Position numbers and translations under genes: made by a program. Of a stretch of DNA of 64,000 bases, positions 1-64,000 are shown one piece after another (positions within the stretch are counted from its first letter, which is position 1; the number at the start of each line of letters is the position of its first letter). Below the pieces are notes generated by a model. It was not told where the DNA came from and ran no database searches. It was given only the letters and a program-made list of their open reading frames with translations. This stretch comes from Rhodopseudomonas palustris (GTDB lineage: Bacteria; Pseudomonadota; Alphaproteobacteria; Rhizobiales; Xanthobacteraceae). The stretch covers positions 62,001 through 126,000 of the forward strand of contig NZ_QYYD01000005.1 of NCBI RefSeq assembly GCF_003591005.1. The letters run 5' to 3'.

Positions 1-199
1 TGGAATACTCACCGACCAGCGAGCCGTCCGAGGCGTGGACCCGCGTCATCACCGGCGGTTCATAATCTTGAAGCTGAGAGTAGTCCGGCAAGTCCTTGGA
101 GAAGTGCCAGATCAACCCCGCCGCGGCGGCGACGCCGACGAGAAACACGATGGTCCCGGCCGCAAACAGAAAGCCGAAAAACCGCAGCAGGAAGCGCAT
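1..199 (-). CDS. mrcA: Penicillin-binding protein 1A, N-terminal fragment
   Basis: Partial gene running off the left edge. The visible 66 residues start MRFLLRFFGFLF and form a short cytoplasmic tail, one hydrophobic membrane anchor (about residues 5-32), and a stretch containing DLPDYSQLQDYEPPVMTRVH, typical of the region just before the glycosyltransferase domain of class A PBPs. PBP1A polymerises and cross-links peptidoglycan in the periplasm. It lies downstream of and in the same direction as amiC, with 190 bases between. That order is common in Rhizobiales. The catalytic domains are outside the window, so the assignment rests on the N-terminal pattern and context. Confidence 0.85.
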   Translation of the reverse strand, partial: MRFLLRFFGFLFAAGTIVFLVGVAAAAGLIWHFSKDLPDYSQLQDYEPPVMTRVHASDGSLVGEYS

Positions 200-389
200 C
201 GATTGAGTTCCGTATCACGAGGACCGCGCGACGCGGCGAAATGTCCCTTGAACGAGATTGGCGCGGTCCGCAACCCTGAGATCATACGCGTCGGGAACGC
301 CTTCATCCAAGCCGAAATCACGAACTGCACTGGCCGTCTTATAGAACTTGCGCTGTGGCCAAACTAGGGCCCAGCCTCGCCCGTCCGTG

Positions 390-1718
390 TCAGTCGGGCT
401 TGCCGGCGGAGACGACCCGCTTGGCGAAGAACGAATCGATTGCCTGGGAGACGGCGCCGACCGTCCTGGTCCGCCACTGCTCCGACACCAGCTGCTGCAG
501 GTCGCCCTTGTTGGAGACGTAGCCGAGCTCGAGCAGCACCGACGGCACGTCGGGCGCTTTGAGCACCCGGAAGCCGGCGGATTTCAGCGGGTTCTTGTGC
601 AGCCGGGTCGTGCCCTTCATCTCCCGCATCAAGGTCCGGGCAAAGCGGTTGGAGAACGTCCTGGTTTCGCGCTGCGCGAGGTCGATCAGGATGTCGGCGA
701 CGTCGGTCGGCTCCTCGGTGAGGTTGACGCCGCCGATCGCGTCGGCCTTGTTCTCTGCATCGGCCAGCCGCTGCGCCTCGGCGTCGGAGGCCTTGTCGGA
801 CAGCGTGTAGATCGTCGCGCCCTGGGCGTCGCCTTCGCCCCGCGGCAGCGCATCGGCGTGAATCGACACGAACAGCGCGGCACCATGGCCACGGGCGATC
901 TTCACCCGATCGTTCAGCGGGATGAAGGTGTCGTCGGCGCGGGTGAGCACCACCCGGTACTTGCCCCCCTTCTCCATCTGGTCGCGAAGCGCCAGGGCAA
1001 AATCCAGCACCAGCTGCTTCTCGGCAATGCCGCTGGCCGATTGGGTGCCGTTGTCGATGCCGCCGTGGCCGGGATCGAGCACCACCACCGGCCGCAGATC
1101 GTCCTTGGCGGCTTCGGTTTTGGCCGTTTCCACGCCGCGCGGCACGGAAGCCGTCGTCTCTGTTGCGCCGACGGTCGGACGCAGCTCTGGCCCCTTCTCG
1201 GCGCCGAGTTGCTCGGCAAAGGTGGCGCGGTCGACCGAATCGAGATCGATCACGAGCCGGGCCGGCTGACCGTTGGCCGGATCCAGCATCTCGGCTTTGG
1301 CGATCTTGGCCGGACCGTTCAGCTCGAGCACGATCCGCGATCCACCCGGCATCACCAGTCCGTAGCGAAATGCCTTGATCAAGCCGCGGCCGTTGCCGCC
1401 GGCGGCAGCCGGCAGGCGGAAATTGATCTGCGGCAGATCGATCACGACCCGATAAGGATCCGCCAGAGTGAAGGCGCGCATCGGCACCTTGGCGTCGAGG
1501 TCGACAATGAAGCGGGTTTGCGTGTCATCGCCGGCAATCCGGGCTTCGGACGCGATCGGAAAGCCGCCAGGCGTCGGCTCGGTGGCCTGCTCCAATCCAG
1601 TTGCTAGGCCGGCGGCCGGAGCGCACAGGAATGCTGCAGCGCAAACCACGAAGGCGCGGAACAAAACAAAATGATTTGCGCGCCCCTGCAAGGATTCGAG
1701 CCCCTCTCCGATCGACAT
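390..1718 (-). CDS. amiC: N-acetylmuramoyl-L-alanine amidase (AMIN + Amidase_3)
   Basis: Periplasmic zinc amidase of 442 residues that cleaves the bond between muramic acid and the stem peptide, allowing daughter cells to separate. A hydrophobic export signal (FVLFRAFVVCAAAFLCAPAAG) is preceded by about 20 polar residues. An N-terminal AMIN domain (about 65-175) should direct it to the septum. The C-terminal catalytic domain carries VVLDPGHGGIDNG with the first zinc histidine, SIHAD, and the terminal LELGYVSN with the catalytic glutamate. Length fits the family. A start downstream of 1718 is possible because the signal peptide is set back from the N-terminus. It is transcribed towards mrcA and away from rne. 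Confidence 0.93.
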   Translation of the reverse strand: MSIGEGLESLQGRANHFVLFRAFVVCAAAFLCAPAAGLATGLEQATEPTPGGFPIASEARIAGDDTQTRFIVDLDAKVPMRAFTLADPYRVVIDLPQINFRLPAAAGGNGRGLIKAFRYGLVMPGGSRIVLELNGPAKIAKAEMLDPANGQPARLVIDLDSVDRATFAEQLGAEKGPELRPTVGATETTASVPRGVETAKTEAAKDDLRPVVVLDPGHGGIDNGTQSASGIAEKQLVLDFALALRDQMEKGGKYRVVLTRADDTFIPLNDRVKIARGHGAALFVSIHADALPRGEGDAQGATIYTLSDKASDAEAQRLADAENKADAIGGVNLTEEPTDVADILIDLAQRETRTFSNRFARTLMREMKGTTRLHKNPLKSAGFRVLKAPDVPSVLLELGYVSNKGDLQQLVSEQWRTRTVGAVSQAIDSFFAKRVVSAGKPD

Positions 1719-2380
1719 CTACCGCAATAGAACTGCGTGGTTAATCGCCTCTTAAGCGCCCCGTTTCGATTACGTCGCAGTGTGACCGGCCGGCGACGCT
1801 CTCCTTGCAAGCGAGAGCCAATCCACGTATGTATCTGTTGCTGACGGTCTAATCCTCCGGTTGTGTCGCGTTCAGCCATTCGGTGCAGCGCCCGATCCCC
1901 CAATCTCAACATGCGGGATCTAGCGTTTTTCCGTCCCCTCCTCGCCAGCGCAGCGCGCGGCCAGGCAGGAGCGGCGGTGAGGCCCGAGCGGCGTCCGGTC
2001 CCCGGGCTTCTTCGTACCAGGGACGGTTCAGACTCTTCATGACCGATCCGTCCGGCCAAGGCCGGATGATCATGCCGGTGAGCGCTTCGGCGCCAGGCCG
2101 GTCCTTCAGCAAGAAGACAAGGCGGATGCTTTGCCGCCACTCGTTCAGACGGGCCGACGCTTAATGCGCCACAATGCGATGCCGAACCGGACCCACGTAA
2201 AGGCCGCGCCGCCGCGAAGCACCCGCTTCGCCACGCGCAACGCCTCGGGTCCCACGGCACGGCGCGGTGAGTCGCGTTTCGGCCTTCCCCTCACCCCCGA
2301 ATCAGGTGGACCGTCGCGTTGTCCGGCCGCGCCCTCTGCGCTGGCCGTCTCGCGCGCTTTCTGCCGCCATGAGTTGAACA
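1719..2380 (+). promoter_or_regulatory. Divergent amiC/rne spacer, probable long rne leader
   Basis: There is no convincing gene in these 662 bases between divergently transcribed amiC and rne. RNase E genes usually have long structured leaders through which the enzyme represses its own mRNA, and the size fits that. A perfect 7-bp inverted repeat TCCGGCC-AA-GGCCGGA lies at 2051-2066, but with only two unpaired bases it may be a DNA palindrome. No promoter was identified with confidence. Confidence 0.45.
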
Positions 2381-5300
2381 ATGCCCAACAAGATGCTGAT
2401 CGACGCCACCCACCCGGAAGAGACCCGGGTGGTCGTGGTCCGCGGCAACCGCGTCGAAGAGTTTGATTTCGAAACTGCCCAGCGCAAACAGCTGCGCGGC
2501 AACATCTACCTCGCCAAAGTCACCCGGGTCGAACCCTCGCTGCAGGCTGCCTTCATCGAATACGGCGGCAACCGCCACGGCTTCCTCGCCTTCAGTGAAA
2601 TCCATCCCGACTACTATCAGATCCCGGTCGCCGACCGGCAGGCGCTGATCGAGGCCGACGAACGCGCCCATCGCGAGGCCGAAGAAGAAAGCGAGCAGCG
2701 CTCCAGCCGCCGCCGCTCGCGGCATCGCAGCCACCGCCGCCGCGGCAATGGCGAGCGCGTGCAGAGCGAGGTCATCGACGCCGAAGCTTCGGTCGAGCAG
2801 CCGCACGAGCACGGCGACGCCGGCCATGTCCACGCCCACGATGAACACGATCACGAGCACGGCCACGCCGATCACACGCACGATGATCACGGTCATGCCG
2901 ATCACGATTCCGCCCATCATCAGCCCGCCGGTGACGCACTGACGCACGAGTCGTCGGCGCACGAGCTGCCGACGCACGAGTCCGGCGCCACCGCCGAAGC
3001 ATCTGCGCCGGAGGCCGCGCACGCTGACGAACAGACGCCCGATCAGCCGTACGCTGCGCAGCAGCTTCAGGCCGAGCCTGCTCCGGCCATCGCTGCCGGA
3101 ACCGCGGCGAGTGCCGAGCCGGCCGAAGCTGCCGCACCTGCCGCCGATACGCAGGCGTCGGACGAGCATGCGCCTCAGGATCATGCATCGGTTGAAGACA
3201 CTTCCGGGCAGCCCGTTGCGGAGGACAGCAGCGGCTACGCCGAGGACGCCCCGTTCCCGCTCGCCGAGAGCGCGGAACACAGCGACGACGATGACGATCA
3301 CGGCCATGCCGAGACGGCCGAGACCGAAGATGATAGTGAAGCGGACGTTGAAGACGCCGACGCTGACGACGATGAGGAAGACGACGACGCCGAGGAAGAC
3401 ATCGTCGAGTCCGTCGGTGGCGACGACGTGCTCGAGGAAGTGCCCGAGCGCGCATTCCGTCCTCGCCGCCAGTACAAGATCCAGGAAGTCATCAAGCGCC
3501 GCCAGGTGATGCTGGTGCAGGTCGTCAAGGAAGAGCGCGGCAACAAGGGCGCGGCGCTGACCACCTACCTGTCGCTGGCCGGCCGCTACGCCGTGCTGAT
3601 GCCCAACACCGCCCGCGGCGGCGGCATCAGCCGCAAGATCACTTCGGCGCAGGATCGCTCGCGCCTGAAGGAAGTGGTGCAGGATCTCGACGTGCCGGAA
3701 GGCATGGGCATCATCCTGCGCACCGCCGGCGCCTCGCGCACCAAGCCGGAAATCAAGCGCGACTTCGAATATCTGATCCGGATGTGGGAGACGGTCCGCG
3801 ACGTCACCCTGAATTCGCAGGCGCCGACGCTGGTCTACGAGGAAGGCTCGCTGATCAAGCGCTCGCTGCGCGATCTCTACAACAAGGAGATCGACGAAAT
3901 TCAGGTCGCCGGCGAAGCCGGCTTCCAGGAAGCCCGCGACTTCATGCACATGCTGATGCCGTCGCAGGTCCGCGCGGTGAAGCTCTATCGCGACGGCCAG
4001 CCGCTGTTCTCGCGCATGGGGGTGGAGAGCCAGCTCGACGCGATGTTCTCGCCCACCGTGCAGCTTCGCTCCGGTGGCTACATCGTCATCAACCAGACCG
4101 AGGCGCTGGTCTCGATCGACGTCAACTCCGGCCGCTCGACCCGCGAGCACCACATCGAGGACACCGCGCTCAAGACCAACATGGAGGCCGCCGAGGAAGT
4201 CGCGCGGCAGCTCCGCTTGCGCGACCTCGCCGGCCTGATCGTCATCGACTTCATCGACATGGACGAAAAGCGCAACAACCGGGCGGTCGAGCGCAAGCTC
4301 AGCGACTGCCTGCGGCAGGATCGCGCGCGCATCCAGGTCGGCCGCATCTCGCATTTCGGCCTGCTCGAAATGTCGCGCCAGCGCATCCGCGCCAGCGTGC
4401 TGGAAAGCTCGACCGAGCCCTGCCCGCATTGCGGTGGCTCGGGCCACGTCCGCTCGGTCTCGTCGGTGGCGCTGCAGCTGCTGCGCGGTCTCGAAGAGAT
4501 CCTGATGAAGGGCGCGACCCACAATCTGATCGTGCGCACCCGCGCCGATGTGGCGCTCTACGTGCTCAACCAGAAGCGCGGCCATCTGCGCGACCTGGAA
4601 ACCGGCTTCAAGGTGTCGCTGTCGGTCCTGGCCGATCCGACCGTGTCGGGGCAGCAGTCCTTCGTGATCGACCGTGGCGAACAGGTGCACACGCTGGAGG
4701 CCGCGAAGGCGCTGCTGGCGGCGCAGGTCGCTGCGTCGCCACCGCAGCCCGAAGACATCTATGCCGACGACGAGGGTTACGAGTTCGAAGCCGAGATCGA
4801 GACCGACGAGACCATCGGCCTTGCCGACGAACAGGCCGGGGAAGCCAGCGAGGGTGAAGGCGGCGAGCGCAAGCGCAAGCGCCGTCGGCGTCGCCGCTCC
4901 CGCAATGGTGAAGGCCGCGAGGCCAGCGCCCCGCAGGAAGACGGCGAAGCAAACTTCACGCCCGAAGCCGGTGATGCGGAAACCTCTGCCGACGATGACG
5001 GCGAGGAAGCCGACGACGCTGCCGAAGGCGAAGGTGAAGCGCGCGCCGATCAGGCGAACGGCGAGCGCCGTCCGCGCCGCCGTGGCCGTCGCGGAGGCCG
5101 CCGCCGGCGTGGTGGCCCGGAGGGCGAGGAAACCGCCCTCGGTGCCACCGATGAATTCGGCGCGACGGATCAGGCGGAGGACGCTCATCCTGACGGCGAT
5201 GCCACGCCGCCGTCGCCCGGCTCAGAGGCATCCGACGAGCCCTGGCTTGGCAAGCGGCACGAGGCGGATAGCGAGGACGAAGCTCCCGCTCCGCTCGCTC

Positions 5301-5671
5301 CAGCAGCCGTCGCAGCGCAGGTCGAGAGCTCAGAGAAGGTGCAGAGCGCCGAGCAGCCTTCGCCTGCTGCCGCACCAATCGCCAGCGAGCCTGCGCCGGT
5401 CGCGGCCGAGGAGACGCCGGCCGAGCGCCGCCGTCGCTCGACAGTGCGCGAGAAGGTGAACTTCGGCACCAGTTCGGAGCCGAAGCCGGAGGTCTCAACC
5501 CCGCTGGCGGTTGAGCCCGCAACGAATGACGCTGCAGCACCGGTAGAGACCGCGTCAGCCGATGCTGCGCCCCCTGCCCCGGCGCCCGAACCGCAAGTCT
5601 CGGCGGCCCCCGAACCGGAAGCCCCCCGCCGCGCCGGCTGGTGGTCCCGCCGCTTCGGCGGCGGCAACTAA
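2381..5671 (+). CDS. rne: Ribonuclease E
   Basis: Endoribonuclease of 1096 residues that starts decay and maturation of mRNA, rRNA and tRNA and scaffolds the degradosome. An N-terminal S1 RNA-binding domain (about 35-400) is interrupted by a long insert at about 95-355 that is rich in His, Asp, Glu and Arg, with a histidine-dense stretch at about 139-183. The core follows: metal-binding catalytic aspartates D580 (in SIDVNSG) and D623 (in VIDFIDM), and the zinc-link cysteines C681/C684 in CPHCGGSG. The 43- and 58-residue spacings equal those of E. coli D303/D346/C404. The tail from about 800 is disordered, with Arg-rich clusters for RNA and partner binding, and ends GWWSRRFGGGN. Start MPNKMLID is typical. 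A strong terminator follows. Confidence 0.97.
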   Translation: MPNKMLIDATHPEETRVVVVRGNRVEEFDFETAQRKQLRGNIYLAKVTRVEPSLQAAFIEYGGNRHGFLAFSEIHPDYYQIPVADRQALIEADERAHREAEEESEQRSSRRRSRHRSHRRRGNGERVQSEVIDAEASVEQPHEHGDAGHVHAHDEHDHEHGHADHTHDDHGHADHDSAHHQPAGDALTHESSAHELPTHESGATAEASAPEAAHADEQTPDQPYAAQQLQAEPAPAIAAGTAASAEPAEAAAPAADTQASDEHAPQDHASVEDTSGQPVAEDSSGYAEDAPFPLAESAEHSDDDDDHGHAETAETEDDSEADVEDADADDDEEDDDAEEDIVESVGGDDVLEEVPERAFRPRRQYKIQEVIKRRQVMLVQVVKEERGNKGAALTTYLSLAGRYAVLMPNTARGGGISRKITSAQDRSRLKEVVQDLDVPEGMGIILRTAGASRTKPEIKRDFEYLIRMWETVRDVTLNSQAPTLVYEEGSLIKRSLRDLYNKEIDEIQVAGEAGFQEARDFMHMLMPSQVRAVKLYRDGQPLFSRMGVESQLDAMFSPTVQLRSGGYIVINQTEALVSIDVNSGRSTREHHIEDTALKTNMEAAEEVARQLRLRDLAGLIVIDFIDMDEKRNNRAVERKLSDCLRQDRARIQVGRISHFGLLEMSRQRIRASVLESSTEPCPHCGGSGHVRSVSSVALQLLRGLEEILMKGATHNLIVRTRADVALYVLNQKRGHLRDLETGFKVSLSVLADPTVSGQQSFVIDRGEQVHTLEAAKALLAAQVAASPPQPEDIYADDEGYEFEAEIETDETIGLADEQAGEASEGEGGERKRKRRRRRRSRNGEGREASAPQEDGEANFTPEAGDAETSADDDGEEADDAAEGEGEARADQANGERRPRRRGRRGGRRRRGGPEGEETALGATDEFGATDQAEDAHPDGDATPPSPGSEASDEPWLGKRHEADSEDEAPAPLAPAAVAAQVESSEKVQSAEQPSPAAAPIASEPAPVAAEETPAERRRRSTVREKVNFGTSSEPKPEVSTPLAVEPATNDAAAPVETASADAAPPAPAPEPQVSAAPEPEAPRRAGWWSRRFGGGN

Positions 5672-5701
5672 TCCGCCGCTCTGTTCCGACGAATTCCGAA
5701 G

Positions 5702-5728
5702 ATGCCCGCGCTGGTCGCGGGCATTTTC
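5702..5728 (+). terminator. Rho-independent terminator of rne
   Basis: A perfect 9-bp stem (ATGCCCGCG / CGCGGGCAT) with a 5-base loop is followed by TTTTC. It begins 30 bases after the rne stop codon. Confidence 0.85.
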
Positions 5729-5798
5729 ATGTAGAAGGCAGATCGCACACGCGGGCCTTTCTGCAGCCACCTCGCTGAACGGCTTAGGCACCCCAGAG

Positions 5799-5901
5799 CG
5801 TCATCCTGAGGCGCCCGGCGCAGCCGGGCCTCGAAGGATGAGCCACAAGTCCCTGTGGCCGCATCCTTCGAGGCTCGCTGCGCTCGCGCCTCAGGATGAC
5901 G
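5799..5901. repeat. Intergenic palindromic repeat, about 103 bp
   Basis: The outer arms are perfect 16-base inverted repeats (CGTCATCCTGAGGCGC at 5799-5814, complement at 5886-5901). A second inverted pair lies inside (GCCTCGAAGGATG at 5828-5840, complement at 5862-5874), giving a nested cruciform. It sits between the converging rne and dctA genes. The CATCCTTCGAG / CTCAGGATGACG pattern is familiar as a dispersed intergenic element in Bradyrhizobium-like genomes. There is one copy in this window. Confidence 0.8.
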
Positions 5902-5987
5902 ATGCTGTTCTCGTTTCCGCGCGTGGCGGCATCCAGCTAGTTGATATCTGTCAGCGTCGCCGTCGCCGGCATGCGACGGCCAACAGA

Positions 5988-6018
5988 AAGCCGCCCGGCT
6001 CGTTCAGCCGGGCGGCTT
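5988..6018 (-). terminator. Rho-independent terminator of dctA
   Basis: A perfect 13-bp stem (AAGCCGCCCGGCT / complement) with a 5-base loop lies 21 bases beyond the dctA stop codon on the minus strand. The following minus-strand bases are TTCTG, a short T-tract. Confidence 0.8.
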
Positions 6019-6039
6019 GTTAGTTCGGTCGACCGCTGA

Positions 6040-7386
6040 TCAGCCGGTCGTGATCGCCGTCTCCACGTCCGACGGGTCGATGGTGCGGTTGAGGTTGGCG
6101 TGCAGCCGGTCGTGGTCGAGTTCGCCTTCCCACCACGACACGAACACCGCGGCGATGCCGTTGCCGGTGATGTTGGTGAGCGCGCGGACCTCGCTCATGA
6201 ACTTGTCGATCGAGAACACGATCGCCATGCCCGGCAGCAGCGCCGGATTGACCGCGGCGAGTGTGCCGGCCAGCGTCACGAAGCCGGCGCCGGTGACGCC
6301 GCTGGCGCCCTTGCTGGTCAGCATTGCCACCAGCAGGATCACGACCTGATGGCTGAACGTCAGTTCGATGCCGAGCGCCTGCGCGATGAACAGCGTCGCC
6401 AGCGTCATGTAGATGTTGGTGCCGTCGAGGTTGAACGAATAGCCGGTCGGCACCACGAGGCCGACCACCGACTTCGAGCAGCCGAGCCGCTCCAGCTTCT
6501 CCATCAGCTGCGGCAGCGCGCTTTCGGACGACGAGGTGCCGAGCACGATCAAGAGCTCGTCCTTGATGTAGGCGATGAACTTGAAGATGTTGAAGCCGAC
6601 GAAGCGCGCGATCAGGCCGAGCACCAGAATGACGAACAGCGCCGCTGTCGCGTAGAACAGCAGCACCAGGCCGATCAGGTTGCTGAGCGCCGCCGGGCCG
6701 TATTTGCCGATGGTGAAGGCCATCGCGCCGAACGCGCCGATCGGCGCCACCTTCATCACGATGGCGATGACGCCGAACACCGCGTGCGCGGCATCGTCGA
6801 TGACATCGCGCAGCCGGTGGCCGCGCTCGCCCAGCGCCATCAGCGCGAAGCCGAACAGCACCGCGAACAGCAGCACCTGCAGGATGTCGCCCTGCGCGAA
6901 GGCGCCGACCACGCTGTCCGGAATGATGTGAAGCACGAAATCGACGGCCTTCAGATGGCTGGCCTGATCGACATATTTCGCGACCGCGCCGGCGTCCGGC
7001 TTGGCGGCAAGCCCGTGTCCCACCTGAAAGATGTTGCCGACGATGAGGCCGAGGATCAGCGCGAAAGACGATACGACTTCGAAGTACACCAGGGCCTTGA
7101 TGCCGACGCGGCCGACTTTGCGGGCGTCCTGGATGTGGGCGATGCCCGACACCACGGTACAGAAGATGATCGGCGCGATCACCATCTTGATCAGTTTGAC
7201 GAAGCCGTCGCCGAGCGCCTTGATCCACTCGTTGGTGGCGATATGCGGCGACAGCCAGCCGAGCAGCACGCCGAGCACGATCGCGATCAGCACCTGGATA
7301 TAGAGAACCTTGTACCAGGGCTGGCGCTGCAGCCGCGCTTTCGCATGCGATACTCCGTGAGCATCGAGGTCGGTCATCGTCGCCAT
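6040..7386 (-). CDS. dctA: C4-dicarboxylate/proton symporter DctA
   Basis: Inner-membrane carrier of 448 residues of the dicarboxylate/amino acid:cation symporter family, importing succinate, fumarate and malate with protons. After a short N-terminal tail, [23 protein letters not shown] begins the first membrane helix. [21 protein letters not shown] is the strongly conserved segment of the family, and [19 protein letters not shown] is the substrate- and cation-binding signature. Length and the absence of a long insertion fit DctA better than glutamate carriers. It converges on rne and ends in its own terminator. In rhizobia dctA is usually controlled by DctBD and sigma-54; I could not find a clear sigma-54 site upstream. 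Confidence 0.95.
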
Positions 7387-7721
7387 AGCGTCACTCCACT
7401 GACCATGATGTGCCTGTCGATGGGATGACGGCAGGGACGACCACAGGCAGACCGGTCGACCAAGTCGATTGAGGATGGAGGTCGGGTGTCGCGGCGCTTA
7501 CCCTCGCCCGCGCGCGAGGGAGGACAGCCTGCGCCCGGCTTCGGCGCCGTTGCCGACGGGACGTGGCCCCCGCAAGACAGCGCCCGCCACGAGGCCGTTG
7601 CAGCCGAGGGGTGCTGACGAACGGCTCGACAACCCAATTCTCCCAGAAGGAATTATTCGCGGCAGCCTATAGCGACGAATTGCCGCTGAGATCAAGGGAC
7701 GATTCGTCGAACACCGTCATC
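7387..7721. other. Intergenic region upstream of dctA
   Basis: These 335 bases lie between the dctA start and the aminotransferase stop and probably hold the dctA promoter. I looked for a sigma-54 type TGGCAC-N5-TTGC element on the minus strand and saw none. No gene, RNA or strong repeat is evident. Confidence 0.5.
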
Positions 7722-8921
7722 TCAACGCGATTTTCCCGACAGCCAGGCGGTGATGCGCTGCACCGCTTCACGCATGTCCTCGGCCGAGCGGGCGTAGGAG
7801 AATCGCACGTAATCCTTGCCGCGCAGCGGGTCGAAGTCGGTTCCGGGGGTCGCGGCGACGTTTGCCTCGGCCAGCATGCGCTTGGTGAAGTCGAAGCTGT
7901 CTGCGGTAAATTTCGAGACGTTGGCGTACAGATAAAATGCGCCGTCGACCGGGAGGAACTCGGTCAGGCCGGCTTGCGGCAAGCCGGCGATCAGGATCTG
8001 GCGGTTGATTTCGTAGCCGTGCTTGACCGCTTCCATCTCCTCGCGGCCGTCGAACGCCGCCTCGGCGGCGATCTGCGACAGCGTCGGCACCGAGATTGCC
8101 AGATTTTGCTGCAGCCGCTCGACCGGCCGCACCAGCGCCTCCGGCAGCACCATCCAGCCGACGCGCCAGCCGGTCATGCAGAAGTATTTCGAGAACGAGT
8201 TGATCACCACGGCATGCGGCGACAACTCGGCTGCGGTGACCGCCGGAAACGCGTAGTCGAGACCGTGATAGATCTCGTCGGAGATGAAGCGGATGCCCGC
8301 GCTCTCGGCCACCGCGATCAATTCGCTCAGCGCGGCGCGAGTCATCATGGTGCCGGTCGGATTGGCCGGACTGCCGACCAGCACGCCTTTCAGCGGCGCC
8401 TTGCGGTGCTCGGCAAGCAGCGCTTCGCCGGTCAGCGCGTGACGCGTCTCGGCGTGTGTTTCAATCGGCACCGGCACGCAGCCGAGCGCGTTCAGGATAT
8501 GCCGATACGGCGGATAGCCTGGCACGGTGACGGCGACGCGGTCGCCTGGCTCGAACTGCGCGAGAAATGACAGGATGAAGGCGCCGGACGAACCGGTGGT
8601 GACGACAATTCGCTCCGGCGCGACCTCGCAGCCATAGGTCTCTCGATAGTGCCGGGCGATTCGCGCGCGCAGTGAAGGAATCCCAAGCGCCGAGGTGTAA
8701 TCGATCCGGCCCTGCTCCAGCGCAGCATGCGCCGCGGCGATGGCGCTGCGCGGCGCCGGCGCCCAGGGCTGGCCGACCTCCATGTGGATGACGTGGCCAC
8801 CTGCGGCCTCGATCTTGTCGGCCGCTGCCATCACGTCCATCACCATGAAAGGCGGAACGTCGCTGCGCGCCGACGGCGTCAGCAATCGACGCACGGCGTC
8901 GGTCTTGGTCGCATCGGACAT
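7722..8921 (-). CDS. Class I/II PLP-dependent aminotransferase
   Basis: Fold-type I aminotransferase of 399 residues, probably cytosolic and acting on an amino acid/2-oxo acid pair. Visible motifs include the substrate-binding region HMEVGQPWAPAP, the cofactor-phosphate region TTGSSGAFILSF, GSPANPTGT (the Asn that contacts PLP), SDEIYHGLDY (Asp/Tyr of the PLP ring) and SFSKYFCMTGWRVGW, whose lysine should form the Schiff base. Length is standard. The substrate cannot be decided from sequence alone; this subgroup is usually annotated as aspartate/aromatic aminotransferase-like. It is divergent from the M48 protease gene, with 150 bases between. Confidence 0.88.
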   Translation of the reverse strand: MSDATKTDAVRRLLTPSARSDVPPFMVMDVMAAADKIEAAGGHVIHMEVGQPWAPAPRSAIAAAHAALEQGRIDYTSALGIPSLRARIARHYRETYGCEVAPERIVVTTGSSGAFILSFLAQFEPGDRVAVTVPGYPPYRHILNALGCVPVPIETHAETRHALTGEALLAEHRKAPLKGVLVGSPANPTGTMMTRAALSELIAVAESAGIRFISDEIYHGLDYAFPAVTAAELSPHAVVINSFSKYFCMTGWRVGWMVLPEALVRPVERLQQNLAISVPTLSQIAAEAAFDGREEMEAVKHGYEINRQILIAGLPQAGLTEFLPVDGAFYLYANVSKFTADSFDFTKRMLAEANVAATPGTDFDPLRGKDYVRFSYARSAEDMREAVQRITAWLSGKSR

Positions 8922-9073
8922 GGAAATCTGCTATCCCCCGCGCGGTTCGGCGAAACCCGGCGGGCGTCGCGCTGCTGCCGCAAAGCTGGGCTGATGCATG
9001 GCAATAACCGGTATTCGAACCTCGGCCAATGATCAAAGTGACGGTTGAAGCTCTGCCTGGGCGCATACGCCGT

Positions 9074-10456
9074 ATGGCCCGCGCGCAACTCTCGCGGCTC
9101 ACCGCCGTGCTGTGCGCCGCCGCGCTGGCGCTCGCCCCGATCCCGAGCCATGCCCAGGCGCCGCAGCCAAAGGGGCCGCCGCTGCTGCGCGACACCGAAA
9201 TCGAGAATCTGCTGCGCGACTACACACGGCCGATCCTGCGCGCCGCCGGGCTGGAGAAGCAGAACATCAGCATCGCGATCATCAATGATCCGACGTTCAA
9301 CGCTTTCGTCGCCGACGGCCGCCGCATTTTCGTCAATTACGGCGCGCTGATGCAATCGCAGACCCCGAACCAGCTGATCGGCGTTCTGGCGCACGAAACC
9401 GGACATCTCGCGGGCGGACATCTGTCGAAGCTGCGCACCCAGCTGGCGCAAGCGCAGACCCAGATGATTGTCGCCATGCTGCTCGGCGTCGGCGCGATGG
9501 TGGCAGGTTCGCGCAGCGGACCGAACAGCGGCGCCAGCAATATCGGCGCGGCGGCGGTGTCGGCGCCGCAGGAGCTGATCCGACGCAATTTGCTGTCCTA
9601 TCAGCGCCAGCAGGAAGAGAACGCCGACAAGGCCGCGGTGAAATTTCTCGACGCCACCGGGCAGTCGGCGAAGGGCATGTACGAGACCTTCCGCCGCTTT
9701 ACCGACGAGAGTCTGTTCGCCGCGCGCGGCGCCGACCCGTACGCGCAATCTCACCCGATGCCGGCAGAACGCGTTCGCGCACTCGAAGAGCTGGCGCGCT
9801 CCAGCCCGAATTGGGACAAGAAGGACGACGCCGCGCTGCAGTTGCGTCACGAGATGATGCGCGCCAAGACCTCCGGCTTCATGGAGCGGCCGGACACCGT
9901 GGCGCGGCGCTATCCGCTATCCAACACCAGCCTGCCCGCCCGCTACGCCCGCGCGATCTCGACCTATTTGCGCGGCGATCCACGCTCGGCGCTGGCGCAG
10001 ATCGACAGCCTGATCCAGGCCGAACCGAACAATCCGTATTTCTACGAGCTGCGCGGCCAGGCCCTGCTCGAAGGCGGCCGGCCGCAGGACGCGATCGCGC
10101 CGCTGCGCAAGGCCGTGTCGATGACGCGCGGCGCGCCGCTGATCGAGATGCTGCTCGGTCAGGCGCTGGTCGCGTCGAACAATCCCGGCACCACCGACGA
10201 AGCGATCCGCATCCTGAAGGCCGCGCTGGCGCGCGAGGGTGAAGCTCCGATCGGCTACAGCCAGCTCGCGATGGCCTACGGCCGCAAGGGTGACTACGCC
10301 GAAGCCGACCTCGCTTCGGCCCAGGCCGCGTATCTACGCGGCGACAACAAGACCGCCCGCGAACTGGCCTCCCGCGCCAAGACCCGTTTCCCGGTGGGCT
10401 CGCCCGGCTGGGTCCGGGCCGACGATATCGTCGCGGCCAAGGGCCCGGCGAAATAG
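9074..10456 (+). CDS. M48-family periplasmic metalloprotease with TPR repeats (BepA-like)
   Basis: Zinc protease of 460 residues resembling BepA/YfgC, which degrades misassembled outer-membrane proteins in the periplasm. I place the start at the ATG at 9074 because it gives a clean signal peptide (MARAQLSRLTAVLCAAALALAPIPSHAQA); an upstream in-frame ATG at 9029 would put 15 charged residues before it. The zinc motif HETGH is at residues 107-111, and a third ligand is expected in QEENADKAAV. The C-terminal 200 residues contain TPR-like helices (for example PNNPYFYELRGQALLEGG), as in BepA. It is followed by a BA14K protein and a DsbA-like protein, all exported. Confidence 0.9.
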   Translation: MARAQLSRLTAVLCAAALALAPIPSHAQAPQPKGPPLLRDTEIENLLRDYTRPILRAAGLEKQNISIAIINDPTFNAFVADGRRIFVNYGALMQSQTPNQLIGVLAHETGHLAGGHLSKLRTQLAQAQTQMIVAMLLGVGAMVAGSRSGPNSGASNIGAAAVSAPQELIRRNLLSYQRQQEENADKAAVKFLDATGQSAKGMYETFRRFTDESLFAARGADPYAQSHPMPAERVRALEELARSSPNWDKKDDAALQLRHEMMRAKTSGFMERPDTVARRYPLSNTSLPARYARAISTYLRGDPRSALAQIDSLIQAEPNNPYFYELRGQALLEGGRPQDAIAPLRKAVSMTRGAPLIEMLLGQALVASNNPGTTDEAIRILKAALAREGEAPIGYSQLAMAYGRKGDYAEADLASAQAAYLRGDNKTARELASRAKTRFPVGSPGWVRADDIVAAKGPAK

Positions 10457-10584
10457 TCGACAGCTCCGGCCGAATGGGCGAGATTTGATGCAGATCAAAT
10501 CCGCAGCGTGGCCGGGATGCCTCGATGCGCCAGTGCCGCACGTCGCCCAGTTCAGCGCGCGGCGAACCCAAGGGAGAGACAGCG

Positions 10585-10947
10585 ATGACCACCCCTACAC
10601 GGTCACACGGCAGGGCCCGTAAGCTGATTTCGCGGACCCTGGCCAGCAGCGTCCTGCTCGGCATGTACGCGCTCGGGCTGATCACCACCACCGGCATCGC
10701 GATCACCGCCTCGACCACACCGGCACAGGCGTGGCGCGGCCGCGGCCGCGGGCGCGGCTGGGGGCCCGGTCCTGCAATCGGTCTCGGCGTCGGCGCAGCC
10801 ATCGTCGGGGGTGCGATCGCGGCGAGCGCCGCTGAGCAAGCCCGCCGCGACGACGCGATCAACTACTGCGCCTCGCGCTATCGCTCGTTCAATCCCGAGA
10901 CCATGACCTACATCGGCAAGGACGGCCGCGCGCGGCCCTGTCCATAG
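10585..10947 (+). CDS. BA14K-family small exported protein
   Basis: Small envelope protein of 120 residues. The ATG at 10585 follows an AGGGAGAG ribosome binding site. A long twin-basic-like N-terminus and hydrophobic segment (LASSVLLGMYALGLITTTGIAITAS) end at AQAW, a plausible signal cleavage site. The middle is RGRGRGRGW followed by a glycine/alanine membrane-like stretch. The C-terminus, CASRYRSFNPETMTYIGKDG, is the BA14K signature named after a Brucella immunoreactive protein with lectin-like properties. Function in free-living bacteria is unknown. A paralogue with the same C-terminal motif is encoded at 28365-29078. Confidence 0.85.
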   Translation: MTTPTRSHGRARKLISRTLASSVLLGMYALGLITTTGIAITASTTPAQAWRGRGRGRGWGPGPAIGLGVGAAIVGGAIAASAAEQARRDDAINYCASRYRSFNPETMTYIGKDGRARPCP

Positions 10948-11169
10948 CAGCCGCGCCAGCCCGGTTCCTGGATCGAGGCGCGGAGCACTGCCGCGCTGAT
11001 CGTCAGCAGCGTGGCACGGCAGGATGATCGCGGGCGGCACGACGACGCTCGCGCGAGGACGGCTGACCGAAACGTGTTCACAAATTGCGCGTATTTGGGC
11101 GGGAAAAGCGCTATGAAGCTCCGATTCCGCTGCGCCAATCAGCTCGTTCTCGTCTCAAAGGGATTGCCC

Positions 11170-11937
11170 ATGCCGTCGTTCCGCCCGCTCGCCGCTGCCC
11201 TGCTCGCGCTCGCCCTCGTCGGCGCGCCAGGTGCTGCTTCGGCGCAGAAATTCTCCGATGAGCAGCGCAGCCAGATCGAGAGCATCATCAAAGAGTATCT
11301 GGTATCGCATCCCGAGGTACTGGAAGAGGCCTCGGAGGAGCTCAGCAAGCGGCAGGCTCAGGCCGCCTCAGAGAAGCATCAGGCCGCGGTCGCCGCCAAC
11401 TCGGACGCGATCTTCAATTCGCCGCGCAGCGTCGTGCTTGGCAACAAGGACGGCGACGTCACCTTCGTTGAGTTCTTCGATTACAATTGCGGCTACTGCA
11501 AACGCGCAATGACCGACATGCTCGAACTGATGAAGAGCGACCCGAAGCTGAAGGTCGTGCTGAAGGAATTCTCGGTGCTTGGACCGGGCTCGGTCGAAGC
11601 CGCCCAGGTCGCGATCGCGGTCCGGATGCAGGATCCGAGCGGCAAGAAGTATCTCGATTTCCATCAGAAGCTGATGGGCGGCCGCGGTCAGGCCGATAAG
11701 GCGCGTGCTGTCGCCGCGGCGAAGGAAGCCGGCCTCGACATGGCCCGGCTCGACAAGGACATGCAGAGCCCGGAAGTCCGCTCCACCATCGAAGAGAGCT
11801 TCAAGCTCGCCGAGTCGATGGGCATGAACGGCACGCCGAGCTACGTGATCGGCAAGCAGGTCGTGGTCGGTGCCGTGGGTCTGGAGACGCTGCGCCAGAA
11901 GGTGGCGCAGGCCCGCTGCGGCAAGGAACAGTGCTGA
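11170..11937 (+). CDS. DsbA-family thioredoxin-fold protein, ScsC/BdbD-like
   Basis: Periplasmic thiol-disulfide oxidoreductase of 255 residues. The start at 11170 gives a clean signal peptide ending GAASAQ; an in-frame ATG at 11113 adds an unlikely 19-residue extension. Mature residues begin with the helical FSDEQRSQIESIIKEYLVSHPEVL domain, which in ScsC-like proteins mediates oligomerisation. A DsbA thioredoxin fold follows with the active-site CGYC in FFDYNCGYCKRAM and the cis-proline in GMNGTPSYVIG. It ends KEQC, so one extra cysteine is at the C-terminus next to ARCG. Likely role is disulfide isomerisation or oxidation, possibly linked to copper stress as for ScsC; that link is inference. 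Confidence 0.88.
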   Translation: MPSFRPLAAALLALALVGAPGAASAQKFSDEQRSQIESIIKEYLVSHPEVLEEASEELSKRQAQAASEKHQAAVAANSDAIFNSPRSVVLGNKDGDVTFVEFFDYNCGYCKRAMTDMLELMKSDPKLKVVLKEFSVLGPGSVEAAQVAIAVRMQDPSGKKYLDFHQKLMGGRGQADKARAVAAAKEAGLDMARLDKDMQSPEVRSTIEESFKLAESMGMNGTPSYVIGKQVVVGAVGLETLRQKVAQARCGKEQC

Positions 11938-11967
11938 GCTACGCTGAGTAACCGTCCTGGCACATCG

Positions 11968-12048
11968 CCATGGCCGGGCTCGTCCCGGCCATTCACGCTT
12001 TATTCGCATCGCAAGGCAGGGATGCCCGTCACAACGCCGGGCGTGACA
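11968..12048. repeat. Dispersed palindromic repeat, copy A
   Basis: First of four related copies in the window (also 22103-22192, 25278-25369, 54160-54249). Each begins (CGT)CATGGCCGGGCTTGTCCCGGCC, itself a hairpin, and ends in a second GGCCGGGCATGACG-type hairpin about 45 bases later. This copy is the most diverged. All copies lie in intergenic sequence downstream of at least one gene. Confidence 0.75.
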
Positions 12049-12070
12049 CCCTAAAACCAAAGCGTTCCGA

Positions 12071-12283
12071 TCACGACGGGAAATCACTCTCTGCGACGTG
12101 AACGCGATCGGCGTGAAGCGACCATTCGTGCAGGCGTTCCATCTCGCAGAATTTCTGCTTCGCAAGCTCGGTCGCTTCGTGCAGGTTTGGAGCCTCGACC
12201 TCGAGCAGACGCTGGCACACTTCGGCGTGCCGACCGTTCTCGCCGAGAATATCCTTCATGAAACGTACAACATAGTGGGCCAT
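12071..12283 (-). CDS. Small conserved hypothetical protein
   Basis: Protein of 70 residues starting MAHYVVRFMKDILGENGRHAEVC. This start is chosen because GGGAGG lies 7 bases upstream; the open frame continues 33 codons further up without a ribosome site. The sequence is polar and probably a compact alpha/beta fold, with no signal peptide or membrane segment. Its spread of His, Cys, Glu and Trp residues (EMERLHEWSLHADRVH) is unremarkable. I do not recognise a named family. It is divergent from the DUF1236 gene. Confidence 0.65.
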   Translation of the reverse strand: MAHYVVRFMKDILGENGRHAEVCQRLLEVEAPNLHEATELAKQKFCEMERLHEWSLHADRVHVAESDFPS

Positions 12284-12520
12284 ACTGCCTCCCCGATCGA
12301 GCCATCGGCAATGCAATCGCCATGCCTGTATCGCCGTGCCTGAGCTGCGATAACCGCCATGCTTGATAGGCGATTTAATCACCCCCCGATAACAGGCTGG
12401 TGGACCGCAGGATCCGGCTCGGCGGTCCGACTTCTCGGATCCTGAACGGATCTCGTCTCCTCAAAAATCTAGTACGTCCTCGCTTACGCAGCAAAACAAA
12501 ACTGCGAGACGCGTTCCGCC

Positions 12521-12545
12521 GGAACTGTGTTGCTCGCGTCGGGTT
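12521..12545 (+). promoter_or_regulatory. Candidate EcfG-type stress promoter
   Basis: GGAAC followed by 17 bases and GTT, 37 bases before the DUF1236 start codon. General stress sigma factor EcfG of Alphaproteobacteria uses roughly GGAAC-N16/17-CGTT. Here the base before GTT is G rather than C. Confidence 0.35.
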
Positions 12546-12581
12546 GTCGCGCGCGGGCAGGCTCATTGGGAGGAGACGTAC

Positions 12582-13310
12582 ATGACCAATCGCTTTTTGA
12601 TCTCGGTTGCGGCCGCCGCGTTGATCGCCAGCGGCGTTGCGGCTCACGCGCAGGGCACCGGAGGTGCCGGTGGATCGATGGGAGCCTCGCCGTCAGCGGG
12701 CTCATCCGCCCCGGCCGAGCGCGGCTCGTCGGCGCCACAGATGAACAAATCCGACGGTGCCGGTTCAGGCATGACCTCCGGTCAGTCTGACCGGGCCCCG
12801 GGCGGAGCGATGGGCCAGCGGGCCCAGGACACCGCGCCGAAGGGCTCGATGGATAGCGGCCGCACCGGCAAGGATATGAAGGCCGAGGATCGCAAGGCCG
12901 GCGAGATGGATCGCAAGGCCGGCAACGAACGCGAGCAGATGAACAAGAATGCCGCAGACAAGAATGGGGACAAGGCTCAGGATCGCGGCGGCCAGATGAA
13001 CCGCAATGCCGACAGCCAGCGCGATCGAACCACCACCGGCCAGGCTGGCGCTGGGGCCAAGCTCACCACCGAGCAGCGCACCAAGATCACCACGGTGATC
13101 AAGAATCAGAACATCCAGCCGCAAACCAACGTCAACTTCTCGATCTCGGTCGGCACCCGCGTGCCCCGAGATGTGCGGTTCTACCCGCTGCCGACCGAAA
13201 TCGTGACGGTCTATCCGGACTGGCGCGGTTACGAGTTCTTCCTGGTCCGGGACGAAATCATCGTCGTCAATCCGCGTACGCTGGAAATCGTCGCCGTGCT
13301 CGATGCCTAA
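12582..13310 (+). CDS. DUF1236-domain exported protein
   Basis: Exported protein of 242 residues. GGGAGGAG precedes the ATG. A signal peptide (FLISVAAAALIASGVAAHAQ) leads into a low-complexity region (about 24-160) rich in Gly, Ser, Met, Lys and Asp with repeats such as DRKAGEMDRKAGNEREQMNKN. The C-terminal 80 residues (LTTEQRTKITTVIKNQNIQ, then VGTRVPRDVRFYPLPTEIV and ending VVNPRTLEIVAVLDA) match the DUF1236 domain found in Rhizobiales periplasmic proteins. Function is unknown; the disordered hydrophilic middle resembles desiccation/stress proteins, which fits the candidate stress promoter upstream. Confidence 0.85.
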   Translation: MTNRFLISVAAAALIASGVAAHAQGTGGAGGSMGASPSAGSSAPAERGSSAPQMNKSDGAGSGMTSGQSDRAPGGAMGQRAQDTAPKGSMDSGRTGKDMKAEDRKAGEMDRKAGNEREQMNKNAADKNGDKAQDRGGQMNRNADSQRDRTTTGQAGAGAKLTTEQRTKITTVIKNQNIQPQTNVNFSISVGTRVPRDVRFYPLPTEIVTVYPDWRGYEFFLVRDEIIVVNPRTLEIVAVLDA

Positions 13311-13337
13311 CAGCCCGGCAGTTTGGATCGGTTCAGA

Positions 13338-13363
13338 AAAGGGCGGCCCTCGGGTCGCCCTTT
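13338..13363 (+). terminator. Terminator after the DUF1236 gene
   Basis: AAAGGGCG ... CGCCCTTT is an 8-bp stem with a 10-base loop, 28 bases after the stop codon, ending in TTTG. The remaining bases up to aroQ (13364-13637) show no gene. The sequence CTTGAGG...CCTATAACG near 13500-13535 could be part of the aroQ promoter. Confidence 0.65.
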
Positions 13364-13637
13364 GTCGTGCGCAGCCGTTGTGCACAGCGTCCGCGCGGCC
13401 GCTGCCGGTCGCGCTTGCGAACGGATCGCAAGCATCTGCCGGGCCTTGCCGGCTCATCCTCGTCCAAAGCATCAGGCGATTCATGCGGCATGAGAACGCC
13501 TTGAGGCTTCCCCTCAGCCTTGAGGTTACCTATAACGCCCGCAATCAAGTGATTTTCGACCGGAAGCCGGCTTCTGCAGAGCCGGATTTTGGCCGGTCCA
13601 ACGGCCGGGACCTTCGCTGACATTGCCGGATTTTCGG

Positions 13638-14093
13638 ATGCCTCAACCGATTTACGTGCTTAACGGCCCGAACCTGAATTTGCTCGGGACCCGCGAGCCG
13701 GAAATTTATGGCCACGCGACATTGGCAGATGTCGAACGACTGTGCACCGAAACCGCGGCCAGCCTCGGCCTGACCGCCATCTGCCGGCAATCCAATCACG
13801 AAGGTGAGCTGATCGACTGGATCCATCAGGCCCGCACTGACAAGGCGGTCGGCATCGTGCTCAACGCCGGCGGTTACACCCACACCTCCGTGGCGCTGCA
13901 TGACGCGCTGGTCGGAGTGCAAATTCCAACGGTGGAAGTTCATGTTTCCAACGTTTTTGCGCGCGACAGCTTCCGCCACCACTCCTTCATCGCGAAGGCC
14001 GCCTTTGCCAGCCTGTGTGGTTTCGGCATCGACGGCTATCGGCTGGCCATTACCGGGCTTGCCGCAAAAATCGGCGCCGTCGCCAAGGCCTGA
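13638..14093 (+). CDS. aroQ: 3-dehydroquinate dehydratase, type II
   Basis: Shikimate pathway enzyme of 151 residues, dehydrating 3-dehydroquinate to 3-dehydroshikimate. It has the classic type II features: [19 protein letters not shown] at the N-terminus with the catalytic arginine and the lid tyrosine, [30 protein letters not shown], and PTVEVHVSN with the catalytic histidine. I choose the ATG at 13638 ([11 protein letters not shown]); a TTG 15 bases upstream is in frame but has no advantage. It heads an aroQ-accB-accC run, a common alphaproteobacterial arrangement. Confidence 0.97.
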
Positions 14094-14132
14094 CCCCGCG
14101 CCCCGTTCACCTCAAGCCATCTGGATCGAAAC

Positions 14133-14621
14133 ATGGCCCGCCAGCCTGACACCAAGACTGCCAAGCCGACTGACGCCCCGGCGATGCAGGACAGCACGCT
14201 GATCCGCGAACTCGCGCTGCTGCTCGACGAGACCAATCTCACCGAGATCGAGATCGAGCGCGCAGGCCTGCGCGTGCGCGTCGCCCGCAACGTCACCGTC
14301 GCGGCATCGGTGCCGGCAAGCTATGCTCCGGTTGCGGTCGCGGCGGTGGCGCCGATCGACCCCGCGGCGATCGATTTCGCCAAGCATCCCGGCGTCGTCC
14401 CATCGCCGATGGTCGGCACCGTGTACTGGGCCCCCGAGCCCGGCGCGAAGCCGTTCATCGAAGTCGGCCAGCGTGTCTCCGCCGGCGAGACGCTGTTCAT
14501 CGTCGAGGCGATGAAGACGATGAACCAGATCCCATCGCCGCGCGCCGGCACGGTCACGCAAATCCTGGTCGAAGACGGTCAGCCGGTCGAATTCGGCGAA
14601 CCGCTGGTCGTGATTGAATAG
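14133..14621 (+). CDS. accB: Biotin carboxyl carrier protein of acetyl-CoA carboxylase
   Basis: Carrier of 162 residues that holds the biotin moving between biotin carboxylase (AccC) and the transferase subunits in the first step of fatty-acid synthesis. An N-terminal helix region and an Ala/Pro/Val-rich linker (about 55-80) precede the biotinyl domain. The biotin attachment site is K128 in [12 protein letters not shown]; the residue after the lysine is Thr where Met is the common choice, a variation seen in Rhizobiales. The protruding-thumb segment and terminal GEPLVVIE are intact. It lies 39 bases after aroQ and 104 before accC. Confidence 0.96.
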
Positions 14622-14725
14622 CGAGTCGCGAATGGCCAGTGGCGAATAGCGGTCGAGTCAGTCCTCGCGTATTTGCCATTTGCCGCTCGCCATCCGCCCC
14701 TGTTGGCCCACAACCCGGTGGCCCC

Positions 14726-16066
<1,341 letters not shown>

Positions 16067-16098
16067 CTGGACGGCCGCCAAATAATGTCGCGATGCGG

Positions 16099-16124
16099 GG
16101 AACCAGTCTCTCCCTTCGCGCGTT
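16099..16124 (+). promoter_or_regulatory. Candidate EcfG promoter upstream of the phosphorelay operon
   Basis: GGAAC, 17 bases, CGTT: an exact match to the core of the alphaproteobacterial general-stress consensus, 69 bases before the GTG start of the kinase gene. Confidence 0.45.
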
Positions 16125-16193
16125 TTCGGGTTTCACATCGAACGTCTTGCGGGGGATGTTCTTGCTTCGTTTTGATCTGTCCGAGGGCACGCG

Positions 16194-17726
16194 GTGACGC
16201 CGGAAGCCACGCGCCGTCGCGCTTTCATCCAGATCACCCTACTTTCACTGTCGTTCGCCCTGCTGGTCCTCATCAGCGTGGCGTCCGTTTTTCTGCTGGC
16301 CAAAGCCCGCGAAGACAGCGCCTGGGTTGCCCATACGCTCGAGGTCGAGAACCAGATCTCGCTCGCCCAGCTTGAAATGCGCCGCGCCGAAAGCTCCGAG
16401 CGCGGCTACCTGCTGACTGGGCAACCAGAGTTCATCGACGAGTTCGAGCGCTCCGCCGCTCAGGTCCCGACCATGCTGCAGCGGCTGCGGAAGCTGGTCG
16501 CCGACAATCCGGTGCAACGTCCGCTGATCGATCAGACGGTGCCGCTGGCGGAAGCCCGGATCGCGAAATTCCGCGAGCTGATCGCGCTGGCACAGAGCGA
16601 TCGCGCCGAAGAGGCGCGCATTGCCGTGCGGGATTCGAATGGCCGCGACGCCATGAACCAGTTCGCCAGCTACATGGCGGCAATGCGCGCCGAGGAAAAC
16701 AAGCTGTTCGCGGCGCGCACGGCTGCCGCCGACCGCAGTCAGTCCCTGACTTCGATCGTGACCGCGACCGGCTCCGGCCTGGTGCTGGTGCTCGCCGGCC
16801 TTTCGATCTTCCTGGTGCGGCGATCGTCACGGGCGCGCGACGACGCCGAAGCGCAGCTGCGCGAGAACAACCTCAACCTCGAATCCACGGTCGAGACCCG
16901 CACCGCCGATCTGCGCGAGGCGAACGAAGAGATCCAGCGCTTCGCCTATATCGTCAGCCACGACCTGCGCTCGCCGCTCGTCAATATCATGGGCTTCACC
17001 AGCGAGCTCGAGGAGCTGCGCAGCGACATCTTCCGGCGCATTGCGACACTCAGCCGCGAGGTCGCCAACAAGCAGATGCCGGAAAAGGCCGACGCCGACG
17101 GCGAGCCCGAGCTGACACAGGCCGACCAGCAGCTGTCGCAGGATTTTACCGAGGCGCTCGGCTTCATCAAATCGTCGATCGGCAAGATGGACCGGCTGAT
17201 CAGCGCCATTCTCAACCTCACCCGCGAGGGCCGCCGGCAATTCCAGCCGGTGCCGATCGACACCCGCGACTTGATCGAGAACATCGCCTCGACGATGGCG
17301 CATCAGGCCGCCGAAGCCAACGCGGAAATCCGGATCGAGCCACTGCCGGACCTCGTCAGCGATCGCCTTGCGCTCGAGCAGATCTTCTCCAATCTGATCG
17401 ACAATGCGCTCAAATATCTCAAGAACGACGTCCCCGGCGACATCCGGATCCGTGGCAAGCAGAAGCTCGGCTTCGCGATCTTCGAAATCTCGGACAATGG
17501 ACGGGGAATCGACCCCAAAGACCACCAGAGAATCTTTGATCTTTTCCGCCGGGCCGGTACACAGGACAGGCCCGGTCAGGGGATCGGGCTCGCTCATGTC
17601 CGTGCACTCGTCAGACGGCTGGGCGGAACCATGTCGGTCTCCTCCGCGCTCGGCGAAGGCTCGACATTCACCATCACGTTGCCGATGAAATGGACCGCGG
17701 CGACAAATCGGGAAGCCCGCTCATGA
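16194..17726 (+). CDS. CHASE3-domain sensor histidine kinase
   Basis: Membrane sensor kinase of 510 residues with a GTG start. Two transmembrane helices (about 14-36 and 188-208) flank a periplasmic CHASE3-type helical domain (ERGYLLTGQPEFIDEFE is characteristic). A coiled-coil linker follows, then a HisKA domain with the phospho-acceptor H256 in YIVSHDLRSPLVNI, and a HATPase_c domain with N (FSNLIDNALKYL), G1 (DNGRGID) and G2 (GQGIGLAHVRALV) boxes. About 60 extra residues, charged and probably helical, lie between the H box and the second dimerisation helix. Its stop overlaps the next gene's start by ATGA, so translation is coupled to the response regulator. Confidence 0.92.
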   Translation: MTPEATRRRAFIQITLLSLSFALLVLISVASVFLLAKAREDSAWVAHTLEVENQISLAQLEMRRAESSERGYLLTGQPEFIDEFERSAAQVPTMLQRLRKLVADNPVQRPLIDQTVPLAEARIAKFRELIALAQSDRAEEARIAVRDSNGRDAMNQFASYMAAMRAEENKLFAARTAAADRSQSLTSIVTATGSGLVLVLAGLSIFLVRRSSRARDDAEAQLRENNLNLESTVETRTADLREANEEIQRFAYIVSHDLRSPLVNIMGFTSELEELRSDIFRRIATLSREVANKQMPEKADADGEPELTQADQQLSQDFTEALGFIKSSIGKMDRLISAILNLTREGRRQFQPVPIDTRDLIENIASTMAHQAAEANAEIRIEPLPDLVSDRLALEQIFSNLIDNALKYLKNDVPGDIRIRGKQKLGFAIFEISDNGRGIDPKDHQRIFDLFRRAGTQDRPGQGIGLAHVRALVRRLGGTMSVSSALGEGSTFTITLPMKWTAATNREARS

Positions 17727-18166
17727 GCAATCCAGTCACCATCATCATGATCGAGGACGACGAGGGTCACGCCCGCCTGATCGAGCGGAATATCCGCCGA
17801 TCCGGTGTCAACAATGAGATCATCCCGTTCACCTCGGGTACAGCCGCGCTCAACTATCTGTTCGGTGCCGATGGGTCCGGTGTGGAGCATCGTGACCGCG
17901 CCCTGCTGGTGCTGCTCGACCTCAATCTGCCCGATGCCAGCGGCATCGATATCCTCCGCCGCATCAAAGAAAATGATCATCTGAAGTGCACGCCGGTCGT
18001 GGTGTTGACCACCACCGACGACGCCCAGGAGATCAAGCGCTGCTACGAGCTCGGCTGCAACGTCTACATTACCAAGCCGGTCAACTACGAAAGCTTCGCG
18101 AACGCGATCCGTCAGCTCGGCCTGTTCTTCTCGGTCATCCAGGTCCCCCAACCCGAAACCACATGA
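17723..18166 (+). CDS. Single-domain response regulator (Rcp1-like)
   Basis: Stand-alone receiver of 147 residues with no output domain. Acidic pocket E11/D12/D13 in IMIEDDEGH, phospho-acceptor D66 in VLLDLNLPDASG, conserved Thr in VVVLTTTDD and Lys in VYITKPVN are present. The loop after helix 2 is slightly long (FGADGSGVEHRDRA), as in Rcp1-type regulators that partner bacteriophytochrome-like kinases. The start is fixed by a 4-base overlap with the kinase gene, and its stop overlaps the next gene the same way. It probably shuttles phosphate between the flanking kinases. Confidence 0.93.
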   Translation: MSNPVTIIMIEDDEGHARLIERNIRRSGVNNEIIPFTSGTAALNYLFGADGSGVEHRDRALLVLLDLNLPDASGIDILRRIKENDHLKCTPVVVLTTTDDAQEIKRCYELGCNVYITKPVNYESFANAIRQLGLFFSVIQVPQPETT

Positions 18167-19251
18167 CGACTGCCACGCCGATCCTGCTGTATATCGACGA
18201 CGATGAGGCGCTCGGCCGACTGGTGACGCGCGGCCTCAAGCGGCAAGGCTTTGCGGTCGAGCATGTGCTCAGCGGCGAAGCCGGGCTGGAGCGGCTGCGG
18301 CAGGGCGGCGTCGATGTCGTGGCGCTCGATCAATACATGCCCGGTCTCGACGGGCTGGAGACGCTTGAGCAGATCCAGAACATTCCCGACGCGCCGCCGG
18401 TGGTGTTCGTCACCGCCTCGCAGGATTCCAGCATCGCCGTGACGGCGCTGAAGGCCGGGGCTTCGGACTATCTGGTCAAGGACACCCAGGGCGACTTCAT
18501 CCCCCTGCTCCAGGTCGCCGCCGACCAGGCGCTGCGCCAGGCGATCATCCGTAAGGCCCGCGACGATGCCGAAGCCGAGGTTCGGGCTTCGCGCGACCGC
18601 TACGCCGCACTCGCGGCCGAGCGTGAGATGCTGCTGCGCGAGGTCAATCACCGCGTCGGCAACTCGCTGCAGATCATCGCCTCGCTGCTGCATCTGCAGG
18701 CCTCCTCCAGCAAGGAGGGCGAGGTCAAGGCGGCGCTGACCAATGCGATGGGCCGCGTCGCCGCGGTCGCTCAGGTGCACCGCCGACTGTACACCTCGCA
18801 CGATCTCAACAGCGTGATGCTCAATCAGTATCTCGAAGCTTTGCTCGAGGATCTGCGCCGCTCCGCCGAAGGCAACCGGATGTCGCGTCTGACGCTGTCG
18901 GCCGGCGCCGTCGAGATCGATCCGGACCGTGCCGTCGCAATCGGCATCGTGGTCAACGAGCTGGTGATGAACGCGGTCAAATATGCCTATCCGGAGGGCA
19001 AGGGCCCGATCCACGTCGAGCTCAAGGCCGATGGCGACGATCTCGAACTGGCGATCGCCGACGAAGGCGTCGGGCTCGCCGTGAAGGCCAACCCAAACTC
19101 CACCGGGATGGGACAACGCATCGTCAACGCGATGGCGACGAAACTCGAGGCCAGCGTGTCGCGGGATCCGACCCATCCCGGCACGCGCGTGGTACTGCGT
19201 TTCCGCCGCACCAAGAGCCCGGCCCCGGCCCCTACCCCCGCGGCCGCCTGA
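18163..19251 (+). CDS. Receiver-HisKA_2 hybrid histidine kinase
   Basis: Cytosolic protein of 362 residues. An N-terminal receiver has D56 in VALDQYMPGLDG and Lys in SDYLVKD. A short coiled coil leads to a HisKA_2/HWE-type kinase: H163 in REVNHRVGNSLQIIASLLHLQ is the acceptor and NELVMNAVKYAYP the N box, with G boxes IADEGVGL and TGMGQRIV. Ends in an Ala/Pro tail. It is coupled by ATGA overlap to the response regulator. HisKA_2 kinases often serve the alphaproteobacterial general stress pathway, but no PhyR or NepR is encoded here, so the output is unknown. Confidence 0.92.
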   Translation: MTTATPILLYIDDDEALGRLVTRGLKRQGFAVEHVLSGEAGLERLRQGGVDVVALDQYMPGLDGLETLEQIQNIPDAPPVVFVTASQDSSIAVTALKAGASDYLVKDTQGDFIPLLQVAADQALRQAIIRKARDDAEAEVRASRDRYAALAAEREMLLREVNHRVGNSLQIIASLLHLQASSSKEGEVKAALTNAMGRVAAVAQVHRRLYTSHDLNSVMLNQYLEALLEDLRRSAEGNRMSRLTLSAGAVEIDPDRAVAIGIVVNELVMNAVKYAYPEGKGPIHVELKADGDDLELAIADEGVGLAVKANPNSTGMGQRIVNAMATKLEASVSRDPTHPGTRVVLRFRRTKSPAPAPTPAAA

Positions 19252-19263
19252 CGAGCGGATGCC

Positions 19264-19935
19264 ATGCTGCCCTGGATCAAACTGGCCACCGCGCAAATCC
19301 CCGGTGGCGACGAACTGCGCCTGATGCAGCGCGGCGAGGAATTCTCGATCAAACTCGGCTCCAACGAGCTGATGAACAGCCGTCTCGGCGGCTCGGAAGA
19401 GGCGCTCGCCACCCTTGCCTGCAGGAAACTCGACGGGCGGCCCCGTCCGCGCGTGCTGATCGGCGGGCTGGGCATGGGCTTCACGCTACGCGCCGCGCTC
19501 ACCGTGTTTGCCAAGGATGCAACGATCGAGGTCGCGGAGTTGGTGCCGGAGGTGATCGATTGGGGCCGCGGACCGATGGCTGCCCTTCACGGCGACAGCC
19601 TCGACGACCCCCGCGTCACTCTGATCGCCCGCGATGTCGGCGAACTGATTCAGGCCGGCACCGGACGTTACGACGCCATTCTGCTCGACGTCGATAACGG
19701 TCCTGAAGGCCTCTCCCGCAAAGCCAACGATCGCCTGTACGATCACGGCGGACTTGCCACGACGCGCGCGGCGCTGCGCGATGGCGGCGTGCTGGCGCTG
19801 TGGTCGTCCGGCCCGGACGAAAGCTTCACCCGGCGGCTGCGGCAGAGCGGCTTTGCCGTCAATGAAGTCCCGGTCCGTGCTGTCAGCAAGCGCAGCGGAT
19901 CGCGGCACTGGATCTGGCTCGCCGTGCGGAGCTGA
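19264..19935 (+). CDS. Spermidine synthase-like methyltransferase-fold protein
   Basis: Soluble Rossmann-fold protein of 223 residues. RVLIGGLGMGFTLRAAL is the cofactor-binding glycine motif, VAELVPEVIDWGRG the acidic loop, and YDAILLDVDNGPEGL the spermidine-synthase-like catalytic segment. It is shorter than true spermidine synthases and lacks their N-terminal beta domain, so polyamine synthesis is not assured. It lies 12 bases after the hybrid kinase and may be cotranscribed with the phosphorelay. Confidence 0.75.
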   Translation: MLPWIKLATAQIPGGDELRLMQRGEEFSIKLGSNELMNSRLGGSEEALATLACRKLDGRPRPRVLIGGLGMGFTLRAALTVFAKDATIEVAELVPEVIDWGRGPMAALHGDSLDDPRVTLIARDVGELIQAGTGRYDAILLDVDNGPEGLSRKANDRLYDHGGLATTRAALRDGGVLALWSSGPDESFTRRLRQSGFAVNEVPVRAVSKRSGSRHWIWLAVRS

Positions 19936-20131
19936 CCGCCAAAAGGCTGACGTCCACCGCGCCCGGTGACCTTGCCATTTTGTCGCAGGTCGGGCAGCTT
20001 CCGCCACGCCGGACCGGCGCCTCGGAGAAGCGCGTCGGCCACTTCCTCGCCGGGACTGCTACCTTGAAAATCCGACGTCTTGCCGCCGCTCTGACGGGCG
20101 CCGCGCCGCTTGCCACTTTACCGAGGTCCGC

Positions 20132-21349
20132 GTGACCCCGATTCTGCTGTTTGGCATCCCGCTCGACTTCATTCTGTTCGCGCTGACCCTGCTCGGTGTT
20201 GCGATCTTTCACCGCCACACAATGGCGATCGCGCTCGGTGGCCTCGCCACGATCACCGCCTACAAGCTGCTGTTCGCCGGCTTCAAAACCGGCGCCGGCG
20301 TGCTCGGCCTGACGCTGCATCTGCAGCACGAATGGGTGACGCTGGCCAACCTGTTCCTGCTGCTGATGGGCTTCGCGCTGCTGTCGGCGCATTTCGAGAA
20401 GAGCGGCATCCCGGACGAAATGCCGGCGCTGCTGCCCGACGACTGGAAGGGACCGGTCGTGCTGCTGGTGCTGGTGTTCGTGCTGTCGAGCTTTCTCGAC
20501 AACATCGCCGCCGCGCTGATTGGCGGCATGGTGGCGCGGCACGTGTTCCGTGGCAGGGTTCACATCGGCTATCTGGCCGCGATCGTTGCCGCATCGAACG
20601 CCGGCGGCTCCGGCAGCGTGGTCGGCGATACCACCACGACGATGATGTGGATCGCCGGCGTCAGCCCGCTCAGCGTTGTGGAAGCCTATGTGGCGGCCGG
20701 CGTCGCGCTGGTGCTATTCGCCGTCCCCGCCTCCATCCAGCAGCAGAATTTCTCGCCGATCGTCAAGGATCCGCCGCGTGGGTTGCGCATCGAATGGGTC
20801 CGGGTCGGCATCGTCGCGGCGATCCTGATTGCGGCGCTCGCCGCCAACATCATCGCCAACGTCAAGTTTCCCGCGCTGCTCGATCGACTGCCGCTGCTCG
20901 GCCTCACCGTCTGGGCCGTGCTGCTGATCACCGCGCCGATCCGCCGGCCGGATTGGCAGCTGATGCCGTCGACACTGAAGGGCACCATCTTCCTGCTTGC
21001 CCTGGTCACCGCCGCCTCGATGATGCCGGTGGAGAGCCTGCCCGCAGCGAGCTGGCAGACCGCGCTCGGCCTCGGCTTCGTGTCCGCCGGCTTCGACAAC
21101 ATTCCGCTCACCGCGCTGGCGCTGAAACAAGGCGGCTACGACTGGGGCTTCCTCGCCTACGCGGTGGGTTTCGGCGGCTCGATGATGTGGTTCGGCTCCT
21201 CGGCCGGCGTCGCCCTCACCAACATGTTCCCCGAGGGAAAGTCGGTTTACCTCTGGCTGCGGTTCGGCTGGCACGTCGGCATCGCGTATTTCGTCGGCTT
21301 CTTCGTGATGCTGGCGCTGATGGGCTGGATGCCGGATCCGATCCGCTAG
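20132..21349 (+). CDS. Ion transporter (IT) superfamily permease, NhaD/citrate-transporter-like
   Basis: Integral membrane protein of 405 residues with about 10-12 hydrophobic helices and a GTG start. Two inverted halves each contain a re-entrant signature: SSFLDNIAAALIGG followed by AASNAGGSGSVVGDTTTTMMW in the first, and SAGFDNIPLTALALKQGG with GFGGSMMWFGSSAGVAL in the second. These are diagnostic of the ion transporter superfamily (NhaD, ArsB, CitT). Sodium/proton exchange is the most likely role, but the substrate cannot be fixed. It stands alone between the methyltransferase-like gene and aat. Confidence 0.8.
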   Translation: MTPILLFGIPLDFILFALTLLGVAIFHRHTMAIALGGLATITAYKLLFAGFKTGAGVLGLTLHLQHEWVTLANLFLLLMGFALLSAHFEKSGIPDEMPALLPDDWKGPVVLLVLVFVLSSFLDNIAAALIGGMVARHVFRGRVHIGYLAAIVAASNAGGSGSVVGDTTTTMMWIAGVSPLSVVEAYVAAGVALVLFAVPASIQQQNFSPIVKDPPRGLRIEWVRVGIVAAILIAALAANIIANVKFPALLDRLPLLGLTVWAVLLITAPIRRPDWQLMPSTLKGTIFLLALVTAASMMPVESLPAASWQTALGLGFVSAGFDNIPLTALALKQGGYDWGFLAYAVGFGGSMMWFGSSAGVALTNMFPEGKSVYLWLRFGWHVGIAYFVGFFVMLALMGWMPDPIR

Positions 21350-21393
21350 GCTGGCGGGTCGCCTGACCGCGCCCGCTTTGCTATGCTCTGCGG

Positions 21394-22068
21394 ATGGCCT
21401 CCCGCGACTCCGCCACCGCCGAGATCACGCCCGAAGTGCTGCTGCGCGCTTACGCCTGCGGAATCTTTCCGATGGCCGAGAGCATCGACGATCCGACGCT
21501 GTTCTGGGTCGAGCCGGAGCTGCGCGGCATCATCCCGCTGGGCGGGTTTCGTGCTTCGTCCCGCCTCGCCCGGACGGTTCGCTCGGACGCCTTCACCGTT
21601 ACGGTCGACCGCGCCTTCAAGGCGGTGATCGACGGCTGCGCCGAGCCGCAGCCCGGCCGCGAGGACACCTGGATCAACCGCCGAATTCGCGAATTGTATA
21701 TCGGCCTGCACGAGATCGGCCATTGCCACAGCGTCGAGGTCTGGCAGAACCGCGACCTCGTCGGCGGCCTGTACGGCGTCAGCCTTGGCCGCGCCTTCTT
21801 CGGCGAAAGCATGTTCCACCGCGCCCGCGACGCGTCAAAGGTGGCGTTGGTCCATCTCGTCGCCCGCCTGCTCGCCGGCGGCTACGAGCTGCTCGACACC
21901 CAGTTCGTGACGGACCATTTGCGCAGCTTCGGGGCGCTCGAAGTCCCCCGCCAGCGCTACCGCTCACTGCTGGACGACGCGCTGCAGGGGGTGGCCGATT
22001 TCAGCGCGCTGCCGGTGGATCGGCCGGTATCGGGAGCGGAGGCATTGGCGGTGATCGCGAAGCACTAA
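21394..22068 (+). CDS. aat: Leucyl/phenylalanyl-tRNA-protein transferase
   Basis: Enzyme of 224 residues that adds Leu or Phe from aminoacyl-tRNA to proteins with N-terminal Arg or Lys, marking them for ClpS/ClpAP degradation. Conserved features: [15 protein letters not shown] at the N-terminus, [45 protein letters not shown] and [16 protein letters not shown]. Length is typical. In many Alphaproteobacteria it lies by accC and the convergent DUF2155 gene, as here, apart from the inserted phosphorelay and transporter genes. Confidence 0.96.
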
Positions 22069-22102
22069 CTACTTTTCACATAGTTCGTAAGCTCACGAAT
22101 TC

Positions 22103-22192
22103 CGTCATGGCCGGGCTTGTCCCGGCCATCCGCGCCTTTTGCGCATCTCCGTCAGCAAGGCGTGGATGTCCGGCACAAGGCCTGGCATGACG
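22103..22192. repeat. Dispersed palindromic repeat, copy B
   Basis: CGTCATGGCCGGGCTTGTCC begins the element and a CACAAGGCCTGGCATGACG hairpin closes it. It lies between the converging aat and DUF2155 genes. The rest of the 232-base spacer is featureless. Confidence 0.85.
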
Positions 22193-22300
22193 CGTCGAAG
22201 CGCAAGGTGCCAATTGCATCGGGCCGTGCCTGTTGCTGGCTCCGCTGAGGAGTGACGCGAACGCTGTGCGCTTGGCATCAATTAGCACGCTCGGCGAAAG

Positions 22301-23245
22301 TTACCTGAACTGCGGGAACGGCGGCGGAGGTGGTGGCGCGGGCTGGCGCGGTTGCGGCGGCGGCTGTTGGCGGCGGCGCTGTTGCGGCTGGGAGGCCGGC
22401 TTTGGCGCGTCGGGCTGGGCGGTGGCGACGCTCGGCGTCTCCGGGTTCTTACAGTCGGTCAGCCAGATATCGTAGATCGGGTGTTCGACCGCATGCAGGC
22501 CCGGGCTGGCGGCGAACATCCAGCCGGAGAAGATCCGCTTCACCTCGCCCTGCAGGGTGATCTCGTCGACTTCGACAAAGGCGTCGGTGTTGGTGGCTTC
22601 GGTCGACGGCCGCGTGTAGCAGGCATCGGTCTTCACCCGCAGCGCACCGAACTGCACGGTCTCGCCGATATCGGCGTCGAAATTGATGGTTCGGCCGGTG
22701 ATCTTGTCGAGGCCGGTGAAGCTGGCCTTCTTGTTGACGATCTTCTGCGCCGGCGGCTCGGTGACGATCTCGTCGCCGGGCTGCAAGGTCGCGGGCGCCG
22801 GCGGCGCGTTGCGCTGCTGACGCTGACCGGGCGCGCCCGGCGCCGGGTTGGCATTCGGCGGTGCGGTCGCGACGCCGCTATTCGGCTGCGCCGGTGCACC
22901 CGGCTGCGGAGCGCCGGCAGGCGGCAGGTTGGCGGTGCCGGGCGGGCTCTGCGGCACGATTGTGGTCCCGGGTGGCGGCGGCAGCGGCTGCGACTGCACC
23001 GGCCCCGGCAGCGCCGAGCCTTGCGGCGGCCGCGTCGGTGCCGGCAGCACGCGGCCCTGCGGCGGCAGGTCCGGCACCTCTTCCTCGTCGTCCATCGGCG
23101 ACCCGCCACGCGGGATCGCGCCCGGCGGCCGCGGTGCGGGATCCGAGAAGATGTTGCCGATCTGCGCGCGCGCTTCTGGCGCGGACGCGATCAATGGAGC
23201 GGCGATCAGCGCCGCCAGGCCGACAAGACAAAGGCTTCGGGACAT
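22301..23245 (-). CDS. DUF2155-domain exported proline-rich protein
   Basis: Exported protein of 314 residues with signal peptide MSRSLCLVGLAALIAAPLIASAPEARAQ (written here as N-terminus to the AQ site, positions 1-28). A long Pro/Gly/Gln-rich linker (about 30-160) precedes the DUF2155 domain (about 165-270: KKASFTGLDKITGRTINF, CYTRPSTEATNTDAFVEV, IFSGWMFAASPGLHAVEHP, IYDIWLTDC). The tail is again Pro/Gln-rich. Function is unknown, but the domain usually lies beside aat and the complex I accessory gene NDUFA12. Here NDUFA12 is 4.5 kb away on the same strand. Confidence 0.88.
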   Translation of the reverse strand: MSRSLCLVGLAALIAAPLIASAPEARAQIGNIFSDPAPRPPGAIPRGGSPMDDEEEVPDLPPQGRVLPAPTRPPQGSALPGPVQSQPLPPPPGTTIVPQSPPGTANLPPAGAPQPGAPAQPNSGVATAPPNANPAPGAPGQRQQRNAPPAPATLQPGDEIVTEPPAQKIVNKKASFTGLDKITGRTINFDADIGETVQFGALRVKTDACYTRPSTEATNTDAFVEVDEITLQGEVKRIFSGWMFAASPGLHAVEHPIYDIWLTDCKNPETPSVATAQPDAPKPASQPQQRRRQQPPPQPRQPAPPPPPPFPQFR

Positions 23246-23474
23246 TCCGCGGCTTCAAAATGACGAATCAGGCTCGCGACAGTCTACAGCTTCGGCCGCT
23301 TGCATCGGTCCCGGTTAACACGCCGAATACGGCGGGGGAAGGGCGAGCGCCTCCCGCTGGTCATCGTGCGTTCCAGCTGGAATACTCGCCCACAAGGCAG
23401 CGCCTCGTCGATCGCCATCGGCGCGCCGCTACCGACCATTCCGGAACGAACCGGAAGGATGTGGGAGAGACAGA

Positions 23475-24254
23475 ATGACCGACAGAATTCGGCTGGACGG
23501 CAAGGTGGCGCTTGTCACCGGGGCCGCCGGGGTGATCGGACGCGCCACCATCACCCTGCTCGCCGCGCGCGGTGCCCGCATCGTCGCGGTGGACTGCAAC
23601 GCCAATGCCCTGCAGCAGGCGATCGCCGCCCTGCCCGCCTCGGCGCAGGCTTTGGCCCAGACGGCGGACGTCACCCAGGAGGACCAGGTCGCCGGCTATG
23701 TGCGCGGCGCGCTCGACCACTGCGGCCGGATCGACGTGTTCTACAACAATGCCGGGATCGAGGGCGACATCACGCCGATCGTCAGCACCTCGCTCGACGC
23801 CTTCCGCCGCGTGCTCGACGTCAACGTCGTCGGCGTGTTCCTCGGCATGAAGCACGTGCTGCCGGTGATGCTGCAGCAACGCGCCGGCAGCATCATCAAC
23901 ACCGCATCGATCGCGGGGTTGATCGGCTCGAACGATATCGTCGCCTACACCGCCAGCAAGCACGCGGTGATCGGCATGACCAAGACGGCCGCGCTGGAAT
24001 GCGGCGACAGTGGCGTGCGCGTCAATTGCGTCTGCCCAGGACTGATCGACAGCCGGATGTTGAGTGCGATCGTCGAAGGCCGCAATCCGGGGCCGACGCC
24101 GGTACCGAACGAGCGCGTCGCCGAACGCATTCCGCTGCGCCGCCTCGGCCGCGCCGACGAGGTCGCGTCGATCGTCGCATTCCTCGCGTCGGACGATGCG
24201 AGCTACGTCTCGGGCTCGGCCTACACCGTCGATGGCGGCCGCGTCGCCAGCTGA
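23475..24254 (+). CDS. Short-chain dehydrogenase/reductase
   Basis: Classical SDR of 259 residues, NAD(P)-dependent. The Rossmann motif is TGAAGVIGRA, NNAGIEG is the structural motif, and the catalytic set is Ser in NTASIAGLIGS with YTASK. VDCNANALQQ after beta-2 has an acidic residue, which favours NAD over NADP. The C-terminus YVSGSAYTVDGG is typical. Probable substrate is an alcohol, steroid-like or hydroxy-acyl compound. It lies 29 bases before an esterase gene, and the two are likely cotranscribed. It starts the cassette separating DUF2155 from NDUFA12. Confidence 0.9.
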   Translation: MTDRIRLDGKVALVTGAAGVIGRATITLLAARGARIVAVDCNANALQQAIAALPASAQALAQTADVTQEDQVAGYVRGALDHCGRIDVFYNNAGIEGDITPIVSTSLDAFRRVLDVNVVGVFLGMKHVLPVMLQQRAGSIINTASIAGLIGSNDIVAYTASKHAVIGMTKTAALECGDSGVRVNCVCPGLIDSRMLSAIVEGRNPGPTPVPNERVAERIPLRRLGRADEVASIVAFLASDDASYVSGSAYTVDGGRVAS

Positions 24255-24283
24255 TTGTCGTCTCTCAACAGGTCATACTCACC

Positions 24284-25228
24284 ATGCCAGCCAAACTCGA
24301 TCCCGATGCTGCCGCCGTCTACAAGGCGTTCCAGGACGCCGGCCGCCCGGCCTATGAAGACCTCAGCGCCGACGAGGCGCGCGCCTATTATCTGGCGGCG
24401 CGCGTCGTCAGCAACCCCGAGCCGCGCGACCTCGCCTCGGTGCAGTCGATCGCGATCCCCGGCCTCGCCGGCGACATCCCGGCCCGCAGCTACACGCCGA
24501 AGACACTGCGCCAGGACAACGGCCTCGCGCCTGCGCTGGTGTTCTTCCACGGCGGCGGCTGGGTGATCGGCAATCTCGACACCCACGACGTGGTGTGCCG
24601 CGCCATCGCCGACGAAGGCCAGCTGATCGTCATCTCGGTCGACTATCGGCTCGCACCCGAACACAAATTCCCGGCCGCGGTCGACGACGCGATCACCGCG
24701 GCGCAGTGGATCGCCGACAACGCGCGCAAGCTCGGCATCGATCCGGAACGGCTCTGCGTCGGCGGCGATAGCGCCGGCGGCAATCTTGCCGCGGTGGTGG
24801 CAATTCACGCGCGCGATCGTGGCGGGCTGATGCTCGCCGGTCAGGTACTGATCTATCCGGCAACCGATTTTGCGATGAGCCACCCGTCGCACAGCGAGCC
24901 GGAGACCAGCGTGCTGCTGACGCATTCCGTGATCCGCTGGTTTCGCGATCACTACCTCACCGGCAGCCACGACGCCGAGGATTGGCGCGCTTCGCCGGCC
25001 CGCGTCGAAACGCTGGCCGGCCTGCCGCCTGCTTTCGTCATCACCGCCGGCGCGGATCCGCTGCGCGACGAAGGCGACGAATATGCCCGCCGTCTCGAGG
25101 ACGCGGGCGTGCCGGTGAAGCACCGCAGCTATCCGGGGCAATTCCATGGCTTCTTCACCATGGGCAAGCTGCTGCCGCAGGCGAATGTCGCGGTGGCAGA
25201 GATTGGCGAGTGGCTGAAGGGCCTCTAG
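24284..25228 (+). CDS. Alpha/beta hydrolase, hormone-sensitive lipase family
   Basis: Carboxylesterase of 314 residues. HGGGWVIGN is the oxyanion-hole motif of the HSL family, GDSAGGNLA holds the nucleophilic serine, the acid is expected in TAGADPLRDEG, and the histidine is in GQFHGFF. The ATG at 24284 is the natural start; the frame remains open far upstream through SDR sequence, which is not coding. It has no signal peptide. Together with the SDR it could process short-chain or alicyclic esters. Confidence 0.92.
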   Translation: MPAKLDPDAAAVYKAFQDAGRPAYEDLSADEARAYYLAARVVSNPEPRDLASVQSIAIPGLAGDIPARSYTPKTLRQDNGLAPALVFFHGGGWVIGNLDTHDVVCRAIADEGQLIVISVDYRLAPEHKFPAAVDDAITAAQWIADNARKLGIDPERLCVGGDSAGGNLAAVVAIHARDRGGLMLAGQVLIYPATDFAMSHPSHSEPETSVLLTHSVIRWFRDHYLTGSHDAEDWRASPARVETLAGLPPAFVITAGADPLRDEGDEYARRLEDAGVPVKHRSYPGQFHGFFTMGKLLPQANVAVAEIGEWLKGL

Positions 25229-25277
25229 TGGACAGCCCATAGGAAAGGCCTGACGCTTTCAACCTCAGGCCTCTCCA

Positions 25278-25369
25278 CGTCATGGCCGGGCTTGTCCCGG
25301 CCATCCACGCCTTGACGCCCGGATAGTCTCCAAGGCGTGGATTCCCGGCACAAGGCCGGGCATGCGGCG
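25278..25369. repeat. Dispersed palindromic repeat, copy C
   Basis: Closely matches copies B and D: CGTCATGGCCGGGCTTGTCC at the left and GGCACAAGGCCGGGCATG at the right. It lies between the esterase and glycosidase genes, which are 254 bases apart. Confidence 0.85.
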
Positions 25370-25482
25370 TAAAACATCCGTCCGGACGGCTTCTTTCGTT
25401 TGACCCGCATCAAGGCCATGGTACCGGAAAGGCGCAAGGAACTCTCTCCGCTCCGAGAGAAGCTCGCACGCGAGCCGATTGC

Positions 25483-26838
25483 ATGACTGACATCCGACGT
25501 ACCCGCTGGGGCGGGCTTGCCGAGCGCAGGGTTGAAGCGACTGGCTTTTTCCGTGTCGCCCAGATCGATGGCGTGTGGTGGTTCATCGATCCCGATGGCG
25601 GGCGCTTTCTGTCCAAGGGCGTGGTATCGGTTCAGCTCGATCACGACACCATCAAGGGCACCGATCGGCGCCCTTATCGTGAGGCCTGTCTGCGCAAATA
25701 CCTGACCCGCAGCGTCTGGCGGCGCGCTGCCGCCGACCGCCTGCATGGTTGGGGTTTCAACACCATCGGCGCCTGGTCCGAGCCTCAAGTAGCCCGCGCC
25801 GGCGCAGCGCCTCTCGCCTCCGCCGCCGGTGTGCTCTATCTCGCGACGGCTTATGGCGAAAGTCGCGGCTGGCCGCGATCCGACGTGTTCGATCCGGCGT
25901 ACGAGCGCTTCGCCACGCAACGTGCGAACCAGATCTGCGGACCGTCACGCGACGATGCCAACGTGCTCGGCTGGTTTATCGACAACGAGCTCCAGTGGGG
26001 CCCGGACTGGCGAGGTGAGAACGAACTGCTGCCCAGCATCCTGCGCGACAGCGCTGCGCCTCATACGCGCCGCGCGGCCGTCGCACTGCTGCGTAGCCGC
26101 TACAAGGACGTGGCTGCGTTCAACGCGGCGTGGCAGTGCTCTGTCGCGTCGTGGGAGGAACTGGAGCACGCGCCTGTGGCTCCGCTCCCCTTCAAACGCA
26201 ATTTCTTCACCCACGATCACGCCCAAGAACGCGAGACGTCGTCCTCGCGCTACTTCGCCGACTGCGACGCCTTCGCCGGCCTGCTCGCCGAGCGCTATTT
26301 CGCCGTGAGCGCCGCGGCGATCCGTGCGGCGGCGCCGCATCACCTTATTCTCGGCAGCCGCTTCGCCTATGGGCCGCCGCCGCAAGTGATCGCCGCCGCC
26401 GGCCGGCACTGCGACGTCATCAGTATCAATTGCTACGACGCATTGCCCGGGGCGGCGATCGAGGCCTATGCGGCGACCGGCCGGCCCTGCCTGATCGGCG
26501 AATTCTCGTTTCGCGGCGACGATGCCGGGCTGCCGAACACGCAGGGTGCCGGGCCGCGCGTCGAAACGCAGGCCGACCGCGCCGCCGGCTTTGCGCGCTA
26601 TGTCGGCGCCGGGCTGTGGCATCCGAACCTCGTTGGTTATCACTGGTTCGTTCACGCCGATCAGCCTGCCGAGGGCCGCTGGGATGGCGAGAACTCCAAC
26701 TACGGTGTCGTGACCATCAACGACGACGTCTACCCGGAGCTGACCGAAGCGATGCGCGTCGTCAATGACGACGCCGAATGGCTGCACGACGCGGCAGCCT
26801 CGGTCGCCAAACGCGTCGCCACGCCGCCGGCGGCCTGA
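25483..26838 (+). CDS. Clan GH-A glycoside hydrolase, agarase-like
   Basis: Protein of 451 residues predicted to hydrolyse beta-glycosidic bonds. WWFIDPDGGRFLSKGVVSV is the entry strand of beta-agarase-like TIM barrels, WGFNTIGAWS follows, and the proposed acid/base is E169 in GWFIDNELQWG. The proposed nucleophile is E340 in CLIGEFSFRG, at a strand end as expected for clan GH-A. GYHWFVHADQPAEGR is a late conserved segment. There is no signal peptide, so the substrate would be a small imported saccharide or endogenous glycan. An agarase activity is not implied. It is an unusual gene for this metabolic type. Confidence 0.78.
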   Translation: MTDIRRTRWGGLAERRVEATGFFRVAQIDGVWWFIDPDGGRFLSKGVVSVQLDHDTIKGTDRRPYREACLRKYLTRSVWRRAAADRLHGWGFNTIGAWSEPQVARAGAAPLASAAGVLYLATAYGESRGWPRSDVFDPAYERFATQRANQICGPSRDDANVLGWFIDNELQWGPDWRGENELLPSILRDSAAPHTRRAAVALLRSRYKDVAAFNAAWQCSVASWEELEHAPVAPLPFKRNFFTHDHAQERETSSSRYFADCDAFAGLLAERYFAVSAAAIRAAAPHHLILGSRFAYGPPPQVIAAAGRHCDVISINCYDALPGAAIEAYAATGRPCLIGEFSFRGDDAGLPNTQGAGPRVETQADRAAGFARYVGAGLWHPNLVGYHWFVHADQPAEGRWDGENSNYGVVTINDDVYPELTEAMRVVNDDAEWLHDAAASVAKRVATPPAA

Positions 26839-26985
26839 AAGGAACGTTCTCGCCGAGCCATGGGAACTGCGGCGGCCGCAAGCCTACGGGCGGGGTGAAA
26901 TCGCGCGACATTGTCATTTCGGACATTGGTCGGGCATGTCAGGATGGCCGCCCTCAAACACGCTGCGCCGTCAAAGGAGACCGAC

Positions 26986-27690
26986 ATGACCGCGCTCCAC
27001 ATCGGCCTGTTGCTGTTTCCGAAGCTGACCCAGCTCGACCTCACCGGCCCGCTGCAGGTGTTCTCACGCGTGCCCGGCGCCACCGTCCATCTGGTGGCCA
27101 AGACTTTAAATCCCGTTCCGAGCGACACCGTGCTGTCGCTGCCGCCGACCGTGAGCTTTGCGCAATGTCCGCAACTCGACGTGATCTGTGTGCCGGGCGG
27201 CATCGGCACCAATGATCTGATCAATGACGAGGAAACGCTCGCTTTCCTGCGTGCGCAGGCCCCCGGCGCGCGCTACGTCACGTCGGTGTGCACAGGCGCG
27301 CTCGTGCTTGCCGCGGCCGGATTGCTGCGTGGCTATCGGGCGACGACGCATTGGACGGCGGTGGACGATCTCGCGTCGTTCGGCGCCATCCCGGACCACA
27401 GGCGCGTCTGCATCGATCGCAACCGGATTACCGGCGGCGGGGTCACGGCGGGAATCGACTTCGCGCTGACGTTGGCGGCTCTGCTTGCCGATAAAACCAC
27501 CGCACAGGCCATTCAGCTGATGCTGGAGTACAACCCGGCGCCGCCGTTCAACGCCGGCTCGCCCGAAACCGCGCCCGAGGAGGTCGTCACCATGCTTCGC
27601 TCCCGGATGCAGGCCTCCCGGCAGAGCCGGAGCGATGCGATCGCGCGCGCCGCAGCGCGGCTCAAGGACCAAACAGAAACGGCGGCCTGA
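26986..27690 (+). CDS. DJ-1/PfpI-family protein, isonitrile hydratase-like
   Basis: Protein of 234 residues with a flavodoxin-like DJ-1/PfpI fold. AAAGGAGA precedes the ATG. LLFPKLTQLDLTGPLQVFSRV is the N-terminal signature with the catalytic aspartate/glutamate, and VTSVCTGALVLAAAGLL carries the nucleophilic cysteine at the elbow, as in Pseudomonas isonitrile hydratase, which turns isonitriles into N-formamides. It lacks the C-terminal AraC domain of related regulators. It ends 35 bases from the NDUFA12 gene, converging. Confidence 0.87.
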   Translation: MTALHIGLLLFPKLTQLDLTGPLQVFSRVPGATVHLVAKTLNPVPSDTVLSLPPTVSFAQCPQLDVICVPGGIGTNDLINDEETLAFLRAQAPGARYVTSVCTGALVLAAAGLLRGYRATTHWTAVDDLASFGAIPDHRRVCIDRNRITGGGVTAGIDFALTLAALLADKTTAQAIQLMLEYNPAPPFNAGSPETAPEEVVTMLRSRMQASRQSRSDAIARAAARLKDQTETAA

Positions 27691-27725
27691 GCCGCCGTTG
27701 ACTTGGTCGATCAGCTTTCGAGATC

Positions 27726-28136
27726 CTAGCTCCCGGGCGTCCACGGTTGGTAGTCGCCGGTCGCCTTCGGACGACGGCCTGACGCCAGCGTCGATCCCGA
27801 AGGCCGGTACGCATATGGCGTACCAGTCAGGTTGGGCTGGTGCGGCTTTTCCCACTCGCGCGGCTGGTAGGTCTCGGCGGTGGGCGGCACGTCGTCGATG
27901 TGATGCATCCAGGCGTGCCAGGCCGGCGGAATGCGGGTCGCCTCGGCATAGCCATTGTAGAGCACCCAGCGGCGCTCAAACCCGAGCGTCGGGTCGACTT
28001 TTCCGCCCTTCGTTCGGAAATACCGATTGCCGGCTTCGTCGGTGCCGACAAGTTCACCGAACCGCCATGTCCAGAGTTGGGTGCCGAGCGTAAAGCCCGA
28101 CCACCAGGTGAAAATTCGCAGCAGAAACAGTTTCAT
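27726..28136 (-). CDS. NADH:ubiquinone oxidoreductase accessory subunit NDUFA12 family
   Basis: Protein of 136 residues homologous to complex I subunit B17.2/NDUFA12. It lies on the matrix-arm side and is found in Alphaproteobacteria and mitochondria. FTWWSGFTLGTQLWTWRFGELVGTD, RRWVLYNGYAEATRIPPAWHAWMHH and KPHQPNLTGTPYAYRPSGS are all diagnostic. Start at 28136 (MKLFLLRIF) is chosen; a second ATG four codons upstream is possible. It normally sits beside DUF2155 and aat. Confidence 0.95.
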   Translation of the reverse strand: MKLFLLRIFTWWSGFTLGTQLWTWRFGELVGTDEAGNRYFRTKGGKVDPTLGFERRWVLYNGYAEATRIPPAWHAWMHHIDDVPPTAETYQPREWEKPHQPNLTGTPYAYRPSGSTLASGRRPKATGDYQPWTPGS

Positions 28137-28291
28137 GATCGCATCCATGGGCGGCGACAAGGTCCCTGCTTGCCACCCGCGGGCGTGAATGTCCAGCCGC
28201 TGCGAATGGTTTCGAACACCGCAAGCTATTGCCGGGTCGATCCGCGCCCATATCGTTTGTCGCAGGCGCAATACGCCGCGGGAACGCTACG

Positions 28292-28316
28292 GGAACGACC
28301 ACGTCTGCCGCGTGTT
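28292..28316 (+). promoter_or_regulatory. Candidate EcfG-type promoter of the glycine-rich BA14K gene
   Basis: GGAAC-N17-GTT, 48 bases before the start codon; spacing is identical to that upstream of the DUF1236 gene. A second GGAAC lies 11 bases upstream. Confidence 0.3.
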
Positions 28317-28364
28317 GTGGCAGCGACACTGTTTGAACCACCTGACCCGATAATGGAGCCGAGG

Positions 28365-29078
28365 ATGATCAATCTGAAAACCTTGACCGCAGTGGCCACG
28401 CTGGCCATCGCGATGCCGCTGGCAACTGCCGGCATGGTCCACGCCCAAGGCAGTATGGGCGGTGGTGGCGGCGGTGGCGGTGGCGGTGGCGGTGGCGGTG
28501 GCGGCGGCGGCGGCGGCGGCATGGCCGGCGGCTCGATCGGCGGCGGCGGCGGTGGCATGGGCGGTGGCGCCAGCATGGGCGGCGGCGGCGGCATGCGGGG
28601 CGGCGGCCCGGCCATCGGCGGCGGCGGCCCGCGGATGGGTGGCGGCGGCATGGGTATGGGCGCTGGACCGCGCGGACCCGGCATGGCCGGTGGCGGCTTC
28701 CGCAATCCGAACATCGCGGCCGGCGCGTCGAACCCCGGCTTCCGCGGCGGCAGCGTTTCAGGCTATCGCGGCGGTTATGCGGGCGGATACGGGCGGGGCT
28801 GGAACCGCGGCGGCTACGGCTATGGCCACCGGCATTGGCGTGGCGGCGGCTACTGGCCGGGCGCCTATGCCGGTGCGTTCATCGGCGGCATCGGGTCGTC
28901 CTACTACTACAACGATCCCTACGCCTACGATTACGGCTACTATGACGAGCCGACCGTAGCGGTCGTGCCCGGCGGCGGCGGGCGCGATGACGCGTACTGC
29001 TCGCAGCGCTTCAAGTCCTACAATCCTGCGACCGGCACGTATCTCGGCTACGACGGCAAGCGACACCCCTGCCCGTAA
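28365..29078 (+). CDS. Glycine-rich BA14K-family exported protein
   Basis: Exported protein of 237 residues. A signal peptide (TLTAVATLAIAMPLATAGMVHAQ) is followed by about 150 residues of Gly/Met/Arg/Tyr-rich sequence, beginning with 20 consecutive glycines encoded by near-identical GGC/GGT codons (28458-28517). A short hydrophobic/tyrosine-rich part (GAYAGAFIGGIGSSYYYND) precedes the C-terminal BA14K motif, CSQRFKSYNPATGTYLGYDG. An ATG 12 bases upstream (28353) is an alternative start. It resembles cell-surface glycine-rich proteins; function is unknown. It ends in a strong shared terminator. Confidence 0.85.
   Translation: MINLKTLTAVATLAIAMPLATAGMVHAQGSMGGGGGGGGGGGGGGGGGGGGGMAGGSIGGGGGGMGGGASMGGGGGMRGGGPAIGGGGPRMGGGGMGMGAGPRGPGMAGGGFRNPNIAAGASNPGFRGGSVSGYRGGYAGGYGRGWNRGGYGYGHRHWRGGGYWPGAYAGAFIGGIGSSYYYNDPYAYDYGYYDEPTVAVVPGGGGRDDAYCSQRFKSYNPATGTYLGYDGKRHPCP
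28458..28517 (+). repeat. GGC/GGT simple-sequence tract (20 glycine codons)
   Basis: Sixty bases of pure GGY codons, containing tandem GGTGGC hexamers, lie just after the signal peptide of the BA14K protein. The tract is prone to slippage in multiples of three. Confidence 0.9.
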
Positions 29079-29097
29079 GCTCGAACTCCGGACCATC

Positions 29098-29121
29098 AAC
29101 GGCGCCCTCTCGGGCGCCGTT
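29098..29121. terminator. Bidirectional terminator between BA14K and DMT exporter genes
   Basis: Perfect 10-bp stem (AACGGCGCCC / complement) with a 4-base loop and TTC following on the plus strand. It serves converging genes that end at 29078 and 29134. Confidence 0.85.
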
Positions 29122-29133
29122 TTCGTTTGCAGG

Positions 29134-30033
29134 CTAATATCTGAAGGCGACCGCGACGCTCCCCAGCGTCACCGTCAGTGCGATGATCTCGCGCAGCCCG
29201 AGCGGTTCGTGCAACATCGCGGCCGCTGCCAGCACGCCGACCACCGGAACTAATAGCGTCCCGATCGATGCGGTCGCGGCCGGCAAACGCTCCAGCGCGG
29301 CGAACCAGCACACGTAGCAGACGCAGAACTGCACCAGCGTCATATAGATCATCGACGCCCAGCCGGTGAACGACAGCGCGTCGACATGCGCGTTCTCGAA
29401 GATGAAACCGGCGAATGCGATCGGAGCGCAGCCGAGCCCGACCTGCCACGCCGCCAGCGACAATGGCGGCATCGCCAGGGGGAAATGCTTGGTCAGCACC
29501 GTCCCCAGTGCAACGCAGATGGCGCCGGCGAGCGCACACAGGATTCCCGGCAGCTTGTCGACGCTGGCATCGAAGCCGGCACCGCCGATCAGCACCGCGA
29601 TGCCACACAGCGCGATCAGCAGCGCCACCGCCCGCGTCGCCGACAGCCGCTCGCCCAGCACCGGCCAAGCCACCAGGGCGACCCAGAGCGGAATCGAGAT
29701 GCCGAGCACGGCGGCGTCGCTGGCGCGCAGCCACAGCAGCGCCAAGCCCATGAAGCCGACCCAGCCGCCGATTGTCAGCATCGACACCAGGATCAGTTGC
29801 GACCACATGCCGGGCGTGACCCGCAGCGTCTGCCCGCGTGCCACCGCGATCGCACCAAGCGCAACCGCCCCGGCGATACCCGCCAGACCGCGCGAGGTCA
29901 GCGGCGGCCACTCGGTCAGCAGGTGCTTCATGATTGGAAAGTTCAGTCCCCAGCCGACCGACGTGACCACCAGAAACAGCAGCCCAAGCGGCGAGATCCG
30001 GCCCCGCGCAGCTGCATTCGGAACGGTGGTCAT
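29134..30033 (-). CDS. DMT-superfamily (EamA) transporter
   Basis: Inner-membrane protein of 299 residues with about ten hydrophobic helices in two EamA repeats (first FLVVTSVGWGLNFPIMKHLL, second from about ILCALAGAICVALGTVLTK). Family members export amino acids, metabolites or drugs. The glutamate/proline pattern at LLVPVVGVLAAAAMLHEPLG is the conserved end of the second repeat. The start at 30033 (MTTVPNAAARG) is preferred; an ATG 57 bases upstream is in frame. Substrate cannot be inferred. Confidence 0.85.
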   Translation of the reverse strand: MTTVPNAAARGRISPLGLLFLVVTSVGWGLNFPIMKHLLTEWPPLTSRGLAGIAGAVALGAIAVARGQTLRVTPGMWSQLILVSMLTIGGWVGFMGLALLWLRASDAAVLGISIPLWVALVAWPVLGERLSATRAVALLIALCGIAVLIGGAGFDASVDKLPGILCALAGAICVALGTVLTKHFPLAMPPLSLAAWQVGLGCAPIAFAGFIFENAHVDALSFTGWASMIYMTLVQFCVCYVCWFAALERLPAATASIGTLLVPVVGVLAAAAMLHEPLGLREIIALTVTLGSVAVAFRY

Positions 30034-30296
30034 CTGGCGTCGCCCCCGGCTTTTTGTGACAGGATGGCTGAAAAGCCGGTGCGGAGCCACCCGAAAACAC
30101 CGCGGCCGCGGACCGGGCCATATCGTCGCGCGACGGGCTGGGTCACGCAGCAGTGAGCCAATGGCCGCGTTTCCGCCGTGCTGATCGGCTGTAACGCGGT
30201 CTCACCGTACGTTCCGGCACAGCCCAATTTGTTCACTTGTGCCGAAGATACTGACAGACTCAGGCGAATCGCCCCGCTAACCGGGAACATCTTCGA

Positions 30297-32532
30297 TTGC
30301 GTGATCAACGACACACCAACGGCTGGATTTCATCCGCGCTGCGCGCCTCGACCGCGACGCTGGCGCTGAGCCTCGGGCTCGGCGGTTTCGCCGCCGACGT
30401 ATTCGCTGCGCCGAAATCCGTGCCGCTACCGAAGCCGCGGCCGATTTCCCGCGCCGTTGTACCAAAGACCTCACCGGCCGTGCCGGCGACGGTAGGATCG
30501 GTCCCCAAGCCGTCGACGCATCTGGCTAACGCTGCCCCGACCGCGCCCGCTGTCGAACCGACCAGGCCGGGTGCGCCGCCGATCGTGACGCGCAAGCCGT
30601 CGACGCGTTCGGCTGTCGCCGCGACCGCGCAGACCTCGCAGGCCGATGCGCAGGCGCTTGAAGCCGTCATCGATCTGGTGCGCAAACGCAAGGCTGCGGA
30701 CGCGACCCAGGCGGCCGATACGATTTCCGATCCGGTGGCGCGCAAGCTCGCCGAATGGATCATCCTGCGTGCCGAGTACAACGGTGCCAGCGTCGAACGC
30801 TACCGCGCTTTCACCCGTGCGAATCCGAGTTGGCCGTCGCAGACCTTCTTCCGCCGCCGCGCCGAGGCGGCGCTGTGGGACGACAAGCGCGACGACGACG
30901 CGGTGCTCGCTTACTTCGAGGGCGAGACGCCGTTGTCGGCCAAGGGCAAGCTGGCGCTAGCGCGTGCGACGCTGGCGCGCGGTGATCGCCGTACCGCCGA
31001 GCAACTCGTCCGCGACGCCTGGCGCAACGACACGATGTCGGCTGCAAACGAAACTACCGCGATCGAGATGTTCGGCGCACTGCTGACGCCTGGCGATCAC
31101 AAAGCGCGGATGGACACGTTCCTGTACGGCAACGACAACGAGCCTGGGCTGCGTGCTGCGAAGCGGCTGGGCGCGGCGCAATACGCGCTGGGACGGGCGC
31201 GGCTCGCGGTCGACGCCAAGTCCGCGCAAGGCAAGGCGCTGCTCGATGCGGTGCCGTCCGAGCTGCACAGCGATCCCGGCTACATGTTCGCTCGTATCCA
31301 GCTGCTGCGCCGCGACGAGAAGATCGCCGAAGCCGGCCGGTTGATGCTGACCGTGCCGCGCGACCCCAACCGGCTGTACAATCTCGACGAATGGTGGATC
31401 GAGCGGCGGCTGCTGGCGCGCAAGCTGATCGATATCGGCGACTACCGGCTTGCCTACCTGGTGGCGCGCAATGCGGCCACGCCGACCAAGGAGGTCTACC
31501 AGACTGAGCAGCAGTTCACTGCGGGCTGGATCGCCCTGCGCTTCCTCAACGATCCCAGCACGGCCGCCCAGCACTTCGCACGAATCGGCACCGACACCAC
31601 CAACCCGACCGCGCTGGCCCGCGCCGGCTACTGGCAGGGCCGAGGCGCTCGGCCGGACGCAGGACGCCCGCGCCGCCTACTCCGCGGCGGCTGCACAGTC
31701 GACCAGCTATTACGGCCAACTCGCGCGTGCCAAGCTGGGCTTGCCGCATCTCGACCTCAACGGCCAGCCGTCCAGCCAGGGCCGCAGCGTCGAGCGGCTC
31801 GAGATCGTGCGCGCCGTCCAGCTGCTGTATGCGATCGGCGAAGGCGACGTCGCGATTCCGATCTACGCTGATGTCGGCGACAATGGCGATGTCGACGCCC
31901 TGCTCGGCCTGTCCGAACTCGCCGCGCGCAACACTGACGGCCGCGCCTTGCTGCTGGTCGGCAAGGCGGCGCTGAATCGTGGCCTGCCGTTCGATCACTA
32001 CGCCTATCCGATGGCGGGAATTCCGCAGTTCCGGCCGGTTGGCCCGGAGGTCGAGCGCGCGGTGGTCTATGCGATCGCCCGCCAGGAAAGCGGCTTCAAT
32101 CCCGCGGTGGTGTCGCCGGCGCAGGCCTATGGCCTGATGCAGGTGACGCCGCCCGCTGCCCAGTATGTCTGCCGGCGGCACGGCTGCACGTACGATCTGA
32201 AGCGGTTGAAGACCGATTCGGTCTACAACGTTGCGCTCGGCGCCGCTGAGCTCGGTGGGCTGCTCGACGATTATCGCGGCTCCTACATCATGACGTTCGC
32301 CGCTTACAATGCTGGCCGCGGCAGCGTGCGGAAGTGGATCGAGCGCTACGGCGATCCGCGCGACCCCAAGGTCGATGCGGTGGACTGGGTCGAACTGATT
32401 CCGTTCTCCGAGACCCGCAACTACGTTCAGCGAATCATGGAGAACCTGCAGGTGTATCGCTCCCGATTCGGCGGCGGCAGCCGGCTGCAGATCGATGCCG
32501 ACCTTCGCCGCGGGGCGACGGCGGTCGAATAG
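30297..32532 (+). pseudogene. slt: Soluble lytic murein transglycosylase, frameshifted
   Basis: Periplasmic Slt-type enzyme that cleaves peptidoglycan to 1,6-anhydro products. Two overlapping frames together make a full-length protein. The first (TTG start at 30297) gives a signal peptide, a Pro-rich linker and the superhelical U-domain up to ...RAGYWQG at 31640. The second carries EALGRTQDARAAYSAAAAQ and continues through the catalytic domain to 32532, with the acid E (32086-32088) in ARQESGFNP, GLMQVTPPAA, and AAYNAGRGSV. The join at 31635-31650 has a net one-base frame change. It looks like loss of one of two tandem GGGCC units. Read as it stands, translation ends at 31871 without a catalytic domain. 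It may be a true mutation or an assembly error. Confidence 0.85.
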
Positions 32533-32632
32533 CTCCACATTCGTTTGATCGGCGATATGCCAGCATCATGCCCGGCCTCGCGCTGGGCATTGTTGTTATG
32601 TCCGAAGGAGCCGGGCTGGAGCAGTTCTGCTT

Positions 32633-32719
32633 CGTCATTGCGAGGAGTGAAGCGACGAAGCAATCCAGGAAAGCCCAAATTTGCGGCCTCTGGATTGCTT
32701 CGCTTCGCCCGCAATGACG
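32633..32719. repeat. Intergenic palindromic repeat (CGTCATTGCGAG type)
   Basis: An 87-bp near-palindrome. CGTCATTGCGAGGAGTGAAG at the left matches the complement of CTTCGCTTCGCCCGCAATGACG at the right, with CAATCCAG/CTGGATTG inside. This form is widespread in intergenic DNA of many bacteria. It lies between slt and the porin terminator. The other bases of the 334-base spacer show no gene. Confidence 0.8.
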
Positions 32720-32808
32720 GAAAACTCAGCTGATTTGCTACGATACTTTCCGGCCAGGCTTTCAGGAAGATTTCAGGAAGAGAACTCACGCACACTGGTC
32801 ACAACGAA

Positions 32809-32836
32809 AAACCCCGGCGGTTGCCCGCCGGGGTTT
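32809..32836 (-). terminator. Rho-independent terminator of the porin gene
   Basis: Perfect 12-bp stem (AAACCCCGGCGG / complement) with a 4-base loop, 30 bases beyond the porin stop; the minus-strand stem ends in TTT and continues TCG. Confidence 0.88.
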
Positions 32837-32866
32837 CGCGACACGTTCCTTGCGGAACGATCAGGT

Positions 32867-34315
32867 TTAGAACACGCGCTGAACGCGGAGGTTGCCGCTC
32901 CAGACGCCCTGGTCCTTGAGCTCGTAGGTCGCGGCCGGCTTCGCGATGCCGGTGTTCGCCGGGATGGCGAGCGCGCCTGCGTTGCTCTGGTCGAGGTAGG
33001 TGTACATCACTTCGCCCGAGAAGGTCAGGTTCTTGACCGGGGTCCAGCGGGTAACCGAACCGATCTGAGCGATGCGGAAGTCCGGGTTGCAGGTGAAGCC
33101 CACAGCGGTGCCGCAGATCAGAGCAGTCGCGGTGCCGTTGTAGTCGATCGAGGTGTAGGCGCCGAACAGCGAGGTCGACCAGTAGGGGCTCCAGTTGTGG
33201 TTGAACGCACCACGGACGCCCCAGGCAGTGGTCTTCTCGATGCCAGTGCCGTTCAGGTTGTTGGTGCCGTTGAACACGCCGTCAGCCGAGGAGCCGAACG
33301 CGATGCTCTGGTAGGCACCACCGCTGCTGCCGAAGATGGCGAACGAGTTGCCGGTCACGCCGCCCAGCACGTAACGGGTCGCGCCGTTCGAGTAGGTAGC
33401 CGTGAAGTTGATGCTGTCGCCGGGGCCGGTCGGCAGGTTCTTGAGCGAGATGGCGCCCTGCACCGCGTAGCCCCAGGTGTCGCTCGGGTGGCCCGAGGTC
33501 TCGAGGGTCGGGGTGTAGTAGCTGGCGCGAACCTGGTGAGCGGCGGCCGACACCTGGAAGAGGCCCCAGGCCTGGTCGACGCGCAGCTGACCGACGATGT
33601 CGGGGATCTGCGTGCCGGCGTAGGAGTTGGTGCCGAGCAGGCCCTGCGAGTAACCGAGGGTCGAGATCGTCGAGGTGTTGTACAGCGCCGACTGCAGGTA
33701 GGACGACTGATCTTCGAGCGAGATCGCGGCCGACACGCCGTTGCCGAACTGCGCGGTGTAGGCAACCTGGTTGATGCCGGTCACGTCGTCGTAACCGCCG
33801 AGCAGGAACGAGGTGTTGTTGCCCGGGTAACCGGTCCAGGGAGTGTCGAACTGCGACACGGCCTTACCGAAAGTGAACCCAGCGAACTGAACGAACGCGT
33901 AGTAGACGCCGAGCGTACCGCCGGCGACCGCGTCACCCGTGGTCCAGTTGAAGGTGGCGTCGAAGTAGGTGCGAACCACGCCATATTCGGTCGCGGTGCG
34001 GGTGTCGATGTTGATGTCCTGACGCGAACGGAAGATGGTGTTGTTCGCGAGGCGGCTCTTGGCACCAGCGGCGCCGTTCCAGGCCGGCGCGTTATAGGCG
34101 CTCGAACCGAAGAAGGTCGCGTCGGCGCGGAGATAGCCACCGAGCTTGATGCAGGTGTCGGTGCCCGGGATGTAGTAGAAGCCGGCGCCGTAGATCGAGC
34201 AGACCTTGACGTATTCGACCGCCTTGGCCTTCAACGGAAGATCGGCAGCCTGAGCGCCGCTGATGGCGACCAGAGCCGCCGCCGAGCCAAGGAAAAGGCC
34301 CTTAACCATGTTCAT
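32867..34315 (-). CDS. Alphaproteobacterial outer-membrane porin (Porin_2 family)
   Basis: Beta-barrel porin of 482 residues, expected to be a major trimeric outer-membrane channel for small hydrophilic solutes. GGAGG lies upstream of the ATG; the signal peptide is MNMVKGLFLGSAAALVAISG followed by AQA. Mature start ADLPLKAKAVEYVKVCSIYGAGFYYIPG (only positions, residues 24-51) with CIKLGGYLRADA is the family hallmark. Two cysteines near the N-terminus (CSIYG and DTCIKLG) form the conserved pair, and the C-terminus LRVQRVF ends in Phe for BAM recognition. Codon use is strongly biased to C/G-ending optimal codons, consistent with very high expression. It has its own terminator and a long upstream region. 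Confidence 0.93.
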   Translation of the reverse strand: MNMVKGLFLGSAAALVAISGAQAADLPLKAKAVEYVKVCSIYGAGFYYIPGTDTCIKLGGYLRADATFFGSSAYNAPAWNGAAGAKSRLANNTIFRSRQDINIDTRTATEYGVVRTYFDATFNWTTGDAVAGGTLGVYYAFVQFAGFTFGKAVSQFDTPWTGYPGNNTSFLLGGYDDVTGINQVAYTAQFGNGVSAAISLEDQSSYLQSALYNTSTISTLGYSQGLLGTNSYAGTQIPDIVGQLRVDQAWGLFQVSAAAHQVRASYYTPTLETSGHPSDTWGYAVQGAISLKNLPTGPGDSINFTATYSNGATRYVLGGVTGNSFAIFGSSGGAYQSIAFGSSADGVFNGTNNLNGTGIEKTTAWGVRGAFNHNWSPYWSTSLFGAYTSIDYNGTATALICGTAVGFTCNPDFRIAQIGSVTRWTPVKNLTFSGEVMYTYLDQSNAGALAIPANTGIAKPAATYELKDQGVWSGNLRVQRVF

Positions 34316-35004
34316 GTAAACCTCCAAGTTTGCTCTCTGGGAAGGTTCCTGACCGCAGGATGCACGCGGCACCCGCAGGGTGGTTCCCTTGTCCCAATCA
34401 AACCCGCCTAGCCGCTTCGCGCCTTCGGACACACCCGCTGAACGCGAGGGACTTAAGCGAACCACCTAATACGGGACGACCTCGGGATGCCCCCCTCCGT
34501 CGCAGTCACGAGAATTACCTAAGCGTGATGCACACGCAACAAAGGAACGCCTTTCGACCGGTTCCATACCTCCGTTTTCAAACTGGTGTTGCACAAATAA
34601 CACTGTCGGGGCGATTTGGAACCGCGTTAAGCTTTTGATCTGAAAAGATAAATTCACCCGGTCGCGCGGCGCGATGCCGCTATGCACAAAGATGCCACGG
34701 CTTGGCCCCAAGCTTGGCTGCAGGCGAATCCGGCCAAAACCGCTTCAGAGATTCGCGGCATTCATCGAGAATCGGACTTGGGACGACGCGGCGAATCTGC
34801 CCCTGCCCCGCGCAGCGTGGCCGCCGTGCATCGCCGTCGGGCGCCCCGAAGTTCCCACCGCTATCGTCGACTGCCACGTGAGCGGCGGCGGAAGGATAAA
34901 TCCCACTGCCGTGGGCATAATCCGTGCTTCGATCCGGAAGTCTCGATTATCGAGCGCGAATCCTGCTTGCGGGTCGCGAGCGTGTCGGGCATATCGGGCC
35001 AGCC
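34316..35004. other. Porin upstream region and spacer to tRNA-Ser
   Basis: These 689 bases contain no convincing gene. Minus-strand sequence next to the porin is its 5' leader and promoter region. An AT-richer stretch lies at about 34520-34655 (with CAAATAACACTG and GATCTGAAAAGATAAATTC) and is the likeliest promoter/operator area. I could not assign -35/-10 boxes or a regulator. Confidence 0.4.
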
Positions 35005-35098
35005 GGAGACGTGGCCGAGTGGCTGAAGGCGGCGGTTTGCTAAACCGTTATAGGGTTGTAAAGCCCTATCGAGGGTTCGAATCCCTCCGTCTCCGCCA
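35005..35098 (+). tRNA. tRNA-Ser (anticodon GCU)
   Basis: Full cloverleaf of 94 nt including encoded CCA: acceptor GGAGACG pairs CGTCTCC, discriminator G, D-arm TGGCCGAGTGGCTGAAGGC, anticodon loop TTGCTAA with GCT at 35039-35041, long class II variable arm (AGGGTTGTAAAGCCCT), T-loop GGTTCGAATCC. It decodes AGC/AGU. Confidence 0.97.
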
Positions 35099-35190
35099 GC
35101 TTGGCTTGTGTGGCCAGCTTCAAGCCGGCCGGCCGCCAGCATCCGCCACGATCCCTGACCAGTCCGAACGGAGGGCTTTCGCCGGATCCG

Positions 35191-36063
35191 TCACGCTCGC
35201 ATCCTCGCGGCGTCCTTTGACGGTGGCAGGCCGAATTGCCGCGCATATTCTCGGCTGAATTGCGTCGGGCTTTCGTACCCAACACGAAAGGCGATGGTGG
35301 TGGCGTTGCCTTGTCCCGCGATCAAGAGCGACCGCGCGTGCAGCAATCTCACATGTTTCTGGTATTGCAGCGGACTGAGCGCGGTCACAGCCTTGAAGTG
35401 GCGATGGAAGGCAGAGACGCTGAGCGCTGCCATCTCCGCCAGTCCGTCGACGCGCAATGGCTTGGCGAAATTCTCGCGGATCCACCGAATCGTAAGTCCG
35501 ACCCGGGAAAGGACTGTGCCGGGGGCAGCGATATCCCGCAGCATCCAGCCCACCGGCCCCTGCAGCACGCGAAACAGGATTTCGCGCTCATAGGCTGGAG
35601 CGAGGGCGGCGATCTCGGCTGGGTGCTCCATCAAGCGCAGCATGCGCAGCCAGGCATCGAGCAGTTCGCGCCGCACAGGCGCAACGGAGAAGCCCGGATT
35701 GTACAGTTTGCCGCCGATCGGTTCGGGCAGATCCGCGAGCAAATTCGCGACGATTGAGGGCACGAGAGTGAGACTGACGGCCAGGTATGGCTCGCCTTCC
35801 CCTGACGGATGGACGGAGCCGACTGCCGGCAAATCGATCGACATGACGAAATAGGTGGCTGGATCATAGCGAAACGTGCGGTCGCCGATGGTCATCGTCT
35901 TGGACCCCGTTAGGACCAGATTGACCATCGGATCATAGACGGCAGCCAGCTGATGCTCTGGAATTTGTCCCTGCACCATCGCAACGCGCGGAATGCCGGT
36001 CTCCGTGCGGCGGTTTTCAGCCCGCGACGCCAATCGCCTGAGTTCCTGAAGCTGCGCATCCAT
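35191..36063 (-). CDS. AraC-family transcriptional regulator (AraC_N + HTH_18)
   Basis: Regulator of 290 residues. The N-terminal half (about 20-165) is a cupin-like AraC_N domain (YDPMVNLVLTGSKTMTIGDR). The C-terminal half has two helix-turn-helix motifs, LRVDGLAEMAALSVSAFHRHF and ATTIAFRVGYESPTQFSREY, ending FGLPPSKDAARMRA. It is divergent from a VOC/SnoaL/VOC gene group with 228 bases between, so it is the probable activator of that group, with a small organic molecule as effector. No operator is evident to me. Confidence 0.9.
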   Translation of the reverse strand: MDAQLQELRRLASRAENRRTETGIPRVAMVQGQIPEHQLAAVYDPMVNLVLTGSKTMTIGDRTFRYDPATYFVMSIDLPAVGSVHPSGEGEPYLAVSLTLVPSIVANLLADLPEPIGGKLYNPGFSVAPVRRELLDAWLRMLRLMEHPAEIAALAPAYEREILFRVLQGPVGWMLRDIAAPGTVLSRVGLTIRWIRENFAKPLRVDGLAEMAALSVSAFHRHFKAVTALSPLQYQKHVRLLHARSLLIAGQGNATTIAFRVGYESPTQFSREYARQFGLPPSKDAARMRA

Positions 36064-36291
36064 CGATTGGTTGTTTCACGCCAGCGTCTCCGATTCAACG
36101 CGAAAGCAGAAATAGGCAAGCATCGAAGAGGATCGTAAGCGCGGACGTGCAGCCGAACGGTTATTTCGCTTCGACACCGTGGGGAGTCGGACCACCAGAC
36201 GCCGCCACCGCCCGTGTTGTTCGGGGACGACTGCTGCAGCAATGCCCGGCACATCAGTTCTCCGACCTCTGCATCCTTCGAGGACGCTCAC

Positions 36292-36693
36292 ATGCTCGAC
36301 CATATCTTTCTCTCTGTCAGCGATCTCGGTCGCTCGATCGCCTTTTACGAGAGGGTTCTGCCGATCCTGGGGATCACGGCTCGCCACAGGTATGATGGCA
36401 GTCAGAGCCCCGCGGAGCATCCCGATCTCGAAGGCTTCGGTGCCGGAGGCCGAATGTTCTTCTGGCTGAGGCACGGCCGGGCCGCCTCTCCTGCCGTGCA
36501 TGTCGGCTTTGTGGCCATCTCCGCGACAATCGTGAACGCCGCTCATGCCGAAGCGCTGGCAGCCGGGGCGGACGAGATCCATGCGCCGGGACCTCAACTC
36601 CACTATGATCCACGATACTACGCCTCACAGGTCCGCGACCCGGATGGCTACAGCCTCGAATTCGTCTTCAAGAGCTGGCAGCACGGGACCTGA
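36292..36693 (+). CDS. VOC-superfamily (glyoxalase/dioxygenase fold) protein
   Basis: Protein of 133 residues with the paired beta-alpha-beta-beta-beta modules of the vicinal oxygen chelate fold: MLDHIFLSVSDLGRSIAFYERVLPILG at the start and YASQVRDPDGYSLEFV at the end with the metal-ligand glutamate. The start ATG follows GAGGACG. Likely roles are metal-dependent lyase, isomerase or resistance protein; the substrate is unknown. The next gene begins 4 bases after its stop. Confidence 0.85.
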   Translation: MLDHIFLSVSDLGRSIAFYERVLPILGITARHRYDGSQSPAEHPDLEGFGAGGRMFFWLRHGRAASPAVHVGFVAISATIVNAAHAEALAAGADEIHAPGPQLHYDPRYYASQVRDPDGYSLEFVFKSWQHGT

Positions 36694-36697
36694 TGCG

Positions 36698-37039
36698 ATG
36701 GCCATCCTTCCACTGCACGCGACGGCGAAGGCATTGATCGCCGCCACCAACTTGTTCGATGTCGACACCGCATTGCGCCTGTTCACGACCGATGCGGTGA
36801 TCGACGACCCTTCGACCGGGCGCCGTTTCGAAGGACAGCCGGGCATCCGCGACTACATCGAAATATACTTCATCGGATATCACACCGTGAGCCGCGTTCT
36901 CTCGATCGAGACAATCGGCGATACCCGGGCCCGCCTGCGCATCGATTTCACCGGAGACTTCGGGCACGAGATTGGACTTCTCGACATGTCGGTCGATTCC
37001 GACGGGCTGATCGCACGCATCGACGCCGATCTCGGATAG
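36698..37039 (+). CDS. SnoaL-like/NTF2-fold protein
   Basis: Protein of 113 residues of the NTF2-like cone fold, seen in isomerases, cyclases and dehydratases. ALIAATNLFDVDTALRLFTTDAVIDDP and FEGQPGIRDYIEIYF match the SnoaL_2 pattern of a helix pair followed by a strand and the conserved WDGxxxIxxY-type segment. Four bases separate it from the preceding VOC gene, indicating an operon. Catalytic residues cannot be named with confidence. Confidence 0.75.
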   Translation: MAILPLHATAKALIAATNLFDVDTALRLFTTDAVIDDPSTGRRFEGQPGIRDYIEIYFIGYHTVSRVLSIETIGDTRARLRIDFTGDFGHEIGLLDMSVDSDGLIARIDADLG

Positions 37040-37128
37040 TCAAAGATGCATCCGGGCTGTCATCCACCGCTCGGCCATTCGCTGATGCCGTTGCCGAAGC
37101 GCGGATCACGGACGGATAGGAGAAGAAT

Positions 37129-37518
37129 ATGCTGATCGACCATATCGAAATTCCGGTCACCGACCCAGATGCCGCCCGACGCTTTTATGAGGCGGCTCTG
37201 TCCCCGCTCCAGATCGCCTGCGTCCTGTCAATTCCCGCCGAGCGCTCGGCGACCCGCACGCCTCGGCACGGGCTGGGCCGCAACGGCTATCCTTGCCTGT
37301 GGTTGCACGGCGGCGAAGCTGTACGAGGCGGATTGCATATCGCCTTCGCCGCGCCGGACAGAGCCACTGTCGATGCCTTCCACACAGCGGCTCTGACTGC
37401 CGGCGGCCGAAACAATGGCGCTCCTGGGATACGGCCCCATTACCATTCAGCCTATTATGCGGCTTACGTGCTTGATCCGGACGCGAATAATATCGAAGTC
37501 GTCTGCCAAGTGTTATGA
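37129..37518 (+). CDS. VOC-superfamily protein
   Basis: Second VOC-fold protein of the group, 129 residues. HIEIPVTDPDAARRFYEAALSPL is the first module and YYAAYVLDPDANNIEVVCQ the last, with metal-binding candidates His5 and the terminal Glu. An AGGAG precedes the ATG. It is not closely similar to the VOC protein at 36292-36693, so they are not a recent duplication. Part of the probable AraC-controlled group. Confidence 0.87.
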   Translation: MLIDHIEIPVTDPDAARRFYEAALSPLQIACVLSIPAERSATRTPRHGLGRNGYPCLWLHGGEAVRGGLHIAFAAPDRATVDAFHTAALTAGGRNNGAPGIRPHYHSAYYAAYVLDPDANNIEVVCQVL

Positions 37519-37783
37519 GCAGATGCCCGCCCGAGGAAGCCGCCAGTTGTCCGAACGGCCGCCTTCAGATAGCAAAAGCCGCCGAAGTTGAAGAGCGACG
37601 AGGTTCGGATTTCCCGGTCACTGCATCGAAAAAGCGAACGGTCAGGCGCGCCGATGAACCTGCCCCCTGCCCCTGAACTCAATCCCGCCTGTCGCTATTC
37701 CGTAACTTTCAACGGGTTCAGGCTGCTGGCATGTTGACGACCATTGCCGCGGGTGAAGTTGAGGCGAGCCGAGCAAGACCACG

Positions 37784-38872
37784 ATGTCCGAGACTGATGT
37801 CCCGCTCGCTGTACGCAAGATCATCCATGTCGACATGGATGCGTTCTACGCCTCGGTCGAGCAGCGGGACAATCCGGAACTGCGCGGCAAGCCGGTCGCG
37901 GTCGGCGGATCGCGCGAACGCGGCGTGGTCGCGGCCGCAAGCTATGAAGCACGCAAATTCGGTGTGCGCTCGGCGATGCCATCGGTGACGGCCAGGCGGC
38001 AATGTCCGGACCTGATCTTCGTCAAACCGCGCTTCGAGGTGTACAGGGCGATCAGCCACCAAATTCGCGATATCTTTGCTGAGCACACAGCCATCATCGA
38101 GCCGCTGTCGCTGGACGAGGCCTATCTCGACGTCACCAGCAACCTCCAGCAGATCCCGCTGGCTCGCGATATCGCGCTGCAGATCCGGGCGAAGATCAAG
38201 GCCGAAACCGGCCTCAATGCTTCGGCGGGCATCTCGTACAACAAGTTCCTGGCGAAGCTCGCCTCCGACTACCGCAAGCCCAACGGCCAGTTCGTCCTCT
38301 CGCCGCAGATGGGCGCGGCCTTCGTCGAGGGGCTGGCTGTCGGCAAATTTCACGGCATCGGGCCTGCGACCGCCGCCAAGCTCAACGCGCTCGGCATCCG
38401 CACCGGCCTGGATCTCCGCAACCAGACGCTGGAATTCCTGCAGGCGCACTTCCGCAAGGCCGGCACCTATTATTACTGGATCTCGCGTGGCATCGACGAG
38501 CGACCGGTCCGCGCCAACCGCATCCGCAAATCCGTCGGTGCCGAGACCACCTTCTTTACCGACCTGACCGCATTCGATGCCATGGTCGCCGAGCTGCAGC
38601 CACTGATCGACAAGGTCTGGAGGCATTGTGAGGCGAGCGGTAACCGCGGTCGCACGGTCACGCTGAAGATCAAGTTCTCGGATTTCGAGATCGCGTCGCG
38701 CAGCCGAACCATATCGGCCTCGATCCAGAGCCGGGACGATCTTGCGGCGCAAACAACCGGACTGCTCGCAGCCGCGATGCCGTTGCCCAAACCCGTCCGG
38801 CTGCTCGGCGTGTCGTTGTCGTCGCTGCAAAGCGACAACGAAGCCGAACCCCAGCTCGGGCTGCCGATCTGA
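37784..38872 (+). CDS. dinB: DNA polymerase IV (Y-family)
   Basis: Error-prone translesion polymerase of 362 residues. Catalytic carboxylates are in VDMDAFYASVEQRD and SLDEAYLDVT; GGSRERGVVAAASYEARKFGVRSAM is the fingers region; GIGPATAAKLNALGI is the thumb helix-hairpin-helix. The little-finger domain follows and the C-terminus lacks an obvious QLxLF clamp motif, although EPQLGLPI at the end could serve. I searched the 265-base upstream spacer (37519-37783) for the alphaproteobacterial LexA box GTTC-N7-GTTC and found none. Confidence 0.95.
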   Translation: MSETDVPLAVRKIIHVDMDAFYASVEQRDNPELRGKPVAVGGSRERGVVAAASYEARKFGVRSAMPSVTARRQCPDLIFVKPRFEVYRAISHQIRDIFAEHTAIIEPLSLDEAYLDVTSNLQQIPLARDIALQIRAKIKAETGLNASAGISYNKFLAKLASDYRKPNGQFVLSPQMGAAFVEGLAVGKFHGIGPATAAKLNALGIRTGLDLRNQTLEFLQAHFRKAGTYYYWISRGIDERPVRANRIRKSVGAETTFFTDLTAFDAMVAELQPLIDKVWRHCEASGNRGRTVTLKIKFSDFEIASRSRTISASIQSRDDLAAQTTGLLAAAMPLPKPVRLLGVSLSSLQSDNEAEPQLGLPI

Positions 38873-38877
38873 CGCGC

Positions 38878-39378
38878 ATGAACAGGCCGACCTACATTCT
38901 CACCGCCGAGCTCGACAACGCCTCGTTCCATTGGCTGGACCAACTTCGAAGAACCCATTTTCCGCCCGACCGAAACGTCCTCCCCGCTCACCTGACGCTC
39001 TTCCATCGGTTGTCGGAAGGCCAGCTCGAGCTTCTGCGGGGTCTCGACCTGCCGAGCTGCGCGTTGCATCTCGAATACGCCGGCCCCGTTTTGCTCGGCT
39101 CCGGTGTGGCCATTCGAGTGAGCTCGCCGGCATTGCAGCGGCTTCGCTCCGAACTCCGCAACTCGCTCGGTGAGCTGTCGCGCCAGGACGCGCAGGGCTG
39201 GCGGCCGCACGTCACCATCCAGAATAAGGTAACTGCGGCTATCGCCCGCAAATTGTTCGACGACCTCTCCGGACGTTTCTCGGTGCGCGCCGGCTCGATG
39301 CGGGGCCTGTTGGCATGGCAATATCTCGGCGGTCCATGGAGCCTCGCCGAACGGTTCGCGTTCGATCGCCGCGGCTGA
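38878..39378 (+). CDS. 2'-5' RNA ligase/2H phosphoesterase family protein
   Basis: Protein of 166 residues of the 2H phosphoesterase superfamily. Two H-x-T motifs, HLTLFH (about residue 38) and HVTIQN (about residue 104), form the active site. Members of the superfamily act on 2',3'-cyclic or 2'-5' phosphodiesters of RNA. It begins 5 bases after dinB, so the two are probably cotranscribed, which might link it to nucleic-acid repair; that is inference. Confidence 0.85.
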   Translation: MNRPTYILTAELDNASFHWLDQLRRTHFPPDRNVLPAHLTLFHRLSEGQLELLRGLDLPSCALHLEYAGPVLLGSGVAIRVSSPALQRLRSELRNSLGELSRQDAQGWRPHVTIQNKVTAAIARKLFDDLSGRFSVRAGSMRGLLAWQYLGGPWSLAERFAFDRRG

Positions 39379-39465
39379 GGTTGTCGCGGCACGGGCGGGC
39401 TCCACTTGCGCAACGGAGCGTTGAGCACGCGGCCAATCGTCGAGCTGGGCGCTGCACGGCTCCGC

Positions 39466-40386
39466 CTATCCGGAAATGACGCGGTCGGGCCACGGGTTGG
39501 CGCCGTCGTGTAGCCATCGCAGCGAGTCGCGCCAGAAACCGGCAGCGTGGCTGTCGTGGAACAGGCTGAAATGGCCGATGGTCTCACGGCCGTAGTCGGC
39601 GGGCCGCAGCATCACCGCGGTGCACTCGGCACCTCTATAATAATGCAGCGCCCGGCGGATTGCCGGCGCGGTGCCGAACTCGTCGTCGGCCACGGCGACC
39701 GCCAGAATCGGCGCGCGCACCGCCGCCATCCGTTCGAGTGCCCGTCGCCGCTCGCGACGCGGGTGGCTGCGCTCGAAGCGCGGACCGCGAAAGCTCCATT
39801 CATGCGCAACGCCTGCCGGCAGGTCTTCCAGCCACCCCAGCCGTCGACCTGGGAAATAGCCGAACGCCGCCGTCAGCACCGGCATCGCGAGGTGCCACTT
39901 CGCGAACAGTCCCAATCGGCGATGCGCCACATAATCCAGCCACCACGCATATTGAGCGCCCACCGTCAGCATGCGGTCGATGTCGGCCGCATTCTCGGCC
40001 AGGCCCGGGAGAAATCCTCCGATGCTGTGGCCAACCACGACCACCGGGCCGCCGCGCGCCTCGCCCTGGGCGAACCGTAGCGCTGCGGCAAAGTCGAGTT
40101 CGCCCCAGTCGCGCCAGCGATAGCCGCAGCCTCGCATCCGAGCAGGCCGCGACGCGCCGATGCCGCGATAGTCATAAGTCACCACGTCGTAGCCGTGCGC
40201 AGCGAGGAACCCGGCGTAGCGACGATAGTAGCGCGCCAGCACGCCGGTGGCGGCGTTGACGATCGCCATCCCGATCGGATCGGGTCGCGCCGTTCGAAAG
40301 ACGTGGCCGCCGAGAACGACGCCGTCGCTGCAGCGGATCGCGGCCGGGCGGATGTCGACGGAGCTGTCAGGTTTGCTCTGGATCAT
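39466..40386 (-). CDS. Serine aminopeptidase-type alpha/beta hydrolase
   Basis: Hydrolase of 306 residues. VVVVGHSIGGFLPGL carries the nucleophilic serine; VVTYDYRGIGASRPA is the preceding conserved strand; VAVADDEFGTAPAI should hold the acid, and FSLFHD the histidine. Start MIQSKPDSSVD at 40386 is favoured over the upstream frame, which runs through the tetR operator and gene. It is divergent from the TetR gene with an operator between, so it is very probably repressed by that regulator. The substrate is unknown. Confidence 0.87.
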   Translation of the reverse strand: MIQSKPDSSVDIRPAAIRCSDGVVLGGHVFRTARPDPIGMAIVNAATGVLARYYRRYAGFLAAHGYDVVTYDYRGIGASRPARMRGCGYRWRDWGELDFAAALRFAQGEARGGPVVVVGHSIGGFLPGLAENAADIDRMLTVGAQYAWWLDYVAHRRLGLFAKWHLAMPVLTAAFGYFPGRRLGWLEDLPAGVAHEWSFRGPRFERSHPRRERRRALERMAAVRAPILAVAVADDEFGTAPAIRRALHYYRGAECTAVMLRPADYGRETIGHFSLFHDSHAAGFWRDSLRWLHDGANPWPDRVISG

Positions 40387-40416
40387 GGCGCCGACAATAG
40401 AGCGCGTACCGCATTG

Positions 40417-40440
40417 TGTATATTCACTGGTGAGTATACA
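40417..40440. promoter_or_regulatory. TetR-family palindromic operator
   Basis: A 24-bp palindrome with half-sites TGTATATTCAC and GTGAGTATACA (one mismatch in 11) around TG. It lies 7 bases before the tetR start codon and 30 bases before the divergent hydrolase start, so one bound repressor would block both genes. Confidence 0.8.
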
Positions 40441-40447
40441 TAAGGGC

Positions 40448-41020
40448 ATGAGCAAAGCGCCCGCCTCCCCTACCCGCGACCGCATCGTCGAAGCAGCCGG
40501 CAAGCTGTTTCATCGCGACGGCATCCGCGCCGTCAGCGTCGATGCGGTGGCGGCGAAGGCCGGACTGACCAAACGGACGATCTACTATCACTTCCGCAGC
40601 AAGGACGATCTGATCGCCGCCTATCTGCAGACCCGCGATCAGCCCAACGTCGCGATCTTCCAGCGTTGGTTCGCGGAAGCCGATGGCGACATCGCCGACA
40701 AGGTCCGGGCGATCTTCGGCCATCTCGCGGAAAATGCCCGCAATCCGCGCTGGAAAGGCTGCGGCTTTCTGCGCACCTCGGTCGAACTGATCAATCTGCC
40801 TGGCCACCCGGCGATCCAGACCGGCCGCGCCCACAAGAAGCGCACCGAAGACTGGCTGTTCGACATCTTCGCGGCCGACCGCCCGCAGCCGCAAGCCCGC
40901 GTGCTCGCCAGGCAGATCGTGCTGCTGATCGACGGCGCCTTCTCGGTCGTGCTGTTGAATCGCGACGCCAGCTACATGGAAACGGCCGGCGATGCCGCGG
41001 CGAGGCTGATCCGCGGCTGA
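40448..41020 (+). CDS. TetR-family transcriptional repressor
   Basis: Regulator of 190 residues. The N-terminal helix-turn-helix is ISVDAVAAKAGLTKRTIYYHF-like (residues about 29-48, with AKAGLTKRTIYYHFRSKDDL). The C-terminal ligand domain contains KGCGFLRTSVELINLPGHPA, a pattern common in the TetR_C subgroup annotated near oxidoreductases and hydrolases. Start at 40448 is immediately after the palindromic operator; further upstream ATGs fall inside the hydrolase gene. It is likely autoregulatory. Confidence 0.92.
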   Translation: MSKAPASPTRDRIVEAAGKLFHRDGIRAVSVDAVAAKAGLTKRTIYYHFRSKDDLIAAYLQTRDQPNVAIFQRWFAEADGDIADKVRAIFGHLAENARNPRWKGCGFLRTSVELINLPGHPAIQTGRAHKKRTEDWLFDIFAADRPQPQARVLARQIVLLIDGAFSVVLLNRDASYMETAGDAAARLIRG

Positions 41021-41056
41021 GACCACGCGGTCCGCTTGGCGGCGGGCCAATAAGCC

Positions 41057-43264
41057 TCAGAACGTCCCCGCCAGCGTCAGCCGAACCGCCAGCGGCTCGG
41101 CTGGATGCACGTGACGATCGCCGACGCCGCCGATCGGCTCGCCGGGCAAGCGCGACAGATAATAGTACTCTATCTGGTTGGTTCGCGCGTTGAACAGGTT
41201 CAGCGCGTCGAGTTGAAAGCGGACGCCGTTGTCGAAACGATAGCCGAGCCGCGCGTTGAAGATCAGCGACGCCAGCGAAGTCTCGCTGCCGTCCTCGATC
41301 AGCGGGCGCGGCCCGAAGTAACGGCCCTTCACCGCACCGAACCACCCGGTCTCGTGCCCCAGCGTCAGACCTGCGCTCGCCACCCAGGCCGGCGCGCCCG
41401 GGATCAAATCGCCGGCCGGGTCGAAATCGGTAAAGCGAGCTTGCGTATAGGCGACATCGAAGTCGAAACCGAGCCACGGCACCGGCCTGTACTGATTGAT
41501 CCACTCGACGCCGACGCGGCGGCTCGGCCGGCTCGGCTCGGTCGTGCCCGCGTCGCCGACGAACAGCAGTTCGGAGTCGAAATCGAGCACGAACACCGCC
41601 AGCGACGTGGTGAGGCCAGGGATCGAGCGGTTGCGAACGCCGAGCTCGCCGCCCTTCGAGCGCACCAGCAACGGCACACGATCGAGCGGCGTGGTCTTGT
41701 CGGTCGGATCGACCGTAATGGTCGCGCCGCGGATGTCGTTACTGTGCAGTCCCGCGCCGGCATTCGCGAAGAACTCGGTCGACACCCAGGGCCCCAGCAC
41801 GATTCCAATTTTCGGGCTGGTCATCGACGCCGAAGCATTGCCCGAATTGGCGGGCGTATCGCTGATGACACGGCCATTGAAGAAATCCTCACGCACGCCC
41901 GCAGTGCTGCGCAACCAGTCGGTCCAGCGCACCGTGGTATCGGTCCACAGTCCAAATGACTGCTCGGAGACGTCGTCGGCCCGCACCGTCGACAGCCAAT
42001 CGCGCTGCAGCGTCTTGTTCAGCCCCAGGCTGATGCTGTCTGCGCGGCTCTGCAGGCCGACACGGGTCTCAACCGGCAGGCCGGCAAACCGATAGTCAAA
42101 CCGCTGCGTGCCGTTCAGCCCGACCACCGTCCGGCGGTCATATTGGTTGAACTGATCACCATTGATCGGATCATCGAGGAAGTAGGTGAAGTTGTTGTAG
42201 AGCTGCAGCGACGAGCGGATCACATAGGCGTTCAGATCGGTCTGGCCGAAATCGCTCGAACGCGCAAACCGACCCGACAGGCTGTAGCGACTGGCGATGC
42301 CGCCGTCGGTCGGATCGAGCGAGCCGTAGCGGCCAATCAGTCCCTGGTCGATCGCGCGCTGCGCCACCTGATCGGTCGAGGTCCAGCGGTTTGCGTAGGC
42401 CATGCCGGTCAGCGCGAAACCATCGGTCAGCGTGCCCTGGCTGTAACGCAGCACGCCGTTGAGCTTGCGAACGTTGTCGGGCACGTCCCAGGGGCCGCTA
42501 TAGCTGTTGCCCTCGAACGCAGCCAGCAAGGTGCCGTCGCCGACCGCCGTCGACCCGGCGCCGAGCAGCCGACGATAGCCGAAGCTGCCGAGCGTGACCT
42601 CGGCGAGGTTCTTCGGCATCGCGCGCAAATAATCGATGCCGACCGCGCCAGCCGAGCCGAAATCGCCGACATCGGCGAAGTATGGGCCCTTGCGCACCGT
42701 CATCGTGCTGATCAGCTCGGGAATCATGAAGTTGATGTCGGCGTAGCCCTGGCCGTGGCCGTGGGTCGGCATGTTGACCGGCATCCCGTCAACCGTGATC
42801 GCCAGATCAGTGCCGTGGTCGAGGTTGAAGCCGCGCAGGAAGTATTGGTTGGCCTTGCCCTCACCGGAGTGCTGGGTGACGACCAGACCAGGCACTGCCT
42901 CCAGAATCTCGCCGACCCGTGCCGCCGGCAGTGCATTCACCTCGGCGCCGCTGATCACAAGTGCGCTCGCCGCCTGGTTCTGCGGCGCGCTCAGTGGCAG
43001 CGGAGTTGACGATCCTGCATTTGGGGCAGCGACCATGCCGGCACTGGTGGGCGGTGGAGCTGCTGGCGCCGTGCGCGCCCGATGTGAGCCGGAATGCTGC
43101 GTTGGACGCCGCAGCCTCGACTGCGAGGGTTCGGACGGGGCATCCACCGCGATCTGAGGAAGCGTCCGAGCCGTCTGGGCAGGCGCGTCACTGATCCATG
43201 CGAAGCCGAACACCGCGCAAGCCGCCCCGCCTCGCGCCCACTGCCGGAGGTCACACCGCCGCAT
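41057..43264 (-). CDS. TonB-dependent outer-membrane receptor, probably for nickel
   Basis: Receptor of 735 residues. A signal peptide and an unusually Pro/Ser/Arg-rich N-terminal stretch (about 30-95) lead to the plug domain: LVISGAEVNALPAARVGEILEAVPGLVVTQHSG, split here as residues about 100-135, then NQYFLRGFNLDHGTD and DGMPVNMPTHGHGQGYAD, which has three clustered His residues possibly contacting metal. The 22-strand barrel ends LAVRLTLAGTF with a terminal Phe. It is divergent from nikR with a near-consensus NikR box between, so nickel uptake is the best inference. No TonB/ExbB genes adjoin it; the set at 48.6-50.6 kb could energise it. Confidence 0.85.
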   Translation of the reverse strand: MRRCDLRQWARGGAACAVFGFAWISDAPAQTARTLPQIAVDAPSEPSQSRLRRPTQHSGSHRARTAPAAPPPTSAGMVAAPNAGSSTPLPLSAPQNQAASALVISGAEVNALPAARVGEILEAVPGLVVTQHSGEGKANQYFLRGFNLDHGTDLAITVDGMPVNMPTHGHGQGYADINFMIPELISTMTVRKGPYFADVGDFGSAGAVGIDYLRAMPKNLAEVTLGSFGYRRLLGAGSTAVGDGTLLAAFEGNSYSGPWDVPDNVRKLNGVLRYSQGTLTDGFALTGMAYANRWTSTDQVAQRAIDQGLIGRYGSLDPTDGGIASRYSLSGRFARSSDFGQTDLNAYVIRSSLQLYNNFTYFLDDPINGDQFNQYDRRTVVGLNGTQRFDYRFAGLPVETRVGLQSRADSISLGLNKTLQRDWLSTVRADDVSEQSFGLWTDTTVRWTDWLRSTAGVREDFFNGRVISDTPANSGNASASMTSPKIGIVLGPWVSTEFFANAGAGLHSNDIRGATITVDPTDKTTPLDRVPLLVRSKGGELGVRNRSIPGLTTSLAVFVLDFDSELLFVGDAGTTEPSRPSRRVGVEWINQYRPVPWLGFDFDVAYTQARFTDFDPAGDLIPGAPAWVASAGLTLGHETGWFGAVKGRYFGPRPLIEDGSETSLASLIFNARLGYRFDNGVRFQLDALNLFNARTNQIEYYYLSRLPGEPIGGVGDRHVHPAEPLAVRLTLAGTF

Positions 43265-43367
43265 ACCGCCACCTTCACGTCCTGCTCCATTGCAGGACGC
43301 GCGCTCCCCAATCTGCTATCGCGAGCGATCCCGGCAGATCTCCCGTGCCGCCAGCGTGGCATGGGTG

Positions 43368-43395
43368 GTATGACGATGTCAACGAAACTGCATAC
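43368..43395. promoter_or_regulatory. NikR box
   Basis: GTATGA-N16-GCATAC, 11 of 12 bases of the E. coli NikR consensus GTATGA-N16-TCATAC with the exact spacing. It sits between the divergent TonB receptor and nikR genes, 16 bases before the nikR start chosen here. Confidence 0.85.
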
Positions 43396-43411
43396 TCGAA
43401 CGAGGCCTGCG

Positions 43412-43843
43412 ATGCATCGCGTGACCATCACTTTGGATGACGACCTGATGGACAAGCTCGACGCGATCATCGCGGCGCGCGGCTATCAGAACCGCTCGGA
43501 GGCGATCCGCGATCTGGCACGGATCGGCATCCAGCAGACCGCGGCGCACGCAAGCAACGAGCCCTGCGTCGGCGCGATGGTCTACACCTACGATCACTCC
43601 AAGCGCGATCTGCCGCGCAAGCTGACGCAGAATTTTCATAGCCATCACGAGCTGTCGCGGGCGACGATGCACGTGCATCTCGACCACGACCAATGCCTCG
43701 AGGTGACGATCCTGGGCGGCAAAGCTGCAGAGCTGCAGCACTTCGCCGATCACATCTTTGCAGAACGCGGCGTACGCTACGGCCGGCTGGTGACGATTCC
43801 AACCAGCCCGGACGAAGCCGGCGACGATCATCACCACGAGTGA
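43412..43843 (+). CDS. nikR: Nickel-responsive regulator NikR
   Basis: Ribbon-helix-helix repressor of 143 residues. MHRVTITLDDDLMDKLD is the DNA-binding ribbon and RSEAIRDLAR the following helix; the ACT-like domain carries the nickel ligands H76, H87, H89 and C95, the same numbering as in E. coli NikR when translation starts at 43412. In-frame ATGs at 43370 and 43376 lie inside the operator and are rejected. The C-terminus ends in DDHHHE, a short His cluster. It should repress the divergent TonB receptor, and itself, when nickel is plentiful. Confidence 0.95.
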   Translation: MHRVTITLDDDLMDKLDAIIAARGYQNRSEAIRDLARIGIQQTAAHASNEPCVGAMVYTYDHSKRDLPRKLTQNFHSHHELSRATMHVHLDHDQCLEVTILGGKAAELQHFADHIFAERGVRYGRLVTIPTSPDEAGDDHHHE

Positions 43844-44001
43844 TCGCAATGCGGCATCGCGCCGCCACCACTAGATGTTACCGTCTGCTGTTCTGGAGTT
43901 ACCCTGATAATCAGCGTTGTTTCCGGGCGCGCGAGCATCTTAGCAAAGAAGTAAATGAAAGATGTTAAATCCCCCGCATTGCTCGGCGCGGGGATAATTT
44001 G

Positions 44002-44343
44002 ATGACGGATATTCTGGAGGGATTCTACGCAGCTGAATTCGAGACAGCTCGCAAGAAAGCGCACGGGGTCGTGATGCTTTGCGATGGACAGATCCGTGGC
44101 GGCGATTCAAGCTTCGCCTATATCGGCTCTTACACCCGGGTCGGCCATGTCGTCTCCGGCAGTTTGCGCGGCATTCGCCATGCCCACTCCAACGACCCGG
44201 ATCACGTCTCGATCTTCGGGGTCGATCCCGTCGAGGTCTGCTTCGACGGCGTCGCCAAGGACGGCTACGTCACCATCGAAGGCGCGGCGCGAGAGACGCC
44301 CAGCCTGTCGCTTCGCGCGGTCCTGACCCGGATCGCGGATTGA
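44002..44343 (+). CDS. GrlR-like small protein
   Basis: Protein of 113 residues resembling the GrlR fold: MTDILEGFYAAEFETA, then GVVMLCDGQIRGGDSSFAYIGSYTRVG, in which GGDSxFxYxGxY is the family's characteristic strand. GrlR is a negative regulator of type III secretion in enteropathogens, but homologues in soil bacteria have unknown functions and no secretion genes are visible here. It stands 41 bases before a PilZ protein gene. Confidence 0.6.
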   Translation: MTDILEGFYAAEFETARKKAHGVVMLCDGQIRGGDSSFAYIGSYTRVGHVVSGSLRGIRHAHSNDPDHVSIFGVDPVEVCFDGVAKDGYVTIEGAARETPSLSLRAVLTRIAD

Positions 44344-44384
44344 ACTCCCGGCCACCGTAACGCCTCAACAAAGCGGACGACCCG

Positions 44385-44660
44385 ATGAGCATTCCGGAAA
44401 AGCGCAAGTCTCCTCGCATCGCCTTTGATCGCGGCTTCGACGCATGGATCATGTCGATCGACGGCACTTGGCGTCTCAGTTGCAAGATGCGTGACGCTTC
44501 GGCCGAAGGCGCCCGACTGGTGCCATCGTCGATCGAGAAGCTCAAGGAGAAGGAATTCTTCCTGCTGTTGTCCTCGACCGGCCTGGCCTATCGCCGCTGC
44601 GAGCTCGCCTGGATCAACGGCGACGAAATCGGCGTCAAGTTTCTGAAAGTGAAACGCTGA
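44385..44660 (+). CDS. PilZ-domain protein
   Basis: Single PilZ domain of 91 residues. EKRKSPRIAFDR supplies the RxxxR-type cyclic-di-GMP motif in partial form (KRKSPR), and DASAEGARL the D/NxSxxG strand. Such proteins are stand-alone receivers of cyclic-di-GMP in motility and surface-growth control. The arginine pattern deviates slightly from RxxxR, so binding is likely but not certain. Confidence 0.8.
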   Translation: MSIPEKRKSPRIAFDRGFDAWIMSIDGTWRLSCKMRDASAEGARLVPSSIEKLKEKEFFLLLSSTGLAYRRCELAWINGDEIGVKFLKVKR

Positions 44661-44707
44661 GAACACGACTTCGCGCGGCTGCATAGAGGCGAGCAACTCG
44701 CAGCAAT

Positions 44708-44896
44708 TCAGGTCGGCGGCTTCAACTCGGCCGACGACAGCCAACCCTCGATGTTCGCCGCACTCTCGAGCTGGCGTGCCTTTGATAGCAAGCGATCGCG
44801 GACATCGCTCGGCGCACTCTGCGCCTGATCACGAAGTCCGATAGCCTCGTCGATGAGGCGCTGATACAAGGATTGCCGTGGGGGGCGGGGTTGCAT
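44708..44896 (-). CDS. Small hypothetical helical protein
   Basis: Protein of 62 residues (MQPRPPRQSLYQRLIDEAIG at the start). AGGAGT precedes the ATG by 4 bases. It is largely alpha-helical and charged, with IDEAIGLRDQAQSAPSDVRD and LLSKARQLESAANIEGWL. No family is recognised. It converges with the PilZ gene. Confidence 0.55.
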   Translation of the reverse strand: MQPRPPRQSLYQRLIDEAIGLRDQAQSAPSDVRDRLLSKARQLESAANIEGWLSSAELKPPT

Positions 44897-45250
44897 GTAC
44901 TCCTCCCATATCGTTCGATAATGGCGGGAGCGCGACGTTGCGTTCTCATCACCGATGACTGCCTGAGACGGTGCGGTGATGTCGAGATTATGGGGTCGAT
45001 CGTTGCGGATTACCAGTGCAACAGCGATCTGACGCAGCGGCAATCCGCACAATTGGCTGTGCGATGGAACACGGTCGCTAAACGCAGGATAAGATCAGCC
45101 GCGTCAGCAACTACACACAGCGGACAAGCAGCAATGCTGAGCCTTGCACAGAGGCATCAGCACGGCACGAATGTACTGCTTACAATGCTAGATGAAATCG
45201 GCCGCCAGCATCGTATCAAATGAGACGGCACCGGGGCGTGCGCCGCAACC
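44897..45250. other. Spacer with no clear gene
   Basis: I see no convincing coding region, RNA or terminator in these 354 bases between the small helical protein start and the draG stop. A plus-strand open frame across it has no ribosome site and no recognisable protein. Confidence 0.5.
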
Positions 45251-46141
45251 TTACTTCTGGGCCCGCTGCGACAGTGCCAACAGGAGGGGCACTTGATGCT
45301 TGATGGAAGCTGCGACCGTCCGGTCCAGCCGGTCCAGCCAGCGTTTCGGAATCGCGGCGAGACCATGAGATGCCCCGGCAAGCATGGCCGCCAGGGCTCC
45401 GGTGGTATCGGCATCGCCCCCCTGGTTCACGGTTGCGATCACGCAATCGGCAAAGCTGTCCGTGGTGAAATAGAAATGGAGCACGGTCTGCATCGTGTCG
45501 ACCACATAGGCAGACGACTGGCCGCGATACGGCTGAAACCTGAAGCTGCGCTCGCTCCGCACCAGTTCGTCTGCGATCGCGCGTGCGCCTGCGGCTCCAT
45601 CGCCGCTGATCAGGGCCTGCAGCATTCTCACCAGCGCGATGGCGGCGCCGTCGGACAGCGGATGGTGGTGGGTGATATGCCCCTGCGCGATACTCCATGC
45701 CTCGGCCTCGACCGGGCGACCGATCGTCGCCAGCGCCAGCGGCAGAATGCGCATCGCTGCGCCGTTCCCCGCGTCGCCTTCGAAGTACGGACCTTCCACG
45801 CTGCCAGTCGTGATGTAACGCCGAATGCCGCGGCGGCAGGTGCTGCCGACATCGACGGGGCCGGTCTTGAGCCAGGCGGCGAATTCCTCGCATACGTCGC
45901 AAATGTCGAAGCCATCACGGCGGATCAGGGAACGGCCAAGCGCCAGCGCCATGTCGGTGTCGTCGGTCACCTGCCCCGGCTTCAGCCTGAGCCAGCCCCC
46001 ACCGACGATGTCCTTGTGCACGCCGTAGCGCGCGGCGATCTCGGATCGCGTCATGAATTCGACGGTCGCCCCAAGCGCATCGCCGATCGCAAAGCCGAGA
46101 TAGGCCGCGAGCGCCCGATCTTCGATGCCCGGCTCTCCCAT
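45251..46141 (-). CDS. draG: ADP-ribosyl-[dinitrogen reductase] glycohydrolase
   Basis: Enzyme of 296 residues that removes ADP-ribose from an arginine of nitrogenase iron protein and so reactivates nitrogen fixation. Binuclear manganese ligands are in TDDTDMALALGRSL near residue 60 and VNQGGDADTTGALAAMLAG near residue 245; GAMRI-like DAGNGAAMRILPLAL is the family core. The ATG at 46141 is 8 bases after draT. Activity is normally controlled by ammonium and membrane sequestration with AmtB/GlnK, none of which is in this window. Confidence 0.95.
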   Translation of the reverse strand: MGEPGIEDRALAAYLGFAIGDALGATVEFMTRSEIAARYGVHKDIVGGGWLRLKPGQVTDDTDMALALGRSLIRRDGFDICDVCEEFAAWLKTGPVDVGSTCRRGIRRYITTGSVEGPYFEGDAGNGAAMRILPLALATIGRPVEAEAWSIAQGHITHHHPLSDGAAIALVRMLQALISGDGAAGARAIADELVRSERSFRFQPYRGQSSAYVVDTMQTVLHFYFTTDSFADCVIATVNQGGDADTTGALAAMLAGASHGLAAIPKRWLDRLDRTVAASIKHQVPLLLALSQRAQK

Positions 46142-46149
46142 AGGGCCCC

Positions 46150-46965
46150 TCAGAAATAACTCGCGGCAACGCGATAGGCGCCGCCGATCACCAGATACTC
46201 GCCCTCGCCCTTGAGCGGATTGGCGGCAAGCAGGCGGTTGAAGAATAGTATCTTCGGCACCGGCACGCGCACGGTCAGGATGGTGTCGCCGAAACAATCC
46301 GCGACGCTGCGGTCCGACGAGAACGACGTGAGATTGTTCAGCCGCATCACGACGTGACGCTTGTCGAGGCGCTGCACGATCTGGTGCTCGTCGAAATCGT
46401 TGACGCCGCGATACAGCGTCACATGCGTACTTCCGGCCGCGGCGAAATGCGCCAGCGCCCACTGGCAGAACTCGTACAGCAGATCGAGTTGCACGGTGAT
46501 GGCATTGTTGTGGAAGCGGCTGGACATTTTCTCTTCGACGTAGGTCGTCCACGCCGGGCTGACGATCTGCTTGAGCGGCTGCTTGTGGAAGGTCGGGAAG
46601 ATGCCGAAGCGGCTCTCCACCCAACCTTTCAGCACCGCGCCCTCCGCGCCGTTGCTGTCGAAACCCCAGCCCTTGATCAGGTCGAGGAACGACGAGCGAA
46701 AGCGCCGGCGACCGCCAGCTTCGCCGCTGCGGATGCGCTGCTCCGCATCGATGCCAAACAGCGCATTCATGTAGCAGCCAAATGCTTCGCCGGCTTCGGT
46801 GAGGTCGCACGCCTGGCCCAGCATCTCGAACAGGCTGGGGTTCATCTCCCGCACGCCGGCGACGTGGAGCGGCAGCGGCTGATCGTTGAACGCAACGTCG
46901 GTGAGATATCCCATCGGCACGCCGACGAGATTGGTTGAATGACCGATGCCCGCTGCTGCGTTCAA
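46150..46965 (-). CDS. draT: NAD+-dinitrogen-reductase ADP-ribosyltransferase
   Basis: Enzyme of 271 residues that ADP-ribosylates dinitrogenase reductase in response to ammonium or loss of energy. Family segments seen: STNLVGVPMGYLTDVAFNDQ, GCYMNALFGIDAEQR, FRSSFLDLIKGWGFDSNGAEGA, HVTLYRGVNDFDEHQIV (the likely NAD-binding Arg) and LNNLTSFSSDRSVADCFGD, where a Ser/Thr-Ser-phe-Ser motif of ADP-ribosyltransferases occurs. It is followed 8 bases later by draG. No nif genes lie nearby. R. palustris is known to carry more than one DraT. Confidence 0.95.
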   Translation of the reverse strand: MNAAAGIGHSTNLVGVPMGYLTDVAFNDQPLPLHVAGVREMNPSLFEMLGQACDLTEAGEAFGCYMNALFGIDAEQRIRSGEAGGRRRFRSSFLDLIKGWGFDSNGAEGAVLKGWVESRFGIFPTFHKQPLKQIVSPAWTTYVEEKMSSRFHNNAITVQLDLLYEFCQWALAHFAAAGSTHVTLYRGVNDFDEHQIVQRLDKRHVVMRLNNLTSFSSDRSVADCFGDTILTVRVPVPKILFFNRLLAANPLKGEGEYLVIGGAYRVAASYF

Positions 46966-47101
46966 AGTGCCGGCCTGCCGCTCGCGCCCGTTGAGCCCCG
47001 ATGATGCGCGTCACCACGGTGACGGCCGCCATCGTTAGCGGACCCGGCGTCGCCTGCCTATGCGCAACTCGGCTAGCCGGACGATATGACCGGCGGCTGC
47101 C

Positions 47102-48094
47102 TCAGCGGGCGCGCGCCAAGGTTTCCGACGGCAGTTCGCCGTGCTTCTGGCGATAGTCGTGGGCGAAGTGGCCAAGGTTGCTGAAGCCGCAGGCGAACGC
47201 CACCGACGTCACCGACCGCGATGGATCGCCCTGCAGCAGCATCTCGCGCGCCCGGTTGAGCCGCACCGACTTGGCGAACGCCATTGGCGAATAGCCGCGG
47301 TGCTTCTGGAAGGCCTTGAACAGGCTGCGGACACCGACGCTGGTGACCGCCGCCAGATCGTTGATGGTGATCGCCCTGTTCCAGGAATTAGCGATGTACT
47401 CCTCGGCCAGGCGAACATATTCCGGAGCCGTATCGGGGGCGTCGCGGTCGAGCTGATCGCTGAAATTGTGCCGCGCCACGCTGAGAAACGACACCATCAG
47501 CGCGTGCTCGAACTCCCGCAACATCAACGGCGGCAGCCGCGGGTGCGACGGGTCGACATGCTGAGCGAGAAACAACCCGAAGTCGCGCAGAGCCTGCGCG
47601 CCCGGTTGATCGATCCGAGCGCACGGTGCAAATACCAGCCTGCCGCGCGGCTTGACGCCCAGCATCGCTTCGAGCGTGGTCATCAGCGCATCGTTGGGAA
47701 AGCGGATGATCATCTGCTCGTACTCGCTGCCGAATTCCAGCCGCGACGGTTCTCCTGGCGACGACACGCAGTAATGGTCGCCATCGACGTCGACTGTCGA
47801 TCCACCCGACGCGGTGCGGCCGCTGCCGCGTAGCGCGATCTGCAGCCGCGCAAAGTCGGCTTCAGGAAACTTCGCCTCTGCCGCTGTTTGATAGCGGCAG
47901 AAGCCAAATCCCGCCGAGCCGAGCTTCACGTAGCTGCCGAAACCCTCGAAGCCTTCCGCTGCTGCCGAGAACGCCTGCTCGCCGTAGAAATGGATCAGCG
48001 CGTGTCGCATCTCTTCGGGGTCCGTGGTGTGAACAACCGGAGCCCGATCGATTAGATAAGTGGTATCTCCCCCATGCTCGGGCGCGTCGATCAT
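47102..48094 (-). CDS. AraC-family transcriptional regulator (AraC_binding_2)
   Basis: Regulator of 330 residues. The N-terminal cupin-like domain has the SSPGEPSRLEFGSEYEQMIIRF pattern (about residues 110-130), typical of regulators of aromatic-compound pathways. The C-terminal DNA-binding part has two helix-turn-helix motifs, ITINDLAAVTSVGVRSLFKAF and RSVTSVAFACGFSNLGHFAHDY, ending GELPSETLARAR. Start at 48094 (MIDAPEHGGDTTY) has GAGGT just upstream and another GGAGG further up. No obvious target operon adjoins it. Confidence 0.9.
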   Translation of the reverse strand: MIDAPEHGGDTTYLIDRAPVVHTTDPEEMRHALIHFYGEQAFSAAAEGFEGFGSYVKLGSAGFGFCRYQTAAEAKFPEADFARLQIALRGSGRTASGGSTVDVDGDHYCVSSPGEPSRLEFGSEYEQMIIRFPNDALMTTLEAMLGVKPRGRLVFAPCARIDQPGAQALRDFGLFLAQHVDPSHPRLPPLMLREFEHALMVSFLSVARHNFSDQLDRDAPDTAPEYVRLAEEYIANSWNRAITINDLAAVTSVGVRSLFKAFQKHRGYSPMAFAKSVRLNRAREMLLQGDPSRSVTSVAFACGFSNLGHFAHDYRQKHGELPSETLARAR

Positions 48095-48584
48095 ACCTCG
48101 AAACCTCCAAGGTTCGTCTGGATTGAAGACCCAGAGCGATTGCGCCGAACCTATTTGGGGGACGAAGTTCCGACAGACCAATATCGAACAAACTGAGCCG
48201 AGATGGCTGACAACGTGGACAGTTCAAGGCAAGATCGAGGCAAAACTGTCACAGTTTATGAACGGCTTCATTCATCTTCGCGGGGATGAACTCCAAAAAC
48301 GCGCATTCTCACGCAATTACAATCCGTAGGTGTGTCCTGCGAGCACCGATCGCCTTTCCGTTGTGGCAGGCCGTCGAGGATTTGATCGACAAAGAGGCGG
48401 AGACTTGAGCCGCGCCGGATCTGCTACCATGCTGACCAAAGGGCGTAACGCTTCCCGGATCTGAACTGGCTGCGACTCGATCAGCCAATTGCGCTCGATT
48501 TCGGGATTCGTCGGCGAGGTCGATCATGCGGACCGCTGAAATCCGCTGCCCATGTCGCAACCGCCGCATACCAGGAAAAGGTCG
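48095..48584. other. Spacer upstream of the AraC gene and downstream of tonB
   Basis: There are 490 bases with no convincing gene. An AT-richer stretch at about 48240-48330 probably belongs to the regulator's promoter. No clear terminator was found for the heme operon ending at 48585. Confidence 0.45.
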
Positions 48585-49415
48585 TCACCGCACCGCGTAG
48601 CTTACGGGTACGCTGAAGTTCATCGACGCCTGCGTCAGCTCCGGCGGAAAGGGCGGAAGAGGCTGTGCCCGGTGGACCATCGCCAGCGCTTCGGCATCGA
48701 GATCCGCGGAGCCGGACGAACGACCGAGCCGGGCGTTGAGAACGTGTCCGGCGCGGCTGATCGTAAAGTTCAGCGTGACGCTCCCCTGCGCTCCGGCAGC
48801 ACGGGCGCCCGGAGGAAAGCGCTTGAAGCGCTGCAGGTGAGCCGCAACCAGTTGCCGATAGGATGGCAACACGGCCGCGGCGCGAGAGCCGGCGATCGCC
48901 GCGGTCGGCATCGCGGCGATGCGGTCGGCACGCGGCGGTGCGCTCGTCCGCGGCGCTGGCGGCTGTGTAGACGGATGCAGTTTGGCGATGCGCTGCGGCT
49001 TCGGCTTCACGCGTTGCGGCTTGTCGGGCGCGCGCTTCTCGGCCTCGGCCCGTGGGGCCGGCTTCGACTCCGGCGGCAGCGGCACCGGCGCGATTTCTTG
49101 CACAGGCGTCGGCGCGATCTCCGGGGGCGCCGCGGCTTGCGTGGTCAGCTCCGGCTCGGCGCTCGGCGCCTCGGCCTCCTGCATGGTCGGGCCGGGCGCG
49201 AGATCGAGCGGCCTCGCCTGCGGCGCGGCAGTCGCCGGTGCAAGGTCGATCATCATCACCGGCAGCATCGTTTGACCCGGATTTTCCTCATGCGCATAGG
49301 TGGCAAGCGCGGCGGCCACGGCCGCTGCGTGAACGCTGAGGATGATCGCGGCCGACAACAACCAGCGCGACGCGCCGCTGCGCTCCGGGAAGGCATGCAG
49401 CGCGCAGGCATTCAT
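48585..49415 (-). CDS. tonB: TonB energy transducer
   Basis: Periplasm-spanning protein of 276 residues that passes proton-motive energy from ExbB/ExbD to outer-membrane receptors. An N-terminal membrane helix (WLLSAAIILSVHAAAVAAALA) is followed by a long Pro/Ala/Glu-Lys-rich linker (about 65-180, with KPQRVKPKPQR) and a C-terminal TonB domain (YRQLVAAHLQRFKRFPPGARAAG, GSVTLNFTISRAGHVLNARL). Its start overlaps the exbD stop by 4 bases. Last gene of the hmuR-hmuQ-hutX-exbB-exbD-tonB run. Confidence 0.92.
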   Translation of the reverse strand: MNACALHAFPERSGASRWLLSAAIILSVHAAAVAAALATYAHEENPGQTMLPVMMIDLAPATAAPQARPLDLAPGPTMQEAEAPSAEPELTTQAAAPPEIAPTPVQEIAPVPLPPESKPAPRAEAEKRAPDKPQRVKPKPQRIAKLHPSTQPPAPRTSAPPRADRIAAMPTAAIAGSRAAAVLPSYRQLVAAHLQRFKRFPPGARAAGAQGSVTLNFTISRAGHVLNARLGRSSGSADLDAEALAMVHRAQPLPPFPPELTQASMNFSVPVSYAVR

Positions 49416-49843
49416 CGCTCCCCTCCTCCGTCGAGCCCGACCAGCGCGACCTTGAGATAGCCGGCATCGCGCAGCAGGTTCATCGCCGCCATCAGCTCGC
49501 CATAGCTCACCGCCTTGTCGGCGCGCAGAAAGACCCGCTCGTCCTTGTTGCCGTGCGTCGCGGCAGCGAGCGCGGCGCCAAGCCCGTCGCGCGGCACGCC
49601 GTCCTCGCCGATCGCCAGCGACAGATCGGCCCGCAGCGAGACGAACACCGGCTTGTCCGGCCGCGGCTGCGGCGCGGCGGTCGAGGCCGGCAGGTCGACG
49701 CCGAGATCGACGGTGGCGAGCGGCGCCGCCACCATGAAGATGATCAGCAGAACCAGCATCACGTCGATGAACGGCGTGACGTTGATCTCGTGCGTCTCGG
49801 TGAGATCGTCGTCGGCGCGACGTGTGCCGAGCCTGGCGCCCAT
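49412..49843 (-). CDS. exbD: ExbD proton-channel subunit
   Basis: Subunit of 143 residues with one membrane helix. EINVTPFIDVMLVLLIIFMVAAPL is the family signature (conserved Asp within the helix is the proton carrier). The periplasmic domain follows with RPDKPVFVSLRADLSLAIGED. It partners ExbB to energise TonB. Four bases separate it from exbB. Confidence 0.95.
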   Translation of the reverse strand: MGARLGTRRADDDLTETHEINVTPFIDVMLVLLIIFMVAAPLATVDLGVDLPASTAAPQPRPDKPVFVSLRADLSLAIGEDGVPRDGLGAALAAATHGNKDERVFLRADKAVSYGELMAAMNLLRDAGYLKVALVGLDGGGER

Positions 49844-49847
49844 CGGA

Positions 49848-50621
49848 CTATCCCACCGCCCGAGTCGACCGCGCCGCCGGGCGTGCGGCTTCGCGGCTGA
49901 TCAGCAGCATCAGTTGCGCCGAGGCGTCGCCGAGCAGTGCCCGATAGGATGCGATCCGCCGCGACAGATGATTGTAGATCACCACCGCGGGAATCGCCGC
50001 GATCAGGCCGAGCGCAGTCGCGAGCAGCGCCTCGGCGATGCCCGGCGCCACTACGGCAAGATTGGTGGTGTTGGCTTTCGAAATTCCCACGAAGGCGTTC
50101 ATGATGCCCCACACCGTGCCGAACAGTCCGACGAACGGCGCCACCGCGCCGATGCTCGCGACCAGCCCGGTGCCGATCGCGATGCGCCGCGCGGCGGCGG
50201 CCTCGACGCGCTCCAGCCGCAGCGCGACCCGGTCGGCGAAGCCGTGGTCCTGCAACCCGCCCGACAGACTCGCCTCCCGCGCGACCGAGCGGATCATCTG
50301 CGCCACCGCATCGGTCGCCTCGCCGCACTCTTCCTCGACCTGCGCCAGCGTCGTGCCGTTCTCCAGAACGCTCAGTCCACGCCGTGCCTGCGCGGCGACG
50401 CGGCGCAATTCGATCGACTTCGCCAGCCAAGCCGTCCAGGCGGCGAGCGACGCCAGCGCCAGCCCGATCATCACCGCTTTGACGACGACGTCGGCGCCGA
50501 CGAACATCCCCCACGGCGACAGATCGCGCGGCAGCGTCACCATCTCGGCGGCCGCAGCCGCGCGTCCCGGCGCGAGCATGAGCCCACCAAGCAGCGCGGC
50601 GACGCCGCAGCGCCGCGCCAT
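49848..50621 (-). CDS. exbB: ExbB proton-channel subunit
   Basis: Inner-membrane protein of 257 residues, with three helices in the MotA/TolQ/ExbB family. IGTGLVASIGAVAPFVGLFGTVWGIMNAF is the conserved central segment, and APGIAEALLATALGLIAAIPAVVIYN the last helix pair. An N-terminal hydrophobic signal-like stretch (LLGGLMLAPGRAAAAA) precedes helix 1, as in many alphaproteobacterial ExbB. Start at 50621 lies 10 bases after the hutX stop. Confidence 0.93.
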   Translation of the reverse strand: MARRCGVAALLGGLMLAPGRAAAAAEMVTLPRDLSPWGMFVGADVVVKAVMIGLALASLAAWTAWLAKSIELRRVAAQARRGLSVLENGTTLAQVEEECGEATDAVAQMIRSVAREASLSGGLQDHGFADRVALRLERVEAAAARRIAIGTGLVASIGAVAPFVGLFGTVWGIMNAFVGISKANTTNLAVVAPGIAEALLATALGLIAAIPAVVIYNHLSRRIASYRALLGDASAQLMLLISREAARPAARSTRAVG

Positions 50622-50631
50622 ATGGGCAAAA

Positions 50632-51159
50632 TCAGCCAACGCTCTCCCCGCCGAGCTGATCGGCCAGCGCGCGAAACCGCGCCAGCTGGTCGCCTCGTAG
50701 TTCGCGCGTGTCATCGCGCCCAACGAACACTTTGAACATGATGCCGCCGCTGTGGTTGAGGAACGCCACGAAGGCGCTGGCCTTGCCCATGAACGGGCGC
50801 TCGACGAACGCCACGCCGCCGCAATTGTCGTGGCGCAGATGCCCGTGCAGCCCCTTCGGCTGCATCAGGTTGAAGTACCCGCGGCCGACCTCGCCCGGCG
50901 GCACCGCGCCGGTGAACTCGAAGATCGCGTCGTCACTGTGCACGATCAGCGTCACCTCTCCCCAGCTCGCGATATCGTTCATCGCCGCGACGAAGCCGGC
51001 GCCGGATCCGAGCCGCGCCATACCGGCCGGCAGCGCCTCGATCACGGCGCGCGGCGTCACGCCCCACTGCCGCGCCACGTCCTCGATCACCGCTGCCGGG
51101 TTCTCGGCCATCTGCGCCTTCAGATCGGCGGCGGCGGATGTCACGACGGATATCGCCAT
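50632..51159 (-). CDS. hutX: HutX/HuvX-type cytosolic heme-handling protein
   Basis: Protein of 175 residues of the ChuX/HutX heme-binding family. ADLKAQMAENPAAVIEDVARQWGVTPRAVIEAL is the N-terminal helical part, IVHSDDAIFEFTGAVPPGE a conserved strand, and GYFNLMQPKGLHGHLRHDNCGGVAFVERPFMG carries the likely heme ligands. It carries heme from the importer to degradation enzymes. It follows hmuQ by 12 bases. ChuX/HutX usually accompany the radical SAM protein ChuW/HutW, which is encoded 4 kb upstream here. Confidence 0.88.
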   Translation of the reverse strand: MAISVVTSAAADLKAQMAENPAAVIEDVARQWGVTPRAVIEALPAGMARLGSGAGFVAAMNDIASWGEVTLIVHSDDAIFEFTGAVPPGEVGRGYFNLMQPKGLHGHLRHDNCGGVAFVERPFMGKASAFVAFLNHSGGIMFKVFVGRDDTRELRGDQLARFRALADQLGGESVG

Positions 51160-51171
51160 TTTGCCCCCCTA

Positions 51172-51504
51172 TCACGCCGCAGCCGAATTGCGTTCGGTGC
51201 GTAGCACTTCGAAACCCTCGAACCGGGGATGGCCAAGATACAGGCTCTGCCCGGTATCGTTGCCGGCCCGCGCATGAGAGCGTCGGAACTGTTCGGACCG
51301 CGTCCAGGCCTCGAAGGCGTCCTTGTCGGCCCAGGTTGTGTGGGTCGAATACAAGGTGTGATCCTCGGCCTGCGATCCCTTGAGCAGATGGAATTCAACG
51401 AACCCCGGCATCTCATTGAGATAGGACTCGCGCGACTGCCAGATTGCTTCAAATGCCGGCTCGGCGCCGAGCTTCACCTGAAACCGGTTCATCGCAATAA
51501 ACAT
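51172..51504 (-). CDS. hmuQ: IsdG-like heme-degrading monooxygenase HmuQ/HmuD
   Basis: Enzyme of 110 residues of the antibiotic-biosynthesis-monooxygenase fold that opens the heme ring with oxygen and releases iron and a bilin. The IsdG catalytic triad is recognisable: N6 (MFIAMNRF), W67 (DAFEAWTRS) and H77 (FRRSHARAG), in nearly the numbering of S. aureus IsdG. A purine-rich AGGGAG precedes the ATG. It lies between the receptor hmuR (62 bases upstream) and hutX. Bradyrhizobium has close relatives named HmuQ and HmuD. Confidence 0.9.
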   Translation of the reverse strand: MFIAMNRFQVKLGAEPAFEAIWQSRESYLNEMPGFVEFHLLKGSQAEDHTLYSTHTTWADKDAFEAWTRSEQFRRSHARAGNDTGQSLYLGHPRFEGFEVLRTERNSAAA

Positions 51505-51566
51505 CTTGTCTCCCTGCCATGTGGATGGTTGGCCGCCCACCGCGAGCCCGCAGCGGGCGGCTAATC

Positions 51567-53891
51567 TCACGCGCCCCCGAAATGCACCTTGAGGCCGCCC
51601 TTGTAGACAATGCCCGGTCCGGGGCTGCTGAACAGCACATCGTTCTGGGTCGTGCCGTCGGTCGACGAGCCAGGTATTGCGTAGGGCCGGTAGTAGCTGT
51701 TGAGCAGATTGTCGACCGAGAAGCTCAGCGTCACGTCCGGCGTCGGCCGGTAGGCGACGTTGAGATTGACGAGGTCGTAGGACGTCGCCGGCAGATAGCC
51801 GGTCGGCAGATTGGTGTTGGCCGCGTAGGACGCCCATTGCGCCGCGATCGTCAGCTGCCGATCGAGCAGCCGCAGGCCGCCCGAGGTGACGACCTTGCGG
51901 GACGGCACCGAGCCAAGGCCGACGCCGGTGTCCGGATTGGTGCCGCGCAGCACCGAGGCCGACACGCCGACGAACCACAGCCCGGTGTCGTAGGAGGTTT
52001 CGACCTCGACGCCGTCGATCCGTGCGCGCGGGATGTTCTGGTACTGATAATACTTGCTGTAGAGACCGAAGCTCGGACCGAGGTTCGACACCTGCGGCGC
52101 CGACGCCACCAGATCGATATAGTTGTCGATGTCGTTCCGGAACGCGTTGACCTTGCCGCGGAAGCTGTCACCGGCGATGAACACGTCGTTGTATTTGAGG
52201 TTGAGGCCGACTTCCTTGTTCTTGCCGACCTCCGGCCGCAGCGAGGCATTCGGCAGCAGGCAGAACAGGCCGCCGCGGCCGTCCGCGCAGGTGAACAGCG
52301 CCGGCCCGCCGCCGGTGGCATGTGCGCCCGCAATCAGCGTCTCGGTGATCGACGGCGCACGATAACCTTCGGCATAGCTGACATAGGGTGTGAGCCCGGC
52401 CAGCGGCGTGATGCCAACGGTGATCTTCGGCGATAGCCGGCTGCCGCTCGCCGTGGTGGTCTGCGAACTCAGTTCATAGTGATCGAACCGCGCCGCGCCG
52501 ATCACTTCCAGCCAGCTTGCATAGTTGTTCTTGAGCTGGACGAAGCCGCCCGACACGGTGCGCTCGCCACTCGGCGTGGTCACGTTGGAGTTTCCGCGCG
52601 AATCGGTGGTCGTGACCTTGTCGTTGAAGGCGTCGACGCCGTAGGTCACGGCGCTGCGCCAGTCACCGGCCTCGAACCGCGTGGTGTTGTTGGCGTCGAT
52701 GCCGATCGTATCGAGCCGATACCCGCGCTGATCGCCGACGCAGCCGGAGATGTTGTTGCCGAAATTGCCGGCGCCGCAATAGGCCGAGCCGCTGGTCGAG
52801 TTGTGATAGGTCTTGGTCTGATCGTTGTCGGTGCGGTTGCCGTACAGGCTGATGTTCCAGTCGAACAACATGTCGTCCGGCCGCGAATATTTCCAGCTCA
52901 GCGTGCCGGTCGAATTCCGCACATTGGAATCGTACACCGACGAGCCCTGATACAGCGCGCGCTGCGCCGCCGTCAGCACCGGACCGCGATTGAACTGGCC
53001 GATATTGTAGTTGTAGTCCTGGAACAGGCCGCCGATCTTGATCTCGTGGCCCTCGGCCGGCCGTACCGTGACCTTGAGCAGGCCGCCGGCGATGTCGTTG
53101 CCGGTATTGCCGATCTCGGTGCCGGCGCCGTCCTTGTAGTTGCCCTGAGTGCGATACAGCGCGCCGCCGAACACATCGACGGTCGGATCGACCCGGACGC
53201 CGCCGAAGATCGAACCGAGCCCGCGCGCATTGTTGCTGCCGTAGGAGCCGGTCATGTCCACGCCCCAGCGCTCGCCGGCGCGCAGCACGTCCTCGATATC
53301 CTTGGTGCGGAACGACACTACGCCGCCGATCGCGCCCGATCCGTAAATGTTGGCGCTCGGCCCGCGCACCACGTCGACGCCGCCGATCAGTTCCGGATCG
53401 AGGAAAAACGAGCCCTGCGCGTTGTGGCCGGAGCGCTGATAGTTCTGCCGCGCGCCGTCCACCACCACGCCGACGCGGCCGAAATCCTGCAAGCCGCGAA
53501 TGTTGATGGCGGTCGACGGATCGTCACCGCGATCCTGGAACGATACGCCCGGCGTCGCCACGAAGATGTCCTGCAGCCGGTTCGGCTGCAATTGCTGGAT
53601 CTGGCCGGCCGTGATGGCGCTGGCCGGCGCCAGCGCATCGATCGCGCGCTCCTCGGTCTTGGTCGCCACCACGGTGATGGCATCGAGCGATTGGGTGGAG
53701 ACGCCGGCCTGCGCATAAGCGTCGCGCGGATTGGAAGCCGCAGCCTGCGGCTTGGGGGCCTGCGCGCGTGCGACCGGATTCTGTTTCTTGGGGGCGGCCG
53801 GCGCCGCGGTCTGCGCCGCGACAGGCGTCGCCAGCGCGACCACCGATACTGATAACAACAGCGCATAGACGCGCGAACCCAGCCCCACCAT
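51567..53891 (-). CDS. hmuR: TonB-dependent heme/hemoglobin receptor
   Basis: Outer-membrane receptor of 774 residues. Signal peptide VYALLLSVSVVALATPVAAQ, then an Ala/Pro/Lys linker and TonB box in LDAITVVATKTEER. Plug domain: LQDIFVATPGVSFQD, AINIRGLQDFGRVGVVVDGARQ-like segment (about residues 128-148), FFLDPELIGGVDVVRGPSANIYGSGAIGG. The barrel closes at VYKGGLKVHFGGA. It belongs to the heme/hemoglobin/transferrin receptor group. Start at 53891 is chosen for the signal peptide; the frame is open 220 bases further up without a ribosome site. An AT-rich motif 140 bases upstream matches one before hmuP. Confidence 0.92.
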   Translation of the reverse strand: MVGLGSRVYALLLSVSVVALATPVAAQTAAPAAPKKQNPVARAQAPKPQAAASNPRDAYAQAGVSTQSLDAITVVATKTEERAIDALAPASAITAGQIQQLQPNRLQDIFVATPGVSFQDRGDDPSTAINIRGLQDFGRVGVVVDGARQNYQRSGHNAQGSFFLDPELIGGVDVVRGPSANIYGSGAIGGVVSFRTKDIEDVLRAGERWGVDMTGSYGSNNARGLGSIFGGVRVDPTVDVFGGALYRTQGNYKDGAGTEIGNTGNDIAGGLLKVTVRPAEGHEIKIGGLFQDYNYNIGQFNRGPVLTAAQRALYQGSSVYDSNVRNSTGTLSWKYSRPDDMLFDWNISLYGNRTDNDQTKTYHNSTSGSAYCGAGNFGNNISGCVGDQRGYRLDTIGIDANNTTRFEAGDWRSAVTYGVDAFNDKVTTTDSRGNSNVTTPSGERTVSGGFVQLKNNYASWLEVIGAARFDHYELSSQTTTASGSRLSPKITVGITPLAGLTPYVSYAEGYRAPSITETLIAGAHATGGGPALFTCADGRGGLFCLLPNASLRPEVGKNKEVGLNLKYNDVFIAGDSFRGKVNAFRNDIDNYIDLVASAPQVSNLGPSFGLYSKYYQYQNIPRARIDGVEVETSYDTGLWFVGVSASVLRGTNPDTGVGLGSVPSRKVVTSGGLRLLDRQLTIAAQWASYAANTNLPTGYLPATSYDLVNLNVAYRPTPDVTLSFSVDNLLNSYYRPYAIPGSSTDGTTQNDVLFSSPGPGIVYKGGLKVHFGGA

Positions 53892-54030
53892 GACAGCCCC
53901 GATCGAGTGATGTTGATTGCGGCTGGCGGGCTCGCCCGAAGGCGGCTGGCTGGCAGAACGTCGGCGAACGCCAACGGATTGCATTTTCGTAACCAAGCAC
54001 GCCCACAGGGTCAACGCCGCAGGGTTGCGG

Positions 54031-54047
54031 ATTAAAGTGATTATAAA
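54031..54047. promoter_or_regulatory. AT-rich motif, copy 1: candidate Irr/ICE or HmuP site
   Basis: Contains TTAAAGTGATTATAA, identical to 56652-56666 before hmuP. Aligned to the Irr iron-control consensus as I recall it (TTTAGAA-N3-TTCTAAA) it matches 10 of 14 positions. It lies 140 bases upstream of the hmuR start. Confidence 0.55.
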
Positions 54048-54159
54048 GTAGCGCAGCGGCCGCGTACTACGCACGGGCTGGGGCAGGATCAGTAGATGCG
54101 GCTCACCGACCATAGCATCAGGCGAGACGGCTCGATCAACTGCCGCACAGCCCTCACCC

Positions 54160-54249
54160 CGTCATGGCCGGGCTTGTCCCGGCCATCCACGCCTTTGACG
54201 CGGTTATTTTGGAAAGACGTGGATGCCCGGGACGAGCCCGGGCATGACG
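54160..54249. repeat. Dispersed palindromic repeat, copy D
   Basis: CGTCATGGCCGGGCTTGTCC at left, GGGACGAGCCCGGGCATGACG-type hairpin at right, same layout as copies A-C. It lies between the hmuR regulatory region and the chuY-like stop codon and could act as a terminator for chuW-chuY. Confidence 0.85.
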
Positions 54250-54291
54250 TGGGGAGAGTCTGTGCGAATGTTGTGGGTCTACTAATCCGTA

Positions 54292-54957
54292 TCAGACGGC
54301 GGCGACAAACTCTTGGATGTCCGCCGGCTCGGCCGGCAGCGTCGCGCGATCGACGGCGGAGAGGATCAGCCGCGTGGTCGACGGCGCTGCGAGGACGCGG
54401 AGCACCAGCTCGGCGAGGTCGGCACGGGTGATGCGGCCGTGCACGCGGGGATCAGCGTACAGCGCACCGCTGCCGGTCGGCTCACCCTCGGTGAGGCCGC
54501 CGGGGCGGATGATGGTCCAGTCGAGATCGAGCGCGCGCAGATGATCCTCGGCGCGGGTCTTGGCGTCCAGCGCCGGGGCGATCGCCGCGACGATCCGCTC
54601 CGAGGCGAACGGCCGGCTGTCGCCGCAGCCGAGCGAGGAGATCTGCACAATGCGGCGCACGCCACAACTCGCCGCTGCATCCGAGATCGCGTCATTGCCG
54701 GCTTCATCCACCCGCCAGCCGTCCGGTCCCGCGCCCCCGACCGTCGATACGATCACCTCCGGCGCCACGCGCCTCACCGCGTCGGCGACCGCAGCCGCAT
54801 CGCCGAGATCGACCACTGACGCCTCGGCGGCCCCGACGAGGTCGAGCAGCCGCTCAGGATTGCGGCCGGCGGCGTGCACGCTCCAGCCGCGGGCGGCGGC
54901 TTGCGCCACGATGTGCCGGCCGGTGCGGCCGGTCGCGCCAAATACCAGGATCTTCAT
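54292..54957 (-). CDS. ChuY-like NAD(P)H-dependent bilin/anaerobilin reductase
   Basis: Rossmann protein of 221 residues of the NmrA/biliverdin IX-beta reductase type. MKILVFGATGRTGRHIVAQA is the NADPH-binding motif, AAGRNPERL the following loop, and TIIRPGGLTEGEPTGSG the late conserved segment. In E. coli O157 ChuY reduces the anaerobilin made by ChuW. Here the gene lies 36 bases after chuW/hutW and in the same direction, which makes that role likely. Start at 54957 has GGAG 6 bases upstream; an ATG at 54984 has none. Confidence 0.72.
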   Translation of the reverse strand: MKILVFGATGRTGRHIVAQAAARGWSVHAAGRNPERLLDLVGAAEASVVDLGDAAAVADAVRRVAPEVIVSTVGGAGPDGWRVDEAGNDAISDAAASCGVRRIVQISSLGCGDSRPFASERIVAAIAPALDAKTRAEDHLRALDLDWTIIRPGGLTEGEPTGSGALYADPRVHGRITRADLAELVLRVLAAPSTTRLILSAVDRATLPAEPADIQEFVAAV

Positions 54958-54993
54958 GCGCCGCTCCGGTGCGTCGTCATTCACGCGGTGAGA

Positions 54994-56418
54994 CTAAGCG
55001 ATCCCGCAGCCATGCGCATCGCCGAGCGCGGCTGACTGCAGCCCCGCCAGCAGGCCGCTGGTCAGATTGCCGATCCAGAACGAGCCCGCGCAGCTCGGCC
55101 GGAAGCCGTCGCCGCTGAGAGCGCCGAGCCCCGCCGCCGCCCAGTTCGCCAGCAGCGGCGCCACCGCGACGCGGAAGCCGGGGCGAACGCTCTCGACCGC
55201 CGCGAGATCGAGCTGACCGGCTTCCAGCCCTGCCGCAATCATGGCGTATGCGGCGTGATCGGCCGGCACCAGGGCAACGCCTTCGACCGGCTGCTGCCCC
55301 TGCTCGATCATGTCGCGGCGCTGCGCCAGATCGATCACATTGCGCCAGCGCACGCCGTGCGCCTGTCCGCCGGCACCTGCGCCGAACGGCAGGCAGGTGA
55401 CGCCGCGCTTGATCGACGCATTGTAGCGATTGAATTCGCGCGCCGACCGCACGAGATGCGACTGCGACACCTGCAGCCAGCCGAGCGCCGTCAGCCGCTC
55501 CACCGCATCCGCGTAGATCCGCGCCTGCCCGCCCGCCGTCGGCGGCGCCGGCAGTTTGCCCTTCTCGACCGCCATCGCCATTGGTCCGCCTGGAAACATG
55601 TTCAGCGCGTAGAGCGTGACGCCGTCGAGGCCGATCTCGTCGACGGTCTCGATATCGCGACTCCAGTCACTGCGCGTCTGGCCGGGCAGCCCGTAGATCA
55701 GGTCGCAGACCACCGCGGTGCGGCCGAGCGCCACCAGTTCGGCGAGAAACAGCGCCACCTCGGGTCCGGCGAGCTTGCGGCCCAGCCGCCGCCGCACCTC
55801 GGTGGCAAACGTCTGCACACCGATCGACAGCCGCGTCACCCCGGCATCCGCGACCTTGGCGGCCTTCGCGAGGTCGAAGCCGAACGAGCGGCCCTCCAGC
55901 GTGATCTCGCAGTCGCCGGTCAGCGGCAGATAGCAATGCAGCCCTTCGATCAGCCGCGCCAGATCGTCGGCTGCTAGCGCCGTCGGCGTGCCGCCGCCGA
56001 TATATACCGCGTCGATCGGCGCCGACGCCACCAGAGGCGTTTGTGCCTTGGCGGCGAGTTCGGCCAGCAGATCGTCCACATAGGCCGGCCCGGCCTCGGG
56101 CCGCCAGACATTCTGGAAGAAGCCGCAGAACAAACAGTGGGTCTGACAAAACGGCACATGCAGATACGCCACCGCGGTCTCGTCGCGCGGCGTCGCGAAC
56201 ACGCGCTGCATCACCGCGTCGACCTTGTCGGCGTCGACCGGCCGGCTGCCGCGCCATGGCGGCGAGAACGAGCGCCGCTCGAACGCCTCGGTCAGCGGAT
56301 CGCAACCGACGCGTACGAAGTAATCGCTGACGCGCGCGGCTTCGCTCTGCGCAGGATGCCGCCCGCGCCCGACCTGCGACGATCGGCCGCCCACCTGAGC
56401 TTTCAACATCCGCGTCAT
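54994..56418 (-). CDS. hutW: ChuW/HutW-family radical SAM heme-degrading methyltransferase
   Basis: Radical SAM enzyme of 474 residues related to HemN/HemW. The cluster motif CQTHCLFCGFF (CxxxCxxC) is intact; YIGGGTPTALAADDLARLI, SIGVQTFATEVRRRLGR and CDLIYGLPGQTRSDW follow the HemN-like core. ChuW opens heme without oxygen using a methyl radical, releasing iron and anaerobilin. GGGGG precedes the ATG at 56418; the upstream frame is less likely. It is divergent from hmuP, with 312 bases between, and heads a two-gene operon with the chuY-like reductase. Confidence 0.87.
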   Translation of the reverse strand: MTRMLKAQVGGRSSQVGRGRHPAQSEAARVSDYFVRVGCDPLTEAFERRSFSPPWRGSRPVDADKVDAVMQRVFATPRDETAVAYLHVPFCQTHCLFCGFFQNVWRPEAGPAYVDDLLAELAAKAQTPLVASAPIDAVYIGGGTPTALAADDLARLIEGLHCYLPLTGDCEITLEGRSFGFDLAKAAKVADAGVTRLSIGVQTFATEVRRRLGRKLAGPEVALFLAELVALGRTAVVCDLIYGLPGQTRSDWSRDIETVDEIGLDGVTLYALNMFPGGPMAMAVEKGKLPAPPTAGGQARIYADAVERLTALGWLQVSQSHLVRSAREFNRYNASIKRGVTCLPFGAGAGGQAHGVRWRNVIDLAQRRDMIEQGQQPVEGVALVPADHAAYAMIAAGLEAGQLDLAAVESVRPGFRVAVAPLLANWAAAGLGALSGDGFRPSCAGSFWIGNLTSGLLAGLQSAALGDAHGCGIA

Positions 56419-56650
56419 TATCCCCCGCCTGCGTCGAGACGTGCGGCAGCGATGCGCCGGCGCGCACTGCGCCGCGCAGGTGCTGGCCGGCACGACCATC
56501 CTGATTCCGATCACAACTTCAATGTGGAGCTGGCGGGCGCTGCACGTCGCAGGGAGCTGGCTGGCCGAACTACTAGGTGACTTCCTGATAGATCACCTAG
56601 GGGGCGAACTTGAAGCCGCACCCGACAGCCGTCAAGCGACGCGCGGCAGG

Positions 56651-56667
56651 TTTAAAGTGATTATAAG
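56651..56667. promoter_or_regulatory. AT-rich motif, copy 2: candidate Irr/ICE or HmuP site
   Basis: TTTAAAGTGATTATAAG matches the Irr iron-control consensus at 11 of 14 defined positions and shares 15 consecutive bases with the site upstream of hmuR. It lies 64 bases before hmuP and could also serve the divergent hutW. Confidence 0.6.
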
Positions 56668-56730
56668 ACACAATCCCGCGGGATGATCCTATAACGGCTG
56701 CTGATAGTTCAACTGATCGGCGGCGGACTC

Positions 56731-56931
56731 ATGATCGAACGCGCAACGCATGGCGGCACGGCGCCAGCCGGCCCGCATGACCCATCGGCTAGCCGCGCCA
56801 TTATGATGATCGACAATCAGGTCGAGAGCCGCGACCTGTTTTCGCACGGCCGCGAAATCGTGATCGCGCATGGCGCCGACAAGTACCGGCTGCGCCTGAC
56901 GTCGCAGAACAAGCTGATTCTGACCAAATGA
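56731..56931 (+). CDS. hmuP: HmuP/HemP heme-uptake regulator
   Basis: Small protein of 66 residues. The C-terminal half, SRDLFSHGREIVIAHGADKY followed by RLRLTSQNKLILTK, is the HemP/HmuP signature. In Bradyrhizobium HmuP is a coactivator with Irr for the hmuR operon. The first 25 residues are less conserved, and an internal ATG (MMIDNQVESRD) could be the true start. It overlaps hmuT by ATGA, so regulator and transporter are translationally coupled. Confidence 0.92.
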   Translation: MIERATHGGTAPAGPHDPSASRAIMMIDNQVESRDLFSHGREIVIAHGADKYRLRLTSQNKLILTK

Positions 56932-57881
56932 ACCGCCCGGCCCTCCTCGGCGCGGCGCTGATCGCCGCCACACTCGTGCTGCCGATCCTCGCTCACGGCG
57001 GCGGACCGGTGGTACGCGACGCGCACGGCCGCGACGTGATCATCAGCGACACCTCCCGCATCGTCGCGGTCGGCGGCGCCATCACCGAAGTGTTGGTTGC
57101 TCTCGGCCTCGGCCAACGCATCGTCGGCGTGGATTCGACCAGCACGTTTCCGCCCGAGGCTGTGAAGGGCAAACCCAACGTCGGTTATTTGCGCCAGCTC
57201 TCCGCCGAGGGCGTCATCGGGCTGAACCCGACGCTGATCCTGGCGATGGACAGCGCCGGCCCGAAGCAGACCATGCAGGCGCTCGAAGCCGCGAAGATTC
57301 CGCTGGTGTCGATCCCCGAGGCCTTCACCGAACAGGGCCTGCTCGACAAGATCAGGCTGATCGGTCACGCCATGCAGGCTGACGCCGGGGCGACCTGCCT
57401 CGCCCATGCGGTGGCGCAGGATTTCGATCAGCTGCGGCTCCTGCGCGCCAAGGTCACCAAGCCGGCGCGGGTGATGTTCGTGATGTCGCTGGTCAACGGC
57501 CAGGCAATGGCAGCCGGCCGCAACACCGCCGCCAACGAGATCATCGAACTGTCCGGAGGCGTCAACGCGATCGACGGCTATGACGGCTACAAGACCATCA
57601 ACGACGAGGCGATCGTCGCCGCCAGGCCCGACGCGGTGATCACCATCAGGCGCAGCCGCGACTCGTTCGAGGCCGATGCTTTCTATGCGCATCCGGCGTT
57701 CCTGCTGACGCCGGCCGGCGCCAACCGCGCCTTCCTGGCGATGGACGGGCTGTATCTGCTCGGCTTCGGCCCGCGCACGCCCGCCGCGGCGCGCGACGTC
57801 GCCGCCGCGCTGTATCCGCAGCTCGCGCCGCAGGCCGGCGGCTTCAGCCCGAAGGCGGCGAGCGCCGACTGCCGCTCATGA
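56928..57881 (+). CDS. hmuT: Heme ABC transporter periplasmic binding protein
   Basis: Binding protein of 317 residues, type III fold. Signal peptide LLGAALIAATLVLPILAHG; the mature part begins with RDAHGRDVIISDTSRIVAVGGAITEVL, residues about 30-55, and the two lobes join by a long helix. A tyrosine in VGYLRQLSAEGVIGL and conserved segments INDEAIVAARPDAVI match HmuT/PhuT. It delivers heme to HmuU. The stop overlaps the hmuU start by ATGA. Confidence 0.93.
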   Translation: MNRPALLGAALIAATLVLPILAHGGGPVVRDAHGRDVIISDTSRIVAVGGAITEVLVALGLGQRIVGVDSTSTFPPEAVKGKPNVGYLRQLSAEGVIGLNPTLILAMDSAGPKQTMQALEAAKIPLVSIPEAFTEQGLLDKIRLIGHAMQADAGATCLAHAVAQDFDQLRLLRAKVTKPARVMFVMSLVNGQAMAAGRNTAANEIIELSGGVNAIDGYDGYKTINDEAIVAARPDAVITIRRSRDSFEADAFYAHPAFLLTPAGANRAFLAMDGLYLLGFGPRTPAAARDVAAALYPQLAPQAGGFSPKAASADCRS

Positions 57882-58960
57882 GCGTGATGGAGATCGGCCG
57901 CAGGCGCGCCGCGCGGTCATTACGGCCGCGCGCCGGCGCGGCGCTCACGGTGCTGTTGGGCCTGTTGCTGATCGCCGCCGCGACGGCGCTGACCGTCGGC
58001 GCCGCCGGCATTCCGCTGTCGCGGCTGCCTGCGGCCCTGTTGCTGCAGGATGCGCAGGGCAATGCCCCGGCGCTGCGCGACCAGATGGTGCTGTGGTCGA
58101 TCCGGCTGCCGCGCATCGTCACCGCGGCGATCATCGGCGCGCTGCTCGCCGCGTCCGGCACGCTGATGCAGGGGCTGTTTCGCAATCCGCTCGCCGATCC
58201 GGCGCTGGTCGGGGTCGCCAGCGGCGGCGCGCTCGCCGCTGCGCTGTCGATCGTGCTGCTCGATCAGTTGCTCGGCAGCCATCTGCGTTTCCTGCAGGAT
58301 CATCTGCTGCCGGTCGCCGCGTTCGGCGGATCGCTTGCCACCACGATCCTGCTGTATCGCATCGCCAGCCGCGCCGGCCGCACCTCGATTGCACTGTTCC
58401 TGCTCGCCGGCATCGCAATCGCGGCGATCGCCAATGCGGGCATCGGCGTGCTGGTGTTTCTGGCCGACGACCGCCAGCTGCGCGACATCACCTTCTGGAT
58501 GATGGGCTCGCTGAGCGGCGCGAGCTGGGCCAAGGCATCGTCCTGCGCGCTGGTGCTGGCGGTCGCGCTTCTGGTGTTCGTCAAGGTCGCGCGGCATCTC
58601 GACCTGCTGGTGCTCGGCGAGTCCGAGGCGTATCACACCGGCGTCGATGTCGAGCGGCTGAAGCTGCTGTCGATCGTGCTGGTGTCGTCGATGACCGGCG
58701 TCGGGGTGTCGATCTGCGGGGTGATCGGCTTCGTCGGCATCGTCGTGCCGCATCTGCTGCGGCTGGTGATCGGCCCGTCGCACCGGCTGCTGCTGCCGGC
58801 GTCGGCCTGTCTCGGTGCCGCCATGCTGGTCGCGGCCGACACCGTGGCGCGCACCATCGTGGCGCCGGCCGAAATGCCGATCGGCATTCTCACCGCCGCG
58901 ATCGGCGCGCCGTTCTTCCTCGGCCTGCTGCTGCGGCAGCGCAAGCTGGTCGGCCTGTGA
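57878..58960 (+). CDS. hmuU: Heme ABC transporter permease
   Basis: FecCD-family permease of 360 residues with about ten membrane helices. LWSIRLPRIVTAAIIGALLAASGTLMQGLFRNPLADPALVG is the diagnostic stretch (about residues 70-110), and SICGVIGFVGIVVPHLLRLVIGPSH the conserved coupling-helix region. A basic N-terminal tail (RRRAARSLRPRAG) faces the cytosol. It is coupled to hmuT upstream and to hmuV downstream by 4-base overlaps. Confidence 0.94.
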   Translation: MSVMEIGRRRAARSLRPRAGAALTVLLGLLLIAAATALTVGAAGIPLSRLPAALLLQDAQGNAPALRDQMVLWSIRLPRIVTAAIIGALLAASGTLMQGLFRNPLADPALVGVASGGALAAALSIVLLDQLLGSHLRFLQDHLLPVAAFGGSLATTILLYRIASRAGRTSIALFLLAGIAIAAIANAGIGVLVFLADDRQLRDITFWMMGSLSGASWAKASSCALVLAVALLVFVKVARHLDLLVLGESEAYHTGVDVERLKLLSIVLVSSMTGVGVSICGVIGFVGIVVPHLLRLVIGPSHRLLLPASACLGAAMLVAADTVARTIVAPAEMPIGILTAAIGAPFFLGLLLRQRKLVGL

Positions 58961-59784
58961 GCGCGCCGCTGCAAGCGATCGCGGCGAGCTTTGCGACCGG
59001 CGGCGCCACGCTGGTCGATCGCATCGACCTCGACATCGCGCAGGGCGAACTGATCGCCATCGTCGGCCCCAACGGCGCCGGCAAATCGACCCTGCTGCGG
59101 ATGCTGTCCGGTGACTTACGCCCCACCGCCGGGTCGATCCGGCTCGGCGGCCGCGAACTCGCGTGCTATTCGCCGCGCGAACTCGCCAAGCGCCGCGCCG
59201 TGCTGGCCCAGCACATCACCATCAGCTTCCCGTTCACCGTGGACGAAATCGTCCGGATGGGTGCCGGCGAGCTGGCTGGCCATCCGGCGCAGACGGCGAT
59301 CGACGCCGCGCTGCAGGAGGTCGGCCTCACAGACTTCCGCTTTCGCGACATCACCACACTGTCCGGCGGCGAACAGCAGCGCGCACATTTCGCCCGCGTG
59401 CTGGTGCAGCTCTGGACCAGCGAGGCCGCGCGCGGTCCCGGCACCCTGCTGCTCGACGAGCCGACCTCGAGCCTCGACATCCGCCACCAGCTCGATCTGG
59501 CGCAGACCGCGCGGCGCTGCGCCCGCAACGGCAGCACCGTGATCGCAGTGCTGCACGACATGAATCTGGCCGCGAGATTCGCCGACCGCTTGCTTGTCAT
59601 GCACAAAGGCGCGTTGGCCGCGGATGGCCCGCCATGCTCGGTGATCTGCGCCGACCTACTCGCCAGCATCTTCGACGTCGAACTGCCGGTGAGAACCGGA
59701 CCGGATGGGTCTCCATTCGTTCTGCCGCAGTTTCCATCGCAGCCGGAAGGCAGCGGCAGGTCGGAGCGCAAGGCCTGCCGCTGA
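58957..59784 (+). CDS. hmuV: Heme ABC transporter ATPase
   Basis: ATPase of 275 residues with a GTG start that overlaps the hmuU stop. Walker A GPNGAGKST, Q-loop in LAQHITISFPFTV, signature LSGGEQQRAHFARVL, Walker B LLLDEPTSSLD and the H-loop AVLHDMNLA are intact. About 30 residues after the H-loop domain form the HmuV-type C-terminal extension. Last gene of hmuPTUV; no clear terminator before the tRNA gene 146 bases on. Confidence 0.94.
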   Translation: MSAPLQAIAASFATGGATLVDRIDLDIAQGELIAIVGPNGAGKSTLLRMLSGDLRPTAGSIRLGGRELACYSPRELAKRRAVLAQHITISFPFTVDEIVRMGAGELAGHPAQTAIDAALQEVGLTDFRFRDITTLSGGEQQRAHFARVLVQLWTSEAARGPGTLLLDEPTSSLDIRHQLDLAQTARRCARNGSTVIAVLHDMNLAARFADRLLVMHKGALAADGPPCSVICADLLASIFDVELPVRTGPDGSPFVLPQFPSQPEGSGRSERKACR

Positions 59785-59930
59785 CGCTGCACCCCACGAT
59801 CTCGTGCGCCCCGGCGCTCAGGTGAAAAGACGTTCAATACGACGCCTGACCCTCGACGAGCCCGGCCGCGGCCCCTCATAACCCCTATCGCCACAGCCCC
59901 CAGTTTGCTAAGGGCCTGCTCTGCCGAGTC

Positions 59931-60020
59931 GGAAGGGTGGCCGAGTGGTTTAAGGCACCGGTCTTGAAAACCGGCGTGCCCGCAAGGGTACCGTGGGTTC
60001 GAATCCCACCCCTTCCGCCA
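59931..60020 (+). tRNA. tRNA-Ser (anticodon UGA)
   Basis: Full cloverleaf of 90 nt including CCA: acceptor GGAAGGG / CCCTTCC, discriminator G, D-arm TGGCCGAGTGGTTTAAGGC, anticodon stem CCGGT/ACCGG with TGA at 59965-59967, long variable arm (TGCCCGCAAGGGTA), T-loop GGTTCGAATCC. The sequence character changes immediately downstream, so the 3' end is a likely integration site. Confidence 0.97.
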
Positions 60021-60112
60021 TAAACCGTTGATTGTATTTTGCAAAATCTGTTGACGGGCGAAACGCAATTTTACAACCATACGGCGAAAGTGCCTTTCAA
60101 CCTGCAACAATG

Positions 60113-60136
60113 CTGCAACAGTTTTTTCTGTTGCAG
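60113..60136. repeat. Perfect 9-bp inverted repeat with T6 loop
   Basis: CTGCAACAG-TTTTTT-CTGTTGCAG, less than 100 bases after the tRNA. A TGCAACA word also occurs just upstream (60103-60109). It could be a terminator-like hairpin or recombinase arm site. Confidence 0.6.
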
Positions 60137-60771
60137 ACGGCCCCTCGGCGCCGACTTCGCCGGAACCGAGCGGCACCCCGGAATCGCAGGCCGCCGGCTC
60201 CAATCGCAACGTCCGTGAATTTCTCTTGGCGCCACCCTAATACCGCTGCCGACTCGAGGATCTGCCAATTGAGTTGAGCAACGGAGCGCTGGCTATTTCC
60301 GAACTTGTCCCTTCCCACTCCTGGAGGACTTTTCGAACCGGCGACCGCCCCGGAGCCGCCATCCGCTATTCACGGGGCACCATGCAATGCCGTCCACTCA
60401 TCTGCGGCGGGAACGACCACGTCCTTCATCCTCGTCGTGGAGTGCGAGAGCGCGTTACACACCCGGCACCCGATATTGAAACGCCACTATCGTCGCCGCC
60501 CGTGCAGATAGCTTGAAGGGTGTCCTCACCCTGGACAACCTCGAAGGAGTTCGAGCTTTGGTCCAACGGCACCACTTCGAAAGCACCGAAACAAGGTGCT
60601 GGTCCCCGGTTGCGGCGCGACTGAAGACGGTCCCGAACTGGACCTGTAATCCCGACCTTCCTGGCGGGAGGTTCGGTTACACCAGGCCGTCCTCCGCCGA
60701 GCCAGCGCTCTCGGGATGAAGCAGTTTCAGGCGCGGCCGAACCGGCTAAGCCAGCCCCCGACGACAGGCCC

Positions 60772-60807
60772 TGTCACTGGATGTTTGAGCACATCCATCC
60801 AGTGACA
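60772..60807. repeat. Perfect 12-bp inverted repeat with 12-base spacer
   Basis: TGTCACTGGATG at 60772-60783 and its complement at 60796-60807. Geometry fits an operator or recombination site; no flanking gene explains it. Confidence 0.6.
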
Positions 60808-60965
60808 AAACGGAAACTGCTATACCGGACGCTTCCTTGCAAGACGGCAACCGTGCAAGGCAAACTCAACGGCACCGGCCGCCTTCGCGGAACGCACAGC
60901 CTGACATCAAACTCAACGAATAAATTGCTTCCCGCTGAATGCACGTGGCAGGCAACTCCAAAACA

Positions 60966-60996
60966 GTTGCGGATTTCTGATTCCAGAATCCGCAAC
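60966..60996. repeat. Hairpin GTTGCGGATT...AATCCGCAAC
   Basis: A 31-base hairpin: about 13 paired bases with one bulged T and a 4-base loop. No T-tract follows, so it is not a typical terminator. Confidence 0.55.
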
Positions 60997-61195
60997 AGAC
61001 GATTCAACTTTCGAAATCTACGTTGCAGAACTCCTTGAAGGCGATTCGTATCTCGAAATTTCTGATTCAAACTTCGAAAACGGCGTTACATCATCAAACG
61101 ACGACGTGAGATTTTTCGTAACTAACTACGCGACGCCGGGCATAGCAAGTCTGCAACGACCGCAATTCGTCGTTCTTAAGAGGGGCAGTCTCTGA
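60992..61195 (+). pseudogene. Possible decayed hexapeptide-repeat fragment 1
   Basis: An open frame with no start codon that reads DDSTFEIYVAELLEGDSYLE and continues ISDSNFENGVTSSND before losing any pattern, ending at a stop at 61193-61195. The EISDS and (D)STFEI words recur in the fragment at 63461-63622. The style (short beta-strand-like units with DS/GN turns) recalls left-handed beta-helix repeats. This is weak evidence. Confidence 0.3.
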
Positions 61196-61392
61196 TTGAA
61201 CCCCGCCCTTCTCCATCAAATCCGATCCAAGGACGTCATATCCGCTGCCTGGAAAGTCAAAACAGTCGCCCGCAACCGAATTACAGTTGCGATAAACTGA
61301 TTCAGTACCCCAGATTTCCGTTTCAATCTTCATGAACGGCGATTCGAAACTCTACAATCTGATTCAATCGCCTCGTTCGCGTTGTAGTGAAG

Positions 61393-61643
61393 GATGACGC
61401 ACAGGTTTACAGAGGTTCCTATCGAATGCCCTCATCGCTCGCCGGCAAGGTATTTTCGGAGAAGTCTACGGCTTTTCGCGCGACAATGGAAACGCGACCG
61501 TGATCGGTCAAGTTTTCGAAAACTCACTGGTTGATGATGATGCCACGGTTGTTGAGCAAGTAATATCCGCCTCGCGGATGGCCGACGAGGCGGATTTTGC
61601 AGGGAAATCAGAAGATAGGAATAATGCCACCTACGTTGCATGA
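61393..61643 (+). pseudogene. Possible decayed hexapeptide-repeat fragment 2
   Basis: One frame reads VKDDAQVYRGSY up to about 61423. A second frame then reads GEVYGFSRDNGNATVIGQVF and ENSLVDDDATVVEQ before a stop at 61641-61643. The x-A-x-V-x-G/D-x-A spacing is typical of left-handed beta-helix proteins, and a frame change joins the two parts. The 3' end runs into the hairpin and peptide gene on the other strand. Confidence 0.4.
61565..61595. terminator. Hairpin beyond the small peptide gene
   Basis: Perfect 10-bp stem (ATCCGCCTCG / complement) with an 11-base loop, 13 bases beyond the peptide gene's stop codon on the minus strand. The T-run (TTTT) is on the plus strand; the minus-strand tail ATTAC is weak, so it may stabilise the mRNA end rather than terminate strictly. 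Confidence 0.5.
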
Positions 61644-61808
61644 CGCAGCCGGAGTGGGACCACCCGCGGGACGCGCCTGCTGATGCAGCTGACCTTTCGG
61701 CGAGTTTGCATAAAGCTCCGCCAAATAATCTGCCGATTCTTCCTCGATGCCACGATCAACTAGAATTCTTTTGGCCCTTTCCTTAACTTGTTCACTCGTC
61801 TCTGCCAT
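61608..61808 (-). CDS. Putative radical SAM-modified RiPP precursor peptide
   Basis: Peptide of 66 residues. A near-perfect ribosome site, AGGAGGAGA, ends 4 bases before the ATG. Residues 1-40 are charged and helical (MAETSEQVKERAKRILVDRG, then IEEESADYLAELYANSPKGQ) as in leader peptides. The end changes character abruptly: ARPAGG, then PTPAASCNVGGIIPIF. That tail is Pro/Gly/Ile-rich, has one Cys, and follows a GG that could be a cleavage site. The gene overlaps the end of the radical SAM maturase gene by 17 bases. Precursor identity is inferred from size, layout and context; I do not recognise the family. Confidence 0.65.
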   Translation of the reverse strand: MAETSEQVKERAKRILVDRGIEEESADYLAELYANSPKGQLHQQARPAGGPTPAASCNVGGIIPIF

Positions 61809-63174
61809 GCCTCTCTCCTCCTGCCTGAGTCAACCTTCTCGGGTTCGTTAAAATACTACTTTCAATTACGGTCTTCCTTATACATCGGTCTCCATGCTGA
61901 CTGCCGAACGGGATAACGCGGCAGCCACCCATGCATATTGGAAGCACATTACACGACCGGCATAGGTCAGCTTTGAATGGAGAATATTCAAGCCATTCAG
62001 CGGCCTTAGGAAATAGATCAAGCTGGCCGCCATGCACGATCCTGCCGCAATCACTTGTGCGGTCGTGGAATTTGTCCGTGCACTTTGTGAGCCTTCCGCC
62101 AGGAAGGATAATCCAATTATGGTCTGGAATTGCGCCACAGTACAAAGCGCCCGGGGTGATTGCTTGCTTGTCTTCCAAACACCAAAAACCCGCTTCCTTC
62201 AGCATACCCCTTATTTGATGATACAAAGGAACGTAGTCGGCGTTCTCTAAGGACTGCTGCTTCGTATAAAAGTCATTCGGTATTGCTTGATGCACATTGA
62301 CTGCAATTCTTGAAGCCGCTGGCCTGAGGTCGTCGATAAATCCAGTCCAAAGGTCAATCATCTTAGCCATGCGCGGGGTGACGTTCACCCGAAGCGTCAC
62401 AAAACGTTCGTGCTCGTGAAAAACGTCGAGGAGATTGTAGAGCCCCCGCAAGATGGCGTCGTATGTTCCTCTGCCTGAGACGTTAAATCTCTGCTGATCA
62501 TGGAATTCCTTCGGCCCGTCGATTGTTATCTGAACTCGACTTAACCTCGATGTTTTTAGCTTACTACAATTCGGCTTACTTAGCAGCACGCCGTTCGTCG
62601 ACGTATAAGAATCATATGTGATATTTGCCTCATCCAGCAAAGGCACTATTCGCGCAGACATCCGCTCGATCGCATCAATTTTCAGTAGCGGCTCACCTCC
62701 CCACCACGAAAGGCTAAATTTTGAAAGGCGCTCAGATGAACTTTGACTTTTGCCAATCTCATTGCGAATGAACGCGACTATGTTGTCTTCGTCGCCCGGA
62801 CTAATATTTTCGTCTACATGATCTTGATAACAATATTCACAGCGAAGGTTGCATTGCAACGTAGTAACTATCGCCAGACTCGCAAAATTGGCGCCGGTCT
62901 TTTGCTGCCAATACCGCTTTTCCAAAATGCTAATTTCGTCGATGTTCTCCTCAACAAGAAATCGACGGTCGATTAGGAGAGAGCGAATTTCAGCCTCAAA
63001 CGCCGAAGTAGGTTCCGCGTTTGGTTCATTCAAGAACTTGTAGATTATCGCGCTATCCGCAGGACCGGCCTCTAAGAGGGACCGGTTGATGAGGTTCTGG
63101 TAAATCCAGGCACCTTCTGCTCTATCTAGAGCTGAATGAACATATCGACTGCGTTTGAACAGCTGATTTGTCAC
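61792..63174 (-). CDS. Radical SAM/SPASM peptide maturase
   Basis: Protein of 460 residues. The radical SAM cluster motif is CNLRCEYCYQ (about residue 107), with the glycine-rich SWWGGEPLL. The N-terminal 90 residues (SRYVHSALDRAEGAWIYQNL and on) are typical of SPASM peptide maturases and may bind the leader. The C-terminal SPASM domain has Cys in ALYCG, TKCTDKFHDRTSDCG and LCRSCNVLPICMGGCR, enough for two auxiliary clusters. I choose GTG at 63174 because GGGGGTGAT precedes it; TTG at 63207 is in frame. GC is far below the chromosome average (many ATT, AAT, AGA codons), indicating horizontal acquisition. Confidence 0.85.
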   Translation of the reverse strand: MTNQLFKRSRYVHSALDRAEGAWIYQNLINRSLLEAGPADSAIIYKFLNEPNAEPTSAFEAEIRSLLIDRRFLVEENIDEISILEKRYWQQKTGANFASLAIVTTLQCNLRCEYCYQDHVDENISPGDEDNIVAFIRNEIGKSQSSSERLSKFSLSWWGGEPLLKIDAIERMSARIVPLLDEANITYDSYTSTNGVLLSKPNCSKLKTSRLSRVQITIDGPKEFHDQQRFNVSGRGTYDAILRGLYNLLDVFHEHERFVTLRVNVTPRMAKMIDLWTGFIDDLRPAASRIAVNVHQAIPNDFYTKQQSLENADYVPLYHQIRGMLKEAGFWCLEDKQAITPGALYCGAIPDHNWIILPGGRLTKCTDKFHDRTSDCGRIVHGGQLDLFPKAAEWLEYSPFKADLCRSCNVLPICMGGCRVIPFGSQHGDRCIRKTVIESSILTNPRRLTQAGGERHGRDE

Positions 63175-63876
63175 AAGATCACCCCCGGCAACTCGGGACT
63201 CTATCAAGTCCGAGTCAATATCTTCGTGGAGCGAAACTACAGTAATAAAACCTCAAAACCAGGATGCAGTCAAGTTGTAGTTGGCGCGCCCCTCTCGCAT
63301 GCGGCGACACGCCTCGCGCATCGGGGAACCATGTGCTGGAGGAGGCAGGCGTTCCTCATCCAAATCGCCAACGCTAACTTGAATACCCGATACGGGCCGC
63401 GGTGCTGATTCAGTTCAACGGGCGCGAAGTAGATTCGCCACGACCTCCGTCTTGTGCCTTTCAACTTGACGTTGTCGGCAACCTGGAAAGCGCCGCAAGT
63501 ACGTCACTTGCAGCTTTCGACAACGCAAATGCAGTTGCGCAATTATGATTCAAAGTTCGAAATTTCTGATTCAGCGCTCGATACTTTTGATTCAAGAACT
63601 GACGTTGTTAGAATTCGGCAATAACAATCCGAAGTAACGGCCCACCGCGGCGCTCCGCCCTGAGGCCGCTCTCGCGCCCTCCATCCTCGTCACATTGTGA
63701 GCAACGTTACTACTCGATTGCCGTCGCTCTCAGAAAGTGATCATGTTGGGTGAAATAGGATCAGTTCACCGGCGAAATTTGTCACTTGCAACGCCCTGCG
63801 CCAGACTGGAAAGGCTGGAAAGTGTGCCCGCGAAGGCGGCAGCGCTACCGGCACGACAGACCGAGAGGAGGCCAAC
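63175..63876. other. Gene-poor segment upstream of the maturase
   Basis: About 700 bases with no convincing intact gene; it must contain the maturase promoter on the minus strand. It also holds hexapeptide-repeat-like fragment 3 and a purine-rich stretch leading to the last gene's ribosome site. Confidence 0.5.
63461..63622 (+). pseudogene. Possible decayed hexapeptide-repeat fragment 3
   Basis: Reads VVGNLESAASTSLAAFDNAN and AVAQ in one frame, then YDSKFEISDSALDTFDSRTD in another, ending with a stop. It shares the 17-base word TCGAAATTTCTGATTCA (63557-63573) with 61053-61069 in fragment 1, each encoding EISDS. There is no start codon or ribosome site. Confidence 0.35.
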
Positions 63877-64000
63877 ATGGGAAAATCGAATACTAGGCGT
63901 CGCGATCATCAGGCAGAATATCAGAGAGCATACCGGCAGCAGCAGAAAGTATCCCGCAAGCCTTCACGAGACGATGTCGCGCGCTTGGCGCTCTATCTTA
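63877..64000 (+). CDS. Small basic hypothetical protein, partial
   Basis: N-terminal 41 residues of a gene running off the right edge. An excellent ribosome site (GAGAGGAGG) precedes the ATG by 6 bases. MGKSNTRRRDHQAEYQRAYR is followed by QQQKVSRKPSRDDVARLALYL: a strongly basic helical region and then a segment like a small helix-turn-helix start. I do not recognise the family; short proteins of this kind occur in mobile regions of Rhizobiales. Confidence 0.6.
   Translation, partial: MGKSNTRRRDHQAEYQRAYRQQQKVSRKPSRDDVARLALYL

Follow-up and report, generated by a model that had tools for sequence, protein, structure and literature searches.

It was found that a 66-codon gene overlaps the 3′ end of a radical SAM/SPASM maturase gene on a low-GC island of Rhodopseudomonas palustris. 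Anatomy, structure prediction, and small-ORF statistics support the reading of the two genes as a leader-dependent RiPP pair. All positions in Table 1 refer to the window, that is, the whole stretch of 64,000 nucleotides that was analyzed. With a probability of roughly 0.45, the pair is a two-gene leader-dependent RiPP cassette of a divergent thioether lineage, in which the single core residue Cys57 is bonded as one thioether. The translational overlap and the strong ribosome site speak for a cassette, while a thioether is suggested by the CteB-like fold, by the profile matches to maturases of Cys peptides, and by the central position of the lone Cys in the core. I infer the substrate-enzyme relation, the thioether, and the cleavage site alike.

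Table 1. Positions of the gene pair, its parts, and the island end in the window
Feature	Position	Strand	Basis
Radical SAM/SPASM peptide maturase, 460 aa, GTG start	61792..63174	minus	sequence, profile searches, AF2 model, alignment
Putative precursor peptide gene, 66 codons	61608..61808	minus	sequence, ribosome site, ORF statistics, AF2 model
AGGAGG ribosome site of the putative precursor, within the 3′ end of the maturase gene	61817..61822	minus	sequence and resampling
Putative leader, residues 1-50, two predicted helices, GG at the end	61659..61808	minus	sequence; AF2 helices
Putative core, residues 51-66, PTPAASCNVGGIIPIF, sole Cys at residue 57	61611..61658	minus	sequence; GG boundary inferred
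tRNA-Ser(tga), left attachment site of the island	59931..60020	plus	3′ part repeated to the right, outside the window
Low-GC island, left end, carries the pair and extends beyond the window	60021..64000		GC, repeat, flank comparison

Both genes lie on the minus strand where the first-pass annotation had put them, and the 17-base overlap that it described is exact, the maturase stop being at 61792 and the peptide start at 61808. The GTG start of the maturase at 63174 has GGGGGTGA ahead of it; an alternative longer start, TTG at 63207, lacks a ribosome site like GGGGGTGA. For the small gene, AGGAGG stands 8 nt ahead of the ATG, which bears out the near-ideal ribosome site seen at first pass. When the 4-kb region was resampled 2,000 times with a Markov model, an ATG-initiated ORF of at least 60 codons with AGGAGG 4-10 nt upstream turned up at a rate of 0.02 per 4 kb, both strands counted, against the one observed; the full 64-kb window has four AGGAGG-led ORFs of this kind, the putative precursor gene included. 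The codon score of the small ORF is unremarkable: among the 135 island ORFs of 55-110 aa in any frame, 27 do equally well. Codon usage lends the small gene no support and is no argument against it either.

The maturase starts with a predicted RRE-like winged helix (residues ~5-95), and a radical SAM core with C108-C112-C115 follows, Radical_SAM being found by Pfam. The CX3CX2C motif is seen as CNLRCEYC, and the SPASM cysteines (346, 365, 405, 408, 414, 418, and 431) form the pattern CX18C-X39-CX2CX5CX3CX12C. The CNLRCEYCYQ motif and the Cys-rich SPASM domain of the earlier description are both there, the latter with seven Cys residues. In an alignment of 48 rows (the window enzyme and 47 related frames, out of 70 that passed the filter and 60 that were listed), the ten cluster Cys residues are invariant in all 48, the first three having already been required by the pattern that fetched the rows. 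With CX3CX2C and the seven-Cys SPASM domain, the enzyme fits the broad kind of radical SAM/SPASM RiPP maturase.

An AF2 model made from the 48 rows (pLDDT 87.9) has an N-terminus in RRE order, then the barrel, then SPASM. The modelled N-terminus has strands at residues 12-17, 22-27, and 32-36 and then helices at 38-49, 58-69, and 80-93. Since this order fits the three strands and three helices given for the RRE in excerpts of PMC6231123, the domain is called RRE-like, with a putative role in peptide binding. Foldseek placed CteB first (5why/5wgg, E 1.9e-18), then TigE (8vpo), then anSME, and CteB was also the top match of phmmer against the PDB (E 8e-12). In NCBIfam, 68 families matched the maturase at E<=1, and the best 25 of the 68 are all below their cut-offs. 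TIGR04463 (205.5 bits against a curated cut-off of 525, which keeps the enzyme out of that equivalog), CefB, FlmE/OhkG, and Clo7bot stand at the top of these 25, with PapB also among them. Because the nearest models thus include thioether or Cys-rich maturases (TIGR04463, CefB, Clo7bot, PapB), they were counted for the thioether. A literature search on TIGR04463 returned no mention of it, and one on OhkG returned kynurenine papers only. Viperin (pVip, 36 bits) was ruled out by the SPASM Cys residues and the RRE-like domain, neither of which viperin is known to have.

The full peptide of 66 residues is MAETSEQVKERAKRILVDRGIEEESADYLAELYANSPKGQLHQQARPAGG-PTPAASCNVGGIIPIF. AF2, run on this sequence alone (mean pLDDT 69.7), predicts helices at residues 5-18 and 23-35 and disorder in the remainder, and GG precedes the one-Cys core; the helical leader followed by GG that had been read from the letters is consistent with this model. 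The putative core has one Cys, neither Asp nor Glu, and an NVGGIIPIF stretch with an aliphatic tail. Membership in a known non-RiPP family, an objection foreseen by the first-pass annotation, was not found in NCBIfam, Pfam, or PHROGs. The single NCBIfam match is to an unrelated enzyme (E 0.009, 15 of 316 bits), Pfam gave two matches only (E 0.18 and 0.29), and PHROGs gave none. Leader families are absent from the peptide's NCBIfam matches at E<=1, so that the peptide is not a Nif11-leader precursor by this library, which does detect the Nif11 leader in the precursor of a related locus (L028). The mismatch to SCIFF and mycofactocin precursors claimed earlier also stood: the peptide has one Cys and matches no NCBIfam precursor family, MftA-type included, and the maturase reaches 54.1 of the 425 bits of the SCIFF model TIGR03974. 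The peptide occurs once in the host genome, and no match was found in the plasmids, phages, and viral contigs searched. Two weak matches in 213 family genomes (E 0.003 and 0.008) were rejected as chance because, judged by eye, they are other frames or the antisense of ordinary genes. The best phmmer match of the peptide in all frames of the related loci had an E of 1.6. In the literature, GGIIPIF turned up in four antibody and vaccine papers, none on RiPPs as far as the listed entries tell.

The favored thioether cassette would work as follows. The N-terminal RRE-like domain would bind the leader through its two helices (residues 5-35). The radical SAM cluster would then generate the 5′-deoxyadenosyl radical, which would take a hydrogen from a core residue, and the two SPASM clusters would help Cys57 bond that residue in one thioether of the sactionine or ranthi type. 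A protease encoded elsewhere than beside the pair would remove the leader, with the cut at GG or close to it. No transporter or peptidase was recognized beside the pair. GG-type PCAT export via a C39 peptidase was rejected as a candidate, because the two C39-domain proteins of the host genome both seem, by eye, to lack the catalytic Cys.

As for the bond itself, the non-alpha acceptors named in excerpts of PMC8326336 are Asn, Thr, and Asp; NxxcA has a single thioether from Cys23 to Asn20, a spacing of 3, and CteA has a spacing of 2. In the window core, the possible acceptors Thr52 and Asn58 lie 5 and 1 residues from Cys57, matching neither spacing. Cys57 may instead be joined to the alpha carbon of an aliphatic residue close by. 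CteB has a Cys-binding site on Aux I according to the text excerpted from PMC6231123, and the C346-C365 loop of the window maturase has no additional Cys, which leaves room for such a site; an open, CteB-like Cys-binding site is thus possible. The loop Cys is likewise absent in 43 of the 48 rows, and kin with Cys-free candidate precursors (L023, L027, L034, and L039) are among the 43, which weakens the Aux I site as an argument for a thioether. The linker residue C332 is exclusive to the window enzyme (1 of 48 rows) and, by analogy, could close Aux I like the linker Cys of SuiB. Counted against the thioether are C332 and the undiscriminating Aux I loop, the acceptor spacings and the core without Asp or Glu, the Cys-free candidate precursors beside related enzymes, the single known copy, the unremarkable codon score, the want of a recognized transporter or peptidase beside the pair, and the C39 proteins seemingly without the catalytic Cys.

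The relatives of the maturase are distant. Among 16 genomes of the genus, there were three matches at E<=1e-20, namely the window enzyme and two at 30% identity (loci L003 and L004 in genomes G013 and G011), which are adjoined by Cys-rich ORFs that have no NCBIfam match at E<=1e-5. At E<=1e-45, the maturase matched only itself in 149 family, 397 order, 385 class, and 398 phylum genomes, and at E<=1e-44 only itself in 391 family genomes; the draws of 149-398 genomes overlap, and the result concerns matches at the cut-off or better. Plasmids gave 36 matching records, all below 60% identity, with 24-27% among the 20 of them that were listed. With the alignment as the query, viral contigs gave 12 distant loci (best segments 23-34%), while the single maturase as the query found no match there. 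A scan of genome contigs with a generic motif gave at least 592 stretches, and the best segments in the best 80 of 505 were 22-32% identical. In a tree of 52 rows (the 48 alignment rows and four more), no branch is longer than that of the window enzyme (2.36), which has a top identity of 28% and no supported neighbor. A second copy of the pair was not found in the genomes, plasmids, phages, and viral contigs searched. Homologous maturases without such a peptide, which had been named beforehand as a point against the pair, do exist as far as distant relatives are concerned (about 30% identity or less over the protein); different precursors are expected at such a distance.

Candidate precursors were surveyed at 24 related loci on the strand of the maturase with a ribosome-site filter, and at three loci also without the filter; they are candidates by position and, mostly, by a ribosome site. 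They are very varied: some are Cys-rich, some are Cys-free, and some have a one-Cys tail. In an uncultured Thermoleophilia (L028), a one-Cys core EVPGTGDDPGACTWPVYAPI stands behind a Nif11 leader (58.1 bits against a cut-off of 32.3), and the candidate at L033, which matches no family, has the one-Cys tail HINIACFA. Thus, the layout of one Cys in a core with a hydrophobic end is not unique. Related maturases of Kurthia, Parageobacillus, and Paenibacillus are trailed by Cys-free peptides of 27-28 residues with strong ribosome sites (L023 7213-7299, L027 7216-7302, L034 7247-7333, and L039 7397-7480). These peptides have a common end, SGR or TGR and then KxVPGNL, where VPGNL comes with K, N, or S, and they look like a precursor family whose maturase makes no use of Cys. 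Related maturase frames also occur in series, three in a row in an Acetobacteraceae MAG (L035 4444-8728) and seven in a Methanosaeta MAG (L021 1839-11197). On a Methylovirgula plasmid, an annotated CbpA/CbpB precursor-maturase pair lies 2 kb from a radical SAM relative (L006 7351-8930).

The main rival to the thioether is aliphatic C-C chemistry, in which Val59 of NVGG or an Ile would become a cyclopropane-type or otherwise C-C bonded residue, as with TvgB, and Cys57 would be structural or a cluster ligand. I regard this as unlikely but worth serious attention. TigE is the second protein in the Foldseek list, and the substrate of TigE is a repeat peptide containing Ile. Cys-free candidate precursors adjoin four of the related maturases, and the NVGGIIPIF of the core resembles the substrate motif TVGG of TvgB in the excerpted text of PMC9062424. 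That motif is repeated many times in TvgA, as opposed to the one NVGG here, so that the peptide falls outside the cyclopropylglycine pattern of repeated TVGG described there, and by sequence CteB is nearer than TigE (47.8 against 26.4 bits in phmmer).

It is rather improbable that the small gene encodes no substrate and that the target of the maturase is some other peptide or protein, with the 66-residue protein being unrelated or accessory. SPASM enzymes that act on proteins do exist, such as anSME with sulfatases and QhpD with QHNDH (PMC8326336, in excerpt). Only one copy of the pair was found, so that co-conservation gives no support to the relation, and the codon usage of the small ORF (27/135) adds none. 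The overlap, the ribosome site, and the leader-core layout are nevertheless those expected for a precursor, none of the family matches of the small protein is convincing, and such an ORF is expected by chance only 0.02 times per 4 kb.

A C-terminal change as in mycofactocin, by oxidative decarboxylation or cross-linking of the final Ile-Phe, is very unlikely. The mycofactocin precursor ends in a beta-branched and an aromatic residue and has one Cys, and the window peptide shares these traits; it does not have the terminal Tyr, its enzyme has an RRE-like domain of its own (predicted) where mycofactocin uses a separate MftB, and no mycofactocin maturase model is among the best 25 of the 68 NCBIfam matches.

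The pair is the cargo of an island, as indicated by the tRNA repeat, the drop in GC, and an island-free site in a related genome. The 3′ part of tRNA-Ser(tga) is imperfectly repeated about 30.7 kb away (contig C55 152685-152760; 76 bp, 7 mismatches, 90.8%), and the two bound an island of about 31 kb (30.7 kb). The GC content is 0.66-0.72 to the left of the tRNA, and 0.58 and then about 0.50 to its right. Of the other 15 genomes of the genus, one (G007) has the right flank 0.7 kb from the tRNA on the same contig, which represents the site without the island; the left flank beyond the tRNA is located elsewhere there. To the right of the pair, the island encodes an AAA ATPase as well as the BREX proteins BrxF, BrxC, and a methyltransferase of the PglX type (L099 6737-17744), and its further genes include a tyrosine integrase, HipA, and a B12-binding radical SAM protein. 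The last lies near the far island end (L101 9223-10560), is below the cut-off in all 25 NCBIfam families that it matches at E<=1e-5, and is accompanied by two ORFs with no match in the families searched. GATTCA-led direct repeats of about 21 nt (GATTCAAANTTCGAAATTTCT) were found at 61001-61090, 61299-61367, and 63547-63609, flanking the RiPP pair on both sides in a single orientation. GATTCA occurs 12.7 times per kb in the repeat stretches, which were picked after seeing them, 0.46 times in the island, and 0.05 times in the rest of the contig examined; the repeats may be regulatory sites or a degenerate repeat. That the pair is a decaying or inactive passenger with no working product would suit its one known copy, the mobile island, the sparse surroundings, and the want of a recognized export or protease gene beside it, and is hardly to be expected with open frames, cluster Cys residues all kept, and an intact ribosome site. 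A role in microbial conflict fits a mobile island with defense genes, which does not prove it.

How new is the pair? The enzyme type is already known, the window maturase is very divergent, and the peptide matches no known precursor. From the first-pass annotation, which had proposed a candidate new RiPP system, the RiPP pair is thus supported by its anatomy, the model, and the ORF statistics. A new family would be compatible with the absent family matches and the distant relatives, yet it rests on one copy and is unproven, and a new class cannot be claimed because there is one sequence only. I would consider it doubtful, if conceivable, that a separate RiPP class has in this pair its first known member, with a one-Cys, Ile-rich, acid-free core, its own maturase lineage, an uncharacterized bond (either aliphatic C-C or a thioether whose acceptor is an unactivated aliphatic carbon), and a place as BREX-island cargo. 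SPASM maturases are a main source of new peptide chemistry. According to excerpts of PMC9062424, the superfamily comprises more than 250 clusters, 118 of which, with more than three sequences, were analyzed, and 22 unreported pathways were named. A maturase lineage with distant relatives only, among the genomes examined, suggests that much of the superfamily is unsampled. A one-Cys core that lacks acidic residues and has an aliphatic tail leaves few reactions possible, and a single mass-spectrometry experiment can separate them. The site beside BREX genes on a tRNA island raises the question of microbial conflict or island maintenance.

Among known systems, the CteB/SCIFF-ranthipeptide family (TIGR03974) shares the predicted order of RRE, radical SAM, and SPASM and provides the nearest solved structure by both Foldseek and phmmer. 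In contrast, CteB is 16-17% identical to the window maturase, which lies far below the family cut-off, and SCIFF substrates have six Cys residues (PMC8326336, excerpt) against one in the window peptide. The maturases of TIGR04463 (rSAM_vs_C_rich), CefB, and Clo7bot are among the best NCBIfam matches, with alignments over most of the protein, whereas their partners are, by name, Cys-rich or Cys-repeat peptides; at one locus (H2), CefA lies beside a TIGR04463 maturase. NxxcA/NxxcB resembles the proposed product in having one thioether, of the non-alpha-carbon type (PMC8326336, as excerpted). Compared by description, the Asn acceptor of NxxcA is three residues upstream, while the only Asn of the window core comes directly after the Cys. 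In the excerpts of PMC9062424, TvgB belongs to the radical SAM maturases, a group with up to three clusters, and Val of TvgA becomes cyclopropylglycine. TvgA/TvgB and the window pair have in common a core Val with Gly-Gly behind it, a likeness of motif; they differ in repeats against a single motif and in the oxidase and transporter genes, which were not recognized at the window pair. Finally, the Nif11 precursor of the Thermoleophilia locus L028 has a maturase 24% identical to that of the window and shows GG followed by a core, EVPGTGDDPGACTWPVYAPI, that has one Cys and is hydrophobic at its end, but its Nif11 leader carries a second Cys, whereas the window leader matches no leader family.
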